A stretch of 47,326 nt of DNA from Promicromonospora citrea (GTDB lineage Bacteria > Actinomycetota > Actinomycetes > Actinomycetales > Cellulomonadaceae), in NCBI RefSeq assembly GCF_013004695.1, contig NZ_JABEMG010000022.1, positions 1 to 47,326 of the forward strand, given 5' to 3'. Below, in pieces: positions 1 through 47,326 of the stretch (its first letter is position 1; every line of letters begins with the position of its first letter). The notes under the pieces were generated by a model that had not been told where the DNA came from, did not search any database, and was given only the letters and a program-made list of their open reading frames with translations. The translations under genes and the position numbers were made by a program.

Positions 1-443
1 TCGCGGCGTGGACCGACGAGCAGGTCGCCGCGTCCGCGCAGCGCCCCGGCCCGGCCGCGAGCTCGGTCGACGAGGCCTGGCTCGCCGGTGCGAGCGTGTC
101 GGAGCCGCCCGCGGACTACGACATGCCCGAACCCGAGCCGGTGTACGAGGACCAGGCCCCTGTTGCGGCGCGGCCGCCCGTCTCGGGCGCGGTCAGTGCG
201 CGCGAGGCACTGCGCCAGGCGAACGAGCGGCGGGCACGGGCGGCGAACGCCGGCCCGGCCGCCACCCGGCCGGGCCCGTCCGGCTCACCGGCCACCGGCT
301 CACCGGCCACCGACGATCCGGACTTCTACGACGAGCCGTCCGACGACGACCCCGACATCACCTCGACCGGGCTGGTCGGCGTGCCGCTCGTGGTGCAGGT
401 CCTGGGCGGAACGGTGATCGACGAGATCGTGGAGCAGTCGTGA
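1..443 (+). CDS. dnaX: DNA polymerase III subunit gamma/tau, C-terminal end (5' truncated)
   Basis: Only the last ~147 residues lie in the window, read in the frame beginning at base 3. The segment is the acidic, Pro/Ala-rich low-complexity tail typical of actinobacterial tau. It ends in a short conserved block (GLVGVPLVVQVLGGTVIDEI) found at the C-terminus of actinobacterial DnaX proteins. Tau dimerises the replicative polymerase and contacts the DnaB helicase; the ATPase and clamp-loader domains are outside the window. The stop codon overlaps the GTG start of the Nudix gene (GTGA), so the two are probably translated in a coupled way. The identity rests on the tail alone and on the presence of recR a few kilobases downstream. 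I am fairly sure, but the diagnostic domains cannot be seen. Confidence 0.75.
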   Translation, partial: AAWTDEQVAASAQRPGPAASSVDEAWLAGASVSEPPADYDMPEPEPVYEDQAPVAARPPVSGAVSAREALRQANERRARAANAGPAATRPGPSGSPATGSPATDDPDFYDEPSDDDPDITSTGLVGVPLVVQVLGGTVIDEIVEQS

Positions 444-856
444 CCGCTGCCGACCAGGTCACGACCCTACGGATCGTCGCGGCCGTCGTGGAGCGGGAGG
501 ACGGGCGGCACCTGCTGGTACGCAAGCGGGGCACCGCGGCGTTCATGCAGGTGGGCGGAAAGATCGAGCCGGGGGAGGAGCCTCTGGCCGCGCTGTTGCG
601 CGAGGTCGAGGAGGAGGTCGGGCTGCGGCTCGGCCCGTCGGACGTCGAGGAGCTCGGCCGGTTCGGGGCGCCGGCCGCGAACGAACCCGGGCACGTCGTC
701 GACGCGCACGCCTACCGTGTTCGCCTGTCGGCGGGCACCGAGATCGCCGTGCGCGCTGAGCTCGAGGAGCTGGTGTGGATCGACCCCGCCGACCCCGTGG
801 CGCCGTACCCCATCGCGCCGCTGTCCCGCGACCTGCTCGTCGCCGCGGGTCACTGA
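440..856 (+). CDS. Nudix hydrolase (MutT-like)
   Basis: A 138-residue single-domain Nudix protein. The Nudix box is complete and canonical: G40, E46, then R54-E55-V-E-E58-E59-V-G61-L62, the Mg2+-binding loop-helix-loop that cleaves nucleoside diphosphates linked to another moiety. The N-terminal strand (LRIVAAVVE) and the following LLVRKRG are typical of MutT-like proteins that hydrolyse NTPs or oxidised dNTPs, but the substrate cannot be read from sequence. The GTG start is chosen because it overlaps the dnaX stop by four bases (GTGA); the longer in-frame reading to position 8 would overlap dnaX heavily. Co-transcription with dnaX would fit a sanitising role for the nucleotide pool, which is inference. 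Confidence 0.88.
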   Translation: MTAADQVTTLRIVAAVVEREDGRHLLVRKRGTAAFMQVGGKIEPGEEPLAALLREVEEEVGLRLGPSDVEELGRFGAPAANEPGHVVDAHAYRVRLSAGTEIAVRAELEELVWIDPADPVAPYPIAPLSRDLLVAAGH

Positions 857-874
857 TCTGTCAGGCGCGCCTTG

Positions 875-1048
875 TCACTCGGCCCGCTCCGCCCGGTTCC
901 GGGCCACGAGTGCTGCGCGCTCGCGTTCCATCCGCCGGCGGGGGTCCATGTCGTCGGACTGCTCGGCAGGGCCGACCACATGCAGCAGCAGCCAGGTCAG
1001 GCGCCATCGGATGCGGTAGCCCAGGGTGAGCCCGTCGTGGTCGCGCAC
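875..1048 (-). CDS. Small conserved-looking protein (57 aa), function unknown
   Basis: A short gene easily missed because of its size. The GTG start at 1048 has a GGAGG ribosome binding site five bases upstream on the minus strand, and the product begins MRDHDGLTLGYRIRWRLTW. It has a central hydrophobic stretch (WLLLHVVGPA, about residues 19-28) and then a highly charged C-terminal half rich in Arg and Glu that looks helical. Codon third positions are strongly G/C, as in neighbouring real genes. It is transcribed away from the OhrR-like repressor gene at 1124, so both share the 75-bp gap that holds the palindrome at 1073-1083. I recognise no domain. The hydrophobic part could be an amphipathic or membrane-dipping helix. 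The gene call is probable, the function unknown. Confidence 0.65.
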   Translation of the reverse strand: MRDHDGLTLGYRIRWRLTWLLLHVVGPAEQSDDMDPRRRMERERAALVARNRAERAE

Positions 1049-1072
1049 TAGTGCCTCCAGTTACTTGGTCTA

Positions 1073-1083
1073 CAAACAGTTTG
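1073..1083. promoter_or_regulatory. Candidate operator of the OhrR-like repressor
   Basis: Perfect 5+1+5 dyad CAAACAGTTTG in a locally AT-richer stretch between the divergent 57-aa gene and the MarR/OhrR-family gene. Such repressors bind short inverted repeats in their own promoter. The position, about 40 bp before the ATG, fits autorepression. The assignment is inference from position and symmetry. Confidence 0.45.
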
Positions 1084-1123
1084 CACGCCAATTGATACTC
1101 TGGTCAACGTCGAGAGGAGCACC

Positions 1124-1621
1124 ATGACCGCCACGTCCGCGTCACCGGCCGTCCCGCACGAGGCCCCGCAGGGCGGCCCTCCGGCGGAGGACCGGCAGGA
1201 CCCGCTCGCCCTCGACCGCCAGGTGTGCTTCGCGCTCGCGGTCGCCTCCCGCAGCGTCATCGCGCTGTACCGGCCGCTGCTCGAGCCGATGGGCATCACG
1301 CACCCGCAGTACCTGGTCATGCTCGCGCTGTGGGAGGAGTCGCCACTGTCCGTCAAGCAGCTCAGCGGGCTGCTGCAGCTCGATCCCGGGACGCTGTCGC
1401 CGCTGCTCAAGCGCCTCGAGGCCGTCGGGTACGTCACGCGACGGCGCGACCCGCGCGACGAGCGGTCGCTCGCCGTCGGGCTGACGCCGGAGGGCGAGGC
1501 CCTGCGCGAGCAGGCGCTCCAGGTGCCGCCCGCGATCATGGAACGCCTGGGCATGTCGGCCGAGGAGCTCGGCCTGCTCCACCGCAGCCTGACCCGCGTG
1601 ATCGCGGCGGCGGCGCCGTGA
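1124..1621 (+). CDS. MarR-family, OhrR-like peroxide-sensing repressor
   Basis: A 165-residue winged-helix repressor. It carries the features that separate OhrR from other MarR proteins: a reactive cysteine in the first helix (C35 in DRQVCFALAVASR, aligning with the sensing Cys of Bacillus OhrR), then YRPLLEPMGITHPQYLVML, then the recognition region LDPGTLSPLLKRLEAVGYVTRRRDPRDERS. OhrR family members lose DNA binding when this Cys is oxidised by organic hydroperoxides. The ATG has a GAGAGGAG ribosome binding site. There is no ohr peroxidase gene next to it. Instead the stop overlaps a VOC-family gene (GTGA), so that protein is the likely target. The N-terminal 25 residues are an unusual Pro/Ala-rich extension. 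Sensor type is well supported; the inducer is inferred. Confidence 0.85.
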   Translation: MTATSASPAVPHEAPQGGPPAEDRQDPLALDRQVCFALAVASRSVIALYRPLLEPMGITHPQYLVMLALWEESPLSVKQLSGLLQLDPGTLSPLLKRLEAVGYVTRRRDPRDERSLAVGLTPEGEALREQALQVPPAIMERLGMSAEELGLLHRSLTRVIAAAAP

Positions 1622-2010
1622 CGCGGGGACGCCTCCACCACGTCGAGCTCTGGGTGCCGTCCCTGGCGCGCGCGGAGCGGTCCTGGGGCTGGCTCCTGGC
1701 GTCCCTCGGCTACGCCGAGCACCAGCGCTGGGCCGCCGGGGTGAGCTGGATCCTCGACGGCACCTACGTCGTGGTCGAGCAGAGCCCCGCGCTCGCGGCC
1801 GACACCCACGACCGCACGGCGCCCGGGCTCAACCACCTCGCGTTCCACGCCGGCTCCCGCGACGACGTCGACCGGCTCGTCGAGCAGGCCGCCGACCACA
1901 AGTGGGCGCTGCTCTTCGCGGACCGTCACCCGTACGCGGGCGGCGCGGACCACTACGCGGCGTACCTCGAGGACGAGGACGGCTACGAGGTCGAGCTGGT
2001 CGCCGGCTGA
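1618..2010 (+). CDS. VOC (glyoxalase/bleomycin-resistance) family protein
   Basis: A 130-residue protein with the paired beta-alpha-beta-beta-beta halves of the vicinal oxygen chelate superfamily. It begins LHHVELWVPSLARAERSWGW, has a middle metal-ligand strand NHLAFHAGSRDDVDRL, and ends YAAYLEDEDGYEVELVAG, where the final Glu is the usual last metal ligand. Family members include glyoxalase I, ring-cleavage dioxygenases, fosfomycin- and bleomycin-resistance proteins. The specific substrate cannot be read. The GTG start overlaps the OhrR-like gene's stop, indicating a two-gene operon, so the protein may handle a reactive carbonyl or thiol conjugate formed in peroxide stress (inference). Confidence 0.8.
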   Translation: MTRGRLHHVELWVPSLARAERSWGWLLASLGYAEHQRWAAGVSWILDGTYVVVEQSPALAADTHDRTAPGLNHLAFHAGSRDDVDRLVEQAADHKWALLFADRHPYAGGADHYAAYLEDEDGYEVELVAG

Positions 2011-2138
2011 CCGGTCGTGTCGGCGGCTCCTGGCAGACTCCGGCCCGAGCGCTGAGCGACGGCCCCGGCCCCGCGTCGACCCGCGCCGCGCACGTGGGCG
2101 AGAATGGCGTGCCGACCGAGCGAAAGGACGTGCTCAGC

Positions 2139-3565
2139 ATGTCGCGGATCCTGCCCCGCTCCACCCCCGCCGCCGAGGGGGTCGACCCCGCGGCGCTGCG
2201 GCGTCTCGTCGACGGCCTGGACGGCCTCGAGGACGTGCACAGCGTCATGGTCGTGCGCCACGGGCGCGTGATCACCGAGGGCTGGTGGCACCCCCACACC
2301 GCGGACCGGCCGCACGTGATGTTCTCCGTGAGCAAGAGCTTCACGTCCACGGCCGTGGGCCTCGCGATCCACGAGGGTCTCCTCACGCTGGACGACAAGG
2401 TCGTCGACCTGCTGCCGGACGCCGTCCCCGACGCCCCCGGCGAGCACCTGCGCGCCATGCGTGTGCGCGACCTGCTCACCATGACCTCGGGCCACGGCGC
2501 CTCCACCATGGAGGGCATCGACCGCACGATCTCCCTGCCCGGTGCGGGGTGGGCGCGGTCGATCCTGGCGCAGCCGGTCGAGCACGAGCCGGGCACGCAC
2601 TTCGTGTACAACACGGGCGCGACCTACCTGCTGTCCGCGATCCTGCACCGCCTCACCGGGCAGCGCCTGCTCGACTACCTCACCCCGCGCGTGTTCGCGC
2701 CGCTCGGTATCACGCACGCGACCTGGGAGCAGGACCCGGAGGGCATAGACACGGGCGGCTCGGCCTCTCGGTGACGACGGAGGAGATGGCGGCGTTCGGC
2801 CAGCTCTACCTGCAGGGGGGTGTCTGGGCGGGCGAGCAGCTCGTGCCGGCGGAGTGGGTCGCCGCGGCGACCTCCCGCCAGGTCGACAGCGGCCCCCACG
2901 ACTGGCCCGAGTGGCAGCAGGGATACGGCTTCCAGTTCTGGCGGTCGCGGCACGGTGCGTACCGGGCGGACGGCGCGTTCGGCCAGTACATCGTCGTCTG
3001 GCCGGAGAAGGACCTGGTCGTCGCCATCACCTCCGGGCTGGCGAACCTGCAGTCCGTGCACGACGTGCTGTGGGGCGCGCTGCTGCCCGACGACGTCTGG
3101 GACACCCCGGTGTCGCAGCACGCCCCCCAGGAGGCCGGCCCGCTCGAGCTCGAGCTCGCCACGCCGTCCGGCAAGGCCACCAGCCCCTCGGCGCCCGACG
3201 GCGTGGTGCTCGACCTGACGGCGAACGACCTCGGCGTGCGCAGCCTCACGCTCGGTCGGTCGGACGACGGCGGCACCGAGCTGGTGCTCACGGGCGCCGA
3301 CTCCGAGCACCGCGTGCGGTTCGGGCACGGGGAGTGGACGCAGGGCGTCCTGGCGCTCGGCGACGAGCCGTCGGACGTCGCAGCGGCCGCCGCGTGGACG
3401 GACGAGTCGACGTGGCGCGGGCGGGTGCTCTTCCTCGGCACGCCGTTCGAGTGGCGCGTCGTGCTGCGGTTCGGCGGCGAGGCCGTCAGGGTCGCCGTCG
3501 ACCGCAACGTCGCCTTCGGCGAGCGCCGCCTGCTGCACACGACCGGCACGGTGCGCCCCGCCTGA
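2139..3565 (+). pseudogene. Serine hydrolase (beta-lactamase/esterase class C fold), frameshifted
   Basis: The reading frame opens at ATG 2139 (AAAGGA ribosome binding site) and runs to a stop at 2772-2774. The homologous sequence continues without loss in another frame from about 2761 to the stop at 3563-3565. The two halves meet inside a GG-x-GLSVTTEEMAAFG block that is usually continuous in this family, so one base appears to be missing near 2759-2761. The N-terminal half has the catalytic S63-V-S-K66 motif and a YNTGATYLLS block resembling the second catalytic motif. The C-terminal half carries the rest of the fold (GYGFQFWRSR, AFGQYIVVWPE) plus a ~150-residue beta-rich extension. Repairing the frame gives about 476 residues, a normal size. 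It is either a recent pseudogene or a sequencing error. Intact homologues act on beta-lactams, esters or D-peptides. Confidence 0.8.
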
Positions 3566-3572
3566 GCCGGGA

Positions 3573-4046
3573 TCACGCCGGGCGGAACGCCACCAGCGGC
3601 AGAGTCTGCGCGAGCCGGCGCCGGTCGGCGTCGGTGCCGCGGTACCCGCCGTCGAGGAGCAGCGTGAGCGCGCGGCGCAGGAGGGGCCGCAGCGGGCCGT
3701 ACCGACGCTCGTAGGCGGCCAGCACCTCGACGGCCTCGTCCGTGTCGAGGAAGCGGACCGCTGCCGATCGGGGGGCGCGGCCGAAGCTGACCGACGCGCG
3801 CCCGTTCGCCCGCAGGTTGCGCAGCCACTGGGCCTTCTCCCCCAGGCCGGAGATCACGACCGCCTCCCCGGTGGCGCGGTCGTACCGCAGCACCTCGAGC
3901 ACCACGGTGTGCGGGTCGCCGCTCGTGCGGCCCACGTGCGTGAGCTGGAGGAAGCGGCGGCCGAGCACGCCGCCCAGACCGTGGCGGTACAGCGCGTTCG
4001 GCGCGGCGAAGAGGGTCCGTAACCAGGGTGGGAGGGTCGTGACCAT
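3573..4046 (-). CDS. Nitroreductase/deazaflavin (F420)-dependent oxidoreductase family protein (DUF385)
   Basis: A 157-residue protein with the split-barrel flavin/deazaflavin fold. The family signature LTHVGRTSGDPHTVVLEVLRYD is present, followed by VVISGLGEKAQWLRNLRANG, the usual cofactor-binding and core segments. Relatives in actinobacteria reduce nitroimidazoles or quinones with F420H2, or are structural homologues of unknown activity. The ATG at 4046 is chosen because a TACCGT hexamer lies six bases upstream, the spacing of a leaderless transcript. Longer readings have no ribosome binding site. It converges on the broken serine hydrolase with only seven bases between the two stops. The family is clear, the substrate unknown. 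Confidence 0.82.
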   Translation of the reverse strand: MVTTLPPWLRTLFAAPNALYRHGLGGVLGRRFLQLTHVGRTSGDPHTVVLEVLRYDRATGEAVVISGLGEKAQWLRNLRANGRASVSFGRAPRSAAVRFLDTDEAVEVLAAYERRYGPLRPLLRRALTLLLDGGYRGTDADRRRLAQTLPLVAFRPA

Positions 4047-4052
4047 GGACCT

Positions 4053-4058
4053 ACGGTA
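4053..4058 (-). promoter_or_regulatory. -10 element (TACCGT) for leaderless reductase gene
   Basis: TACCGT on the minus strand, six bases before the ATG at 4046. A transcript would begin at or next to the start codon. Confidence 0.5.
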
Positions 4059-4103
4059 GTAGAGTCGTCCCCGGGTCTGACGGCCCGTGTCGGTGCCCCG
4101 CGC

Positions 4104-4109
4104 TAGTGT
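4104..4109 (+). promoter_or_regulatory. -10 element (TAGTGT) for leaderless ABC ATPase gene
   Basis: TAGTGT six bases upstream of the ATG at 4116, with no ribosome binding site in between, so transcription probably starts at the A of the start codon. It lies back to back with the promoter of the divergent reductase gene. Confidence 0.5.
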
Positions 4110-4115
4110 CCCGTC

Positions 4116-5036
4116 ATGACACCAGAAGGCGGTATCCGCGCGCAGGACGTGCGGCGTTCCTTCGGGCCGGTCCGTGCCGTGGCGGACGTCGACCTGGTCG
4201 CCGTGCCAGGCCGCGTCACCGCGCTCATCGGTCCCAACGGGTCCGGCAAGACGACCCTCCTGCTCATGCTCGCCGGCCTCCTGACGCCCGACGCCGGAAC
4301 GATCAGCGTCGCGGGTGCCGACCCGGTGACCGAGAGCTACGCGGCGCGCTCGCGCACCGGCTGGATGCCCGACGTGTTCGGCACGTGGGACTCCCTCACG
4401 GCCCGCGAGGTCCTCACGACGGTCGGGGCGGCCTACCGGCTCGACGCGGCGGCGGCGACGGCGCGGGCCGCCGAGCTGCTCGAGCTCGTCCACCTCTCCG
4501 ACCTCGCGGACCAGCCGGCGCACGTGCTGTCCCGCGGGCAGAAGCAGCGTCTCGGCATGGCTCGCGCGCTGGTGCACGACCCCGAGGTGCTGCTCCTCGA
4601 CGAGCCGGCCTCGGGGCTGGACCCGCGCTCGCGCGTCGACCTGCGCGTGCTCGTGCGGCAGCTCGCCGCGCAGGGCAAGACCGTCCTGGTCTCGTCGCAC
4701 GTGCTCACCGAGCTCGACGAGATGGCCGACGACGCGGTGTTCCTCTCCGGCGGGCGCACGGTGGCGACCCGGTCGGTCGCCGACGGCGACCTGCCGCGCG
4801 AGTGGCGCCTCACCGCCCTCGACCCGGCGGCGCTCCGGCGGTGGCTGGAGGAGTCCGGTCAGGCGTACCGCAGCGAGGACGACGGCCCTGCCGCGATCGT
4901 GGAGCTGGCCGACGACGCCGCGGCCGCGGCGCTGCTGCGGTCGGCGGTGGGCGCGGGTGTCGACGTGTCGAGCCTCGCGCCGGCCGGCGGCGTGCTGGAG
5001 CAGGCCTACCTGGCCCTGGAGGAGGAGCGGCGATGA
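4116..5036 (+). CDS. ABC transporter ATP-binding protein (ABC-2 exporter type)
   Basis: A 306-residue ATPase with all core motifs: Walker A GPNGSGKT (39-46), signature LSRGQ (138-142), Walker B VLLLDE (158-163) with the D-loop SGLD, and a switch histidine in SSHVLTELDE. About 70 extra C-terminal residues follow the nucleotide-binding domain, as in DrrA/CcmA-type exporters. The gene is leaderless (TAGTGT six bases before ATG). It overlaps the permease gene by four bases (ATGA) with a GGAGGAG ribosome binding site inside its end. It powers the membrane partner encoded at 5033-6160. The substrate is unknown; members of this type move drugs, lipids or peptides, or act on cell-surface processes. 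Confidence 0.92.
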   Translation: MTPEGGIRAQDVRRSFGPVRAVADVDLVAVPGRVTALIGPNGSGKTTLLLMLAGLLTPDAGTISVAGADPVTESYAARSRTGWMPDVFGTWDSLTAREVLTTVGAAYRLDAAAATARAAELLELVHLSDLADQPAHVLSRGQKQRLGMARALVHDPEVLLLDEPASGLDPRSRVDLRVLVRQLAAQGKTVLVSSHVLTELDEMADDAVFLSGGRTVATRSVADGDLPREWRLTALDPAALRRWLEESGQAYRSEDDGPAAIVELADDAAAAALLRSAVGAGVDVSSLAPAGGVLEQAYLALEEERR

Positions 5037-6160
5037 GCGTCGACGTGCAGACAACGGCCCCCCGACCCACCGCGCCGGGCCGCGGCACCTGGTCCCTGAC
5101 CTGGCACGGCCTCCGTACGGTCACCGTGCTCGAGCTGCGCCAGCGGGTGCGCTCGACCCGGTGGAAGACGGCGCTCGTCGTCTGGTTCCTCGTGGTCGGA
5201 CTCATCACGCTCCTGACCACGGGGGCCTTCAGCATCCTGGCGGACGACCCGTACAACGACGAGCCGTTCGGCGGCATCGTCTACAGCATCGTGGTCGGCT
5301 TCGTGCTGTTCCTCGGCCTGCTGGTGGCGCCGACGCTCTCGTCGGGCGCGATCAACGGCGACCGTAACGCGGGCACCCTCGCGACGCTCCAGGTCACGCT
5401 GCTCACGCCGGCGGAGATCGTGCTCGGCAAGCTGGCCGCCTCCTGGATCGCGGCCCTGGCCTTTCTCGTGGCCAGCATCCCGTTCCTGGCGTGGGCGCTG
5501 GCCGGCGGCGGCGTCTCCGGTCTCGCGCTGCTCACCACGGTGCTCATGCTCGCGGTCGTCCTCGGCGTCGTGTGCGCCATCGGCCTCGGCTTCTCGGCGC
5601 TGGTGGGCAAGACGTCCGGCTCCGCGGTGCTCACCTACCTCACCGTCGGTGGGATCACGGCCGTGCTCCCCATCGTCTTCGGCCTGCTGGCCCCGGTCAC
5701 CACCACGATGGACGAGGTCCGGGTGTGGGACGTCGAGGCCGGGTACAGCTGGGCGGAGACCGAGGCGCCGGAGTGCGAGTGGCACACGCGGGAGATCGGC
5801 GTGTGGCACAGCGAGCGGACGTGGTGGCTGCTCGCGCCGAACCCGTTCGTCGTGGTCGCCGACGCGCAGCCGCTGACGGACGAGCCGGAGACGCTGCTCG
5901 ACGACGGCAACATGCTCGCGGCGCTCCAGTACGGCGTGCGGTACGCCCGCACCGGGCCGGCCGCCGAGCAGGACTGGTGCAGCGACATGGTCGGTACGTC
6001 GGGGCAGTCGCCGGTCGAGGAGGTCGTCGTCACCGACCAGCTCGTGTGGCCGTGGGGGCTCGGCTTCGACCTGCTGCTGGGCGCGGCCGGCGTCGTCGTC
6101 GCCGTGAACCGCCTCCGGGTGCCGACGGAGCGGCTGTCGCGCGGGACCCGCGTCGCCTGA
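5033..6160 (+). CDS. ABC-2 type transporter permease
   Basis: A 375-residue integral membrane protein with about six hydrophobic segments: residues ~38-58, ~83-105, a block at ~130-215 holding three, and one near the C-terminus. Between the fifth and last segments is a long extracytoplasmic loop of roughly 130 residues containing Trp and Cys (PECEWHTREIGVW, EQDWCSDMVG) and possibly a disulfide. The cytoplasmic N-terminus has the ELRQRVRSTRWK motif common in ABC-2 permeases that engage the ATPase. The start codon overlaps the ATPase stop. The gene stops two bases before the convergent DUF5063 gene, with no terminator visible between them. The big outer loop might bind a peptide or cell-wall ligand, which is inference. 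Confidence 0.88.
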   Translation: MSVDVQTTAPRPTAPGRGTWSLTWHGLRTVTVLELRQRVRSTRWKTALVVWFLVVGLITLLTTGAFSILADDPYNDEPFGGIVYSIVVGFVLFLGLLVAPTLSSGAINGDRNAGTLATLQVTLLTPAEIVLGKLAASWIAALAFLVASIPFLAWALAGGGVSGLALLTTVLMLAVVLGVVCAIGLGFSALVGKTSGSAVLTYLTVGGITAVLPIVFGLLAPVTTTMDEVRVWDVEAGYSWAETEAPECEWHTREIGVWHSERTWWLLAPNPFVVVADAQPLTDEPETLLDDGNMLAALQYGVRYARTGPAAEQDWCSDMVGTSGQSPVEEVVVTDQLVWPWGLGFDLLLGAAGVVVAVNRLRVPTERLSRGTRVA

Positions 6161-6162
6161 CG

Positions 6163-6732
6163 TCAGGAGTGGAGGGCGTCGTACTCCGCCTCGGCGGCGA
6201 CGTCGTCCTCCACGTCCAGGCGGACGTGCGCGAGCAGCGCCTGGAGCACGCGCAGGGCGGAGGCCGCACGCTCGCCCCACAGGGAGAAGTAGGAGAACTG
6301 CCACCACCACAGCGCCTCGAGCTCGTGGCCGCTGTCGAAGTGCTGCAGACCCTTGGCGAGCGCCTCGGCGACGCACGCGAGGTCCCCCGACAGGGACGCC
6401 GCGCCGACCTCGTCGCCGAGCACCGGGTCGACGACCTCCATGTAGTCGTCGAAGCCGTCGAACATCTTGGACAGCGCCTCACGCAGCGGGTCGAGGTCGG
6501 TGTCCGGGCCGGTGTCGGGCTCGTAGCGCTCCTTGGGCACCACGTCGACGATCGCGGCGAGGCGCGCGCCGGCCGCCAGGAGGTCGGACGAGGCGAGCAC
6601 GAGCAGCGACAGCTCGGCACCGGGCATCCCGCCGGACGCGACCTGGGTCACCGTCGACAGGAACGTGCGTGCCTGCGCGGACACCTGGTCGGCGACCTCG
6701 CGGAGGTCCGATCCGGGCGTGATCTCGCTCAT
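6163..6732 (-). CDS. DUF5063 domain-containing protein
   Basis: A 189-residue soluble, mostly helical protein of the DUF5063 family, of unknown function. Conserved features include the WWWQFSYFSLWGERAASALR block near the C-terminus and an acidic tail (DVEDDVAAEAEYDALHS). The ATG at 6732 has a GAGGTGGGG ribosome binding site. It lies 41 bases downstream of recR on the same strand. In many actinobacteria a DUF5063 gene follows recR and precedes lysC. Here the pair is preserved but points the opposite way from lysC. A link to recombination repair is suggested only by that neighbourhood. Confidence 0.82.
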   Translation of the reverse strand: MSEITPGSDLREVADQVSAQARTFLSTVTQVASGGMPGAELSLLVLASSDLLAAGARLAAIVDVVPKERYEPDTGPDTDLDPLREALSKMFDGFDDYMEVVDPVLGDEVGAASLSGDLACVAEALAKGLQHFDSGHELEALWWWQFSYFSLWGERAASALRVLQALLAHVRLDVEDDVAAEAEYDALHS

Positions 6733-6773
6733 CGTGAACCCCACCTCATCTGTCGTGACATCCCTGCCGTGAA

Positions 6774-7379
6774 CTACCTGTCGTTGCCGATGACGCGCCG
6801 GCCCTCGAACGCTCGACCGAGGGTGACCTCGTCGGCGTACTCCAAGTCTCCACCCACCGGCAGACCCGAGGCCAGCCGCGAGACTGTGATTCCCATGGGC
6901 CCCATGAGTCGGGAAAGATAGGTCGCCGTGGCCTCTCCCTCGACGTTCGGGTCGGTGGCGAGGATGACCTCCGTGACCGTCCCGTCGGCCAGCCGCGACA
7001 GCAGCTCGCTGATCCGCAGGTCGTCCGGGCCCACGTTCTCGATCGGGTTGATGGCGCCGCCGAGCACGTGGTACCGCCCCCGGAACTCGCGGGTGCGCTC
7101 GATCGCCACCACGTCCTTGGGCTCCTCGACGACGCAGATCACCTCGTCGCTGCGCCGCGGGTCGAGGCAGATGCGGCAGCGCTCCGACTCGGCCACGTTG
7201 CCGCACACCTCGCAGAACTGGACGCGCAGCTTCACCTCGGTGAGCGCGTCGACCAGCCGCTTGACCTCCTGGTGGTCGGCGGCCAGCAGGTGGAACGCGA
7301 TGCGCTGCGCGCTCTTGGGCCCGACGCCGGGCAGCCGGCCGAGCTCGTCGATCAGGTCTTGGACCGCGCCTTCGTACAC
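6774..7379 (-). CDS. recR: Recombination mediator protein RecR
   Basis: 201 residues, the normal RecR length. In order: an N-terminal helix-hairpin-helix ([20 protein letters not shown]), a Cys4 zinc finger (C56, C59, C68, C71), a Toprim domain ([17 protein letters not shown] through [19 protein letters not shown]) and the C-terminal [21 protein letters not shown] block. RecR works with RecO (and RecF) to load RecA on gapped DNA coated with SSB. The GTG start at 7379 is used: the protein then begins [17 protein letters not shown], matching homologues. A TAGGCT hexamer lies eight bases upstream on the minus strand, back to back with the promoter of the DUF2071 gene. No ybaB homologue is visible next to it. 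Confidence 0.95.
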
Positions 7380-7424
7380 AAGGGGTCAGCCTACGGGGCA
7401 CCACCGACACCGCGAGGCGGCTGG

Positions 7425-7430
7425 TACGTT
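7425..7430 (+). promoter_or_regulatory. -10 element (TACGTT) for leaderless DUF2071 gene
   Basis: TACGTT six bases before the GTG at 7437. No Shine-Dalgarno sequence lies between, consistent with leaderless transcription. Confidence 0.5.
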
Positions 7431-7436
7431 CCCCGG

Positions 7437-8204
7437 GTGAGCGCACCCGAGCCGCGGACCGGCATGTTCCTCACCGCGCAGTGGCGCCGGCTCGTGATGC
7501 TCAACCACGAGATCGACCCCGCCGTCCTGGCACCGCTCGTCCCGCGCGGCGTCGAGCTCGACACCTGGGACGACGGCAGGCACCTCGTGAGCGTCGTCGG
7601 GTTCCAGTTCCTCGACACGCGCCTGCTCGGCGTCCCCGTGCCGTTCCACCGCGACTTCGACGAGGTCAACCTGCGCTTCTACGTGCGCAGGAAGGGGCCG
7701 GAGGGATGGCGCCGCGGCGTCGTCTTCGTCCAGGAGATCGTGCCCCGCCCGGCCCTGGCCGCCGTCGCCCGGCTCGCCTACGGCGAGCGCTACGTCGCGC
7801 GCCCCATGCGGCACCGCGTCGACCTGCGCGACGGCGACCTCGCGCCCGGCGGCCTCGTCGGCTACGCCTGGCACGACGCCGGGAGCTGGCACCGCGTGCA
7901 CGCCACCACGACGGGCGACCCGGAGCCGCTCGTCGAGGGCTCGCACGAGCAGTTCGTCACCGAGCACTACTGGGGCTACGCGGCCCAGCGCGGCGGCGGC
8001 ACGCTCGAGTACCGCGTGGAGCACCCGAGCTGGCGCGTCCGGCGGACACGCGAGGCCGGGCTCGAGTGCGACGTCGCGCACGTCTACGGACCGCAGTTCA
8101 CCGAGGCGCTCGCCGCGGCGCCGGTCTCGGCCTTCGTGGCGGACGGCTCGCCGGTCGTCGTCCGCCGGCCCACCCGGCTCACCCGGCCGGATCTGGACGC
8201 GTAG
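7437..8204 (+). CDS. DUF2071 (YqjF-like) family protein
   Basis: A 255-residue protein of the DUF2071/acetoacetate-decarboxylase-like fold family. Recognisable blocks are FLTAQWRRLVMLNHEIDP at the N-terminus, GVELDTWDDGRHLVSVVGF, the DFDEVNLRFYVRR strand and TEHYWGYAAQRGG in the C-terminal half. The biochemical role of the family is not known. The GTG start is chosen because TACGTT sits exactly six bases upstream. A longer in-frame reading back to 7068 would run through the recR gene and is rejected. It is transcribed divergently from recR and is followed by a separately promoted permease gene. Confidence 0.82.
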   Translation: MSAPEPRTGMFLTAQWRRLVMLNHEIDPAVLAPLVPRGVELDTWDDGRHLVSVVGFQFLDTRLLGVPVPFHRDFDEVNLRFYVRRKGPEGWRRGVVFVQEIVPRPALAAVARLAYGERYVARPMRHRVDLRDGDLAPGGLVGYAWHDAGSWHRVHATTTGDPEPLVEGSHEQFVTEHYWGYAAQRGGGTLEYRVEHPSWRVRRTREAGLECDVAHVYGPQFTEALAAAPVSAFVADGSPVVVRRPTRLTRPDLDA

Positions 8205-8226
8205 TCCGGATCGCCCGCCGCCGCTG

Positions 8227-8232
8227 CACAAT
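8227..8232 (+). promoter_or_regulatory. -10 element (CACAAT) for leaderless TauE/SafE gene
   Basis: CACAAT six bases before the GTG at 8239; the same leaderless spacing as several other genes here. Confidence 0.45.
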
Positions 8233-8238
8233 GCGGGG

Positions 8239-9012
8239 GTGCCCGAACTCGATCTGCTCACCGTCTGCCTCCTCCTGCTCGCCGGCCTGGCGGCGGGGTG
8301 GATCGACGCCGTGGTCGGCGGGGGAGGGCTGATCCAGCTCCCCGCGCTGCTGCTCGTGCCGGGCATCAGCCCCGTGCAGGCCCTGGCCACCAACAAGCTC
8401 GGCAGCATCATGGGCACCTCGACGAGCGCGATCACCTACTACCGGCGCGTGCAGCCCGACCTGCGCACGGCCGGGCCGATGGCGCTCGCGGCCCTGGTCG
8501 GGGCGTTCGGCGGCGCGATCGGCGCCTCCCACATCCCCGACGAGCTGTTCACACCGATCATCCTGGTCGTCCTCGTGGGTGTGCTCCTGTGGACGCTGCT
8601 CAAGCCGAACATCGGGCAGCACGACGACCTGCGCTGGGTCGGCAACGGCCACCGGCGCATCGCCGCCGTGATCGGCCTGCTCATCGGCGCCTACGACGGC
8701 CTGCTCGGGCCCGGCACCGGCACCTTCCTCGTGATCAGCCTCGTCAGCGCGCTCGGCTACTCGTTCCTGCCCGCCTCGGCCATCGCCAAGATCGTGAACT
8801 TCGCCACCAACCTCGGCGCGCTGATCTTCTTCGTGCCGGGCGGCCACGTCATCTGGACCCTCGGCCTCGGCCTCGGGGTCGCGAACCTGGTCGGCGCCTA
8901 CATCGGGGCCCGCATGGCGGTCGCACGGGGCTCCCGGTTCGTCCGGATCGTCTTCGTCGTCGTGGTCGGTGCCCTCATCGCGCGGCTCGCCTGGGACGTC
9001 CTCGCCGGGTAG
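8239..9012 (+). CDS. TauE/SafE family sulfite/organosulfonate exporter-like permease
   Basis: A 257-residue membrane protein with about eight hydrophobic segments in two repeated halves. Each half starts with the family's Gly-rich motif (AGWIDAVVGGGGLIQLPALLL in the first; GAYDGLLGPGTGTFLVIS in the second). The ATNKLGSIMGTSTSAITYYRR block after the first repeat is also typical of TauE/SafE. Characterised members export sulfite, sulfoacetate or related anions across the cytoplasmic membrane, but many have no known substrate. The GTG start fits a leaderless transcript (CACAAT six bases upstream). No sulfur-metabolism gene is directly adjacent, so the substrate stays open. Confidence 0.87.
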   Translation: MPELDLLTVCLLLLAGLAAGWIDAVVGGGGLIQLPALLLVPGISPVQALATNKLGSIMGTSTSAITYYRRVQPDLRTAGPMALAALVGAFGGAIGASHIPDELFTPIILVVLVGVLLWTLLKPNIGQHDDLRWVGNGHRRIAAVIGLLIGAYDGLLGPGTGTFLVISLVSALGYSFLPASAIAKIVNFATNLGALIFFVPGGHVIWTLGLGLGVANLVGAYIGARMAVARGSRFVRIVFVVVVGALIARLAWDVLAG

Positions 9013-9065
9013 CGCGCCGCCGTCCCGCACCGTGAACGCCCCGCTGCCCGGGATGCCCACCGCAG

Positions 9066-9128
9066 TACCATCGATCCGCAAACCCAACCACCCGGCGGGC
9101 CGTTGAGACAGACGGAGGCCGGCAACGG
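9066..9128 (+). promoter_or_regulatory. lysC promoter (-10 TACCAT) and leader hairpin
   Basis: TACCAT at 9066-9071 is a plausible -10, giving a leader of about 60 nt. Within it CCGTTG (9100-9105) can pair with CAACGG (9123-9128), a six-bp stem just before the GGAAGG ribosome binding site. I see no known lysine riboswitch: the leader is far too short. Confidence 0.35.
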
Positions 9129-9139
9129 AAGGCAGGCGC

Positions 9140-11519
<2,380 letters not shown>

Positions 11520-11544
11520 CCTGCTGACCCGCGGGCCGGGTGGA

Positions 11545-11580
11545 GCCGGGGCAGAGCGCACGCTCTGTCCCGGCTTTTCT
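11545..11580 (+). terminator. Intrinsic terminator of lysC-asd
   Basis: A 13-bp stem (11545-11557 with 11562-11574, one G-U pair), a GCAC loop and a TTTTCT tail at 11575-11580. This is a textbook Rho-independent terminator and separates lysC-asd from the GntR operon. Confidence 0.93.
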
Positions 11581-11603
11581 CTTGCGCGGACACGTGGATC
11601 TGT

Positions 11604-11627
11604 GGTTCATTACTCAAGTAATGAACC
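11604..11627. promoter_or_regulatory. GntR/YtrA-type operator, perfect inverted repeat
   Basis: Ten-base arms GGTTCATTAC and GTAATGAACC separated by TCAA form a perfect dyad, in an AT-rich patch just upstream of the GntR-family gene at 11646. The arm sequence and placement are what is expected for autoregulation by a YtrA-subfamily repressor. The dyad almost touches the GGAGGGGGTGA ribosome binding site, so binding would block transcription start or elongation. Confidence 0.8.
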
Positions 11628-11645
11628 AATGGAGGGGGTGAGCCG

Positions 11646-12026
11646 GTGTTCGACGGTCCCGAGCCGATCTACGTCCAGATCGCCCAGATGATCCGCGCGC
11701 AGGTTCTCGCCGGTGAGCTGAAGGAGGAGGAACAGGTCATGTCCACCACACAGTTCGCGACGACGTTCCGCATCAACCCGGCCACGGCACAGAAGGCGTT
11801 CGCCGGTCTGGTCGACGAGGGCCTGCTCTACAAGCGGCGCGGTCTGGGCATGTTCGTCGCACCCGGGGCTCGTGAGCGCCTGCTGGACGAGCACCGCAAG
11901 AGCTACTTCGAGGACGTCCTGAAGCCGGCCCTGCAGCAGGCGGACATCCTCGGCATCTCGACGGACGACGTCGTCGCCTACGTGCTGGGCGCGGACGGCA
12001 CCCGAACCACGACGGAGGAGTCATGA
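11646..12026 (+). CDS. GntR-family transcriptional regulator, YtrA subfamily
   Basis: 126 residues: a winged helix of the GntR type (PIYVQIAQMIRAQVLAGELKEEEQVMSTTQFATTF, then INPATAQKAFAGLVDEGLLYKRRGLGMFV), followed by only ~45 residues. That short C-terminus, lacking a ligand-binding domain, is the hallmark of the YtrA subfamily. These dimeric repressors control ABC transporter operons and respond to cell-envelope antibiotics in characterised cases. The GTG start has a GGAGGGGGTGA ribosome binding site. Its stop overlaps the ABC ATPase start (ATGA), so it heads the operon 11646-16362. The perfect operator at 11604-11627 is its likely target. Confidence 0.92.
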   Translation: MFDGPEPIYVQIAQMIRAQVLAGELKEEEQVMSTTQFATTFRINPATAQKAFAGLVDEGLLYKRRGLGMFVAPGARERLLDEHRKSYFEDVLKPALQQADILGISTDDVVAYVLGADGTRTTTEES

Positions 12027-12970
12027 CGACAGCACCATTCGGCGCACGGCTGGACGACGTCGTCGTCCGGTTCGGCAGGAGCCACCGCATGCTGCCCACC
12101 GGGACGGTCGTCCGGGACGAGGCGGGCACGGGGCTCGCCGGCGCCTCGCTGACGATCCGGCCCGGCACCATCACCGGCGTGCTCGGCCGCAACGGCGCGG
12201 GCAAGACGACGATGCTCTCGCTCCTGGCGGCGTTCACCCGGCCGACGAGCGGCACCGTCGTCGTCGGCCCGGAGGGCGCGCAGGAGGACCCGTGGGAGAA
12301 CCCGTGGATCACCTCGGGGACCCAGCTCGTCCGCGAGAGCGGCGACCTCATGAACGACGAGAAGCTGGCCGTGTCCCTGCGCTACTACGCGGACGTGCGG
12401 CCGTGCTGGAGCGCCGAGACCGCCGAGCGGCTCCTCGACCTGTTCGAGGTGGACGTCCGCAAGAACCCGTCGGCCCTGTCCCGCGGCAAGCGCTCCGCCG
12501 TCGGGGCCACGATCGGCCTCGCCTCGCGCGCGCCGCTCACGATCTTCGACGAGGTCTACCTCGGCATGGACGCGCCCACCCGGTACGCGTTCTACGACGA
12601 GCTGCTGGCCGACTACGCCGAGCACCCGCGCACGATCCTGCTCTCCAGCCACCTGGTCGAGGAGGTCGAGCGGCTGTTCGAGGACGTCGTGGTCATCGAC
12701 CGGGGCCGCGTGCTGATCGCCGAGACCGCCGAGCAGATGCGGGCGCGCGGCGTCAGCCTGACCGGCTCCAAGGACGCCGTGGAACGGCTGGTCGGCGCGC
12801 GCCGCGAGCTGCACCGCCAGCAGCTCGGCGCGACGGTCCAGGTCACCCTGGAGGGCGGGCTCGACGACGACGAGGCGGCCGCGGCGCGGTCCGCGGGCGT
12901 CGAGGTCGGGAGCGTGCCGCTGCAGGACCTCTTCGTCCGGCTCACCGACCCGAGGAGCGTGCGGCCATGA
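12023..12970 (+). CDS. ABC transporter ATP-binding protein (YtrB-like)
   Basis: 315 residues. Walker A is intact (GRNGAGKTT, 55-63), but the rest deviates from typical ABC ATPases. The signature reads LSRGK (152-156) rather than LSGGQ. Walker B plus D-loop reads IFDEVYLGMD (174-183) in place of DEPTxGLD. The catalytic Glu and the switch His (SSHLVEEVERLF) remain. It pairs by four-base overlap with the membrane protein at 12967. Similar proteins occur with YtrA-type regulators. The nearby duplicated membrane genes suggest it drives a heterodimeric integral-membrane partner. Substrate unknown; an envelope-stress or antibiotic-response function is inferred from the regulator type. Confidence 0.88.
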   Translation: MTTAPFGARLDDVVVRFGRSHRMLPTGTVVRDEAGTGLAGASLTIRPGTITGVLGRNGAGKTTMLSLLAAFTRPTSGTVVVGPEGAQEDPWENPWITSGTQLVRESGDLMNDEKLAVSLRYYADVRPCWSAETAERLLDLFEVDVRKNPSALSRGKRSAVGATIGLASRAPLTIFDEVYLGMDAPTRYAFYDELLADYAEHPRTILLSSHLVEEVERLFEDVVVIDRGRVLIAETAEQMRARGVSLTGSKDAVERLVGARRELHRQQLGATVQVTLEGGLDDDEAAAARSAGVEVGSVPLQDLFVRLTDPRSVRP

Positions 12971-13749
12971 CCACGACGACCCCCGCGGCGACCACCGGGA
13001 GGGACGGGCTGGTACGCGCCGCGCGGCAGAGCGCCGTCCGGTCCGCCGCAGGCGTCGCCGTACGGATGATCGGCACCATCGCCGGCTGGTACTGGGTCAT
13101 CTTCGCGGTGGTCTCCGTGACCATCGTCGTGCTCATGACCCGGTACGGCGACGGCATGGAGGACGCGGTCCTGGACAGCCAGATGGGCGGATCCTCCCGC
13201 TGGGTCGTCATGGTGCTCGGCATCATCGTCCCGGCCGCCTACCTGCGGCTGCACCTGGCTGCCGGCGGCACCCGCGACACGCTGGTGGCGGGGATGCTCC
13301 GCGGCGGACTGGTCGGCGGGCTGCTGATCGGCCTGGTCACCGCGGTGTACCTGATCGGCGAGCGCGCGCTGTTCGACGCCGTCGGCCAGACCTGGACCCG
13401 CCAGTTCGGGCCCCCCGCCGACGGCTGGGCCGGGATCGGCCTCACGGTGCTCACCGAGGCGTGCGTCGTGGCCACCTACTTCCTGGTGGGCGCGGGTGTC
13501 GCGGCGGGCTTCCGCCGCTTCGGGTTCGTCGGGGGCACGCTCTGGACCCCCGTCGCACTCGTCCCCGCCGCGCTCGTCGACCTCGCCACGCACACCGGCG
13601 TCACCGCTCTGCTCACCGGCCTCGAACGGCTGCCCGGCGGGGCCGGGGGCGTGCTTCTCGCCCTGGGCGGCGGGGCGGTGGCCGTCCTGCTGGCCGCCTG
13701 GCTCCTGCGCCTGCTCCTGCGGGCCGTCTCGCTGCGGCCCTCGCTCTGA
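12967..13749 (+). CDS. Membrane protein, ABC partner (paralogue 1 of 2)
   Basis: 260 residues with about six transmembrane segments. No domain name can be assigned with certainty. Its arrangement and pairing with a YtrB-like ATPase suggest the permease half of an exporter. It is a clear paralogue of the next gene: both contain a GGTRDTLVAGMLRGGL-like block (GADRRSLIAGMVRAAL in the copy), an IGERAL/LGERLL segment, YFLVGAGVAAGF versus YILAGAGVGAAF, and VPAALVDLATHTGV versus LPAALVDLASRTGV. The start codon overlaps the ATPase stop (ATGA). Tandem duplication followed by divergence probably made a heterodimer. Confidence 0.75.
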   Translation: MTTTTPAATTGRDGLVRAARQSAVRSAAGVAVRMIGTIAGWYWVIFAVVSVTIVVLMTRYGDGMEDAVLDSQMGGSSRWVVMVLGIIVPAAYLRLHLAAGGTRDTLVAGMLRGGLVGGLLIGLVTAVYLIGERALFDAVGQTWTRQFGPPADGWAGIGLTVLTEACVVATYFLVGAGVAAGFRRFGFVGGTLWTPVALVPAALVDLATHTGVTALLTGLERLPGGAGGVLLALGGGAVAVLLAAWLLRLLLRAVSLRPSL

Positions 13750-13760
13750 GGAGGAACCCC

Positions 13761-14567
13761 ATGTCCACCAGCCTGTCCACACCGACCCCTCGGCCGACCA
13801 CCGAGGTCGCCCGGTCCGTGCGCCGCCGCGGCGCCGCCGCCGCGGTCCGCTGGCTGTGCCGGTCGGGCGCGCTTGTCGCGGTGTGGTTCTGGGGCATCTA
13901 CGCCCTGTACGCCGTCGGGATCGCGGTCGGGAACGCCGCGGCGGGCAACGACCTGGAGGTCAGCGCGCTCGACGCCACGCTCGGTGCCCAGCGCTGGGCC
14001 GTGGTCTGGCTGGGTATCGCCGGTGTCTCGGTGCTGCTCGCCCTCCACGTCTCCGCCGGCGCCGACCGCAGGTCCCTGATCGCCGGCATGGTCCGCGCGG
14101 CCCTGCTGCTCGGCGGCGCGTACGGCGTCGTGACCACGCTCGCGCTGCTGGGCGAGCGCCTGCTCAGCACGTCCCTCGGGATGTCGTGGCGCAGGCTCGG
14201 CGGTCTGCCGTTCGAGTCGCCGCTGGACGTGCTCGGTACCGCCGTCGCGGAGGGGCTCGTCGTCACCACCTACATCCTGGCGGGGGCGGGCGTCGGCGCC
14301 GCCTTCGTGCGCGGGAGGACCTGGGGCCTGACGCTCCTGGTCCCGCTCGCCCTGCCGGCGGCGCTCGTGGACCTCGCGTCCCGCACCGGCGTGCTCGGCG
14401 CCATCGCCAACGTCGAGCTCCGGCCCGACATCGAGCACGCGGAGGTGCCCTCGGCCGAGGGCCTCACCGCCCTGCTCACCGGCGTCGGCGGGGCCGCACT
14501 GGCCGCGCTGCTCGCCGGCGTCGCGCTGCACCTCTTGCTGCGCTCCGCACCCGTACGGCCCCGCTGA
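13761..14567 (+). CDS. Membrane protein, ABC partner (paralogue 2 of 2)
   Basis: 268 residues with about six hydrophobic segments, related along its whole length to the preceding gene (shared RxSLIAGMVR, LGERLL, YILAGAGV and PAALVDLASRTGV blocks). It differs by a ~20-residue insertion before the last membrane segment (ANVELRPDIEHAEVPSAEG). The ATG has a GAGGAGG ribosome binding site. With its paralogue and the ATPase at 12023 it probably forms one ABC complex. I do not recognise the exact family beyond an ABC membrane component. Confidence 0.72.
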   Translation: MSTSLSTPTPRPTTEVARSVRRRGAAAAVRWLCRSGALVAVWFWGIYALYAVGIAVGNAAAGNDLEVSALDATLGAQRWAVVWLGIAGVSVLLALHVSAGADRRSLIAGMVRAALLLGGAYGVVTTLALLGERLLSTSLGMSWRRLGGLPFESPLDVLGTAVAEGLVVTTYILAGAGVGAAFVRGRTWGLTLLVPLALPAALVDLASRTGVLGAIANVELRPDIEHAEVPSAEGLTALLTGVGGAALAALLAGVALHLLLRSAPVRPR

Positions 14568-14590
14568 ACCACGACCACCCAGGAGCGACC

Positions 14591-15556
14591 ATGACGTCCC
14601 CAGTCGTCGAAGTCAGTCACCTTCGCAAGACCTACCCACCGTCCCGCACCGCCGTCGCCGACGTCAGCTTCGACGTCGCCCGCGGCGAGATCTTCGGCAT
14701 CCTCGGCCCCAACGGCGCGGGCAAGACCACCACGGTCGAGTGCCTCGCCGGCCTGCGCCGCGCGGACGGCGGCACGGTGCGCCTCCTCGGGCGCGACCCG
14801 CAGGCGGACCCCCGGTCCGTCCGCGAGCACGTCGGCATCCAGCTCCAGGAGGCCGCGCTCCACGACAAGATCACCGTCGGCGAGGCGCTCGACGTCTTCG
14901 GCTCGTTCTACGCCGAGCAGGCCGACCCCGCCGAGCTCCTGGACCTCCTCGACCTCACCGCGCACCGCAACCAGCAGTTCGGCAAGCTGTCGGGCGGTCA
15001 GAAGCAGCGCCTGTCCATCGCCCTCGCACTCGTCGGCAGGCCGCAGGTGGCCGTGCTCGACGAGCTCACCACCGGGCTCGACCCCGCGGCGCGCCGCGCC
15101 ACCTGGGACCTCGTCGAGCGGGTGCGCGACGCCGGGGTGACCGTGCTGCTCGTCACCCACTTCATGGACGAGGCCGAGCGGCTCTGCGACCGGCTCGTCG
15201 TGATCGACGGCGGCCGGGTCGTCGCGCAGGGCACGCCGTCGGCCCTCATCGAGGGGCTCGAGGGGCACAGGGGCGTGCGGCTGCGCTTCACCGGCGACGC
15301 CGCCCGCACCCGCGCGCTCGAGATCCTCACCGCGCTCGCCCGGCAGGACGATGCGGTCGCCGCCGTCAACCCCGCCGGCGACGAGATCGAGGTGAGCGGC
15401 ACCCGCACGGTGCTGTTCGCCGTCGTGCAGGCGCTCGCGGCCGCCGACGTCGTCCCCGACGACGTGCGGACCGTCGAGCGCACGCTCGAAGACGTGTTCG
15501 TGCAGGTCACCGGTCGTGAGTACCGGGCAGAGGAGAACGAGGAGGTGACGGTATGA
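14591..15556 (+). CDS. ABC transporter ATP-binding protein (DrrA/CcmA-like)
   Basis: 321 residues with canonical motifs: Walker A GPNGAGKT (39-46), signature LSGGQ (133-137), Walker B VAVLDE (153-158) in DELTTGLDP, and H-loop VTHFMDEAERLCDR. A ~90-residue C-terminal extension ends in RTVERTLEDVFVQVTGREYR, the DrrA-type tail in exporters of drugs or polyketides. The gene has its own ribosome binding site and its stop overlaps the permease start (ATGA). Unlike the first ATPase in the operon, this one is conventional, so the operon carries two different ABC systems under one GntR operator. Confidence 0.92.
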   Translation: MTSPVVEVSHLRKTYPPSRTAVADVSFDVARGEIFGILGPNGAGKTTTVECLAGLRRADGGTVRLLGRDPQADPRSVREHVGIQLQEAALHDKITVGEALDVFGSFYAEQADPAELLDLLDLTAHRNQQFGKLSGGQKQRLSIALALVGRPQVAVLDELTTGLDPAARRATWDLVERVRDAGVTVLLVTHFMDEAERLCDRLVVIDGGRVVAQGTPSALIEGLEGHRGVRLRFTGDAARTRALEILTALARQDDAVAAVNPAGDEIEVSGTRTVLFAVVQALAAADVVPDDVRTVERTLEDVFVQVTGREYRAEENEEVTV

Positions 15557-16362
15557 GTGCCGTCGAGACCGTGCGCGCCCCCGGCGCCGTCCGCGCGCGG
15601 CGGGTGCGGGGCTTCGGCACCCTGCTCGCCACCGAGCTCAAGGTCTGGTTGCGGGATCCGACGGCCGTGTTCTTCGCGCTCGTCTTCCCCACCGGGCTGC
15701 TGCTGGGCCTCGGCCTCGCGGTGCCGGCGTTCGCCGAGCCGATGACCGAGGCGCCGCCGCCGTGGAACACGGCGCCGGGCATCACCAGCTACCTGCCGAC
15801 GATCATCGCGCTCGCCGTCGGCACCATCGCGCTGACCACCATGCCGGTGCAGTTCGCGACCTTCCGCGAGAAGGGCGTGCTCAAGCGCCTGTCGACCACC
15901 CCGATGCCGCCGCAGAACCTCATCGGCGCGCACATGCTCATCAACGTGCTCGCCCTGCTCGTCTCGTGCGGTGCGTCCGTGGTCGGCGCCCTGCTCGTGC
16001 TCGACGTCCCGTTCGCCGCCGACCCGCTGACGGTGCTCCTGGTCCTCGTGCTCGCGACCACGGCGATGTTCTCCCTCGGCATGCTCGTCGCCGCCCGGGC
16101 CGAGAAGGGCACGACGGCGTCCGGTCTCGGCATGCTCATCTACTTCCCGTCCCTCATGTTCTCGGGCGTGTGGGTGCCGCTGTCCGTGATGCCCGACTGG
16201 ATGCAGACGATCGGCCTCTACCTGCCGCTCGGCGCCGCGGCCCAGGGCCTGACGGCCGGCTGGTTCGGCACGGACGGCTTCCCGCTCGCCCAGGTGCTCG
16301 TGCTGGCCGCGTGGACGCTCGTGCTGTTCCCGCTCGGCGTGCGGCTCTTCCGCTGGAGCTGA
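15553..16362 (+). CDS. ABC-2 type transporter permease (DrrB-like)
   Basis: 269 residues with six predicted membrane segments. The cytoplasmic N-terminus (FGTLLATELKVWLRDPTAVFFALVFP) and the KGVLKRLSTTPMPPQNLIGA segment are typical of ABC-2 permeases that export drugs or lipids. The FSGVWVPLSVMPDWMQTIGLYLPLGAAAQGL block is the conserved pre-C-terminal region of that family. It overlaps its ATPase gene by four bases and is last in the GntR operon. A GC-rich hairpin at 16373-16403 follows the stop. Confidence 0.92.
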   Translation: MSAVETVRAPGAVRARRVRGFGTLLATELKVWLRDPTAVFFALVFPTGLLLGLGLAVPAFAEPMTEAPPPWNTAPGITSYLPTIIALAVGTIALTTMPVQFATFREKGVLKRLSTTPMPPQNLIGAHMLINVLALLVSCGASVVGALLVLDVPFAADPLTVLLVLVLATTAMFSLGMLVAARAEKGTTASGLGMLIYFPSLMFSGVWVPLSVMPDWMQTIGLYLPLGAAAQGLTAGWFGTDGFPLAQVLVLAAWTLVLFPLGVRLFRWS

Positions 16363-16372
16363 CCACCTGACG

Positions 16373-16403
16373 GACCCGGCCCCGGTCTCACCCGGGCCGG
16401 GTC
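16373..16403 (+). terminator. Hairpin at the end of the GntR operon
   Basis: Perfect ten-bp stem GACCCGGCCC/GGGCCGGGTC with an 11-nt loop, starting ten bases after the permease stop. There is no U-tract, so termination efficiency is uncertain. A TACGGT hexamer immediately after (16404-16409) could be the -10 of the next gene. Confidence 0.6.
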
Positions 16404-16438
16404 TACGGTGTCCCCGCACCTGGAGGAGGGGGACGACC

Positions 16439-17386
16439 GTGGGAACGGTGCGAAAGATCGCGGAACTGGCCGGACGCTGGTTCGCCGTGCTGGTGCTGCT
16501 CGCAGGCGTCGCGGGGCTGCTCGCACCGGCGCAGCTCGCGCCCCTGGCGGGTCACGTGCCCCTGTTCCTCGGGATCGTCATGTTCGGCATGGGCCTGACG
16601 CTGCGCGGCGGCGACTTCGCGCTCGTCGCCCGGCGGCCCTGGGCCGTGCTCGTCGGCGTGGTCGCGCAGTTCGTCGTCATGCCGCTGCTCGCGTGGGGCG
16701 TCGGCGGGCTGTACGGCCTGACCGGCATGGCGCTGCTCGGCATGATCCTCGTCGGGGCGGCACCCGGCGGCACCGCGTCCAACGTCATCGTGTACCTCGG
16801 CAAGGGCGACACGGCCCTGTCCGTGACGATGACGGCGATCTCCACGCTGCTCGCGCCGTTCCTCACGCCGCTGCTCATCCTCTGGCTCGCCGACGAGACC
16901 CTCGACGTCGGGTTCGGCGACCTGTTCGGCTCGATCGTCCAGGTGGTGCTCGTGCCCGTGGTCGCGGGCCTGGTGATCCGTGCGCTCGCCGGGCGGTACG
17001 TCGAGCGGGTGCTGCCGTACCTGCCCCTCGTCTCGGTGGGCGGCATCGTGCTGGTCGTGCTCGGCGTCGTCGCCGCCAACGCCGCCACCGTGCTCTCCAC
17101 CGGCCTGCTGCTGGCGCTCGCGGTGATCACGCACAACCTCCTCGGGCTGCTGCTGGGCTACGGCGCGGCGACGGCGGCCCGCCTGGACCCGGCCGCGCGC
17201 CGGGCCGTGAGCATCGAGGTGGGCATGCAGAACTCCGGCCTCGCGGCGAGCCTGGCGGCGACCCACTTCACGCCCGCGGCGGCCCTGCCCGCCGCCCTGT
17301 TCTCGGTGTGGCACAACCTGTCAGGGGCCGGCCTCGCGACGTGGTGGGCACGGCGCTCCACAACTGCCCCCGCCACCTCCCGGTGA
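16439..17386 (+). CDS. Bile acid:sodium symporter family transporter (BASS/YfeH-like)
   Basis: 315 residues, nine to ten membrane segments. Family blocks include FLGIVMFGMGLTLRGGDF, ILVGAAPGGTASNVIVYLGKGD (the discontinuous helix region lining the binding site) and SIEVGMQNSGLAASLAATHF. Bacterial relatives import or exchange organic anions with Na+, including pantothenate, pyruvate or 2-oxoacids in characterised cases; bile acids are unlikely here. The GTG start has a GGAGGAGGGG ribosome binding site and a TACGGT -10 candidate at 16404. It stands alone between the GntR operon and the amidotransferase gene. Confidence 0.88.
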   Translation: MGTVRKIAELAGRWFAVLVLLAGVAGLLAPAQLAPLAGHVPLFLGIVMFGMGLTLRGGDFALVARRPWAVLVGVVAQFVVMPLLAWGVGGLYGLTGMALLGMILVGAAPGGTASNVIVYLGKGDTALSVTMTAISTLLAPFLTPLLILWLADETLDVGFGDLFGSIVQVVLVPVVAGLVIRALAGRYVERVLPYLPLVSVGGIVLVVLGVVAANAATVLSTGLLLALAVITHNLLGLLLGYGAATAARLDPAARRAVSIEVGMQNSGLAASLAATHFTPAAALPAALFSVWHNLSGAGLATWWARRSTTAPATSR

Positions 17387-17393
17387 ATGCCTC

Positions 17394-17399
17394 TACCCT
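17394..17399 (+). promoter_or_regulatory. -10 element (TACCCT) for leaderless amidotransferase gene
   Basis: TACCCT six bases upstream of the ATG at 17406, no ribosome binding site. Confidence 0.5.
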
Positions 17400-17405
17400 C
17401 ATGTC

Positions 17406-18137
17406 ATGAAGCCGTTCCTGCTGCTCGCGACGCGTGCCGAGGACCTCGCCGCGGACCGTGAGTACGAGGCGTTCTGCCGGTACGGAGGGCTCGAGCCCGA
17501 GCAGCTGCACCGCGTGCGGCTGGAGCGCGACCCGCTGCCCCCGGTCGACCTCGACGACTACTCCGGCGTGCTCGTCGGGGGAGGCCCGTTCAACTCGTCC
17601 GACCCCGAGGACACCAAGAGCGCGGCACAGCGCCGGGTCGAGGCGGAGCTCAAGGGCCTGCTCGACGAGGTGGTCGAGCGCGACGTCCCGTTCCTGGGCG
17701 CCTGCTACGGCGTCGGCACGCTCGGCGCGCACCAGGGCGCCGTCATCGACGGGACCTACGCCGAGCCGGTCGGTCCGGTCACCGTCGAGCTGACGCCGGA
17801 CGGTCTCGCGGACCCGCTGCTCGCGGGGCTGCCCTCGGCGTTCCCCGCGTACGTGGGCCACAAGGAGGCCGTGCGCAAGCTCCCGGACAGCGCGGTCCTG
17901 CTCGCCTCGTCCGCCGGGTGCCCGGTGCAGATGTTCCGGGTCGGCCGGAACCTGTACGCCACGCAGTTCCACCCCGAGCTCGACGCGGAGGGCATCGCGA
18001 CGCGCGTCGAGATCTACCGCGACTACGGCTACTTCCCGCCGGAGGAGGCCGACGAGGTGATCGAGCGCTGCGCGGCCGTCGACGTCACGGAGCCGATGCG
18101 CATCCTGCGGGCGTTCGTGGAGCGGTACGCGCGGTAG
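17406..18137 (+). CDS. Class I glutamine amidotransferase (GMP synthase-like)
   Basis: 243 residues. The catalytic triad of the class I (triad) amidotransferases is visible: C100 in FLGACYGVG, H189 and E191 in ATQFHPE. These domains release ammonia from glutamine for a partner synthetase, or hydrolyse gamma-glutamyl compounds. The free-standing form is often annotated as GMP-synthase glutaminase-like protein, and true GuaA would carry an ATP-pyrophosphatase domain that is absent here. The gene is leaderless by the TACCCT-6-ATG arrangement. No synthetase partner is adjacent, so its acceptor is unknown. Confidence 0.85.
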   Translation: MKPFLLLATRAEDLAADREYEAFCRYGGLEPEQLHRVRLERDPLPPVDLDDYSGVLVGGGPFNSSDPEDTKSAAQRRVEAELKGLLDEVVERDVPFLGACYGVGTLGAHQGAVIDGTYAEPVGPVTVELTPDGLADPLLAGLPSAFPAYVGHKEAVRKLPDSAVLLASSAGCPVQMFRVGRNLYATQFHPELDAEGIATRVEIYRDYGYFPPEEADEVIERCAAVDVTEPMRILRAFVERYAR

Positions 18138-18173
18138 CCCGCCCGCTGTGACCGACCGCATCGTGGGAACCGG

Positions 18174-18202
18174 TGGACAGGGGTCGGGGGTGGGGCTACC
18201 GT
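18174..18202 (+). promoter_or_regulatory. Promoter of the DAHP synthase attenuator (-35 TGGACA, -10 TACCGT)
   Basis: TGGACA (18174-18179) and TACCGT (18197-18202) are separated by exactly 17 bp. The predicted transcript starts at or next to the GTG of the leader peptide at 18210, making the leader peptide itself leaderless. This is one of the best-formed sigma-70-type promoters in the window. Confidence 0.75.
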
Positions 18203-18209
18203 TTTCGCC

Positions 18210-18275
18210 GTGGACATCCGTTGGTATTGGCGCTTTACGTCGGCTCCTGGTGGAGCCCGGCGGGCCTGCGCCTGA
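18210..18275 (+). CDS. Leader peptide of DAHP synthase attenuator (21 aa)
   Basis: A 21-codon ORF, MDIRWYWRFTSAPGGARRA followed by Cys-Ala, containing Trp5-Tyr6-Trp7 and Phe9, i.e. all three aromatic amino acids in five codons. It begins at the predicted transcription start and ends 20 bases before a terminator hairpin. In leader-peptide attenuation, shortage of charged tRNA-Trp/Tyr/Phe stalls the ribosome on these codons, and the downstream RNA then folds as an antiterminator. The gene controlled is the DAHP synthase at 18434, the first enzyme of aromatic amino acid synthesis. The fit between codon content and target makes chance unlikely. Confidence 0.85.
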   Translation: MDIRWYWRFTSAPGGARRACA

Positions 18276-18295
18276 CCAACTTCCACCCGGAGCCT

Positions 18296-18334
18296 GGGCC
18301 TGGGACGCCGATCGCGTCCAGGCCCTTCGTCTTT
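18296..18334 (+). terminator. Attenuator terminator before DAHP synthase
   Basis: Arm 18296-18308 (GGGCCTGGGACGC) pairs with 18314-18325 (GCGTCCAGGCCC) through 12 bp with one bulged G and a five-base loop. U-rich TTCGTCTTT follows at 18326-18334. A second copy of the sequence GGGCCTG at 18262-18268, at the end of the leader ORF, can pair instead with CAGGCCC (18319-18325) and would block the terminator. A ribosome at the leader stop codon would cover 18262-18268; one stalled on Trp-Tyr-Trp would not. Confidence 0.8.
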
Positions 18335-18433
18335 CCCGAGACGGGCCGCTCCGGACCAGGAGTCGGTGGCGGGCCGTCCGGTTCCTCGAACCAGATCCCG
18401 CCGACACCCAGCCGACCAGGAGTCCCGATCCCG

Positions 18434-19543
18434 ATGAGCATCACCCCTGCGGAACCCGGCACCGAGGCGATCGACCTCGGTACCCGCACGTCCGACCTGC
18501 GCATCCGCGCCCTCGCCCCGCTGCCCGCCCCGAACGCGCTGCTCGCGGCCATGCCGCTCGGCACCGCGCGCAGCGACCTCGTCACGACGTCGCGCCGCGA
18601 GGTCCGCGACGTGCTGACCGGTGAGGACGACCGCCTGCTGACGATCGTGGGCCCGTGCTCGGTGCACGACCCGGTCGCCGCGCTCGACTACGCGTCCCGG
18701 CTCGCCACGATCCGGCGGGAGCTGTCGGACGACCTGGTCGTGGTCATGCGCGTGTACTTCGAGAAGCCGCGCACGACGGTCGGCTGGAAGGGCCTCATCA
18801 ACGACCCGCACCTGGACGGCTCGCACGACGTGACGCGCGGCCTCAGCCTGGCCCGCGAGGTGCTGCTCGGCGTGCTGGACGCCGGCGTGCCCGCCGCGGC
18901 GGAGTTCCTCGAGCCCACCAGCCCGCAGTACATCGCCGACGCCGTCACCTGGGGCGCGATCGGCGCGCGGAACGCGGAGTCGCAGGTGCACCGCCAGCTC
19001 GCCTCGGGCCTGTCGATGCCCGTCGGCTTCAAGAACGCCACCGACGGCGACGTGCAGATCGCCGTCGACGGCTGCATCACCGCCGCGAGCGAGCACACGT
19101 TCTTCGGGGCCGACGGCGAGGGCCGCGCCGCCGCCGTCGAGACCGCGGGCAACCCCGACTGCCACGTCATCCTGCGCGGCGGCCGCTCCGGCCCCAACTA
19201 CGGCCGGGACGACGTCGCGGCGGCGCTGCGGGTCGCGCGCACCTCGGGCCTGAGCGGCGCGGCGGCCAACGGCCTGATCGTCGACGCGAGCCACGGCAAC
19301 TCGGGCAAGGACCACGTGCGCCAGGCGGGCGTCGTGCGCGAGATCGCCGACCGCATCGCCGACGGCGAGCGCGGGGTCACCGGCCTCATGATGGAGAGCT
19401 TCCTCGTGGCCGGCGCGCAGAAGCCCGCGCCGCTGGAGCAGCTCACCTACGGCCAGTCCGTCACCGACGCGTGCATGGACTGGGACACCACGGAGGACCT
19501 GCTGCGCACGCTCGCGAAGGCCGTGCGCGAGCGGCGCGGCTGA
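18434..19543 (+). CDS. aroG: 3-deoxy-7-phosphoheptulonate (DAHP) synthase, class I
   Basis: 369 residues. Condenses phosphoenolpyruvate with erythrose 4-phosphate, the committed step of the shikimate pathway. Class I (AroFGH) motifs are clear: LLTIVGPCSVHDPVAALDYA, MRVYFEKPRTTVGWKGLINDP, the metal- and substrate-binding GFKNATDGDVQIAVDG, LRGGRSGPNY and VDASHGNSGKD. The ATG at 18434 has AGGAGT ten bases upstream; a longer in-frame reading to 18173 would run through the attenuator and is rejected. Expression is predicted to be governed by the leader peptide and terminator at 18210-18334. A perfect hairpin at 19550-19581 ends the transcript. Which aromatic amino acid inhibits the enzyme cannot be read reliably. 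Confidence 0.95.
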   Translation: MSITPAEPGTEAIDLGTRTSDLRIRALAPLPAPNALLAAMPLGTARSDLVTTSRREVRDVLTGEDDRLLTIVGPCSVHDPVAALDYASRLATIRRELSDDLVVVMRVYFEKPRTTVGWKGLINDPHLDGSHDVTRGLSLAREVLLGVLDAGVPAAAEFLEPTSPQYIADAVTWGAIGARNAESQVHRQLASGLSMPVGFKNATDGDVQIAVDGCITAASEHTFFGADGEGRAAAVETAGNPDCHVILRGGRSGPNYGRDDVAAALRVARTSGLSGAAANGLIVDASHGNSGKDHVRQAGVVREIADRIADGERGVTGLMMESFLVAGAQKPAPLEQLTYGQSVTDACMDWDTTEDLLRTLAKAVRERRG

Positions 19544-19549
19544 GGTACC

Positions 19550-19581
19550 GACGGCGGCGCCGCGAGACCGGCGCCGCCGTC
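19550..19581. terminator. Bidirectional hairpin between aroG and FAD reductase
   Basis: Perfect 13-bp stem GACGGCGGCGCCG/CGGCGCCGCCGTC with a six-base loop, placed between two converging genes. It lacks a U-tract; it probably slows or ends transcription from both sides. Confidence 0.7.
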
Positions 19582-19598
19582 CTCCGCGCAGGTCGGTT

Positions 19599-20834
19599 TC
19601 AGCCGACGAACCTCCGCAGCTCCTCGGCGGACACCTCCCGGCCGGAGCGGATCAGCTCCTCGACCCGCTCCATCTGGTCCCACACGTTGACGGCCATGCC
19701 CGCGGCCACCCGCCCGTCGACGCGCCAGAAGGCCACGACCTCGCGCGCGTCGAGGTCGCCGGAGACGACGACGTCGTCGTAGCCCGCCGCGACGTCGACC
19801 CAGCCCGTGTACTCCATGCCCACGTCGTACTGGTCGCTGTAGAAGTACGGGAGCCGGTCGTAGGGGTCGGTCGCGCCGAGCATCGCGCGGCCCGCGTGCG
19901 CGCCGGTGTGCTGTGCGGTGGCCCAGTGCTCCACGCGCAGCGGGCGGCCGTACCGCTCCGAGGGGATGCTCGCGACGTCGCCGCCGGCGAAGACGTCGGG
20001 GTGCGACGACGCCAGGGTCGCGTCGACGGCGATCCCGCCCCCGTGAGCGGTGTCCCGCAGCTCGAGCCCGGCCGACTCGGCGAGGCCGATGTTGGGCGTC
20101 GCGCCGATGCCGATGACGACCCCGTCCGCGGGGAGGCGCGTGCCGTCCGCGAGGCGCACGCCGGTGACCCGGCCGTCGGCGCCGTCCAGCCCGACGACGG
20201 TCGCGCCCCGCACCAGCCGGACGTCGTGCTCCGCGTGGACGCCCGCGTAGAAGTCGCTCATCTCAGGGCCCAGCACGCGGCCCAGCGGGTGGTCGCCGCG
20301 GCCGACGACCGTCACGTCGAGGCCGAGGGTCCGTGCCGACGCCGCGACCTCCAGCCCGATCCAGCCGTCGCCGATCACCACGAGCCGGCCGACGCCCTCG
20401 AGCGACGCCTCGAGCAGCGCCGAGGAGATGCGGTCGGCGTCCTCGATCGTGCGCAGGTAGTGCACGCCGGCCAGGTCGGCGCCGGGCACCGCGAGCGTAC
20501 GCGGCGCCGAACCGGGCGCGAGCAGCGTCTTGGCATAGGTGAGGGTGGCGCCGTCGGAGAGCGTGAGGCGGTGCTCCGCCGCGTCCAGGCCGACGACGGT
20601 CTCACCGGTGCGGACGTCGACGTCGTGCTCGGCGTACCAGCCCTCGTCGAGAGGGAAGACGGCGTCTCGCTCGGCCTCGCCGCGCAGGTAGTCCTTGCTC
20701 AGGGGCGGGCGCTCGTAGGGGCGGTGCGGCTCGGCCGTGACGACGACGAGGTCGCCGTCGTACCCCTCCTCACGCAGCGCCTCCGCCGCGCGTGCGGTGG
20801 TGAGGCCACCGCCAACCAGGACGAACGGTTCCAT
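19599..20834 (-). CDS. FAD-dependent pyridine nucleotide-disulfide oxidoreductase (ferredoxin reductase-like)
   Basis: 411 residues. Two dinucleotide-binding Rossmann motifs: FAD site FVLVGGGLTTARAAEALREEG at the N-terminus and NAD(P) site LVVIGDGWIGLEVAASARTLG in the middle. The second FAD motif is PDVFAGGDVAS. EPHRPYERPPLSKDYL is typical of rubredoxin/ferredoxin reductases of dioxygenase systems and AIF-like proteins. No redox-active Cys pair is present, so it passes electrons through FAD alone. The C-terminal domain (DVVVSGDLDAREVVAFWRVDG) matches the reductase C-domain. The ATG at 20834 has an AGGAGG ribosome binding site. No oxygenase, rubredoxin or ferredoxin is adjacent; the partner is unknown. 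Confidence 0.88.
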   Translation of the reverse strand: MEPFVLVGGGLTTARAAEALREEGYDGDLVVVTAEPHRPYERPPLSKDYLRGEAERDAVFPLDEGWYAEHDVDVRTGETVVGLDAAEHRLTLSDGATLTYAKTLLAPGSAPRTLAVPGADLAGVHYLRTIEDADRISSALLEASLEGVGRLVVIGDGWIGLEVAASARTLGLDVTVVGRGDHPLGRVLGPEMSDFYAGVHAEHDVRLVRGATVVGLDGADGRVTGVRLADGTRLPADGVVIGIGATPNIGLAESAGLELRDTAHGGGIAVDATLASSHPDVFAGGDVASIPSERYGRPLRVEHWATAQHTGAHAGRAMLGATDPYDRLPYFYSDQYDVGMEYTGWVDVAAGYDDVVVSGDLDAREVVAFWRVDGRVAAGMAVNVWDQMERVEELIRSGREVSAEELRRFVG

Positions 20835-20911
20835 GAGTGCCTCCTGTGACGGATGTCCGTCCAGTCTCGCACCGCGCGGGGGACGGCGGGGCCTCGCGCC
20901 CGGAGATGGCG

Positions 20912-20954
20912 AAAGGCCCTCCGACCGAGCATTTCTGCTGGTCAGAGGGCCTTT
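20912..20954. terminator. Bidirectional intrinsic terminator downstream of tRNA-Pro
   Basis: A 15-base arm on each side (AAAGGCCCTCCGACC at 20912-20926 and its near-perfect complement at 20940-20954, one mismatch) with a 13-nt loop. The arms give A/T runs on both strands, so it can act in either direction. It lies just past the 3' end of the tRNA gene (minus strand). Confidence 0.85.
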
Positions 20955-20958
20955 CATG

Positions 20959-21035
<77 letters not shown>

Positions 21036-21167
21036 AGGGAGCCCACCGCGCGTCGGGCGCAACGCCCTTCCGCGGAAGCCTGCTCAGAATAGCCGACGCA
21101 TGGCCCGGAACGGAAACCGAATGCGGAGTGCGTCGGATCACTCCCGTCCCGGGCCCGGTCGGAGGGC

Positions 21168-21635
21168 CTACGCGAGCTCCACGACGAGCTCGACCTCGAC
21201 CGGGGCGTCCAGGGGCAGGACGGCCACGCCGACGGCCGAGCGGGCGTGCACGCCGGCGTCGCCGAAGATCTCGCCGAGCACCGTCGAGGCGCCGTTGATC
21301 ACGCCGGGCTGCCCGGTGAACGTTGGGTCGCTCGCGACGAAGCCGACCACCTTGACGACGCGTGCGACGGCGTCGAGCGAGCCGGTCAGCGACCGGACCG
21401 CGGCCACCGCGTTGAGCGCGCAGGTGCGGGCGTAGGCCGCCGCGTCGTCGGGGGAGACCAGGCCGTCGCCCTCGCCCACCTTGCCGGTGGCGGGCAGCGT
21501 GCCGTCGACGAAGGGGAGCTGGCCGGACGTGTAGACGTACCGGCCGGTCTGCACGGCCGGGACGTACGCGGCGACCGGCGCCGCGACCTCGGGCAGCGTG
21601 ATGCCCAGCTCGGCGAGGCGCTGCTCGTGGCTCAT
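21168..21635 (-). CDS. RidA family protein (enamine/imine deaminase)
   Basis: 155 residues. RidA family features: the YVPAVQTGRYVYTSGQLPF opening strand, a central CALNAVAAVRSLTG helix, and a C-terminal RSAVGVAVLPLDAPVEVELVVEL strand. RidA homologues hydrolyse reactive 2-aminoacrylate and related enamines. In archetypal RidA an Arg near residue 105 in the C-R-A/V context binds the carboxylate; here the equivalent region reads HARSAVGVAVL, with Arg present. It belongs to the longer, catalytically less studied subgroup. The start overlaps the stop of the upstream DUF4177-like gene (ATGA), a conserved-looking pair. Confidence 0.85.
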   Translation of the reverse strand: MSHEQRLAELGITLPEVAAPVAAYVPAVQTGRYVYTSGQLPFVDGTLPATGKVGEGDGLVSPDDAAAYARTCALNAVAAVRSLTGSLDAVARVVKVVGFVASDPTFTGQPGVINGASTVLGEIFGDAGVHARSAVGVAVLPLDAPVEVELVVELA

Positions 21636-21799
21636 GCGTCGCCGCCCGTCGGACGCTTGAGGTAAGCGACCAGGCCGGTGCCGTCGGGCCCGGGGACCAC
21701 CTGGACGAGCTCCCAGCCGTCCGCGCCCCACTGGTCGAGGATCGCCTTGGTGTTGTGAATGAGGAGGGGGATCGTCGCGTACTCCCACGTCGTTGCCAT
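21632..21799 (-). CDS. Small DUF4177-like protein (55 aa)
   Basis: A 55-residue protein beginning MATTWEYATIPLLIHNTKAI and continuing LDQWGADGWELVQVV. The WEY...GxDGWELVxV pattern is the DUF4177 signature of unknown function. It is too short for ordinary ORF filters, yet has strong support: leaderless promoter spacing (TAGCAT six bases upstream), GC3-rich codons, and a four-base stop/start overlap with ridA. Function unknown; the tight coupling suggests a joint role with the RidA protein. Confidence 0.85.
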   Translation of the reverse strand: MATTWEYATIPLLIHNTKAILDQWGADGWELVQVVPGPDGTGLVAYLKRPTGGDA

Positions 21800-21805
21800 G
21801 CTGTG

Positions 21806-21811
21806 ATGCTA
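21806..21811 (-). promoter_or_regulatory. -10 element (TAGCAT) for leaderless DUF4177-ridA operon
   Basis: TAGCAT on the minus strand, six bases before the ATG at 21799. Confidence 0.55.
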
Positions 21812-21894
21812 GCCCGCTCACGCCGCGTGCGATTCCGCACGAGACCTGCACACGTGCGGCTCCCGTTTCGGCGGCCCGGGGCCGCGACACGCCG

Positions 21895-21900
21895 TAACCT
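21895..21900 (+). promoter_or_regulatory. -10 element (TAACCT) for leaderless penicillin-binding protein gene
   Basis: TAACCT six bases before the ATG at 21907; it favours this ATG over the second one two codons later. Confidence 0.5.
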
Positions 21901-21906
21901 GGGCGC

Positions 21907-24279
21907 ATGGCCATGGCTAACCCTCGCGAGCCGCGCCGGATCACTCGGACCATCCCAGCGGCCCAGCTCATCGGACTCCTCCTCGCCTTCGTGCTGACCG
22001 CCGGTGCCGGCGGCGTGATCGCGGCCGGTCTGGTGATCCCGCTCGCGTCAGGGGTCGACACGGCGGTGGACACCGGCGTCGAGGTGTTCAACGAGGTGCC
22101 GGACGAGCTCGTGCCGGGCCCGCTGTCCGAGCAGTCGGTGATCTACGCGAGCGACAACAAGACGCGGCTCGCCACGTTCTACGCGCAGAACCGCATCGTC
22201 GTGCCGCTCGACAAGGTCGCCGACCACATGAAGCACGCCGTGATCGCGATCGAGGACGAGCGCTTCTACACGCACGGCGGCGTCGACCCCGAGGGCATCT
22301 CGCGTGCCGCGCTGCAGAACTTCGGCGGCGGCGACACGCAGGGCGCGTCGACCCTGACGCAGCAGTACGTGAAGAACGTGCTCATCGAGGAGGCCGTGCG
22401 CAACGACGACACGTTCGGCGCGCTGGAGGCCTCCGAGAGCTCGCTGACGCGCAAGCTGCGCGAGGCGAAGCTCGCGATCGCGCTCGAGAAGGAGATGTCC
22501 AAGGACGAGATCCTCCAGGGCTACCTCAACATCGCGCAGTTCGGGCGCTCCGTGTACGGCGTCGAGACGGCCGCGAAGTACTACTTCAACAAGTCGGCCG
22601 CGAAGCTGTCCGTCGTCGAGGCCGCGACGATCGCCGGCATCACGAAGTCGCCGAGCGCCTTCGACCCGGTGACCAACCCCGAGGAGGCGCAGGTCCGCCG
22701 CAACCTCGTCATCGGCAAGATGTGGCAGCTCGGCTACATCACGACGGCCGAGCGCGACGAGGCCATGGCGACGCCGCTCAAGGACACGCTCGACGTCCAG
22801 CCGCTCGACGTCGGCTGCGACGCCGCGAAGGGCGCCGCGTTCTTCTGCGACTACGTCATCAAGGAGGTCATGGCGAGCCCCGAGTTCGGCGAGACCCGCG
22901 AGGACCGCTACGACCTGCTGTACCGCGGCGGCCTGCGCATCCGGACGACGCTCGACGTGAAGATGCAGCGCGCCGCCGAGAAGACGGTCGCGGAGGGCGT
23001 GCCCGCCGACAACCCGTACGGTCTCGAGGCCGCCGTGACCTCGGTGGTCCCGGGTACCGGTGAGATCCGCGCGATGGCGCAGAACCGCCCGTACGACGCG
23101 ACGTCCGACCCGGCGGAGGGTACGACGGCGCAGAACTACTCGGCGGACTACAACCACGGCAACTCCCGCGGTTTCCAGGTGGGCTCGAACTTCAAGCCGT
23201 ACGTGCTGACCGAGTGGCTGCGCAGCGGGCACACGCTCTACGACTCGGTGAGCGCGGGGTCGTTCGCGCCGTACGAGACCGACTTCACGGCCAACGGGTG
23301 CGTGCACGCCTTCACGCACCAGCCGTGGCCGGTCCGCAACGTCGAGGGCTCCACGTCCGGGAACGTCAGCGTGCTCCAGGGCACGTTCCAGTCGCTCAAC
23401 ACGGTCTACGCGCGCATGTCCCAGAAGATCGACCTCTGCGACCTGCAGAAGACGGCGTGGGACGTCGGCTTCCGGCCGATGACGTCGGGCCTGACTTACG
23501 AGGGCGAGGGCACCTTCCGCACGATCGACAACCCGCAGCAGAAGGACATCGACGTGTTCGCGTCGATGACGCTCGGTACGCAGGCCTCGACGCCGCTCAA
23601 CCAGGCGGCGGCGTACGCGACCTACGCCTCGGGCGGTACCTACTGCAAGCCGATCGCGATCCTCGAGGTCAAGGACCACGAGGGCAAGAAGATGAAGGTG
23701 CCGTCGGCCGACTGCAAGCAGACGCTCGAGCCGAACGTCGCCAACACGGTGGCCTTCGCGATGACCAAGGTCTTCAGCACGAGCCCGTGGGGCACCGCGT
23801 GGAGCATCGCGCCGGGCCTCGCCGACGGCCGCCCCGTGGCGGGCAAGACCGGGACGACCAACGGTGCGACGCAGAGCTGGTTCACCGGGTACACCCCCGA
23901 GCTGTCCACGTCCGTGTGGGTGGGTGAGGCCTCCGGTGAGACCCAGCACATGAACGTCATCCTCCCGTCCACGAGCTGGTACAGCGCGTCGGCCAAGGTC
24001 GGGCCCCTGTACGGCGGGACGGCGGCCGCGCCGACCTGGCGCCGGTACATGGACCAGGCGGTCGTGGACCTGCCCAAGACGGCCTTCCCGTCCCCTGACC
24101 CGAAGCTCGTGGGCAAGAAGCCCGCACCGCCGAAGCAGACGAAGCCGGACGCCGGTGGCGAGGGTGGCGGCGCGGGCGGTGGTGAGAACGGCGGCGGCGA
24201 CAACGGTGGTGGCGGCAACGGTGGTGGCGGCAACGGTGGCGGACCCGGTGGCGGCGGGCCCGGCGGCGGGGACGACTGA
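21907..24279 (+). CDS. Class A penicillin-binding protein (transglycosylase/transpeptidase)
   Basis: 790 residues, bifunctional peptidoglycan synthase. After a short cytoplasmic N-terminus there is one membrane anchor (about residues 20-43). The glycosyltransferase GT51 domain has EDERFYTHGGVDPEGI (catalytic E116) and QGASTLTQQYVKN. The transpeptidase domain has SNFK (S427, K430), SGN (484-486) and KTG (647-649). The C-terminus is an extended Pro/Lys then Gly/Asn-rich tail of about 45 residues, encoded by repeated GGTGGTGGCGGCAAC-like units. It polymerises lipid II and cross-links stem peptides outside the membrane. The metallophosphoesterase gene follows after five bases. Confidence 0.95.
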   Translation: MAMANPREPRRITRTIPAAQLIGLLLAFVLTAGAGGVIAAGLVIPLASGVDTAVDTGVEVFNEVPDELVPGPLSEQSVIYASDNKTRLATFYAQNRIVVPLDKVADHMKHAVIAIEDERFYTHGGVDPEGISRAALQNFGGGDTQGASTLTQQYVKNVLIEEAVRNDDTFGALEASESSLTRKLREAKLAIALEKEMSKDEILQGYLNIAQFGRSVYGVETAAKYYFNKSAAKLSVVEAATIAGITKSPSAFDPVTNPEEAQVRRNLVIGKMWQLGYITTAERDEAMATPLKDTLDVQPLDVGCDAAKGAAFFCDYVIKEVMASPEFGETREDRYDLLYRGGLRIRTTLDVKMQRAAEKTVAEGVPADNPYGLEAAVTSVVPGTGEIRAMAQNRPYDATSDPAEGTTAQNYSADYNHGNSRGFQVGSNFKPYVLTEWLRSGHTLYDSVSAGSFAPYETDFTANGCVHAFTHQPWPVRNVEGSTSGNVSVLQGTFQSLNTVYARMSQKIDLCDLQKTAWDVGFRPMTSGLTYEGEGTFRTIDNPQQKDIDVFASMTLGTQASTPLNQAAAYATYASGGTYCKPIAILEVKDHEGKKMKVPSADCKQTLEPNVANTVAFAMTKVFSTSPWGTAWSIAPGLADGRPVAGKTGTTNGATQSWFTGYTPELSTSVWVGEASGETQHMNVILPSTSWYSASAKVGPLYGGTAAAPTWRRYMDQAVVDLPKTAFPSPDPKLVGKKPAPPKQTKPDAGGEGGGAGGGENGGGDNGGGGNGGGGNGGGPGGGGPGGGDD

Positions 24280-24284
24280 TCGGG

Positions 24285-25223
24285 ATGCCCACGCTGCGTG
24301 ACGTCGGCACGGCGGCCGGTATCGCCGGGGGCGTCGTCGCCGCCGGCCTCGCCTACGCGCACCTGGAGACCAAGCTCTTCCGGGTGCGCCGGGTGACCGT
24401 GCCGCTGCTGCCGGCCGGCCAGCGGCCGATCCGGGTGCTGCACGTCTCCGACCTGCACCTCACGCCCAGCCAGCGCACCAAGCAGGCGTGGGTGCGGTCC
24501 CTCGCGGAGCTCGAGCCGGACCTCGTGATCAACACGGGCGACAACTTCGGGCACACGCAGGCGCTCACGCCGCTGCTCGACGTGCTCGGGCGCCTCATGG
24601 ACGTGCCGGGGGCCTTCGTCATGGGGTCGAACGACTACCACGCGCCCACGCCCAAGAACCCGGCCCGGTACCTGCTGCGCGACGCCCGCGTGCATCGCGA
24701 GGACAAGGTGCCGCTGCCGTCGGACAAGCTCGCCGAGGCGTTCACGGCGGCAGGCTGGGTGGACCTGAACAACCACCGCGGGCTCGTCGAGCTGCGCGAC
24801 GGCCGCACGATCGGTCTCGTCGGCATGGACGACCCGCACCTCGACCTCGACGTCATGCCCGCGCCGGGCCGCGTCCCCGGTGAGGAGGACGCCGTGCTGC
24901 GCCTCGGCGTCGTGCACGCCCCCTACCGGCGCGTGCTGGACCAGCTCAAGGACGACGGCGTGGACGCGATCATCGCCGGCCACACGCACGGCGGCCAGCT
25001 CTGCCTGCCGTGGTTCGGCGCGCTGGTGACGAACTGCGACCTGGACCGCAAGCGGGCCTCCGGCCTGCACGGCTGGCCCGGCCCCCGCCCTGACCGCGAG
25101 GGCGGCGAGGACTCCACGTGGCTGCACGTCTCGGCCGGTGCGGGCACGTCGCCGTACGCGCAGGTGCGGTTCGCGTGCCGCCCGGAGGCGACGCTGATGA
25201 CGCTGACGGCGCGGGTGCGCTAG
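24285..25223 (+). CDS. Membrane-anchored metallophosphoesterase (YkuE/YaeI-like)
   Basis: 312 residues. An N-terminal hydrophobic stretch (GIAGGVVAAGLAYAHL, about 9-24) anchors it. The calcineurin-type phosphoesterase motifs follow: VLHVSDLHLT (metal ligands D, H), NTGDNF, GSNDYH and GHTHGGQ. Related proteins hydrolyse UDP-glucose-linked lipids, UDP-diacylglucosamine or other phosphodiesters. In actinobacteria this gene often follows a class A penicillin-binding protein, as here, with five bases between. A role in envelope lipid or undecaprenyl-carrier turnover is inferred from the pairing. The operon ends at the palindromic terminator 25235-25272. Confidence 0.9.
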   Translation: MPTLRDVGTAAGIAGGVVAAGLAYAHLETKLFRVRRVTVPLLPAGQRPIRVLHVSDLHLTPSQRTKQAWVRSLAELEPDLVINTGDNFGHTQALTPLLDVLGRLMDVPGAFVMGSNDYHAPTPKNPARYLLRDARVHREDKVPLPSDKLAEAFTAAGWVDLNNHRGLVELRDGRTIGLVGMDDPHLDLDVMPAPGRVPGEEDAVLRLGVVHAPYRRVLDQLKDDGVDAIIAGHTHGGQLCLPWFGALVTNCDLDRKRASGLHGWPGPRPDREGGEDSTWLHVSAGAGTSPYAQVRFACRPEATLMTLTARVR

Positions 25224-25234
25224 CGGTCGGTACG

Positions 25235-25272
25235 ACGGAGGCCGGGTGATCGATCGATCACCCGGCCTCCGT
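25235..25272. terminator. 38-bp perfect palindrome, bidirectional terminator
   Basis: Two 17-base arms (ACGGAGGCCGGGTGATC and its complement) flank a central GATC; the whole 38 bp is self-complementary. It lies 12 bases after the phosphoesterase stop and 17 bases before the end of the convergent crp-like gene, the right place to stop both transcripts. No U-tract is present. Confidence 0.75.
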
Positions 25273-25288
25273 GTCGCCCGCCCGTGCC

Positions 25289-25966
25289 TCAGCGCGCGCG
25301 GCGCTCCAGGCGGTCGAGGTCGAGCAGCACGACGGCGCGGCCCTCGCGGCGGACCCAGCCGCGGGTCGCGAAGTCGGCCAGCGCCTTGTTCACCGTCTCG
25401 CGGGAGGCGCCGACGAGCTGCGCGAGCTCCTCCTGCGTGAGGTCGTGCGCGACGCGGATGCCGTCGTCGTTCGGCTCGCCGAAGCGGGTCGAGAGGTCGA
25501 GCAGTGCCTTGGCGACACGGCCGGGCACGTCGGAGAAGACGAGGTCGGCGAGCGTCTCGTTGGTGCGGCGCAGCCGGCGCGCGAGCGCGCCGAGCAGCTG
25601 CGTCGCGACGCCCGGGTGGTCCGCGATCCAGCGCACGAGGGACTCGTGGCGCAGCTCGTAGACCACCGAGTCGGACACCGACGACGCCGAGGCGGTGCGG
25701 GGACCCGGGTCGAACAGCGAGAGCTCACCGAACATCTCGCCGGGGCCCAGGATCGACAGCAGGTTCTCGCGGCCGTCGCTCGACCGGCGGCCCAGCTTGA
25801 TCTTGCCCTGCGCGATGACGTAGAGCCGGTCGCCCGGCTCGCCCTCGCGGAAGAGCACGTCACCCCGGACCAGCTCCACGGGCACCATGGACTCGAAGAG
25901 CGCGCGCGTCTCCTCGCCTTCCATGTCCGCGAAGAGGGGGGCAGAGAGTACGACGTCGTCGTCCAC
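25289..25966 (-). CDS. crp: Crp/Fnr family transcriptional regulator (Crp-like)
   Basis: 225 residues. The N-terminal cyclic-nucleotide-binding domain contains the phosphate-binding cassette GPGEMFGELSLFDPGPRTASA, with the Gly-Glu...Arg-Thr pattern used to bind cAMP, after LYVIAQGKIKLGRRSSDGREN. The C-terminal winged helix reads DLTQEELAQLVGASRETVNKALADF. This is the standard actinobacterial Crp (GlxR in Corynebacterium), a global regulator of carbon metabolism and respiration. The GTG at 25966 (MDDDVVLSAPLF) is chosen over the longer reading to 26032 because it has a GAGGA ribosome binding site and matches the usual N-terminus. It is monocistronic between two transcription stops. Confidence 0.93.
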   Translation of the reverse strand: MDDDVVLSAPLFADMEGEETRALFESMVPVELVRGDVLFREGEPGDRLYVIAQGKIKLGRRSSDGRENLLSILGPGEMFGELSLFDPGPRTASASSVSDSVVYELRHESLVRWIADHPGVATQLLGALARRLRRTNETLADLVFSDVPGRVAKALLDLSTRFGEPNDDGIRVAHDLTQEELAQLVGASRETVNKALADFATRGWVRREGRAVVLLDLDRLERRAR

Positions 25967-26207
25967 CAGTGGTGTCCTCACGTGTCGGGGACTTTCGTCC
26001 ATCAGTCTTTTCCACCTCTCAGTCTGCCTCAATGTCGCGAGATTGCCGGGTCATCGGTGTCTCTCGTGGCGTCCGCGTGGCGTGGTGCCTGACGCGTTCG
26101 TCCGCCTCGTGCGAGATGTCGGCACTGCCGGGTGCGGAGATGGACGCCCGTCCATGAATCCTAGGGGAGTTGCCCGGGAGCACCGAACGGGCGTCCGTCA
26201 CCGCAGG
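25967..26207. other. Intergenic region between prpC and crp
   Basis: 241 bp without a convincing gene. It contains a dyad ATGGACG-CC-CGTCCAT at 26140-26155 and a longer-range 9-bp pairing (26143-26151 with 26187-26195) that may end the prp transcript. The crp promoter must lie nearer 26000-26100, but I could not identify its boxes with confidence. Confidence 0.5.
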
Positions 26208-27323
26208 TCAGGGGACCTCGCGCTGCTCCGGCCCGACGTACTCGCAGACCGGCCGGATCAGCGAGTTGGCGGCCCGCTGCTCCATGACGTGCGCCGTCCA
26301 CCCGGTGACCCGGGAGGCGACGAACAGCGGTGTGAAGATGTTCGTGTCGAAGCCGATCAGGTGATAGGCCGGGCCTGCCGGGTAGTCCAGGTTCGGCTTG
26401 ATGTTCTTGCGGCTCACCATGGCGTTCTCGAGCGTCTCGTACAGGTCGAGCACCTCGGTCCGGCCGTAGTGCTCCGCGAGGTCGCCCAGCACGGCGCGCA
26501 TGGTCGGCACGCGCGAGTCGCCGTTCTTGTACACGCGGTGGCCGAAGCCCATGATCTTCTTCTTGCTCGCCAGGGCGTCCTCGAGCCACGCCTCGGCCCT
26601 GTCCGCCGAGCCGATCTCCTCGAACGTCGCCTGCACGGCCTCGTTCGCACCGCCGTGCAGCGGGCCCTTCAGCGCGCCGATGGCGCCCGTGACGGCCGAG
26701 TGCAGGTCGGCCAGCGTCGAGGTGATGACGCGCGCGGTGAACGTCGAGGCGTTGAACGAGTGCTCGGCGTACAGCACCATCGAGGCCTCGAAGGCCTTCA
26801 CGACGGCCGGCTCCGCCTCCTCGCCGAACGTCATCCACAGGAAGTTGGCGGAGTAGCCGAGGTCCTCGCGCGGGGGCACGAGCTCCTGGCCGCGGCGCCG
26901 GCGCTGGTCGAGCGCGACGACGGCGGGCAGGACCGCCCACAGCCGCAGCGCCTTGGCCAGCTCGGCCTCGGGCGAGGAGTCCTCGGCCTGCGGGTCGTGC
27001 GCGCCCAGGATCGAGACCGCGGTGCGGCACACATCCATGGGGTGGCAGTCGGTGGGGAGCTCGAGGACCGCGTCGCGGACGTTGTCGGGCAGCTCGCGGT
27101 GGACGCGCTCGACGGCGGTCTGCTCGGCGAGCTGCGCCGGCGTCGGGAGCTCGCCGTGCCACAGCAGGTAGGCGACCTCCTCGAAGGACTTCCTCGCGGC
27201 CAGGTCCTGGACGGGGTAGCCGCGGTACAGCAGCGAGTTGGTCTCCGGGTTGACCTTCGAGATCGCCGACGTATCGGCGACGACGCCGGCCAGACCCTTC
27301 CGGATCTCGGTGGTCTCGGTCAT
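26208..27323 (-). CDS. prpC: 2-methylcitrate synthase / citrate synthase
   Basis: 371 residues, the short type II-like synthase class that includes PrpC. Active-site blocks are LKGPLHGGANEAV and IMGFGHRVYKNGDSR (two catalytic His), plus a conserved C-terminal region around NLDYPAGPAYHLIGFD. Condenses propionyl-CoA with oxaloacetate to 2-methylcitrate. Assignment as PrpC rather than the TCA enzyme rests on its place after prpD and prpB; such enzymes often accept acetyl-CoA as well. The ATG at 27323 has AAGGAG five bases upstream and is preferred to the GTG two codons earlier. It is last in the three-gene operon, 28 bases after prpB. Confidence 0.9.
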   Translation of the reverse strand: MTETTEIRKGLAGVVADTSAISKVNPETNSLLYRGYPVQDLAARKSFEEVAYLLWHGELPTPAQLAEQTAVERVHRELPDNVRDAVLELPTDCHPMDVCRTAVSILGAHDPQAEDSSPEAELAKALRLWAVLPAVVALDQRRRRGQELVPPREDLGYSANFLWMTFGEEAEPAVVKAFEASMVLYAEHSFNASTFTARVITSTLADLHSAVTGAIGALKGPLHGGANEAVQATFEEIGSADRAEAWLEDALASKKKIMGFGHRVYKNGDSRVPTMRAVLGDLAEHYGRTEVLDLYETLENAMVSRKNIKPNLDYPAGPAYHLIGFDTNIFTPLFVASRVTGWTAHVMEQRAANSLIRPVCEYVGPEQREVP

Positions 27324-27351
27324 GCGCACTCCTTCGTGTTCAGGACGGTCG

Positions 27352-28257
27352 TCAGGGCGTGTAGGTGAAGACGTTCGCGTCGAAGTGGTTGTAGGCCGCG
27401 TAGTCGTTCAGCTCGTAGAGCCGTGCGCGGGTCTGCATCTCGGGCACCAGCTCGGCCTGCGTGCCCGCCGCGGCGATGTGGTCCAGCGCGCGCTCGGCGG
27501 CTCCCATCGCGATGCGGAGCAGCGTGACGGGGTAGATGACGAGGCTGACGCCGGCACCGTGGAGCTGCTCCGCGGTGAAGAGCTCGGACTTGCCGAACTC
27601 GGTCATGTTGGCGAGCACCGGCACGTCGAGGGCCGACGCCACGGCCTCGAACTCCGCCAGGTCCGCCATGGCCTCGGGGAAGACGGCGTCCGCCCCGGCG
27701 TCGACGAGGGCCTTGGCCCGGTCGATCGCGAGCCGGAGCCCGCGCTCGCCCGGCTCGGTGCCGCGCACGTCGGTGCGCGCCATGACGAGGAAGTCGGGGT
27801 CGCGTCGGCCGTCGACCGCGGCCCGGATGCGGCGTGCGGCGTCGTCGAGGCCGACGACCTCCTTGCCGTCCAGGTGGCCGCAGCGCTTGGGGTTGACCTG
27901 GTCCTCGATGTGGATGCCGGCCACGCCGGCGTCCTCCATGGTCTGGACGGTGCGGGCCACGTTCATGGGCTCGCCGAAGCCGGTGTCGGCGTCGGCCAGG
28001 ACGGGGAGGTCGGTGACGCGCGCGATCTGCCCGGCGCGGCCCGCCACCTCGGTGAGGGTGGTCAGGCCGATGTCGGGCAGGCCGAGGTCGGCCGAGAGCA
28101 CCGCGCCGGACACGTAGACGCCGTCGAACCCCTTGTCCTGGATGAGGGTCGCGCTCAGCGGGTTGAACGCGCCCGGCAGGCGCAGCAGGTCCGGCCCGGC
28201 GAGGGCCTCGCGGAACGCGCGGCGCTTGGCGGCGGGCGTGAGCCGGGAGTAGAGCAT
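27352..28257 (-). CDS. prpB: Methylisocitrate lyase
   Basis: 301 residues. Member of the isocitrate lyase/PEP mutase superfamily. The catalytic motif is K124-R-C126-G-H128 in VNPKRCGHLDGKE; KRCGH distinguishes 2-methylisocitrate lyases from isocitrate lyases (KKCGH). VLADADTGFGEPMNVARTV holds metal ligands. Cleaves 2-methylisocitrate to pyruvate and succinate, the last step of the methylcitrate cycle. The start codon shares one base with the prpD stop (TGATG), showing tight coupling. Functions in detoxifying and using propionyl-CoA from odd-chain fatty acids, Val/Ile or propionate. Confidence 0.95.
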   Translation of the reverse strand: MLYSRLTPAAKRRAFREALAGPDLLRLPGAFNPLSATLIQDKGFDGVYVSGAVLSADLGLPDIGLTTLTEVAGRAGQIARVTDLPVLADADTGFGEPMNVARTVQTMEDAGVAGIHIEDQVNPKRCGHLDGKEVVGLDDAARRIRAAVDGRRDPDFLVMARTDVRGTEPGERGLRLAIDRAKALVDAGADAVFPEAMADLAEFEAVASALDVPVLANMTEFGKSELFTAEQLHGAGVSLVIYPVTLLRIAMGAAERALDHIAAAGTQAELVPEMQTRARLYELNDYAAYNHFDANVFTYTP

Positions 28258-29807
28258 CAGCGGGCTCCCGCCTCGACGCGCGCGCCCAGCTCGAACAGGC
28301 CGGAGGGCGCCTCGACCGACTCCACCACGCCCGGCGCCGCGACGATCGTGAGCTCGCGGACCTCGGCGGGCGTGAGCTCGGGCAGCCGCTCGGCCAGGCC
28401 GAGGAAGCGCTCGATCTCGTCCTCGGTGAGCACGCCCTCGGCGAGGGTGCGGAACTTGGCGACGTAGTTCTCGCGCACGAACGGGCGGGCGCCCAGCGGG
28501 TGCGCGTCGGCGACGGCGATCTCGCGCGTCACGACCTCGCCCGAGGTCAGCGTGATCTCGACGCGGCCGCCGAACGCCTTCTCCGCCGGGTCCGTCGAGT
28601 GGTAGCGGCGCGTCCACTCCGGGTCCTCCGCCGTGGTGACCTTGCGCCACAGCTCCACGGTGTCGGGGCGCTGCGCGCGCTCGGGGGCGTAGGAGCCGAC
28701 GTGGTGCCAGCCGCCGTCCTGCAGCGCGACCGTGAAGATGTACGGGACCGAGTGGTCGAGCGTCTCGCGCGACGCCGTGGGGTCGTACTTCTGCGGGTCG
28801 TTCGCACCCGAGCCGATGACGTAGTGGGTGTGGTGGCTGGTGTGCAGCACGATCGAGGCGACGTTCGCGGGGTCGCGCAGCTCGGGGCGCTCGGTGCCCA
28901 GCGCACGGGCCATGTCGATGATCGCCTGCGCCTGGTACTCCGCGGAGTGCTCCTTGGTGTACGTGTCGAGGATGCCGGTGCGGGGCTCGCCCGGGGCGGG
29001 CAGCACGACGTCGTAGGCGGCGTCGGGCCCGTCCAGGAGCCAGGCGACCACGCCGTCCTCGCCCTCGTAGATCGGCTCGGGGGAGGTCTGGCCGCGCATC
29101 GCGCGGTCGACCGCCTCGACGGCCAGCTTGCCGGCGAACGCGGGGGCGTGGGCCTTCCAGGTCGAGATCTGACCCTTGCGGCTCTGCCGGGTGGCGGTCG
29201 TGGTGTGCAGGGCCTGGCCGATCGCCTGGAACACGGTCTCGGTGCCGAGGCCGAGCAGCGTGCCGATGCCGGCGGCCGCCGACGGGCCGAGGTGCGCCAC
29301 GTGGTCGATCTTGTGCTTGTGCAGGCTGATCGCACGCACGAGGTCGACCTGGATCTCGTAGCCGGTCACGATGCCTCGGACCAGCTCGGCGCCGGTGCGG
29401 CCCGCGTGCTGCGCGACGGCCAGGACCGGCGGGATGTTGTCGCCCGGGTGCGAGTACTCGGCGGCGAGGAAGGTGTCGTGGAAGTCGAGCTCGCGCACGG
29501 CGACGCCGTTGGCCCAGGCGGCCCACTCGGGGCTGCTGGTCGCGCCGGCGGCCAGGCCGAAGACGGTGGCGCCCGGCGTGTACGGGTGCGCCTGGGCCTG
29601 CGTCCGCGCGGCGACGGCGGGGCCGCGCGTGAGGCTCGCCGCCGCGACGGCGGCGTTGTCGATGACGCGGTTGATCACCATGTCGGTGACCTCGGCCGTC
29701 GGCTCGACGGTGTCGGTGGCGAGCTCCGCGAGCTTCCACGCGAGCTGGTCCGTGCGCGCGAGCGGCTCGGCAGAGGGGTAGACGCGGAGGTGGTGCGTGT
29801 ACGGCAT
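28257..29807 (-). CDS. prpD: 2-methylcitrate dehydratase (MmgE/PrpD family)
   Basis: 516 residues of the MmgE/PrpD fold, the first gene of the propionate operon prpD-prpB-prpC. Landmarks are [31 protein letters not shown] near residue 100, [40 protein letters not shown] and [14 protein letters not shown]. It dehydrates 2-methylcitrate to methylaconitate without an iron-sulfur cluster. The ATG at 29807 has an AGGAAGAG ribosome binding site; a longer reading adds seven residues without better support. No prpR-type activator or propionyl-CoA synthetase gene is next to it, so regulation must come from elsewhere, possibly the Crp protein encoded downstream (inference). Confidence 0.94.
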
Positions 29808-29928
29808 GGTGACTCTTCCTCGATTCACAGGGACCGTCGTGAGGTCCGGGGCGCCCTTGACCTTCTCATACTCCCCGTCCTAGGTACATGCGACCGCCGC
29901 CCCCGCGGGCCGTGTCGGTGACGGTCGC

Positions 29929-29934
29929 TACTGT
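29929..29934 (+). promoter_or_regulatory. -10 element (TACTGT) for leaderless nth
   Basis: TACTGT six bases before the GTG at 29941; no ribosome binding site present. Confidence 0.5.
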
Positions 29935-29940
29935 GGCGGG

Positions 29941-30684
29941 GTGACCACGACACCGAAGGCACCCGAGAGCCGCCTGGCGCTCGTGCGCAGGGCGCGGCGC
30001 GTCCACCGTACGCTCGCCGAGACGTACCCGGACGCGCGCGCGGAGCTCGACTTCACCACGCCGCTGGAGCTGCTCGTCGCCACGGTGCTCAGCGCCCAGA
30101 CCACCGACGTCCGGGTCAACCAGACCACGCCGGAGCTGTTCGCCGCCTACCCGGACGCGCGTGCGTACGCGGCGGCCAACCCTGAGGAGCTCGAGGAGAT
30201 CCTGCGGCCGCTCGGCTTCTTCCGCGCCAAGGCGAAGGCGGTGATCGGCCTGGGGGCGGCGCTCGTCGAGCGGTTCGGCGGCGAGGTGCCGGGCCGGCTC
30301 GAGGACCTGGTCACGCTGCCGGGGGTCGGGCGCAAGACGGCGAACGTGGTGCTCGGCAACGCGTTCGGGGTGCCGGGCCTCACCGTGGACACCCACTTCG
30401 GGCGCGTGGCCCGGCGCCTCGCGTTCACCACGCAGGAGGACCCGGTCAAGGTCGAGACCGAGGTGGGTGAGCTCTTCCCGCGCAAGGAGTGGACCATGCT
30501 CAGCCACCACCTGGTGTGGCACGGGCGGCGGGTCTGCCTCGCCCGCACGCCCGCCTGCGGGGCCTGCAGCATCGCGCACCTGTGCCCGTCGTTCGGCGCG
30601 GGCGAGACCGACCCCGAGAAGGCGGCGAAGCTCGTGCGCCCGGCGCCGGACCGCTCGCCCACCGCGGGGCTGCCGCTGGTCTGA
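29941..30684 (+). CDS. nth: Endonuclease III (DNA glycosylase/AP lyase)
   Basis: 247 residues. Helix-hairpin-helix with the catalytic lysine K132 in [20 protein letters not shown], catalytic aspartate D150 in [13 protein letters not shown], and a [4Fe-4S] cluster loop C199-X6-C206-X2-C209-X5-C215. Removes oxidised pyrimidines and cuts at the abasic site in base excision repair. The GTG start matches a leaderless transcript (TACTGT six bases upstream). It is divergent from prpD and converges on the hydrolase gene with 12 bases between. About 30 residues longer than E. coli Nth, in both termini, as usual in actinobacteria. Confidence 0.96.
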
Positions 30685-30696
30685 CCGCGCCGACGG

Positions 30697-31662
30697 TTAC
30701 GCGGGCGCGGGCACCGGGCTGACACGGGCGAGCCAGCCCAGCAGGATCGCGCTCACCTCGTCGGGCGCCTCCTCGGGCAGGAAGTGCCCCGCGTTCGGAA
30801 GGAGCTCGTACCGCAGGTCCGGGACGAGCGCGTGCGCGTCGACGTCCGCCCGGTCGGGCCGGACGAACCCGTCCCGGCCGCCCTGGAGCTGGAGCGCGGG
30901 CACCTCGAGGGGCCTGCGCAGCGCGGCGGCGAACCGGCGGCCGTCCATGCGCGGCGTCGACCGCACGGCCCAGCGCAGGGCCTCGGCGGCGGAGTGCGCG
31001 GCGAACGGGATGCGCATCGCGCTCAGGTAGAGCTCGACCGCGGTGTCCGGCAGCGGGGACGCCGCCCCGAGGTCCAGCGTGCGCGCCACGAGGTCGCCGC
31101 GGGTCAGCGCGCGCTCGGGCAGCGTCGGGACCTGGAGGTAGGCCAGCTCGCGCAGCGCGGCCGGCGTGAGCACGGCCCCCGCGCCCAGCCGGAGCCGGGC
31201 CGGGTGCGGGGCGGCCAGCGCGGCGACCGCCGTCGTCGTGGCCGGGTGGAGGGCCGCGACGGCCCACGCGAGCATGCCGCCCGTGCCGTGCCCCACGACC
31301 ACCGCGCGCTCACGGCCGAGCGAGCGGACGACGCCCGCGACGTCGGCGGCGCGCGTGGGCGCCCCGTAGCCCGACGGCGGCTTGTCGGACCCGCCCACGC
31401 CGCGCACGTCCATCGCGGCGACGCGGTAGCCGGCGTCGGCCAGGGCCGGGATCTGCGCGCGCCACGCCCACCAGAACTGGGGGTAGCCGTGCAGCAGGAC
31501 GACGAGCGGTGCCGTGCGGCTCTCGGGACCGGCGACCACGACGTGGAAGCGCGACCCGCCCGACGACACGAACTCGTGCTGCCACGGGCCGTCGACCAGG
31601 GCGCACGTGTAGTCGCTCGTGGCTGCCGTGCGGGCCGCCGGCCTGGCCGAGAGTGCGGTCAC
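30697..31662 (-). CDS. Alpha/beta hydrolase-fold protein, apparent loss of nucleophile
   Basis: 321 residues, epoxide-hydrolase-like alpha/beta fold: oxyanion region VVLLHGYPQFWWAWR, an acidic-strand segment MDVRGVGGSDKPPSGYG, and a C-terminal histidine in ELLPNAGHFLPEEAPDEV. The nucleophile elbow, normally G-x-Ser/Asp-x-G, reads G124-H-Gly126-T-G128. The position that should be Ser or Asp is Gly. The codon reads GGC clearly, and both flanks are normal, so this is not a frameshift. The protein may be a non-catalytic family member or use another residue. The GTG start at 31662 has TAGGTT seven bases upstream (leaderless). Fold certain; activity doubtful. Confidence 0.85.
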   Translation of the reverse strand: MTALSARPAARTAATSDYTCALVDGPWQHEFVSSGGSRFHVVVAGPESRTAPLVVLLHGYPQFWWAWRAQIPALADAGYRVAAMDVRGVGGSDKPPSGYGAPTRAADVAGVVRSLGRERAVVVGHGTGGMLAWAVAALHPATTTAVAALAAPHPARLRLGAGAVLTPAALRELAYLQVPTLPERALTRGDLVARTLDLGAASPLPDTAVELYLSAMRIPFAAHSAAEALRWAVRSTPRMDGRRFAAALRRPLEVPALQLQGGRDGFVRPDRADVDAHALVPDLRYELLPNAGHFLPEEAPDEVSAILLGWLARVSPVPAPA

Positions 31663-31669
31663 GGGTACG

Positions 31670-31675
31670 AACCTA
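31670..31675 (-). promoter_or_regulatory. -10 element (TAGGTT) for leaderless hydrolase gene
   Basis: TAGGTT on the minus strand, seven bases before the GTG at 31662. Confidence 0.45.
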
Positions 31676-31711
31676 CGCGCTCACGCCTCGCCGCGCGCGT
31701 GATCTGCGGCG

Positions 31712-32551
31712 TCAGTGCCCGGTCTGCGCGACCCGCCGGCCGGCCTGGCCCGAGCCGGGCTCGTTCCCCCGCTGCGGTCCGGGGGCGGCGGGCGGCGTCG
31801 TGCCGGGCTGCTCCGGGGCGGCCTCGGTGCGCGCGGCGCCGGACGGCGCGGTGGGCGGCTCCTCGGCCGCACGCTGCTCCTTCGGCGGGTCGAACCGGTA
31901 GCCGACGTTGCGCACCGTGCCGATGAGCTGCTCGTGCTCCGGGCCGAGCTTGGCGCGCAGGCGCCGCACGTGCACGTCCACGGTGCGGGTGCCGCCGTAG
32001 TAGTCGTAGCCCCAGACCTCCTGCAGCAGCTGGGCGCGGGTGAACACGCGGCCCGGGTGCTGCACCAGGTACTTGAGGAGCTCGAACTCCTTGTACGTGA
32101 GGTCGATGGGGCGGCCGCGCAGCCGGGCCGTGTACCCGCCCGCGTCGATCGCCAGTTCGCCCGCGGAGATCTCCTGCTGCGACTCCTCGGCCGGGCCGCG
32201 CGCCGAGCGCTCGACCACGAGGCGCAGGCGCGCCTCCACCTCGGCGGGGGAGGCGGACTCGAGCAGCAGGTCGTCGGCGCCCCACTCGTGCGTGACGACC
32301 GTGAGGCCGCCCTCGGTGAGGATGAGCACGAGCGGCACGGTCAGGCCGGTCGCGTGGAGCAGCCGGCACGTGGTGCGGGCGGCCACCAGGTCGCGGCGGG
32401 CGTCCAGGAGGACGACGTCCGCGTCCGGGGCGTCCACCAGTGCGGACGGTTCCATCGGCAGCACACGGACCCGATGCGACAGCAGGCCGAGTGCGGGAAG
32501 CACCTCGGCCGACCCGCCGGTGACAGGCGTGAGGATCAACAGCTCTGCCAT
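31712..32551 (-). CDS. glnR: GlnR, orphan OmpR-type nitrogen regulator
   Basis: 279 residues. Receiver-like N-terminus ([20 protein letters not shown]) with the key aspartate D50 in [10 protein letters not shown], but without the full acidic pocket of phosphorylated regulators. In GlnR this Asp supports dimerisation. Next comes a DNA-binding winged helix nearly invariant among actinobacterial Gln[55 protein letters not shown]. GlnR controls ammonium uptake and glutamine synthetase genes. It has an extra ~55-residue Pro/Ala/Glu-rich C-terminal tail. The ATG has an AGGAGGTG ribosome binding site. No sensor kinase is adjacent, as expected for an orphan regulator. Confidence 0.9.
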
Positions 32552-32813
32552 TGACGCACCTCCTCTCGGAACCGGCGTCTTGCAACCGTCCCTGGCTCGG
32601 GCCCCGCGGGTGGCGGAACCTCTCGTCGCGTCCAGCTGGCACTCGACTGGCTCTGCGGAAGTCTGCCCTGTTGCTTGTTGCGTGCATGTTACACGCCCTT
32701 TTCCTGGTCACCACCGTGCTGCTCAGCGCACGTGACGGTCACATGACGCCGGGTGGTCCTGCTCCCGGGTGCCGATTGAGGAAACCGGGTCGGACTCTGG
32801 AAAACTCTGGGTC
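32552..32813. promoter_or_regulatory. Divergent promoter region, glnR and membrane-protein gene
   Basis: 262 bp with no gene. TAACAT on the minus strand (32686-32691) is a good -10 for glnR, giving a ~130-nt leader. A perfect GTGAC-G-GTCAC dyad lies at 32732-32742, followed by another ATGAC. GTnAC elements are components of GlnR sites, so autoregulation is possible, but the full four-block GlnR box is not evident. Confidence 0.45.
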
Positions 32814-33554
32814 GTGTCCGTCTCCACCCGTGCCGTGACCACCGCCGCGCTCGCGGCGGCCGTCGCCGCAGCGTCGTACGTCCAGCCCCGGCCGCTCCCG
32901 CTCGCGGCCGCCGCCGTGGCCCTCGTGGTGCTCGTCGCGCTCGGCTGGCCGTCGCTGCTGCGGCTGCCCGCACCGGGCAGCACCCGCCTGGTCGTGGCGC
33001 TGTGCGGCATCGGTGGCGCCGCCGTCGTCTACCTCACGCCGGGCGAGCCCGTGCTGCGGCACCTGCCCGTCGTGCTGGCGGGGGCCGTCGTGCTCGCGTT
33101 CGTCGCGCAGATGCTGCGCCGCGACGGCAGGCCGCAGCTCACCGAGTCGGTCTCGGGCACGGTCGCGGGCGTCGTCGCGGCCCTCGGCGCGGCCGGCTGG
33201 GTCGCGGCGGCCCGGTCCGACGCCGGGGCCGCGCTCGTGGTGACGAGCGCCGTCGCGCTCGCCGTCGCGGCCGCCGTGTCCGCGCTGCCGCTGCGGGGCT
33301 GGGTCGCGCTCGGCGTCTCCGCGGTCGCCGCCGTGGTGGTGGGCGGCGGTGCCGCGACGCTGCTGCCGAACATCGACACCGTGAGCGGGCTGTGGTCCGG
33401 GCTGGTCGCGGGGCTCGCCGTCGGGGCGCTGCACCTGCTGCTGGAGCGGCTGCCGAAGCGCCGCGCCCGGCTCGCCGGGATCTCCGCGGCGACGCTGCCC
33501 GTCGTGGTCTGCGGCATCCTCGTGTTCGTCGTGGGGCGCATGGTCATCCTCTGA
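32814..33554 (+). CDS. Integral membrane protein, unknown function
   Basis: 246 residues with about seven to eight hydrophobic helices separated by very short loops. The only clearly polar stretches are around residues 97-110 (LRRDGRPQLTE) and near the C-terminus (LERLPKRRARLAG). I recognise no family by motif. It resembles small Ala/Val-rich permease-like proteins found beside glnR-type genes. The GTG at 32814 is chosen because the hydrophobic N-terminus begins there; an AACTCT hexamer lies five bases upstream (weak leaderless promoter). It converges on the yceI-like gene. Confidence 0.75.
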   Translation: MSVSTRAVTTAALAAAVAAASYVQPRPLPLAAAAVALVVLVALGWPSLLRLPAPGSTRLVVALCGIGGAAVVYLTPGEPVLRHLPVVLAGAVVLAFVAQMLRRDGRPQLTESVSGTVAGVVAALGAAGWVAAARSDAGAALVVTSAVALAVAAAVSALPLRGWVALGVSAVAAVVVGGGAATLLPNIDTVSGLWSGLVAGLAVGALHLLLERLPKRRARLAGISAATLPVVVCGILVFVVGRMVIL

Positions 33555-33578
33555 CCGCGCGCCCTCGGACGGCCGGGC

Positions 33579-34238
33579 TCAGGCCTGACGGACCATCTCG
33601 CCGGCGATCTCGATCCTGACCTTCCTGGCGACGAGCACGCCGCCGGCCTCGAGGGCGACGTTCCACAGCAGCCCCCACTCCTCGCGGTCGATCTCGCAGC
33701 TCCCGTGGAAGCCGAAGATGTCCTGCCCGTAGGGGTCGCGGCCGACGCCGCCGAAGTCGCAGTCGAGCGTGACCGGGCGCGTCGTGCCGCGCACCGTGAG
33801 CAGCCCGTCCATGAGGAACTTGGTGAAGGACCCGTCGGCCTGCCGCGGGTCGTGGGGGCGCCGGCCCACCGTGCCCGCCTTGAGCCGGGCCCACGAGAAG
33901 ATCGGGTCCGCCTCGGCCTGCAGGCGCAGGCCCGTGCTGCGGAACTCGATGGTGGGGTGGTTCTCGACGTCGAGGAAGTCGGGGCTCTTGAGGTGCGTGT
34001 CGCGGTCGGCCACGTGGGTGGTGATCGAGTCCGCACGGATCGTGCAGGAGACGTGGGAGGCCAGCGGGTCCTCGCCGACCTCGACGACCGCCTCGCCGTC
34101 CGCGAACTCGCCGCGCACGGGGCTGACCATCATGTGCATCGCGAGGAAGCCGAGCCTCTTGTGGTTCTCGTCGAGCGCCCAGGTCCCGGGGGCCGGGATG
34201 GTCAGGCCGTTCCAGGTGCGGGTGGGCAGAGCTGCCAT
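33579..34238 (-). CDS. YceI family protein
   Basis: 219 residues. YceI lipocalin-like beta-barrel family: APGTWALDENHKRLGFLAMHM at the start, DFLDVENHPTIEFRSTGL in the centre, LTVRGTTRPVTLDCDFGG, then FGFHGSCEIDREEWGLLWN. Members bind isoprenoid or other lipophilic ligands; some are secreted, but no signal peptide is visible here, so it is probably cytoplasmic. A ~25-residue insertion (RLKAGTVGRRPHDPRQADGS) is unusual in the middle of the barrel. The ATG at 34238 has GGGAGA upstream with ten bases of spacing. Confidence 0.88.
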   Translation of the reverse strand: MAALPTRTWNGLTIPAPGTWALDENHKRLGFLAMHMMVSPVRGEFADGEAVVEVGEDPLASHVSCTIRADSITTHVADRDTHLKSPDFLDVENHPTIEFRSTGLRLQAEADPIFSWARLKAGTVGRRPHDPRQADGSFTKFLMDGLLTVRGTTRPVTLDCDFGGVGRDPYGQDIFGFHGSCEIDREEWGLLWNVALEAGGVLVARKVRIEIAGEMVRQA

Positions 34239-34392
34239 CTTGCAATTTCTCCCGTTTATGCGGATCCGTGCACGCTACCACCGCGCTCCTGGACCGCCGG
34301 GTGGGCTGGTGGCGCGCGAAAGCCTGCGACGACAGGGGTTCCGGTCAAGGAAAGCACGTGCGCAGCTCCGTGACGGGCCGGTTCACCCCCGG

Positions 34393-34408
34393 TGTGACAG
34401 GCGTCATG
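34393..34408. promoter_or_regulatory. Possible Crp-type site upstream of thioredoxin-like gene
   Basis: TGTGACAGGCGTCATG matches TGTGA-N6-TCACA at eight of ten defined positions. It is centred about 68 bp before the predicted transcription start at 34468, in the common activator range. Suggestive only. Confidence 0.3.
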
Positions 34409-34432
34409 TCCGTCCTTATCGCGGACACCGGG

Positions 34433-34461
34433 TTGTCGGGAGGGGCGACACAAGGCATCGT
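34433..34461 (+). promoter_or_regulatory. Promoter of thioredoxin-like/DUF4395 operon
   Basis: -35 TTGTCG (34433-34438), 17-bp spacer, -10 CATCGT (34456-34461), then seven bases to the ATG at 34469. Predicts a leaderless transcript and helps pick the start codon. Confidence 0.55.
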
Positions 34462-34468
34462 GAGCAGA

Positions 34469-34915
34469 ATGCTGGGACAGGTGATTGCGCTGGTCGTGCT
34501 CGTGCTGGGCACCGCGGCGCTCGGAGTGTGGTGGTCGGCACGCCAGGGTGCCGTGCGCGCACCGCGGGAGACCCCGGCCGGGATCGACTGGGCGTCGGCG
34601 GGGATCGCGCTGGCCGAGCGGGTGACGTTCGTGCAGTTCTCTGCCGAGGTGTGCGCCGCGTGTCGCTCGACGTCGCGCGTGCTCGGGGGGCTCACCGGCG
34701 GGGCGGCCGGCGTCGGTCACCGCGAGGTGCTCGTCGACGACCACCTCGACCTCGTGCGGTCGCTCGGCGTGCTGCGCACGCCCACCGTGCTCGTGGTCGA
34801 CGGCGGCGGTCGTGAGGTGGCGCGCATGAGCGGCGTCGTCTCCGACTCGCAGGCGCGCCAGGCGCTCAACCGGGTCCCCGCAGCGACCGGAGCCGAGGGG
34901 GAGGCACAGCGATGA
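34469..34915 (+). CDS. Membrane-anchored thioredoxin-like protein
   Basis: 148 residues. One N-terminal membrane helix (residues ~3-22), then a thioredoxin fold with the active site C62-A-A-C65 in FVQFSAEVCAACRSTSR and a cis-proline segment LRTPTVLVVDGGGREVARMSG. The fold would sit outside the membrane or at its face, suited to reducing or oxidising cell-envelope disulfides. The ATG at 34469 is chosen from the promoter spacing; the reading frame extends further upstream but without a start signal. The stop overlaps the DUF4395 gene (ATGA). The two proteins probably form an electron relay (inference). Confidence 0.85.
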   Translation: MLGQVIALVVLVLGTAALGVWWSARQGAVRAPRETPAGIDWASAGIALAERVTFVQFSAEVCAACRSTSRVLGGLTGGAAGVGHREVLVDDHLDLVRSLGVLRTPTVLVVDGGGREVARMSGVVSDSQARQALNRVPAATGAEGEAQR

Positions 34916-35349
34916 GCACAGGGATGATCGACCCGCGAGGGCCGCGGGTGGGGGCGAGCATCACCTCGGTGCTGCTCGCCGTCGTGGTCCTGCTGGGCCA
35001 GAGCACGGCGGGGCTCGTGCTCCTGACCTTCATGATGCTGAGCTTCCTGCTCGGCACCCTGCGGGGTGCCGAGGGCACGTGGCAGGGCTGGGTGTTCAAG
35101 ACGTTCGTGCGCCCGCGCCTCGGCCCGCCCGCCGAGATGGAGGACCGGCGCCCGCCGCGCTTCGCGCAGGGCATCGGCCTGCTCGTCACCGCCGTCGGCG
35201 TGGTGCTCGGGGCGTTCGGCATCCTCTCCGCCGTGCCGATCGCCGCGGGCGTGGCGTTCGTGGCCGCCGCCCTGAACGCCGTCTTCGGCCTGTGCCTCGG
35301 GTGCGAGCTGTACCTGCTGCTGCGCCGGTCGGGGCTGGTCCGGGCCTGA
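34912..35349 (+). CDS. DUF4395 membrane protein
   Basis: 145 residues with about four hydrophobic segments. DUF4395 proteins are small actinobacterial membrane proteins often coded next to a thioredoxin or sulfurtransferase. A conserved-looking C-L-G-C pair sits in the last helix (FGLCLGCELYLLL), suited to thiol-disulfide exchange with the neighbouring thioredoxin-like protein. It overlaps that gene by four bases. It then converges, four bases away, on the DsrE-family gene. Function of the family is not established. Confidence 0.85.
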   Translation: MSTGMIDPRGPRVGASITSVLLAVVVLLGQSTAGLVLLTFMMLSFLLGTLRGAEGTWQGWVFKTFVRPRLGPPAEMEDRRPPRFAQGIGLLVTAVGVVLGAFGILSAVPIAAGVAFVAAALNAVFGLCLGCELYLLLRRSGLVRA

Positions 35350-35353
35350 CCCC

Positions 35354-35713
35354 TCAGTAGACGAGCGCCTGCGCCCCGTCGCGCAGGACCTCCTCCGCGA
35401 ACAGCGCCGCGCCCGCGACGCGGAGGCCGGGCAGCACGTCCGCCTCGGTGATCCCGCGGCGCGCCGCGCACTGCGTGCACAGCGTCACCGTGCCCGCGGC
35501 GAGGACGACGTCGAGCAGATCGGCCAGCGGCGTCGCGTGCTCGAGGGCGAGGTCGGCCGCACGGCCCGGCAGGGCGAACCACGCCGACTCGCCGGTGAGC
35601 CACAGGCTCACCTCCGCGCCGGCCGCGACGGCCGCCGCCGCGACGGTGAACGCCTGGTTGGTGGCCTCGGGCCGCTCGAGCCCCGCAGTGGTCTTGATCA
35701 CGAGCTGTCGCAT
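35354..35713 (-). CDS. DsrE/DsrF-like family protein
   Basis: 119 residues with the DsrE/F/TusD-like alpha/beta fold: LVIKTTAGLERPEATNQAF (first strand and loop), AAGAEVSLWLTGESAWFAL, and a C-T-Q-C pair in AGTVTLCTQCAARRGI, with the cysteine equivalent to sulfur-carrier Cys residues. DsrE-type proteins pass sulfane sulfur to partners; free-standing homologues are often of unknown role. The ATG at 35713 has TACAGT seven bases upstream (leaderless). It shares its promoter region with the divergent small membrane gene at 35765. Confidence 0.85.
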   Translation of the reverse strand: MRQLVIKTTAGLERPEATNQAFTVAAAAVAAGAEVSLWLTGESAWFALPGRAADLALEHATPLADLLDVVLAAGTVTLCTQCAARRGITEADVLPGLRVAGAALFAEEVLRDGAQALVY

Positions 35714-35720
35714 GCCGCCG

Positions 35721-35726
35721 ACTGTA
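35721..35726 (-). promoter_or_regulatory. -10 element (TACAGT) for leaderless dsrE-like gene
   Basis: TACAGT on the minus strand, seven bases before the ATG at 35713. Confidence 0.5.
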
Positions 35727-35751
35727 TGCCGTGCGCTCCGGGCCTGGCCGT

Positions 35752-35757
35752 TAGGAT
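35752..35757 (+). promoter_or_regulatory. -10 element (TAGGAT) for small membrane gene
   Basis: TAGGAT seven bases before the ATG at 35765; leaderless arrangement, divergent from the dsrE-like promoter only 26 bp away. Confidence 0.5.
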
Positions 35758-35764
35758 CGTGACC

Positions 35765-35878
35765 ATGTCGATCCATGCCCTCGAGATCATCTTCACCGGC
35801 CTCATCGTCGTGGTCGCCGCTGCGGTGGCCTGGTTCGCCGGCTACGTCGTCTACAAGCTGTACACCGGTCAGCGCTGA
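35765..35878 (+). CDS. Tiny single-span membrane protein (37 aa)
   Basis: 37 residues beginning MSIHALEIIFTGLIVVVAAA, with one long membrane helix (residues ~6-30) and a basic end KLYTGQR. It has its own leaderless promoter and its stop shares a base with the start of the nitrobindin-like gene (TGATG), so it leads that operon. It is short but well supported by the promoter and coupling. No family recognised. It may be a regulator or subunit that tethers the next gene's product to the membrane (inference). Confidence 0.72.
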   Translation: MSIHALEIIFTGLIVVVAAAVAWFAGYVVYKLYTGQR

Positions 35879-36492
35879 TGACGTTCACCTTCCCCGAAGG
35901 CCTCTCGCCCGAGGTCTACCCGCTGGCCTGGCTCGTCGGCCGGTGGCGCGGCGAGGGCGTGATCGAGTACCCGACCATCGGCAGGAAGACGTTCGTCCAG
36001 GACCTCGTCTTCGACCACGACGGCGGTCCGTACCTGCGCTTCGAGTCCACGCTGCGCGTGCTCGACGGCGCGGTGCCGGACGCGCCGCCCGCCGACGGCG
36101 AGTGGCCCGCGCCCGTGCCGGACCCGACCGACGGCGGGTCGGCGGCGCCGGGGACCGGCGAGGTCGGCGAGGCGGGCACCGTGTGGTCCACCGAGACCGG
36201 CTACTGGCGCGTCTCCACCGACCGGCCCGAGGGCCTGGAGGACGACAAGCACGCCCTCGAGGTGCTCGTGGCCGACGCGTCCGGGCGGATCACCGTCTAC
36301 GTGGGCGCGGCGGGCAACGGACGCATCGACCTGGCGTCCGACGCGATCGCACGCACGTCGACGTCGTCGGAGGTCCGCGCCTCCAAGCGGCTGTACGGCC
36401 TGGTCCAGGGCCGGCTGCTCTGGGTCGAGGAGCTCGCGGCGTTCGGCGAGCCGCTGCGCTCGTACGCGTCGGCTGAGCTGGACCGTCAGTAA
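35878..36492 (+). CDS. Nitrobindin-like (FABP family, DUF1794) protein
   Basis: 204 residues. Ten-stranded beta-barrel family typified by the heme protein nitrobindin. The start PLAWLVGRWRGEGVIEYPTI carries the G-x-W-x-G-x-G motif. GRKTFVQDLVFDHDGGPYLRFES and the C-terminal RLYGLVQGRLLWVEELAAFG are also typical. A ~35-residue Pro/Ala/Gly-rich insertion follows the fourth strand. The C-terminal strand, where nitrobindin has the heme-binding His, reads LRSYASAEL with Tyr where I would place His. Binding of heme and conversion of peroxynitrite to nitrate are family functions that may not hold. It is the second gene after the 37-aa membrane protein. Confidence 0.82.
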   Translation: MTFTFPEGLSPEVYPLAWLVGRWRGEGVIEYPTIGRKTFVQDLVFDHDGGPYLRFESTLRVLDGAVPDAPPADGEWPAPVPDPTDGGSAAPGTGEVGEAGTVWSTETGYWRVSTDRPEGLEDDKHALEVLVADASGRITVYVGAAGNGRIDLASDAIARTSTSSEVRASKRLYGLVQGRLLWVEELAAFGEPLRSYASAELDRQ

Positions 36493-36496
36493 CGAA

Positions 36497-36521
36497 CGGG
36501 AATGTCCCGCGGGTCCGGGAC
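36497..36521. other. Two overlapping inverted repeats before ygfZ
   Basis: CGGGA-ATG-TCCCG (36497-36509) and GTCCCG-6 nt-CGGGAC (36504-36521) share one arm, so they are mutually exclusive hairpins or a composite operator in the 47-bp gap between the nitrobindin-like gene and ygfZ. Role unknown; a weak terminator is equally possible. Confidence 0.4.
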
Positions 36522-36539
36522 GCTGCACCTGAGGTGAGC

Positions 36540-37691
36540 ATGGACTACGAGAGCCCTTTGTTGCGCCGGCCCGGCGCCGTCGCCGCTGCCGGACCGGACG
36601 CCGGCGTCGCCTGGCACTACGGTGACCCGACGGCCGAGCAGCGCGCGCTGTCGCGCGGCGGTGCCGTGGTGGACCAGTCGCACCTCGGGGTCGTGCGCGT
36701 CGCGGGACCGGACCGGCTGAGCTGGCTGCACTCGATCACCTCGCAGCACCTCGAGCACCTCGCCCCCCGCACGAGCACCGAGCTGCTCGTGCTGTCGCCG
36801 CAGGGCCACGTCGAGCACGCGGCGGGCGTCGTGGACGACGGCGAGGCCACCTGGCTGATCACCGAGCGCGCGGCCGCGCCGGGGCTGGCGCAGTGGCTGG
36901 ACCGCATGAAGTTCACGCTGCGCGTCGAGATCACCGACGCGACCGACGAGTGGGCGGCGGTCGGCGAGCCCGTCGCGGCCGAGGGCGCCGAGGGCGAGCC
37001 GGTGACCTGGCACGACGCGTGGCCCACCGTCGCGCCGGGCGGCACCCGCTACGGCCCGGCCGAGGCGGACCACCCGGGCGCCGCCCGGCCCTGGCGCCTC
37101 GTGCTGGTGCCGCGCGCCGACCTCGAGGCCGAGGTCGCGGCGCGCGAGGCCGCCGGCTGGCCGCTGGTCGGCACCTGGGCGACCGAGGCGCTGCGGGTCG
37201 AGGCCTGGCGGCCGCGCCTGGCGCGCGAGGTCGACGGCCGCACCATCCCGCACGAGCTCGACTGGCTGCGCACCGCCGTCCACATCAACAAGGGCTGCTA
37301 CCGCGGCCAGGAGACCGTCGCGCGCGTGCACAACCTGGGCCGCCCGCCGCGGCGCCTCGTCATGCTGCACCTCGACGGCTCGCAGCACCTCCTGCCCGAG
37401 CCGGGCGCCGAGGTGCGGCTGCCCGCGCCCGACGGCGGGGCCGGCAAGACCGTCGGCACGCTCACCTCCGTGGGGCGCCACCACGAGCTCGGGCCGATCG
37501 GCCTGGCCGTCCTCAAGCGCAACGTGCCCGAGGAGGCGGGGCTGCTGGTCGCGGGCGACGTGTCCGGCCAGGTCATCGAGGTCACGGCCGCGCAGGAGGT
37601 CGTGGTCCCGGGCGACGGCGTCTCGGTGGACCGCCCGGACGGCCACGGCCCCCTGACGCCGGGGCTCCGCGGCCCGGCCAGCCTGATCTGA
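36540..37691 (+). CDS. ygfZ: YgfZ/GcvT-like folate-binding protein (Fe-S cluster maintenance)
   Basis: 383 residues with the GcvT-like folate-binding fold and the diagnostic K-G-C253-Y-x-G-Q-E motif (NKGCYRGQETVARVHNLG). YgfZ uses folate and this Cys to help build or repair certain iron-sulfur enzymes, such as MiaB. N-terminal GGAVVDQSHLGVVRVAGPDR and LSWLHSITSQHLEHL match the aminomethyltransferase-like opening. The ATG at 36540 has GAGG five bases upstream; an in-frame GTG two codons earlier is possible. A ten-bp hairpin (37696-37724) follows the stop. Confidence 0.92.
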   Translation: MDYESPLLRRPGAVAAAGPDAGVAWHYGDPTAEQRALSRGGAVVDQSHLGVVRVAGPDRLSWLHSITSQHLEHLAPRTSTELLVLSPQGHVEHAAGVVDDGEATWLITERAAAPGLAQWLDRMKFTLRVEITDATDEWAAVGEPVAAEGAEGEPVTWHDAWPTVAPGGTRYGPAEADHPGAARPWRLVLVPRADLEAEVAAREAAGWPLVGTWATEALRVEAWRPRLAREVDGRTIPHELDWLRTAVHINKGCYRGQETVARVHNLGRPPRRLVMLHLDGSQHLLPEPGAEVRLPAPDGGAGKTVGTLTSVGRHHELGPIGLAVLKRNVPEEAGLLVAGDVSGQVIEVTAAQEVVVPGDGVSVDRPDGHGPLTPGLRGPASLI

Positions 37692-37695
37692 CCTT

Positions 37696-37724
37696 CCCGC
37701 CCGGCACCCGACGAGCCGGGCGGG
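37696..37724 (+). terminator. GC-rich hairpin after ygfZ
   Basis: Perfect ten-bp stem CCCGCCCGGC/GCCGGGCGGG with a nine-base loop, starting five bases after the stop. No U-tract follows. Confidence 0.65.
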
Positions 37725-37731
37725 GGGATGG

Positions 37732-37737
37732 GAAGAT
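37732..37737 (+). promoter_or_regulatory. -10-like element (GAAGAT) for FUSC gene
   Basis: GAAGAT six bases before the GTG at 37744; leaderless spacing, weaker match. Confidence 0.35.
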
Positions 37738-37743
37738 GCCTGC

Positions 37744-38859
37744 GTGAGCACCCTGCCCGGCGCGGCCGACGAGATGTGGCACAAGGCCCGGCGCACGCTC
37801 ATGCTCCGCACCCGGCTCCGGCAGGGCTGGATCCGCGCCCGCGCGAGCCTCATCCCCATCGCGCAGGCGTCGCTCGCCGCGGGGGTCGCCTACCTGGTCG
37901 CGCGGTTCGTGCTCGGGCACGAGCAGCCGTTCTTCGCGCCGGTCGCCGCATGGGTGCTGCTGGGCTTCACGGCTCAGCGCAACGTCCGCAGGGTCTCCGA
38001 GATGGCGGTCGGCGTGGCGGTCGGCGTCGCGATCGGCGACCTCATCGTGCACCTCATCGGCTCCGGCTGGTGGCAGCTCAGCCTCGTCCTGTTCATCTCC
38101 GCGGTCGCCGCGCGGTTCATCGACCGGGGCGCCCTGCTGGTCACCCAGGCCGGTGTGCAGGCCATCATCGTCGTGGGTCTGCCGTCCGTGTCGGGCGGGC
38201 CGCTCGGGCGGTGGACCGACGCCCTGACCGGCGGCGCCGTCGCGCTGCTCGTCGCGCTGCTGACGCCCGGTGACACGCGGCGTCGTCCCCGGGCGCTCGC
38301 GGAGCAGTCGGTGACCGAGCTGGCCGAGGTGCTCGAGACGCTCGCCCACGGCCTGCGCGAGCGCGACAGGAACGACGTCGGCGCGGCCCTCGTGCGCGGC
38401 CGCGCGTCCGAGCCCGTGCTCGCCGAGTGGCAGGAGGCCGCCCGGACGGCGCGCGAGCTGGCGCAGATCTCGGTCGGCCGCGTCCACCGGCCCGAGCTGG
38501 CGCGGCTCGAGGAGCAGGCCGTGCTCGTCGACCGGACGATGCGGACGATCCGCGTGCTGGCCCGCCGCGTGCTGCCCGTGGTCGAGAACGGGCACGACGT
38601 CACGCCCGTGGCGGACCTCGTCGACGGCTTCGCGGCGGGCGTGCGGGAGCTGGCGTCCGCCGTCGGCACGGGCGGGGACGGCGCGCGCAGCCGCGAGGTG
38701 CTGTCCGCCGTCGCGGCGCGGATCGACCCCCGCACCGTGGGGGAGGGCGACTGGCAGGTGCAGTCGCTCGTGATGCTGCTGCGCTCGCCGGTGGTCGACA
38801 CCCTGGAGGCCGCCGGCGCGACGCCGGAGGAGGCCCGCGGAGCCCTGCCCGAGCTCTGA
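37744..38859 (+). CDS. FUSC family membrane protein (aromatic acid exporter-like)
   Basis: 371 residues. Membrane half with about six helices (IPIAQASLAAGVAYLVARFVLG, APVAAWVLLGFTAQRNVRR, VAVGVAIGDLIVHLIGSGWW and following), then a soluble, mostly helical C-terminal half of about 190 residues. The FxAPVAAWVLLG and QRNVRRVSEMAVGV blocks are typical of the fusaric acid resistance/aromatic acid exporter (FUSC) superfamily. Export of aromatic or other organic acids is the family's presumed role; the substrate here is unknown. GTG start with leaderless spacing; no ribosome binding site. Confidence 0.85.
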   Translation: MSTLPGAADEMWHKARRTLMLRTRLRQGWIRARASLIPIAQASLAAGVAYLVARFVLGHEQPFFAPVAAWVLLGFTAQRNVRRVSEMAVGVAVGVAIGDLIVHLIGSGWWQLSLVLFISAVAARFIDRGALLVTQAGVQAIIVVGLPSVSGGPLGRWTDALTGGAVALLVALLTPGDTRRRPRALAEQSVTELAEVLETLAHGLRERDRNDVGAALVRGRASEPVLAEWQEAARTARELAQISVGRVHRPELARLEEQAVLVDRTMRTIRVLARRVLPVVENGHDVTPVADLVDGFAAGVRELASAVGTGGDGARSREVLSAVAARIDPRTVGEGDWQVQSLVMLLRSPVVDTLEAAGATPEEARGALPEL

Positions 38860-38903
38860 GCTCGCCCTGCTGTCGGCGGTGCGCGGGACCGAGCACCAGA
38901 ACC

Positions 38904-38938
38904 AGACCGTTGTGGTCTAGTAGTTGATCAGATACAGT
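38904..38938 (+). promoter_or_regulatory. padR promoter with overlapping dyad
   Basis: -35 TTGTGG (38910-38915), 17-bp spacer, -10 TACAGT (38933-38938), seven bases to the GTG at 38946. The dyad AGACC-GTTGT-GGTCT (38904-38918) covers the -35 and is a good candidate operator for the PadR protein. Confidence 0.6.
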
Positions 38939-38945
38939 ACCTGTC

Positions 38946-39320
38946 GTGATGCAGCCAGCGAGCGACCTGACGGGCGGCAAGGCCGACGCCTTCGCCGCCG
39001 ACCTGCTGCGCGGGCACACCGACACGATCGTGCTCGGGGTGCTGCGTGCGCGGGACCGGTACGGGTTCGAGATCTACAAGGCGATCCGCGACGCGACCGG
39101 CGGTGACTACGAGATCAAGGAGGCCACGCTCTACGCGGCCTACCGGCGGCTCGTGAAGGACGGCCTGGTCGAGGCCTACTGGGGCGACGAGTCCCAGGGC
39201 GGACGCCGCAAGTACTACCGCATCACCGACGCCGGCCGGGCCGTGTACCGGCGCAACGTGGACGCGTGGGTGGCCACGCGGAGCACCATCGACTCCCTCC
39301 TCGACCTGAAGGGCTCCTGA
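38946..39320 (+). CDS. PadR-family transcriptional regulator
   Basis: 124 residues. The winged helix is typical of PadR: LRGHTDTIVLGVLRARDRYGFEIYKAI, IKEATLYAAYRRLVKDGLVEAYW, and the wing GGRRKYYRITDAGRAVYRRN. It lacks the long C-terminal dimerisation helix of large PadR proteins, placing it in the short PadR-s2 type. The GTG start agrees with the leaderless promoter; the ATG in the next codon is an alternative. The stop shares a base with the membrane-protein gene (TGATG), the standard PadR plus partner layout. It probably represses this operon. Confidence 0.92.
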   Translation: MMQPASDLTGGKADAFAADLLRGHTDTIVLGVLRARDRYGFEIYKAIRDATGGDYEIKEATLYAAYRRLVKDGLVEAYWGDESQGGRRKYYRITDAGRAVYRRNVDAWVATRSTIDSLLDLKGS

Positions 39321-40279
39321 TGACGAACATCTCGGTGCACCGGCTGCTCGACGACGCCTTCGCGGGCATCGCCGTCACACCCGACGTGCAGGACCTCAAG
39401 GAGGAGATCCGCGCGAACCTCCTCGACCGCGTGGCCGAGCTGACCGCGCAGGGCGTCGGCGCCGACGACGCCGCACGGCGCGCCGTCGACGAGCTCGGCG
39501 ACGTCCGGGCGCTCGTCGCGGAGGCGACGGCGGACGACGGTGCCCGGTCGCCCGCCGCGCCGGGTCCTGCGGTGGTGGACGCGGCCGCGGCGGCCGCACG
39601 TCAGCGGGTGCCGGTGCGGCCGCGCTACGTCGTGGGCGTGATCGTCGCGTCCGTCGTGATCCTCCTGGCGTTCGTCCCGCTGATCTGGATCCTGTCCCTG
39701 ACGGCGGAGCGCGCCGAGGCGGGCTGGGTGCCCCTGGCGCTCGCCGCCCCGTACCTCGCCGGGCTCGGGGTCGGGTGGATCGTCGCCGCCTCCCTGCGCC
39801 GGGAGACCGCTGCGCACTACGCGATGCCGTGGCGCCGCGCCGCCGCGTACGGGTGCGCGACGGCGCTCCTGGCCGCCGGCGCGGCTGGCGGGACCGTGAG
39901 CGCCGTGCTGTTCGCCCGGCCCAGCGCGGCCTTCCAGCTCGGGCTCCCTCTCGTCGTCGCCGGCGGCGCCTGGCTCGCCTACCTGCTCGCCACCCAGACG
40001 AACCGTCGCAAGCCGTGGGTGCTGGAGCTGGAGCGGGAGCACGCCCAGGTGGGCAACCGGTTCGAGCACGACCCCGTGGCCGCCGCCCGGTTCGGCATCT
40101 ACACCGTCGTCGTCTGGGGCGTCACGGCCGCCGTCTTCCTCGCCGTCGGGTTCACGGCGGGCTGGCTCTGGGCGCTGACGGCGGTCCTGCTCGGCTTCGC
40201 CGCCCAGATGCTGCTGCTGGCGCGCATGCTGTTCGGAGGCGAGGGCCGGTCAGCGCACCGTGTCCGACCCGTGCCGTAG
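39320..40279 (+). CDS. Membrane protein with N-terminal permease-prefix (DUF1700-like) domain
   Basis: 319 residues. An N-terminal helical cytoplasmic domain of ~70 residues (VQDLKEEIRANLLDRVAELTAQ, DDAARRAVDELGDVRALV) resembles the permease-prefix/DUF1700 domains that accompany PadR regulators. Then come about six membrane segments from residue ~113, separated by a loop with a Lys/Arg/Glu-rich stretch (NRRKPWVLELEREHAQVGNRF). It overlaps the padR stop by one base. The pair likely forms a regulator/effector unit controlling envelope functions, but the activity is unknown. Confidence 0.82.
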   Translation: MTNISVHRLLDDAFAGIAVTPDVQDLKEEIRANLLDRVAELTAQGVGADDAARRAVDELGDVRALVAEATADDGARSPAAPGPAVVDAAAAAARQRVPVRPRYVVGVIVASVVILLAFVPLIWILSLTAERAEAGWVPLALAAPYLAGLGVGWIVAASLRRETAAHYAMPWRRAAAYGCATALLAAGAAGGTVSAVLFARPSAAFQLGLPLVVAGGAWLAYLLATQTNRRKPWVLELEREHAQVGNRFEHDPVAAARFGIYTVVVWGVTAAVFLAVGFTAGWLWALTAVLLGFAAQMLLLARMLFGGEGRSAHRVRPVP

Positions 40280-40282
40280 GCT
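40277..40282 (+). promoter_or_regulatory. -10 element (TAGGCT) for leaderless DUF2516 gene
   Basis: TAGGCT six bases before the GTG at 40289. It overlaps the stop of the upstream gene, so promoter and coding end share bases. Confidence 0.5.
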
Positions 40283-40288
40283 CGCGCC

Positions 40289-40624
40289 GTGGGAATCTTG
40301 CAGTGGTTCGTCATGGCCGCGCTCGCGCTCGTGGTCTTCGTCGTGCAGGTCGTCGCGCTGGTCGACGCCGCACGCCGGCCCGACAGGGGCTACCGCGCTG
40401 AGGGCCGCGTGCCGAAGGCCGGCTGGCTCGCGATCCTCGGGGTCGCGGCGGCGCTCGGCTTCCTCGGTCTGCCGCAGGGCTGGCTCCAGGGCGGCTTCAT
40501 GTTCGGCTCGTTCCTCAACATCATCGCCGTCGCGCCGGCCATCATCTACTGGGTCAGCCTGCGCCCCCGCCTCCAGAGCTACGGCACCGGCCGCAAGCCC
40601 CGCGGCCCGCAGGGCGGATGGTGA
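40289..40624 (+). CDS. DUF2516 membrane protein
   Basis: 111 residues, three to four hydrophobic helices. The pattern WFVMAALALVVFVVQVVALVDAARRP and YRAEGRVPKAGWLAILGVA, then NIIAVAPAIIYWVSLRPRL, matches the actinobacterial DUF2516 family of unknown function. GTG start with leaderless spacing. Its stop overlaps the asparaginase start, so the two are transcribed together, followed by dtd. Confidence 0.86.
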   Translation: MGILQWFVMAALALVVFVVQVVALVDAARRPDRGYRAEGRVPKAGWLAILGVAAALGFLGLPQGWLQGGFMFGSFLNIIAVAPAIIYWVSLRPRLQSYGTGRKPRGPQGGW

Positions 40625-41661
40625 CCGCCGTCTCGGCCGGGGTGCTCGACGACGCCGCGCCGCTCGCCGAGGTCGTCCGCGGCGACCTCGTCGAGTCGGT
40701 GCACCTGGGCCACCTCGTCGTCCTCGACCCCACCGGCCGCCCCGTTCTGCAGGCGGGCAACCCGACCACGCCGGTCTGGCCGCGCTCGTCGCTCAAGCCC
40801 GTCCAGCTCCTCACCATGCTGCGCGCCGGCCTCGAGCTGCCCGACCGCCTCCTGGCGCTCGCGGCCGCGAGCCACAACGGCGAGCGGACGCACCTCGAGG
40901 GCGTGCTGCAGATCCTGTCGTCCGTGGGCCTCGGGGTCGACGCCCTGCGCAACACCCCTGACCTGCCGCTGTACCCGCCTGCCGCGCTCGAGTGGCACAC
41001 GGCGCCGCTGGCCGGCGGCCCCGGCCCGGCGTCGCTCACGCAGAACTGCTCGGGCAAGCACGCCGCGATGCTCGCGACCTGTCGCGCGCAGGGCTGGGAC
41101 CTGGAGACCTACCTGTCGCCCGAGCACCCGCTGCAGCGCGCGGTCCGCAGCACCGTCCTGGAGCTGACCGGCGACGCCGAGGTGGTCATGCACACGACCG
41201 TCGACGGCTGCGGCGCGCCGCTGTTCTCGACCACGCTGCTCGGCCTCGCACGTGCCTTCTCGACGCTGGCCGCGGCGCCGACGGTCGACGTGCGCTCGCA
41301 CGAGGCGCGCGTGGCCCGCGCGGTGTCCGCGCACCCCGAGATGGTCGGTGGCACGGGCCGCGACGTGACCCTCGCGATGCAGGCCGTGCCGGGGCTCGTC
41401 GCGAAGGACGGCGCCGAGGGCGTGTACGCCGCCGGGCTGCCCGACGGCTCGGCCCTCGCGTTCAAGGTGCTCGACGGCTCGGCCCGCGCACGCCCCGCGA
41501 TCCTCGCGGCGGCCCTGCGCGCGGCGGGTGCGGCGGGGCTGCCCGGCGTCTACCCGGGCGGGCTCGACGCGCTCGGCCGGGTGCCGGTGCTCGGCGGCGG
41601 CCGTCCGGTCGGCGACGTGCGCGCGGTCTTCGCCGACGCGTACGGCGGGGCGCGCCGGTGA
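40618..41661 (+). CDS. Asparaginase (PF06089 family)
   Basis: 347 residues from ATG 40618 (or 346 from GTG 40621, which gives the neater GTGA overlap with the DUF2516 stop and better ribosome-binding-site spacing). Belongs to the thermolabile L-asparaginase family found mainly in actinobacteria and rhizobia, unrelated to E. coli AnsA. Conserved blocks are [18 protein letters not shown] (Ser and Lys of the active site), [30 protein letters not shown] and [15 protein letters not shown]. Hydrolyses asparagine to aspartate and ammonia. The stop overlaps the GTG of dtd. Confidence 0.9.
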
Positions 41662-42083
41662 GGGCGGTGCTCCAGCGCGTCACCCGCGCGTCGGTGCTGG
41701 TCGACGGCGAGGTGGTGGGCGCCATCGACGAGCCGGGCGTGCTCGCCCTGGTCGGCGTGACGCACGACGACGGCCCGGCGCAGGTCGCCACCATCGCCCG
41801 CAAGATCGCCGAGCTGCGCATCCTGCGCGACGAGCAGTCGGTGACGGACGCGGGCGCGCCCGTGCTCGTCGTCAGCCAGTTCACGCTCTACGGCGACGTG
41901 CGCAAGGGCCGCCGCCCCACGTGGAACCAGGCCGCGCCGGGGCCGGTCGCCGAACCGCTGGTCGACGCGGTGGTGGCCGCGCTGCGGGAGCGCGGCCTGA
42001 CCGTCGCGACGGGGCGGTTCGGCGCCGACATGCGGGTGGACCTGGTCAACGACGGGCCGGTGACCCTGATCGTCGAGGCCTGA
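41658..42083 (+). CDS. dtd: D-aminoacyl-tRNA deacylase
   Basis: 141 residues, standard length. Begins [21 protein letters not shown]. The S73-Q-F-T-L-Y-G-D80 motif and NDGPVT (131-136), a variant of the NxGPVT cross-subunit motif, line the active site. Removes D-amino acids (and glycine) mis-attached to tRNA. The GTG start overlaps the asparaginase stop (GTGA). The gene ends four bases before the convergent LuxR-type gene, with no visible terminator. Confidence 0.95.
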
Positions 42084-42087
42084 CGGC

Positions 42088-44256
42088 CTACCCCCGCAGC
42101 GCCAGCACCGCGAGCTCGGTGCGCGAGCGCACGCCGAGCTTGCGGAACACGCGGCCGAGGTGCACCTCGACGGTGCGCACGGACACGTAGAGGCTCGCGG
42201 CCACCTGCCGGTTGGTGCGGCCCTGCACCACCAGCCGCGCCACGTCCAGCTCGCGCTCCGTGAGCAGCCCGTCCCACTGCCCGCAGAGCTGCTCCTGCGC
42301 GCCGCCGGGCCCCGCCTCGCCAGGGATGTCGGCGGGTGCGGGGTCACGGCGTGCCGTGAGGTCGGCCGGCCGGGCGTCGGCCGCCTCCCCGGTCGCCCGC
42401 TGCGCCGAGCCCGGCGCCGGCGCCCTGAGGGCCTGCTCGGCGAGGTGCTCCCAGGCGGTGGCGCCCGACTCCTGGAACAGCTCGTGCGCGCCGAGGAGGT
42501 GCGCGGCGGCGTCGCCCGGGAGGCCGAGGCGCGCGTAGGCCCGCGCGGCCACGAGCTCGGTGAGCCCGCGCTCGAACGTCGAGCCCACGCGCAGGGACGC
42601 CTCGACGGCGCGCTCGCGCGCCCGGTTGACGCCGGACGCGTCGGCGAGGGCGAGCTCGGCGCGCGCGAGGTCCAGCCGGCGCCGGCGCACCGGCCCGCCC
42701 GAGATGCCCGCCCCACCGGGGAGGCTGCTCGGGACCGTGCCGTTCCCCGTCACCGGAGCACCCGCGACGGCGCTCGTGTGCACGCCCGGCTCGGGACCCG
42801 CCGACGGCAGCACCCGGAGGCGGAGGCGGTCGTGCGAGCGCCGCGCCGCCCTGTCCTGCCCGGCGAGCACGAGCAGCTCGACGGGGTCGGGCGTGGGCAG
42901 CCAGAGCCTGCGCAGGTCGTCGCCCCCGCGCTCGGCCGCGAGGCCCAGCAGCGTCGCGGCCTCGACCCAGCGGCCGGCGAACACGGCGGTCTGCGCCCGG
43001 TCGCCGAGCGTCGCCGCCCGCACCACGGGCGAGACCTGGCCGGGCGCCGACGCCTCGAGGGCCGTGGTCGCACGGGACAGGTGGCCGTCCCGGACGAGGT
43101 CGAGCCGGCGGGCCAGCGCGATGCCGAGCCCGCCGAACGCGAGGGCGACGGGCAGGCGCTCGACGGCGTCGTCGAGCACGGTGGCCGCCCCGGTGATGTC
43201 GCCGAGCCGGAGCGCGAGGTAGGACTGGGCGACGCGCAGGTGGGCCTCCGCCAGGGGCGTCATCGCCTCGTCGGGGCCGTCGAACCAGCGGCCGGCCTGG
43301 CGCGCGGGCGCCAGCTCGGCCACCTCGGAGAGGATCGCGGCGGCGTCGGCGGGGGCGCCGTCGAGCAGGCGCAGAGTGCGGCGGGCAGCCGCGATCGCGA
43401 GGCGGTCGGGACCCTCGGCGTCGTCGGGCAGCACGGCGTCGGGCCGCCCCTCGAGCAGGGCCAGGGCGATACCGAGGGGGCGCGCGGCGTCGAGCGCTCC
43501 CGCGGCGGACGGGTCGGTGGAGGGCTGGGTCGCGCGGCGCAGGTGCGTGACGGCGTCGTGCACGTGGCCGGCCCACAGGGCCGCGCGGCCCGCGACGGCG
43601 AAGGCGCGGGTCCGGACACGGCCGGTGCCGTGGCTCGCCGCCTCGCGAGCCACCTCGTGCGCGCGGTGGACGTCGCCGCGGGCGAGGTGCTGCTCGGCGA
43701 GCTCGACGAGCCCGTCGGCGAGCAGCGGGTCCCCGGCGAGCGTGCTGAGGGCGGTGTGCCACATGGCGACGAGCGGCTCGTCGGCCTTGCGGTGCACGTG
43801 CGCGAGGGCGACGTGCGCGGCGGTGCGCGTGGCGAGGTCGGCGTCCTCGTGCACGACCGAGCGGATGCGCGGATGGTGGAAACGGAACCGGCCGCCCACC
43901 AGGTGCAGGTGGCGGCCGGCCGGACCCGCCATGAGGGTGTCGATGTCGGTCCCCGACGCGGCGAGGAGGACGTCGGTGCGGTCGACCACGGCGACGGAGG
44001 CGACGAGCAGCACGCGGCGCGCGTCGTCGTCCAGGCCGAGGGGTCCGACCGCCTCGCGCACGGCGCGCGCGGCGGGGAGCGGGTCCGGCATCAGCGCCGT
44101 CCCGAGGAGATGCTCGTCGTCGAGCATCCGGGCTGTCTGGTCCACACATCCAGGTTCGTCGCCCACCACCCGGCTGAGCTCGCACGCGACGTGGGGCGCC
44201 ACGGTGCGGTCACCGAGTGCGAGCGGAAAAGCGACTTGCTGCGGCAGCGCGGTCAT
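42088..44256 (-). CDS. Large LuxR-family regulator lacking the ATPase domain
   Basis: 722 residues. The C-terminal LuxR helix-turn-helix is clear (LLTERELDVARLVVQGRTNRQVAASLYVSVRTVEVHLGRVFRKLG, about residues 655-705). The rest is Ala/Arg/Leu-rich helical-repeat sequence like the middle region of LAL (MalT-type) regulators. No Walker A or B motif is present, so the N-terminal ATPase of true LALs is absent. The N-terminus (ARAVREAVGPLGLDDDARRVLLVASVA) resembles the winged region that normally follows the ATPase. The ATG has a GGGAGG ribosome binding site seven bases upstream. It is divergent from the chitinase gene across a 314-bp region with nested dyads, so it may regulate chitin use (inference). 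Confidence 0.85.
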   Translation of the reverse strand: MTALPQQVAFPLALGDRTVAPHVACELSRVVGDEPGCVDQTARMLDDEHLLGTALMPDPLPAARAVREAVGPLGLDDDARRVLLVASVAVVDRTDVLLAASGTDIDTLMAGPAGRHLHLVGGRFRFHHPRIRSVVHEDADLATRTAAHVALAHVHRKADEPLVAMWHTALSTLAGDPLLADGLVELAEQHLARGDVHRAHEVAREAASHGTGRVRTRAFAVAGRAALWAGHVHDAVTHLRRATQPSTDPSAAGALDAARPLGIALALLEGRPDAVLPDDAEGPDRLAIAAARRTLRLLDGAPADAAAILSEVAELAPARQAGRWFDGPDEAMTPLAEAHLRVAQSYLALRLGDITGAATVLDDAVERLPVALAFGGLGIALARRLDLVRDGHLSRATTALEASAPGQVSPVVRAATLGDRAQTAVFAGRWVEAATLLGLAAERGGDDLRRLWLPTPDPVELLVLAGQDRAARRSHDRLRLRVLPSAGPEPGVHTSAVAGAPVTGNGTVPSSLPGGAGISGGPVRRRRLDLARAELALADASGVNRARERAVEASLRVGSTFERGLTELVAARAYARLGLPGDAAAHLLGAHELFQESGATAWEHLAEQALRAPAPGSAQRATGEAADARPADLTARRDPAPADIPGEAGPGGAQEQLCGQWDGLLTERELDVARLVVQGRTNRQVAASLYVSVRTVEVHLGRVFRKLGVRSRTELAVLALRG

Positions 44257-44570
44257 CGTCGAGCCTCCCGGATTCGTTCACGGTGCTCGCAAGTATGACC
44301 TCCAGACGTTTCACCCGCATCAACCTGGGCGCACGACTTTTGATGCGAGGTCAGGTGCAACGTGGCATCCTGCCCCGCCCGTTCGTACGAGTTATCTGGT
44401 ACTGCACGGGGTTGTTTCGGTGGTGAAGGTTTCAGTCCGTAACCAATCCCCGCGATCCGGCAGGTTCCGCTACGTAGTCCCACCGTGTGGAATCCCCTTA
44501 TTTCCTGTTAACGCAGGTTTCCTTACTTTTAACACAGGGGATCAGAGCGCCGGAGCAGAGAGGGAAGACG
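44257..44570. promoter_or_regulatory. Intergenic region between luxR-type and chitinase genes
   Basis: 314 bp without a gene, and the most AT-rich stretch of the window. Nested inverted repeats are TGACCTC (44296-44302) with GAGGTCA (44347-44353), and CGCATCAA (44316-44323) with TTGATGCG (44340-44347). Nearer the chitinase start are several A/T-rich blocks and GTTAA/TTAAC repeats around 44508-44534. I could not pick a unique -35/-10 pair for either gene. The dyads are placed to act on both. Confidence 0.55.
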
Positions 44571-46262
44571 ATGGATTCGACGTACCAACCGCCGTCCGGG
44601 ATCACGAGGACGGGCCGACGAATTCTCGCGGGGGTGGCCGCGCTCGCCGTGGCGGCCTCCGCCGCCGTGGCCGGTGCCGGCCTGTACGCCGCCGACACGG
44701 CCCGCGCCGCAGAGGCCCAGACGTCCTCGGGCGTGGCGTCCTCGGCGATCAACGGCTACCGCAGCGTCGGCTACTTCGCGCAATGGGGCGTGTACGGCCG
44801 CGGCTACCAGGTCAAGCAGATCGACACCTCGGGCGTCGCCGACGAGCTGACGCACATCAACTACGCGTTCGCCAACATCCACCACCAGAGCCTCGAGTGC
44901 TTCGAGGCGAACAAGGCGCAGAGCCCCGGGCCCAACGGCTCGGACGGCGCGGGCGACGCCTGGGCCGACTACGGCATGGGCTACACGGCCGCCAACTCCG
45001 TCTCCGGCCAGGCGGACACGTGGGACCAGCCGCTGGCCGGCTCGTTCAACCAGCTCAAGCAGCTCAAGGCCAAGCACCCGGACCTCAAGGTCATGATGTC
45101 GATCGGCGGGTGGACCTGGTCGAAGAACTTCTCGCTGGCCGCCGCCACCGAGGCGTCGCGCGAGAGGTTCGTCTCGAGCTGCGTCGACATGTTCATCCGC
45201 GGCAACCTGCCGGTCATCGACGGCCGTGGCGGCCCGGGCGCGGCCGCAGGCGTCTTCGACGGCTTCGACATCGACTGGGAGTGGCCCGGCTCGCAGAACG
45301 GCAACGAGGGCAACCACGTCGACGAGGTGAACGACGCGCGCAACTTCAAGCTGCTGCTCGCCGAGTTCCGTGAGCAGCTCGACGCGGTGGGCGCCGAGAC
45401 CGGCAAGCACTACGAGCTGTCCGCGTTCCTGCCCGCCAACCCCGCCGACATCGAGGCGGGCGGCTGGAACGACCCGGAGATCTTCGAGTACCTCGACTTC
45501 GGCAACGTCCAGGGCTACGACCTGCACGGCGCGTGGGACCCGGCGCTGACGGGCCACCAGGGCAACCTGTACGACGACCCGGCCGACCCGCGCGAGCCGG
45601 CGCGGCAGTTCAGCGTCGACCTCGCCGTGGGGGAGTACGTCGACGCCGGCATCGACCCCGCGCAGCTCGGCCTCGGCCTCGCGATGTACGGGCGTGGCTG
45701 GACCGGCGCGTCGTCCTCGTCGGCCTGGGGGCCCGCGACCGGCGCCGCCTCCGGCCAGTGGGAGGCGGGCATCAACGACTACGACGTCATCAAGAACGTC
45801 GGCACGGGGTACTACGACGACGACCTCGGTGCCGCCTGGCGGTACGACGGCAGCAGCTGGTGGTCGTACGACAACGACCAGTCGGTGACGGCCAAGGCCG
45901 AGTACATCCGCTCGCAGGGCCTCGGCGGGGCCATGTGGTGGGACCTCTCGGGCGACCGCTCGGGCGCGCTGACCGGCGCGCTGTGGAACGTGCTCGGCTC
46001 CGGCACGCCGGGCCCGGTCGAGGAGGACCCGACGGACCCGACGGACCCGACCGACCCCACGGACCCGACCGACCCCACGGACCCGACCGACCCGCCGGAC
46101 GAGCAGTGCGCCTCGGCCGCGTGGAGCGCGTCCGCGATCTACGTGGGCGGCAACACCGTCTCGCACGCGGGCCACGAGTGGCGGGCCAAGTGGTGGACGC
46201 AGGGCGAGACGCCCGGCACCACCGGCGAGTGGGGCGTGTGGGAAGACCTCGGCGCCTGCTGA
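44571..46262 (+). CDS. Secreted GH18 chitinase with C-terminal chitin-binding module
   Basis: 563 residues. An N-terminal signal peptide has Arg residues followed by a hydrophobic core (GVAALAVAASAAVAGAGLY) and a likely cut near the A-x-A at residues 45-49. The GH18 catalytic domain (about 60-480) has the D-x-x-D-x-D-x-E motif: D230, D233, D235 and catalytic E237 in FDGFDIDWEW. SIGGWTWSKNF and GAMWWDLSGDRSG also fit. Seven exact Asp-Pro-Thr repeats form the linker (486-506), followed by a CBM5/12-type module (~511-563) with the aromatic YVGGNTVSHAGHEWRAKWWT. Hydrolyses chitin outside the cell. The ATG has a purine-rich AGAGAGGGAAG upstream. Confidence 0.95.
   Translation: MDSTYQPPSGITRTGRRILAGVAALAVAASAAVAGAGLYAADTARAAEAQTSSGVASSAINGYRSVGYFAQWGVYGRGYQVKQIDTSGVADELTHINYAFANIHHQSLECFEANKAQSPGPNGSDGAGDAWADYGMGYTAANSVSGQADTWDQPLAGSFNQLKQLKAKHPDLKVMMSIGGWTWSKNFSLAAATEASRERFVSSCVDMFIRGNLPVIDGRGGPGAAAGVFDGFDIDWEWPGSQNGNEGNHVDEVNDARNFKLLLAEFREQLDAVGAETGKHYELSAFLPANPADIEAGGWNDPEIFEYLDFGNVQGYDLHGAWDPALTGHQGNLYDDPADPREPARQFSVDLAVGEYVDAGIDPAQLGLGLAMYGRGWTGASSSSAWGPATGAASGQWEAGINDYDVIKNVGTGYYDDDLGAAWRYDGSSWWSYDNDQSVTAKAEYIRSQGLGGAMWWDLSGDRSGALTGALWNVLGSGTPGPVEEDPTDPTDPTDPTDPTDPTDPTDPPDEQCASAAWSASAIYVGGNTVSHAGHEWRAKWWTQGETPGTTGEWGVWEDLGAC
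46026..46088 (+). repeat. Tandem 9-bp repeat coding (Asp-Pro-Thr)7 linker
   Basis: Seven 9-bp units of the form GACCC(G/C)AC(G/C), each Asp-Pro-Thr, inside the chitinase gene. In-frame gain or loss of units would only change linker length. Confidence 0.9.
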
Positions 46263-46292
46263 GCCCCCGGCCTGACGACTCGGCCTGACGTT

Positions 46293-46335
46293 CCGGACCC
46301 TCGGGTCGCTCCGGCGGCCCGGGGGTCCGGTGCTT
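46293..46335 (+). terminator. Terminator after chitinase
   Basis: CCGGACCC (46293-46300) pairs with GGGTCCGG (46323-46330), and further G/C pairing lies inside the 22-nt loop. The sequence TGCTT follows. A GC-rich, partly bulged hairpin typical of high-GC actinobacteria. Confidence 0.65.
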
Positions 46336-46371
46336 TCCGGCCCGACGGTGCAAGACCGGCGGTTCTCACGA

Positions 46372-46377
46372 CAGAGT
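46372..46377 (+). promoter_or_regulatory. -10-like element (CAGAGT) for ECF sigma factor gene
   Basis: CAGAGT six bases before the GTG at 46384; the spacing suggests a leaderless transcript. Confidence 0.35.
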
Positions 46378-46383
46378 GGGGGC

Positions 46384-46911
46384 GTGGACGACAGCCCCGA
46401 CCCGAGCGCGCGCGACGAGGCCTGGTTCAGCGCGCTCTTCGACGCGCACTCGCGCGCCCTCTACGCGTACTTCCTGCGCCGGCTGCCCGACGGCGGCCGC
46501 GCCTCCGACGCCGAGGACCTCGCCGCCGAGGTGCTCGCCACGGCGTGGCGCCGCCGGGACGACGTGCCGGACGGCGCGGAGCTGCCCTGGCTCTACCGCA
46601 CGGCGGGGTACGTCCTGGCCAACCACCGGCGCAAGATGCGGGCGCTGCCGGTCGCCGTCGTCCCGGACGAGCCCGACGACGTGGACCCCGCGCAGCTCGC
46701 GACCTCGGACGACGCCGTCCGGTCCGTCCTGGCTCGCCTGTCGCCGCGTGACCGGCGGATCCTGCTGCTGGTCGCCTGGGACGGACTGTCGGGCGACGAC
46801 CTCGCGCGGGTGCTCGGCGTCTCCCGCGGCGGCGCGGACGCCGCGCTGTCCCGGGCCCGCGCCCGTCTGCGCGACGCGTGGGACGCCCACGAGCAAGCGG
46901 TGGACGCATGA
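46384..46911 (+). CDS. RNA polymerase sigma factor, ECF type
   Basis: 175 residues. Region 2 (ARDEAWFSALFDAHSRALYAYF, then ASDAEDLAAEVLATAWRRRDD) recognises the -10 and binds core RNA polymerase; region 4 (LARLSPRDRRILLLVAWDGLSGDDLARVLGVSRGGADAALSRARARL) contacts the -35. The short acidic linker between them has no signalling domain. The GTG at 46384 is chosen over the ORF's upstream ATG because CAGAGT sits six bases before it. The stop overlaps an ATG (ATGA) that opens a 32-codon ORF leading into the next gene, a likely anti-sigma or regulator. The target promoters are unknown. Confidence 0.9.
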   Translation: MDDSPDPSARDEAWFSALFDAHSRALYAYFLRRLPDGGRASDAEDLAAEVLATAWRRRDDVPDGAELPWLYRTAGYVLANHRRKMRALPVAVVPDEPDDVDPAQLATSDDAVRSVLARLSPRDRRILLLVAWDGLSGDDLARVLGVSRGGADAALSRARARLRDAWDAHEQAVDA

Positions 46912-47006
46912 GCACATGTTCGGGGTGGACGGGCCTGTGCACAGGCCTGTGGACAGGCGATCGGGCACGGCGGACGGCCGGACCGGGCACGGAGGGACGG
47001 CGATGA
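46908..47006 (+). CDS. Candidate tiny coupled ORF (32 aa, Trp/Cys-rich)
   Basis: ORF of 32 codons starting at an ATG that overlaps the sigma factor stop (ATGA) and ending at a TGA that overlaps the ATG of the next gene, again ATGA. The product begins MSTCSGWTGLCTGLWTGDRA and contains a repeat-like W-T-G-L-C-T-G-L-W-T-G. It spans a perfect 16-bp palindrome at 46932-46947. No ribosome binding site of its own is visible, so translation would depend on coupling. It could be a leader or regulatory ORF, or chance. The double overlap is the main support. Confidence 0.35.
   Translation: MSTCSGWTGLCTGLWTGDRARRTAGPGTEGRR
46932..46947. promoter_or_regulatory. Perfect 16-bp palindrome downstream of the sigma factor gene
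   Basis: GGCCTGTGCACAGGCC is fully self-complementary. The half-site GGCCTGTG is repeated immediately after (46944-46951). It could be a protein-binding dyad or RNA hairpin affecting expression of the following gene. Confidence 0.4.
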
Positions 47007-47326
47007 ACGAGCACGAGCGGTCGGGCGACCCGGCCTTCGACCGGCTGGTGGCGGCGGACCCCGCCCGCAGCGCGCCCGAGCCCGCGGCCGGCGTGCTCCG
47101 GGCCAGGGTGGACGCGCTGCTCGCGGCGTCGGGCGAGACCCCGGCCACGTCGCCCGGTGCGCCGGGCCGTCCGACGGCACCCGGTACGGGCGCCGAGGAG
47201 GAGCGCGCCGGTGTCGACGAGCTCGCGGTGCGCGCGCAGCACGCCGGGCACGGGCGAGTCGGCGAAGAACTGCGCCCAGGACGAGGAGTGGTCCTCGATG
47301 CGCTCGACCGGCAGCTTGGACTCGCC
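47003..47326 (+). CDS. Putative sigma-factor-linked (anti-sigma-like) protein, N-terminal part
   Basis: Open from ATG 47003 to the end of the window (108 residues, 3' truncated). It has a GGAGGG ribosome binding site. The opening MNEHERSGDPAFDRLVAADP and LRARVDALLAA resembles the N-terminus of proteins coded directly after ECF sigma factors in Micrococcales, which then continue into a membrane-anchored domain not seen here. From about 47180 the sequence looks less like this family, and the minus strand reads as a protein instead, so the 3' part may be a junction. Identification is by position only. Confidence 0.45.
   Translation, partial: MNEHERSGDPAFDRLVAADPARSAPEPAAGVLRARVDALLAASGETPATSPGAPGRPTAPGTGAEEERAGVDELAVRAQHAGHGRVGEELRPGRGVVLDALDRQLGLA

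Follow-up and report, generated by a model that had tools for sequence, protein, structure and literature searches.

A leader ORF with codons for tryptophan, tyrosine and phenylalanine upstream of the DAHP synthase gene aroG in Actinomycetes, a probable sensor of aromatic tRNA charging

The type I DAHP synthase gene aroG of the window (the whole stretch of 47,326 nucleotides that was analyzed) is preceded by a leader ORF that contains codons for all three aromatic amino acids. This aromatic leader is genuine and is found before aroG in many families of Actinomycetes. It very probably acts as a sensor of aromatic tRNA charging, in which a stalled ribosome controls aroG, and the sensor part is well supported. 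Translation of the leader, ribosome stalling, the direction of the response and translation initiation as its output are what we infer. For the window's genus, modeled folds lead us to favor, tentatively, an AroR-like attenuator whose output is the release of the aroG ribosome binding site (RBS).

Occurrence of the leader

The product of aroG (positions 18434 to 19543, forward strand), the gene presumed to be regulated, scored above the cut-offs of the NCBIfam models NF009395 (495 bits, cut-off 343) and TIGR00034 (473 bits, cut-off 173). Its genome yielded no further type I DAHP synthase match at E<=0.001. The nearest named relatives listed by AroG protein were Isoptericola chiayiensis and Puerhibacterium puerhi (84%), a list from which closer records may be missing; a taxonomy look-up places Isoptericola in the Promicromonosporaceae, Micrococcales. 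The leader ORF predicted from the sequence spans positions 18210 to 18275 (forward strand), starts with GTG, ends with TGA (18273 to 18275) and encodes the peptide MDIRWYWRFTSAPGGARRACA in 21 codons, with Trp5, Tyr6, Trp7, Arg8 and Phe9. A sequence check located this ORF, the arms of the hairpin downstream and two heptamers where the preliminary description had put them. With this predicted ORF the locus shares with trp-type attenuators a short reading frame carrying end-product codons upstream of a biosynthetic gene, and with the AroR type an aromatic-codon leader before a DAHP synthase gene.

The DAHP synthase gene was present in 102 of 200 family genomes. The leader ORF preceded it at 83 of 90 family loci, and two more (L066 and L078) match the RNA model R1. 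The remaining five are two extra copies in one genome (L062 and L082), one locus on a truncated contig (L087), L089 and L090. The genome with the extra copies, G014, carries three type I DAHP synthase genes, one of them with a leader. One DAHP synthase match, G518:C1:5853247-5854269, holds a single in-frame TGA. At order level the gene occurs in 74 of 297 genomes and the leader at 30 of 40 upstream loci, 29 of them matching R1 at E<=0.01 and the other (L113) carrying the ORF; the ten loci without a leader all belong to one family, f4. At class level the numbers are 58 of 296 genomes and 24 of 40 upstream loci, with leaders at 13/13 loci of family f22, 9/10 of f38 (seven by scan and two by eye, the tenth locus being masked), 2/2 of f53 and 0/15 of f35.

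Among named loci, 16 of 80 matched R1 at E<=0.001, and every match lay upstream of the gene. The matching taxa are Isoptericola, Puerhibacterium, Streptomyces sp. 150FB, Glycomyces, Catellatospora, a Streptosporangiaceae bin, Mycobacterium, Mycolicibacterium, Williamsia, Gordonia, Dietzia, Tsukamurella and Arthrobacter. An ORF scan located similar aromatic ORFs in Rhodococcus, Nocardia, Amycolatopsis, Pseudonocardia, Antrihabitans and Paractinoplanes, and none in four Bifidobacteriaceae and two Nocardiopsis loci; aromatic leaders are present in Rhodococcus, Gordonia and Dietzia. A scan of whole genomes gave R1 matches in 43 of the 394 genomes at class level. Of these 43 matches, 36 lay a short distance before a type I DAHP synthase gene (32 with gaps of 40-146 bases to the aligned gene start, the other four located separately), two (L261 and L263) lay upstream of another DAHP synthase-like gene, and five were weak and without such a leader ORF. 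No Rfam 15 family matches the leader; the best hit, AS1890, lies on the opposite strand with 15.5 bits and E 2.8. Outside the Actinomycetes, aromatic-rich short ORFs, which may be chance occurrences, were seen before type I DAHP synthase genes of Proteobacteria, e.g. MITVATSYFWYFSYDSSLAAGGSRSI in Bradyrhizobium and MRPVRGFFFGYFWFSSAPGGREI in Comamonadaceae (L180, L183, L194, L203, L204, L178, L191, L209, L202 and L187).

Trp, Tyr and Phe codons are all present in 108 of the 114 Micrococcales leaders (83 family, 30 order-level and L066) and in 40 of the 45 class-level leaders (24 from upstream loci and 21 named). This conservation, together with the frequency of the ORF in the family, supports the earlier proposal of a leader-peptide attenuator with aromatic codons for aroG. 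Within the first 14 residues of the Micrococcales leaders Tyr is encoded by TAT in 125 of 126 cases and Phe by TTT in 104 of 108 (class level, 43/48 and 46/57). Both codons are rare in six genes of the window (TAT 1/66, TTT 0/72). The leaders of L261 and L263 encode MNRCFAFTEPAPGSRS and MNRSFAFIEPAPGSRS, which contain Phe and neither Trp nor Tyr. The gene after the L261 leader, the one of the two that was subjected to a domain test, exceeds the cut-offs of Pfam PF00793 and PF01817 (DAHP synthase and chorismate mutase domains), and every NCBIfam match of its protein falls under its cut-off. A Phe-only leader before a divergent enzyme is as expected of an attenuator, since the sensor follows the enzyme.

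The leader is probably translated from a leaderless start. The promoter of the preliminary description is present as a promoter-like pair on the forward strand (TGGACA, 18174 to 18179; a 17-base spacer; TACCGT, 18197 to 18202), which would place the transcript start at the GTG at 18210, but a consensus scan of the sequence detected neither a promoter nor a terminator. A TAnnnT motif was found 6-15 bases 5' of the leader start in 114/114 Micrococcales and 31/45 class-level leaders, raw counts that include any chance matches, and an SD-like motif in 1/114 and 1/45. The motif near the start and the near absence of SD-like sequences fit leaderless translation. The leaderless start was thus well proposed but is not new, as such starts are known in Streptomyces lividans and in ilvBNC of Corynebacterium glutamicum. 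AroR, the leader of C. glutamicum aroF, is leaderless as well.

RNA structure of the leader

The predicted pairing strands all lie on the forward strand. Strand 1 (18219 to 18236, CGTTGGTATTGGCGCTTT) consists of the codons R-W-Y-W-R-F. It can pair through GTTGGT (18220 to 18225) with strand 1' (ACCAAC, 18275 to 18280) to form A1, or, in the window's genus, with the aroG RBS and start codon (GGAGTCCCGATCCCGATG, 18419 to 18436), to which it is complementary over 16 pairs. Strand 2 (18242 to 18254) is the 5' strand of stem B, and its first six bases double as the 5' arm of A2, a hairpin within the ORF whose 3' arm is strand 2' (GGAGCC, 18252 to 18257). Strand 3 (18282 to 18294, TCCACCCGGAGCC) pairs either with strand 2 (stem B) or, through positions 18287 to 18293, with strand 8 (GCTCCGG, 18348 to 18354; stem F). 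B and F are therefore mutually exclusive. Strand 8 follows GACGGGCC within positions 18340 to 18354; stem F, which is seen at family and class level, encloses hairpin T. Hairpin T (18296 to 18325) is terminator-like, with arms at 18296 to 18308 and 18314 to 18325, 12 bp and one bulge. Its tail (TTCGTCTTTC, 18326 to 18335) is U-rich but interrupted, CGTC (18328 to 18331) can pair with GACG (18340 to 18343), and some relatives are richer in U. The stretch GGACCAGGAGTC (18353 to 18364) almost repeats the aroG Shine-Dalgarno stretch GACCAGGAGTC (18414 to 18424) and is a possible decoy or duplicated site.

Covariation supports the predicted stems A, B and T, and F scores above shuffles in relatives. 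Three fragments with the whole or part of the ORF and T gave folding z values of -3.97, -4.44 and -5.04, reached by 0/200 shuffles each; T alone (a 56-base fragment) is unexceptional, as 8/200 shuffles fold equally well. A (1:1' and 2:2') plus T, a structure of 31 pairs drawn from the same 33 sequences that were used for its test, is 96.4% paired, with nine pairs changed on both sides and 42 double-change cells versus 8.3 in shuffles; 0/500 shuffles attained any of five measures. Among 57 distinct strand pairs of stem B, position -2 is C-G in 27, T-A in 15 and G-C in three, and position +5 is C-G in 42 and T-A in eight, whereas the five core pairs were demanded by the search pattern and were excluded as covariation evidence. 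Against dinucleotide shuffles of the 45 class-level leaders, the mean Z was -3.27 for B (33/45 at p<=0.05) and -2.09 for F (25/45); in the order set F reached -1.40 in 51 family sequences and -1.84 in 27 others. A synonymous-codon control on B was passed by 31/53, 24/28 and 30/43 relatives, and in the window's genus by 10/10 at p<=0.01 with a 15-base strand and by 0/6 with a 12-base strand. With the peptide held fixed, the fold from the ORF to strand 3 was not clearly stabler than synonymous recodings (family 1/53, genus 1/6). In Rhodococcus-type leaders F is, by eye, an immediate hairpin and T is absent. A +1 frame overlapping the leader (about 18228 to 18300) also recurs in relatives (ALYxGSWW...LTN), which is expected if the RNA and not the protein is constrained.

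Predicted response to ribosome stalling

In the proposed mechanism a ribosome would translate the 21 codons from the leaderless start and, when charged tRNA-Trp, tRNA-Tyr or tRNA-Phe is low, would stall on codons 5 to 9. The stalled ribosome would sit on strand 1 and so block A1. A stall on W5, Y6 or W7 would leave strand 2 free for strand 3, and the resulting stem B would exclude F. In the window's genus a ribosome stalled on any aromatic codon (W5, Y6, W7 or F9) would uncover the aroG RBS and AUG and allow translation of aroG. With plentiful amino acids the ribosome would complete the leader, strand 1 would cover the RBS and aroG expression would stay low.

Stem B alone would be a poor reporter of all three amino acids. 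In folding models that ignore kinetics, and in which ribosome masks free bases by themselves, B had a mean probability of 0.93 in the family and 0.95 in others with the ribosome on the first aromatic codon. On the last aromatic codon it dropped to 0.07 and 0.24, and F rose to 0.45 and 0.61. As B is kept on the first codon and lost on the last, it could not serve Trp and Phe alike in these models. Without a ribosome B stood at 0.87 in the family and 0.80 in others, which makes it also the modeled default at equilibrium. In the window's genus B was 0.97 without a ribosome and 0.81 with a ribosome at the stop codon (F, 0.01 and 0.13), and a ribosome on the Phe codon occluded strand 2 (B, 0.09). 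Since B is high and F low without or past stalling, the modeled B/F balance does not track amino acid supply in this genus.

The pairing of strand 1 with the aroG RBS does respond to every stall position in the models. It comprises 16 bp at -17.4 to -20.3 kcal/mol, to which the rare codons TAT and TTT contribute their U bases, and has p values of 0.00-0.017 in 7/7 distinct genus sequences, uncorrected because the pairing was spotted in folds. It exceeded synonymous recodings in 10/10 genus sequences, or 8/10 when the whole ORF was offered, in a control that is weakened by the family-wide retention of rare codons. Ensemble folding of 13 genus sequences of recent common ancestry gave a mean unpaired probability of the SD region of 0.12 in the absence of a ribosome and 0.11 when one sat at the stop, compared to 0.56-0.60 with the ribosome on W5, Y6, W7 or F9. 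The start codon was unpaired at 0.04 and 0.01, respectively, versus 0.16-0.66 when stalled. Thus, every modeled stall position would free the aroG RBS and AUG, and RBS release is the only output found for which all four codons act in one direction in the models.

The evidence outside the genus speaks against this output. There the pairing had a mean Z of -0.12 in 63 family sequences (three at p<0.05) and -0.22 in 30 others (one), and 5/62 and 3/30 passed synonymous recoding. Sequestration of the SD by downstream RNA found no general support either (mean Z -0.23 with 3/51 in the family, -1.17 with 5/25 in others and -0.74 with 5/45 at class level). The hallmark of a translational attenuator, a uORF strand that covers the SD until a stalled ribosome pushes it aside, is predicted in the window's genus only. 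It is rather doubtful, on these models, that the sensor codons themselves are the strand closing the aroG RBS, so that 18 bases would read three aromatic amino acids and give an output in one direction without a terminator switch.

Transcription termination and other readings

The same sensor could instead act on transcription termination at T, which we consider possible and rank second. A stall would let B form, and the abutting B would stop T from terminating, comparable to ilvBNC of C. glutamicum, where the available text describes only a boundary trinucleotide as common to antiterminator and terminator (PMC11857589). T is a conserved, covarying stem, followed by 7-8 U in 10 bases in Williamsia, Tsukamurella, Paractinoplanes and a Mycobacterium, and C. 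glutamicum AroR is described, in the parts of the reports at hand, as acting on transcription (PMC11802643, PMC4046766). The 3' arm of T also has an ORF partner at p<=0.05 in 10/57 family and 9/43 class-level sequences, more than the 5% of chance (1/30 in others), through sequences other than the GGGCCTG heptamer discussed below. However, B (ending at 18294) and T (beginning at 18296) have no base in common, and an extension of B into the 5' arm of T is not above shuffles (26/300 reach the score in a set of 28 family sequences, 277/300 in a set of 24 others). T was present in each ribosome state modeled for the window sequence. Only 3/113 sequences (L109, L118 and L126) showed a difference above 0.1 in its modeled probability from one ribosome position to another, in a set where L112 was mis-located and L071 not found. 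No T was seen by eye at its usual place in Rhodococcus, Nocardia, Pseudonocardia and Amycolatopsis leaders, and the tail in the window's genus averages 4.8 U in 10. No stem was found that consistently excludes T, and the antiterminator exclusive with a terminator that marks trp-type attenuators was found neither in the window nor in its genus. The terminator proposed for 18296 to 18334 is retained as a conserved, covarying hairpin, but its tail is interrupted and the terminator scan was negative. Because all stall positions free the RBS in the models while T hardly changes, RBS release is ranked first in the window's genus.

An action of the peptide itself, as an arrest peptide or a trans-acting small protein to which RNA structure is secondary, is very improbable. 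The motif R-W-Y-W-R-F-T-x-A-P-x-G-A does recur in the family, and Sinorhizobium is known to have a Trp leader peptide that acts in trans. However, the conserved remainder after the aromatic residues, T-x-A-P-x-G-A-x-R, maps onto hairpin A2. In 4/33 sequences a change of ACG to ATG (Thr to Met) is accompanied by a G to A change of the partner, so that a C-G pair becomes U-A and pairing is preserved. The synonymous controls on B in relatives, and in the genus with the longer strand, likewise point to constraint at the RNA level.

The preliminary description had built its stall logic on an antiterminator between GGGCCTG (18262 to 18268) and CAGGCCC (18319 to 18325). Both heptamers are present in the window, but this stem would set 7 bp against a 12-bp hairpin, is missing from the 95%-identical L002 and the other genus sequences viewed, and does not exceed dinucleotide shuffles (pairing of the T 3' arm with the ORF, p 0.20 in the window and 0.67-0.93 in six other distinct genus sequences; 0/7 in the genus), which leaves it next to no probability. 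The upstream alignment suggested at the time gave conserved W/Y/F codons and a covarying T, but not a conserved antiterminator stem in the genus. A ligand-binding, riboswitch-like RNA with an incidental ORF would account for a conserved multi-stem structure that matches nothing in Rfam 15, but is highly improbable given the conservation of the three aromatic codons, the near absence of SD-like motifs and, in L261 and L263, an aromatic identity that shifts along with the enzyme.

Relation to known attenuators

The closest known system is AroR, which, as far as the available text goes, is likewise a short aromatic-codon leader with attenuation before a DAHP synthase gene (PMC11802643, PMC4046766). 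AroR carries F-Y-F and answers a shortage of Phe but not one of Tyr, whereas the window leader adds Trp codons; the comparison covers the codons. C. glutamicum ilvBNC resembles the present leader in the accessible description, with a leaderless leader ORF, a start shielded by the first hairpin and three competing hairpins, but it concerns other amino acids and has a GCC trinucleotide common to antiterminator and terminator, of which no counterpart was found here (PMC11857589). Leader peptides before amino acid genes are described for other Actinobacteria, those of S. lividans being leaderless, in the text available (PMC1262725, PMC8079986). As far as these sources were accessible, the 2005 survey by Seliverstov describes no conserved RNA structure in operons for Phe or Tyr (PMC1262725), and the S. 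lividans list of eight leaders includes none for DAHP synthase (PMC8079986). The main text of a study of ncRNAs in 50 genomes (PMC11109978) contains no mention of DAHP, aroG, aroF or a leader peptide. In translational attenuation by uORF-SD pairing, a stall disrupts the pairing, according to the part of PMC13236596 at hand; here, if the pairing is real, the paired strand would consist of the sensor codons. The same text describes branched-chain leaders that sense several amino acids (LVVI codons of ilvB1). The novelty claimed for one leader reading three aromatic amino acids is narrowed by this precedent; in the literature searched, mostly without subscription papers, no Actinomycete leader of DAHP synthase with all three aromatic amino acids was found described.

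Biological meaning

DAHP synthase controls the entry of carbon into the synthesis of every aromatic amino acid. In industrially important bacteria, a leader that responds to Trp, Tyr and Phe together, occurs in many Actinomycete families and is missing from Rfam 15 would be a further layer of regulation. It would also be a clean system in which to study the integration of three amino acids by a single leader: with the Phe codon so near the switching strand, this strand should be blocked by a Phe stall and freed by a Trp stall.
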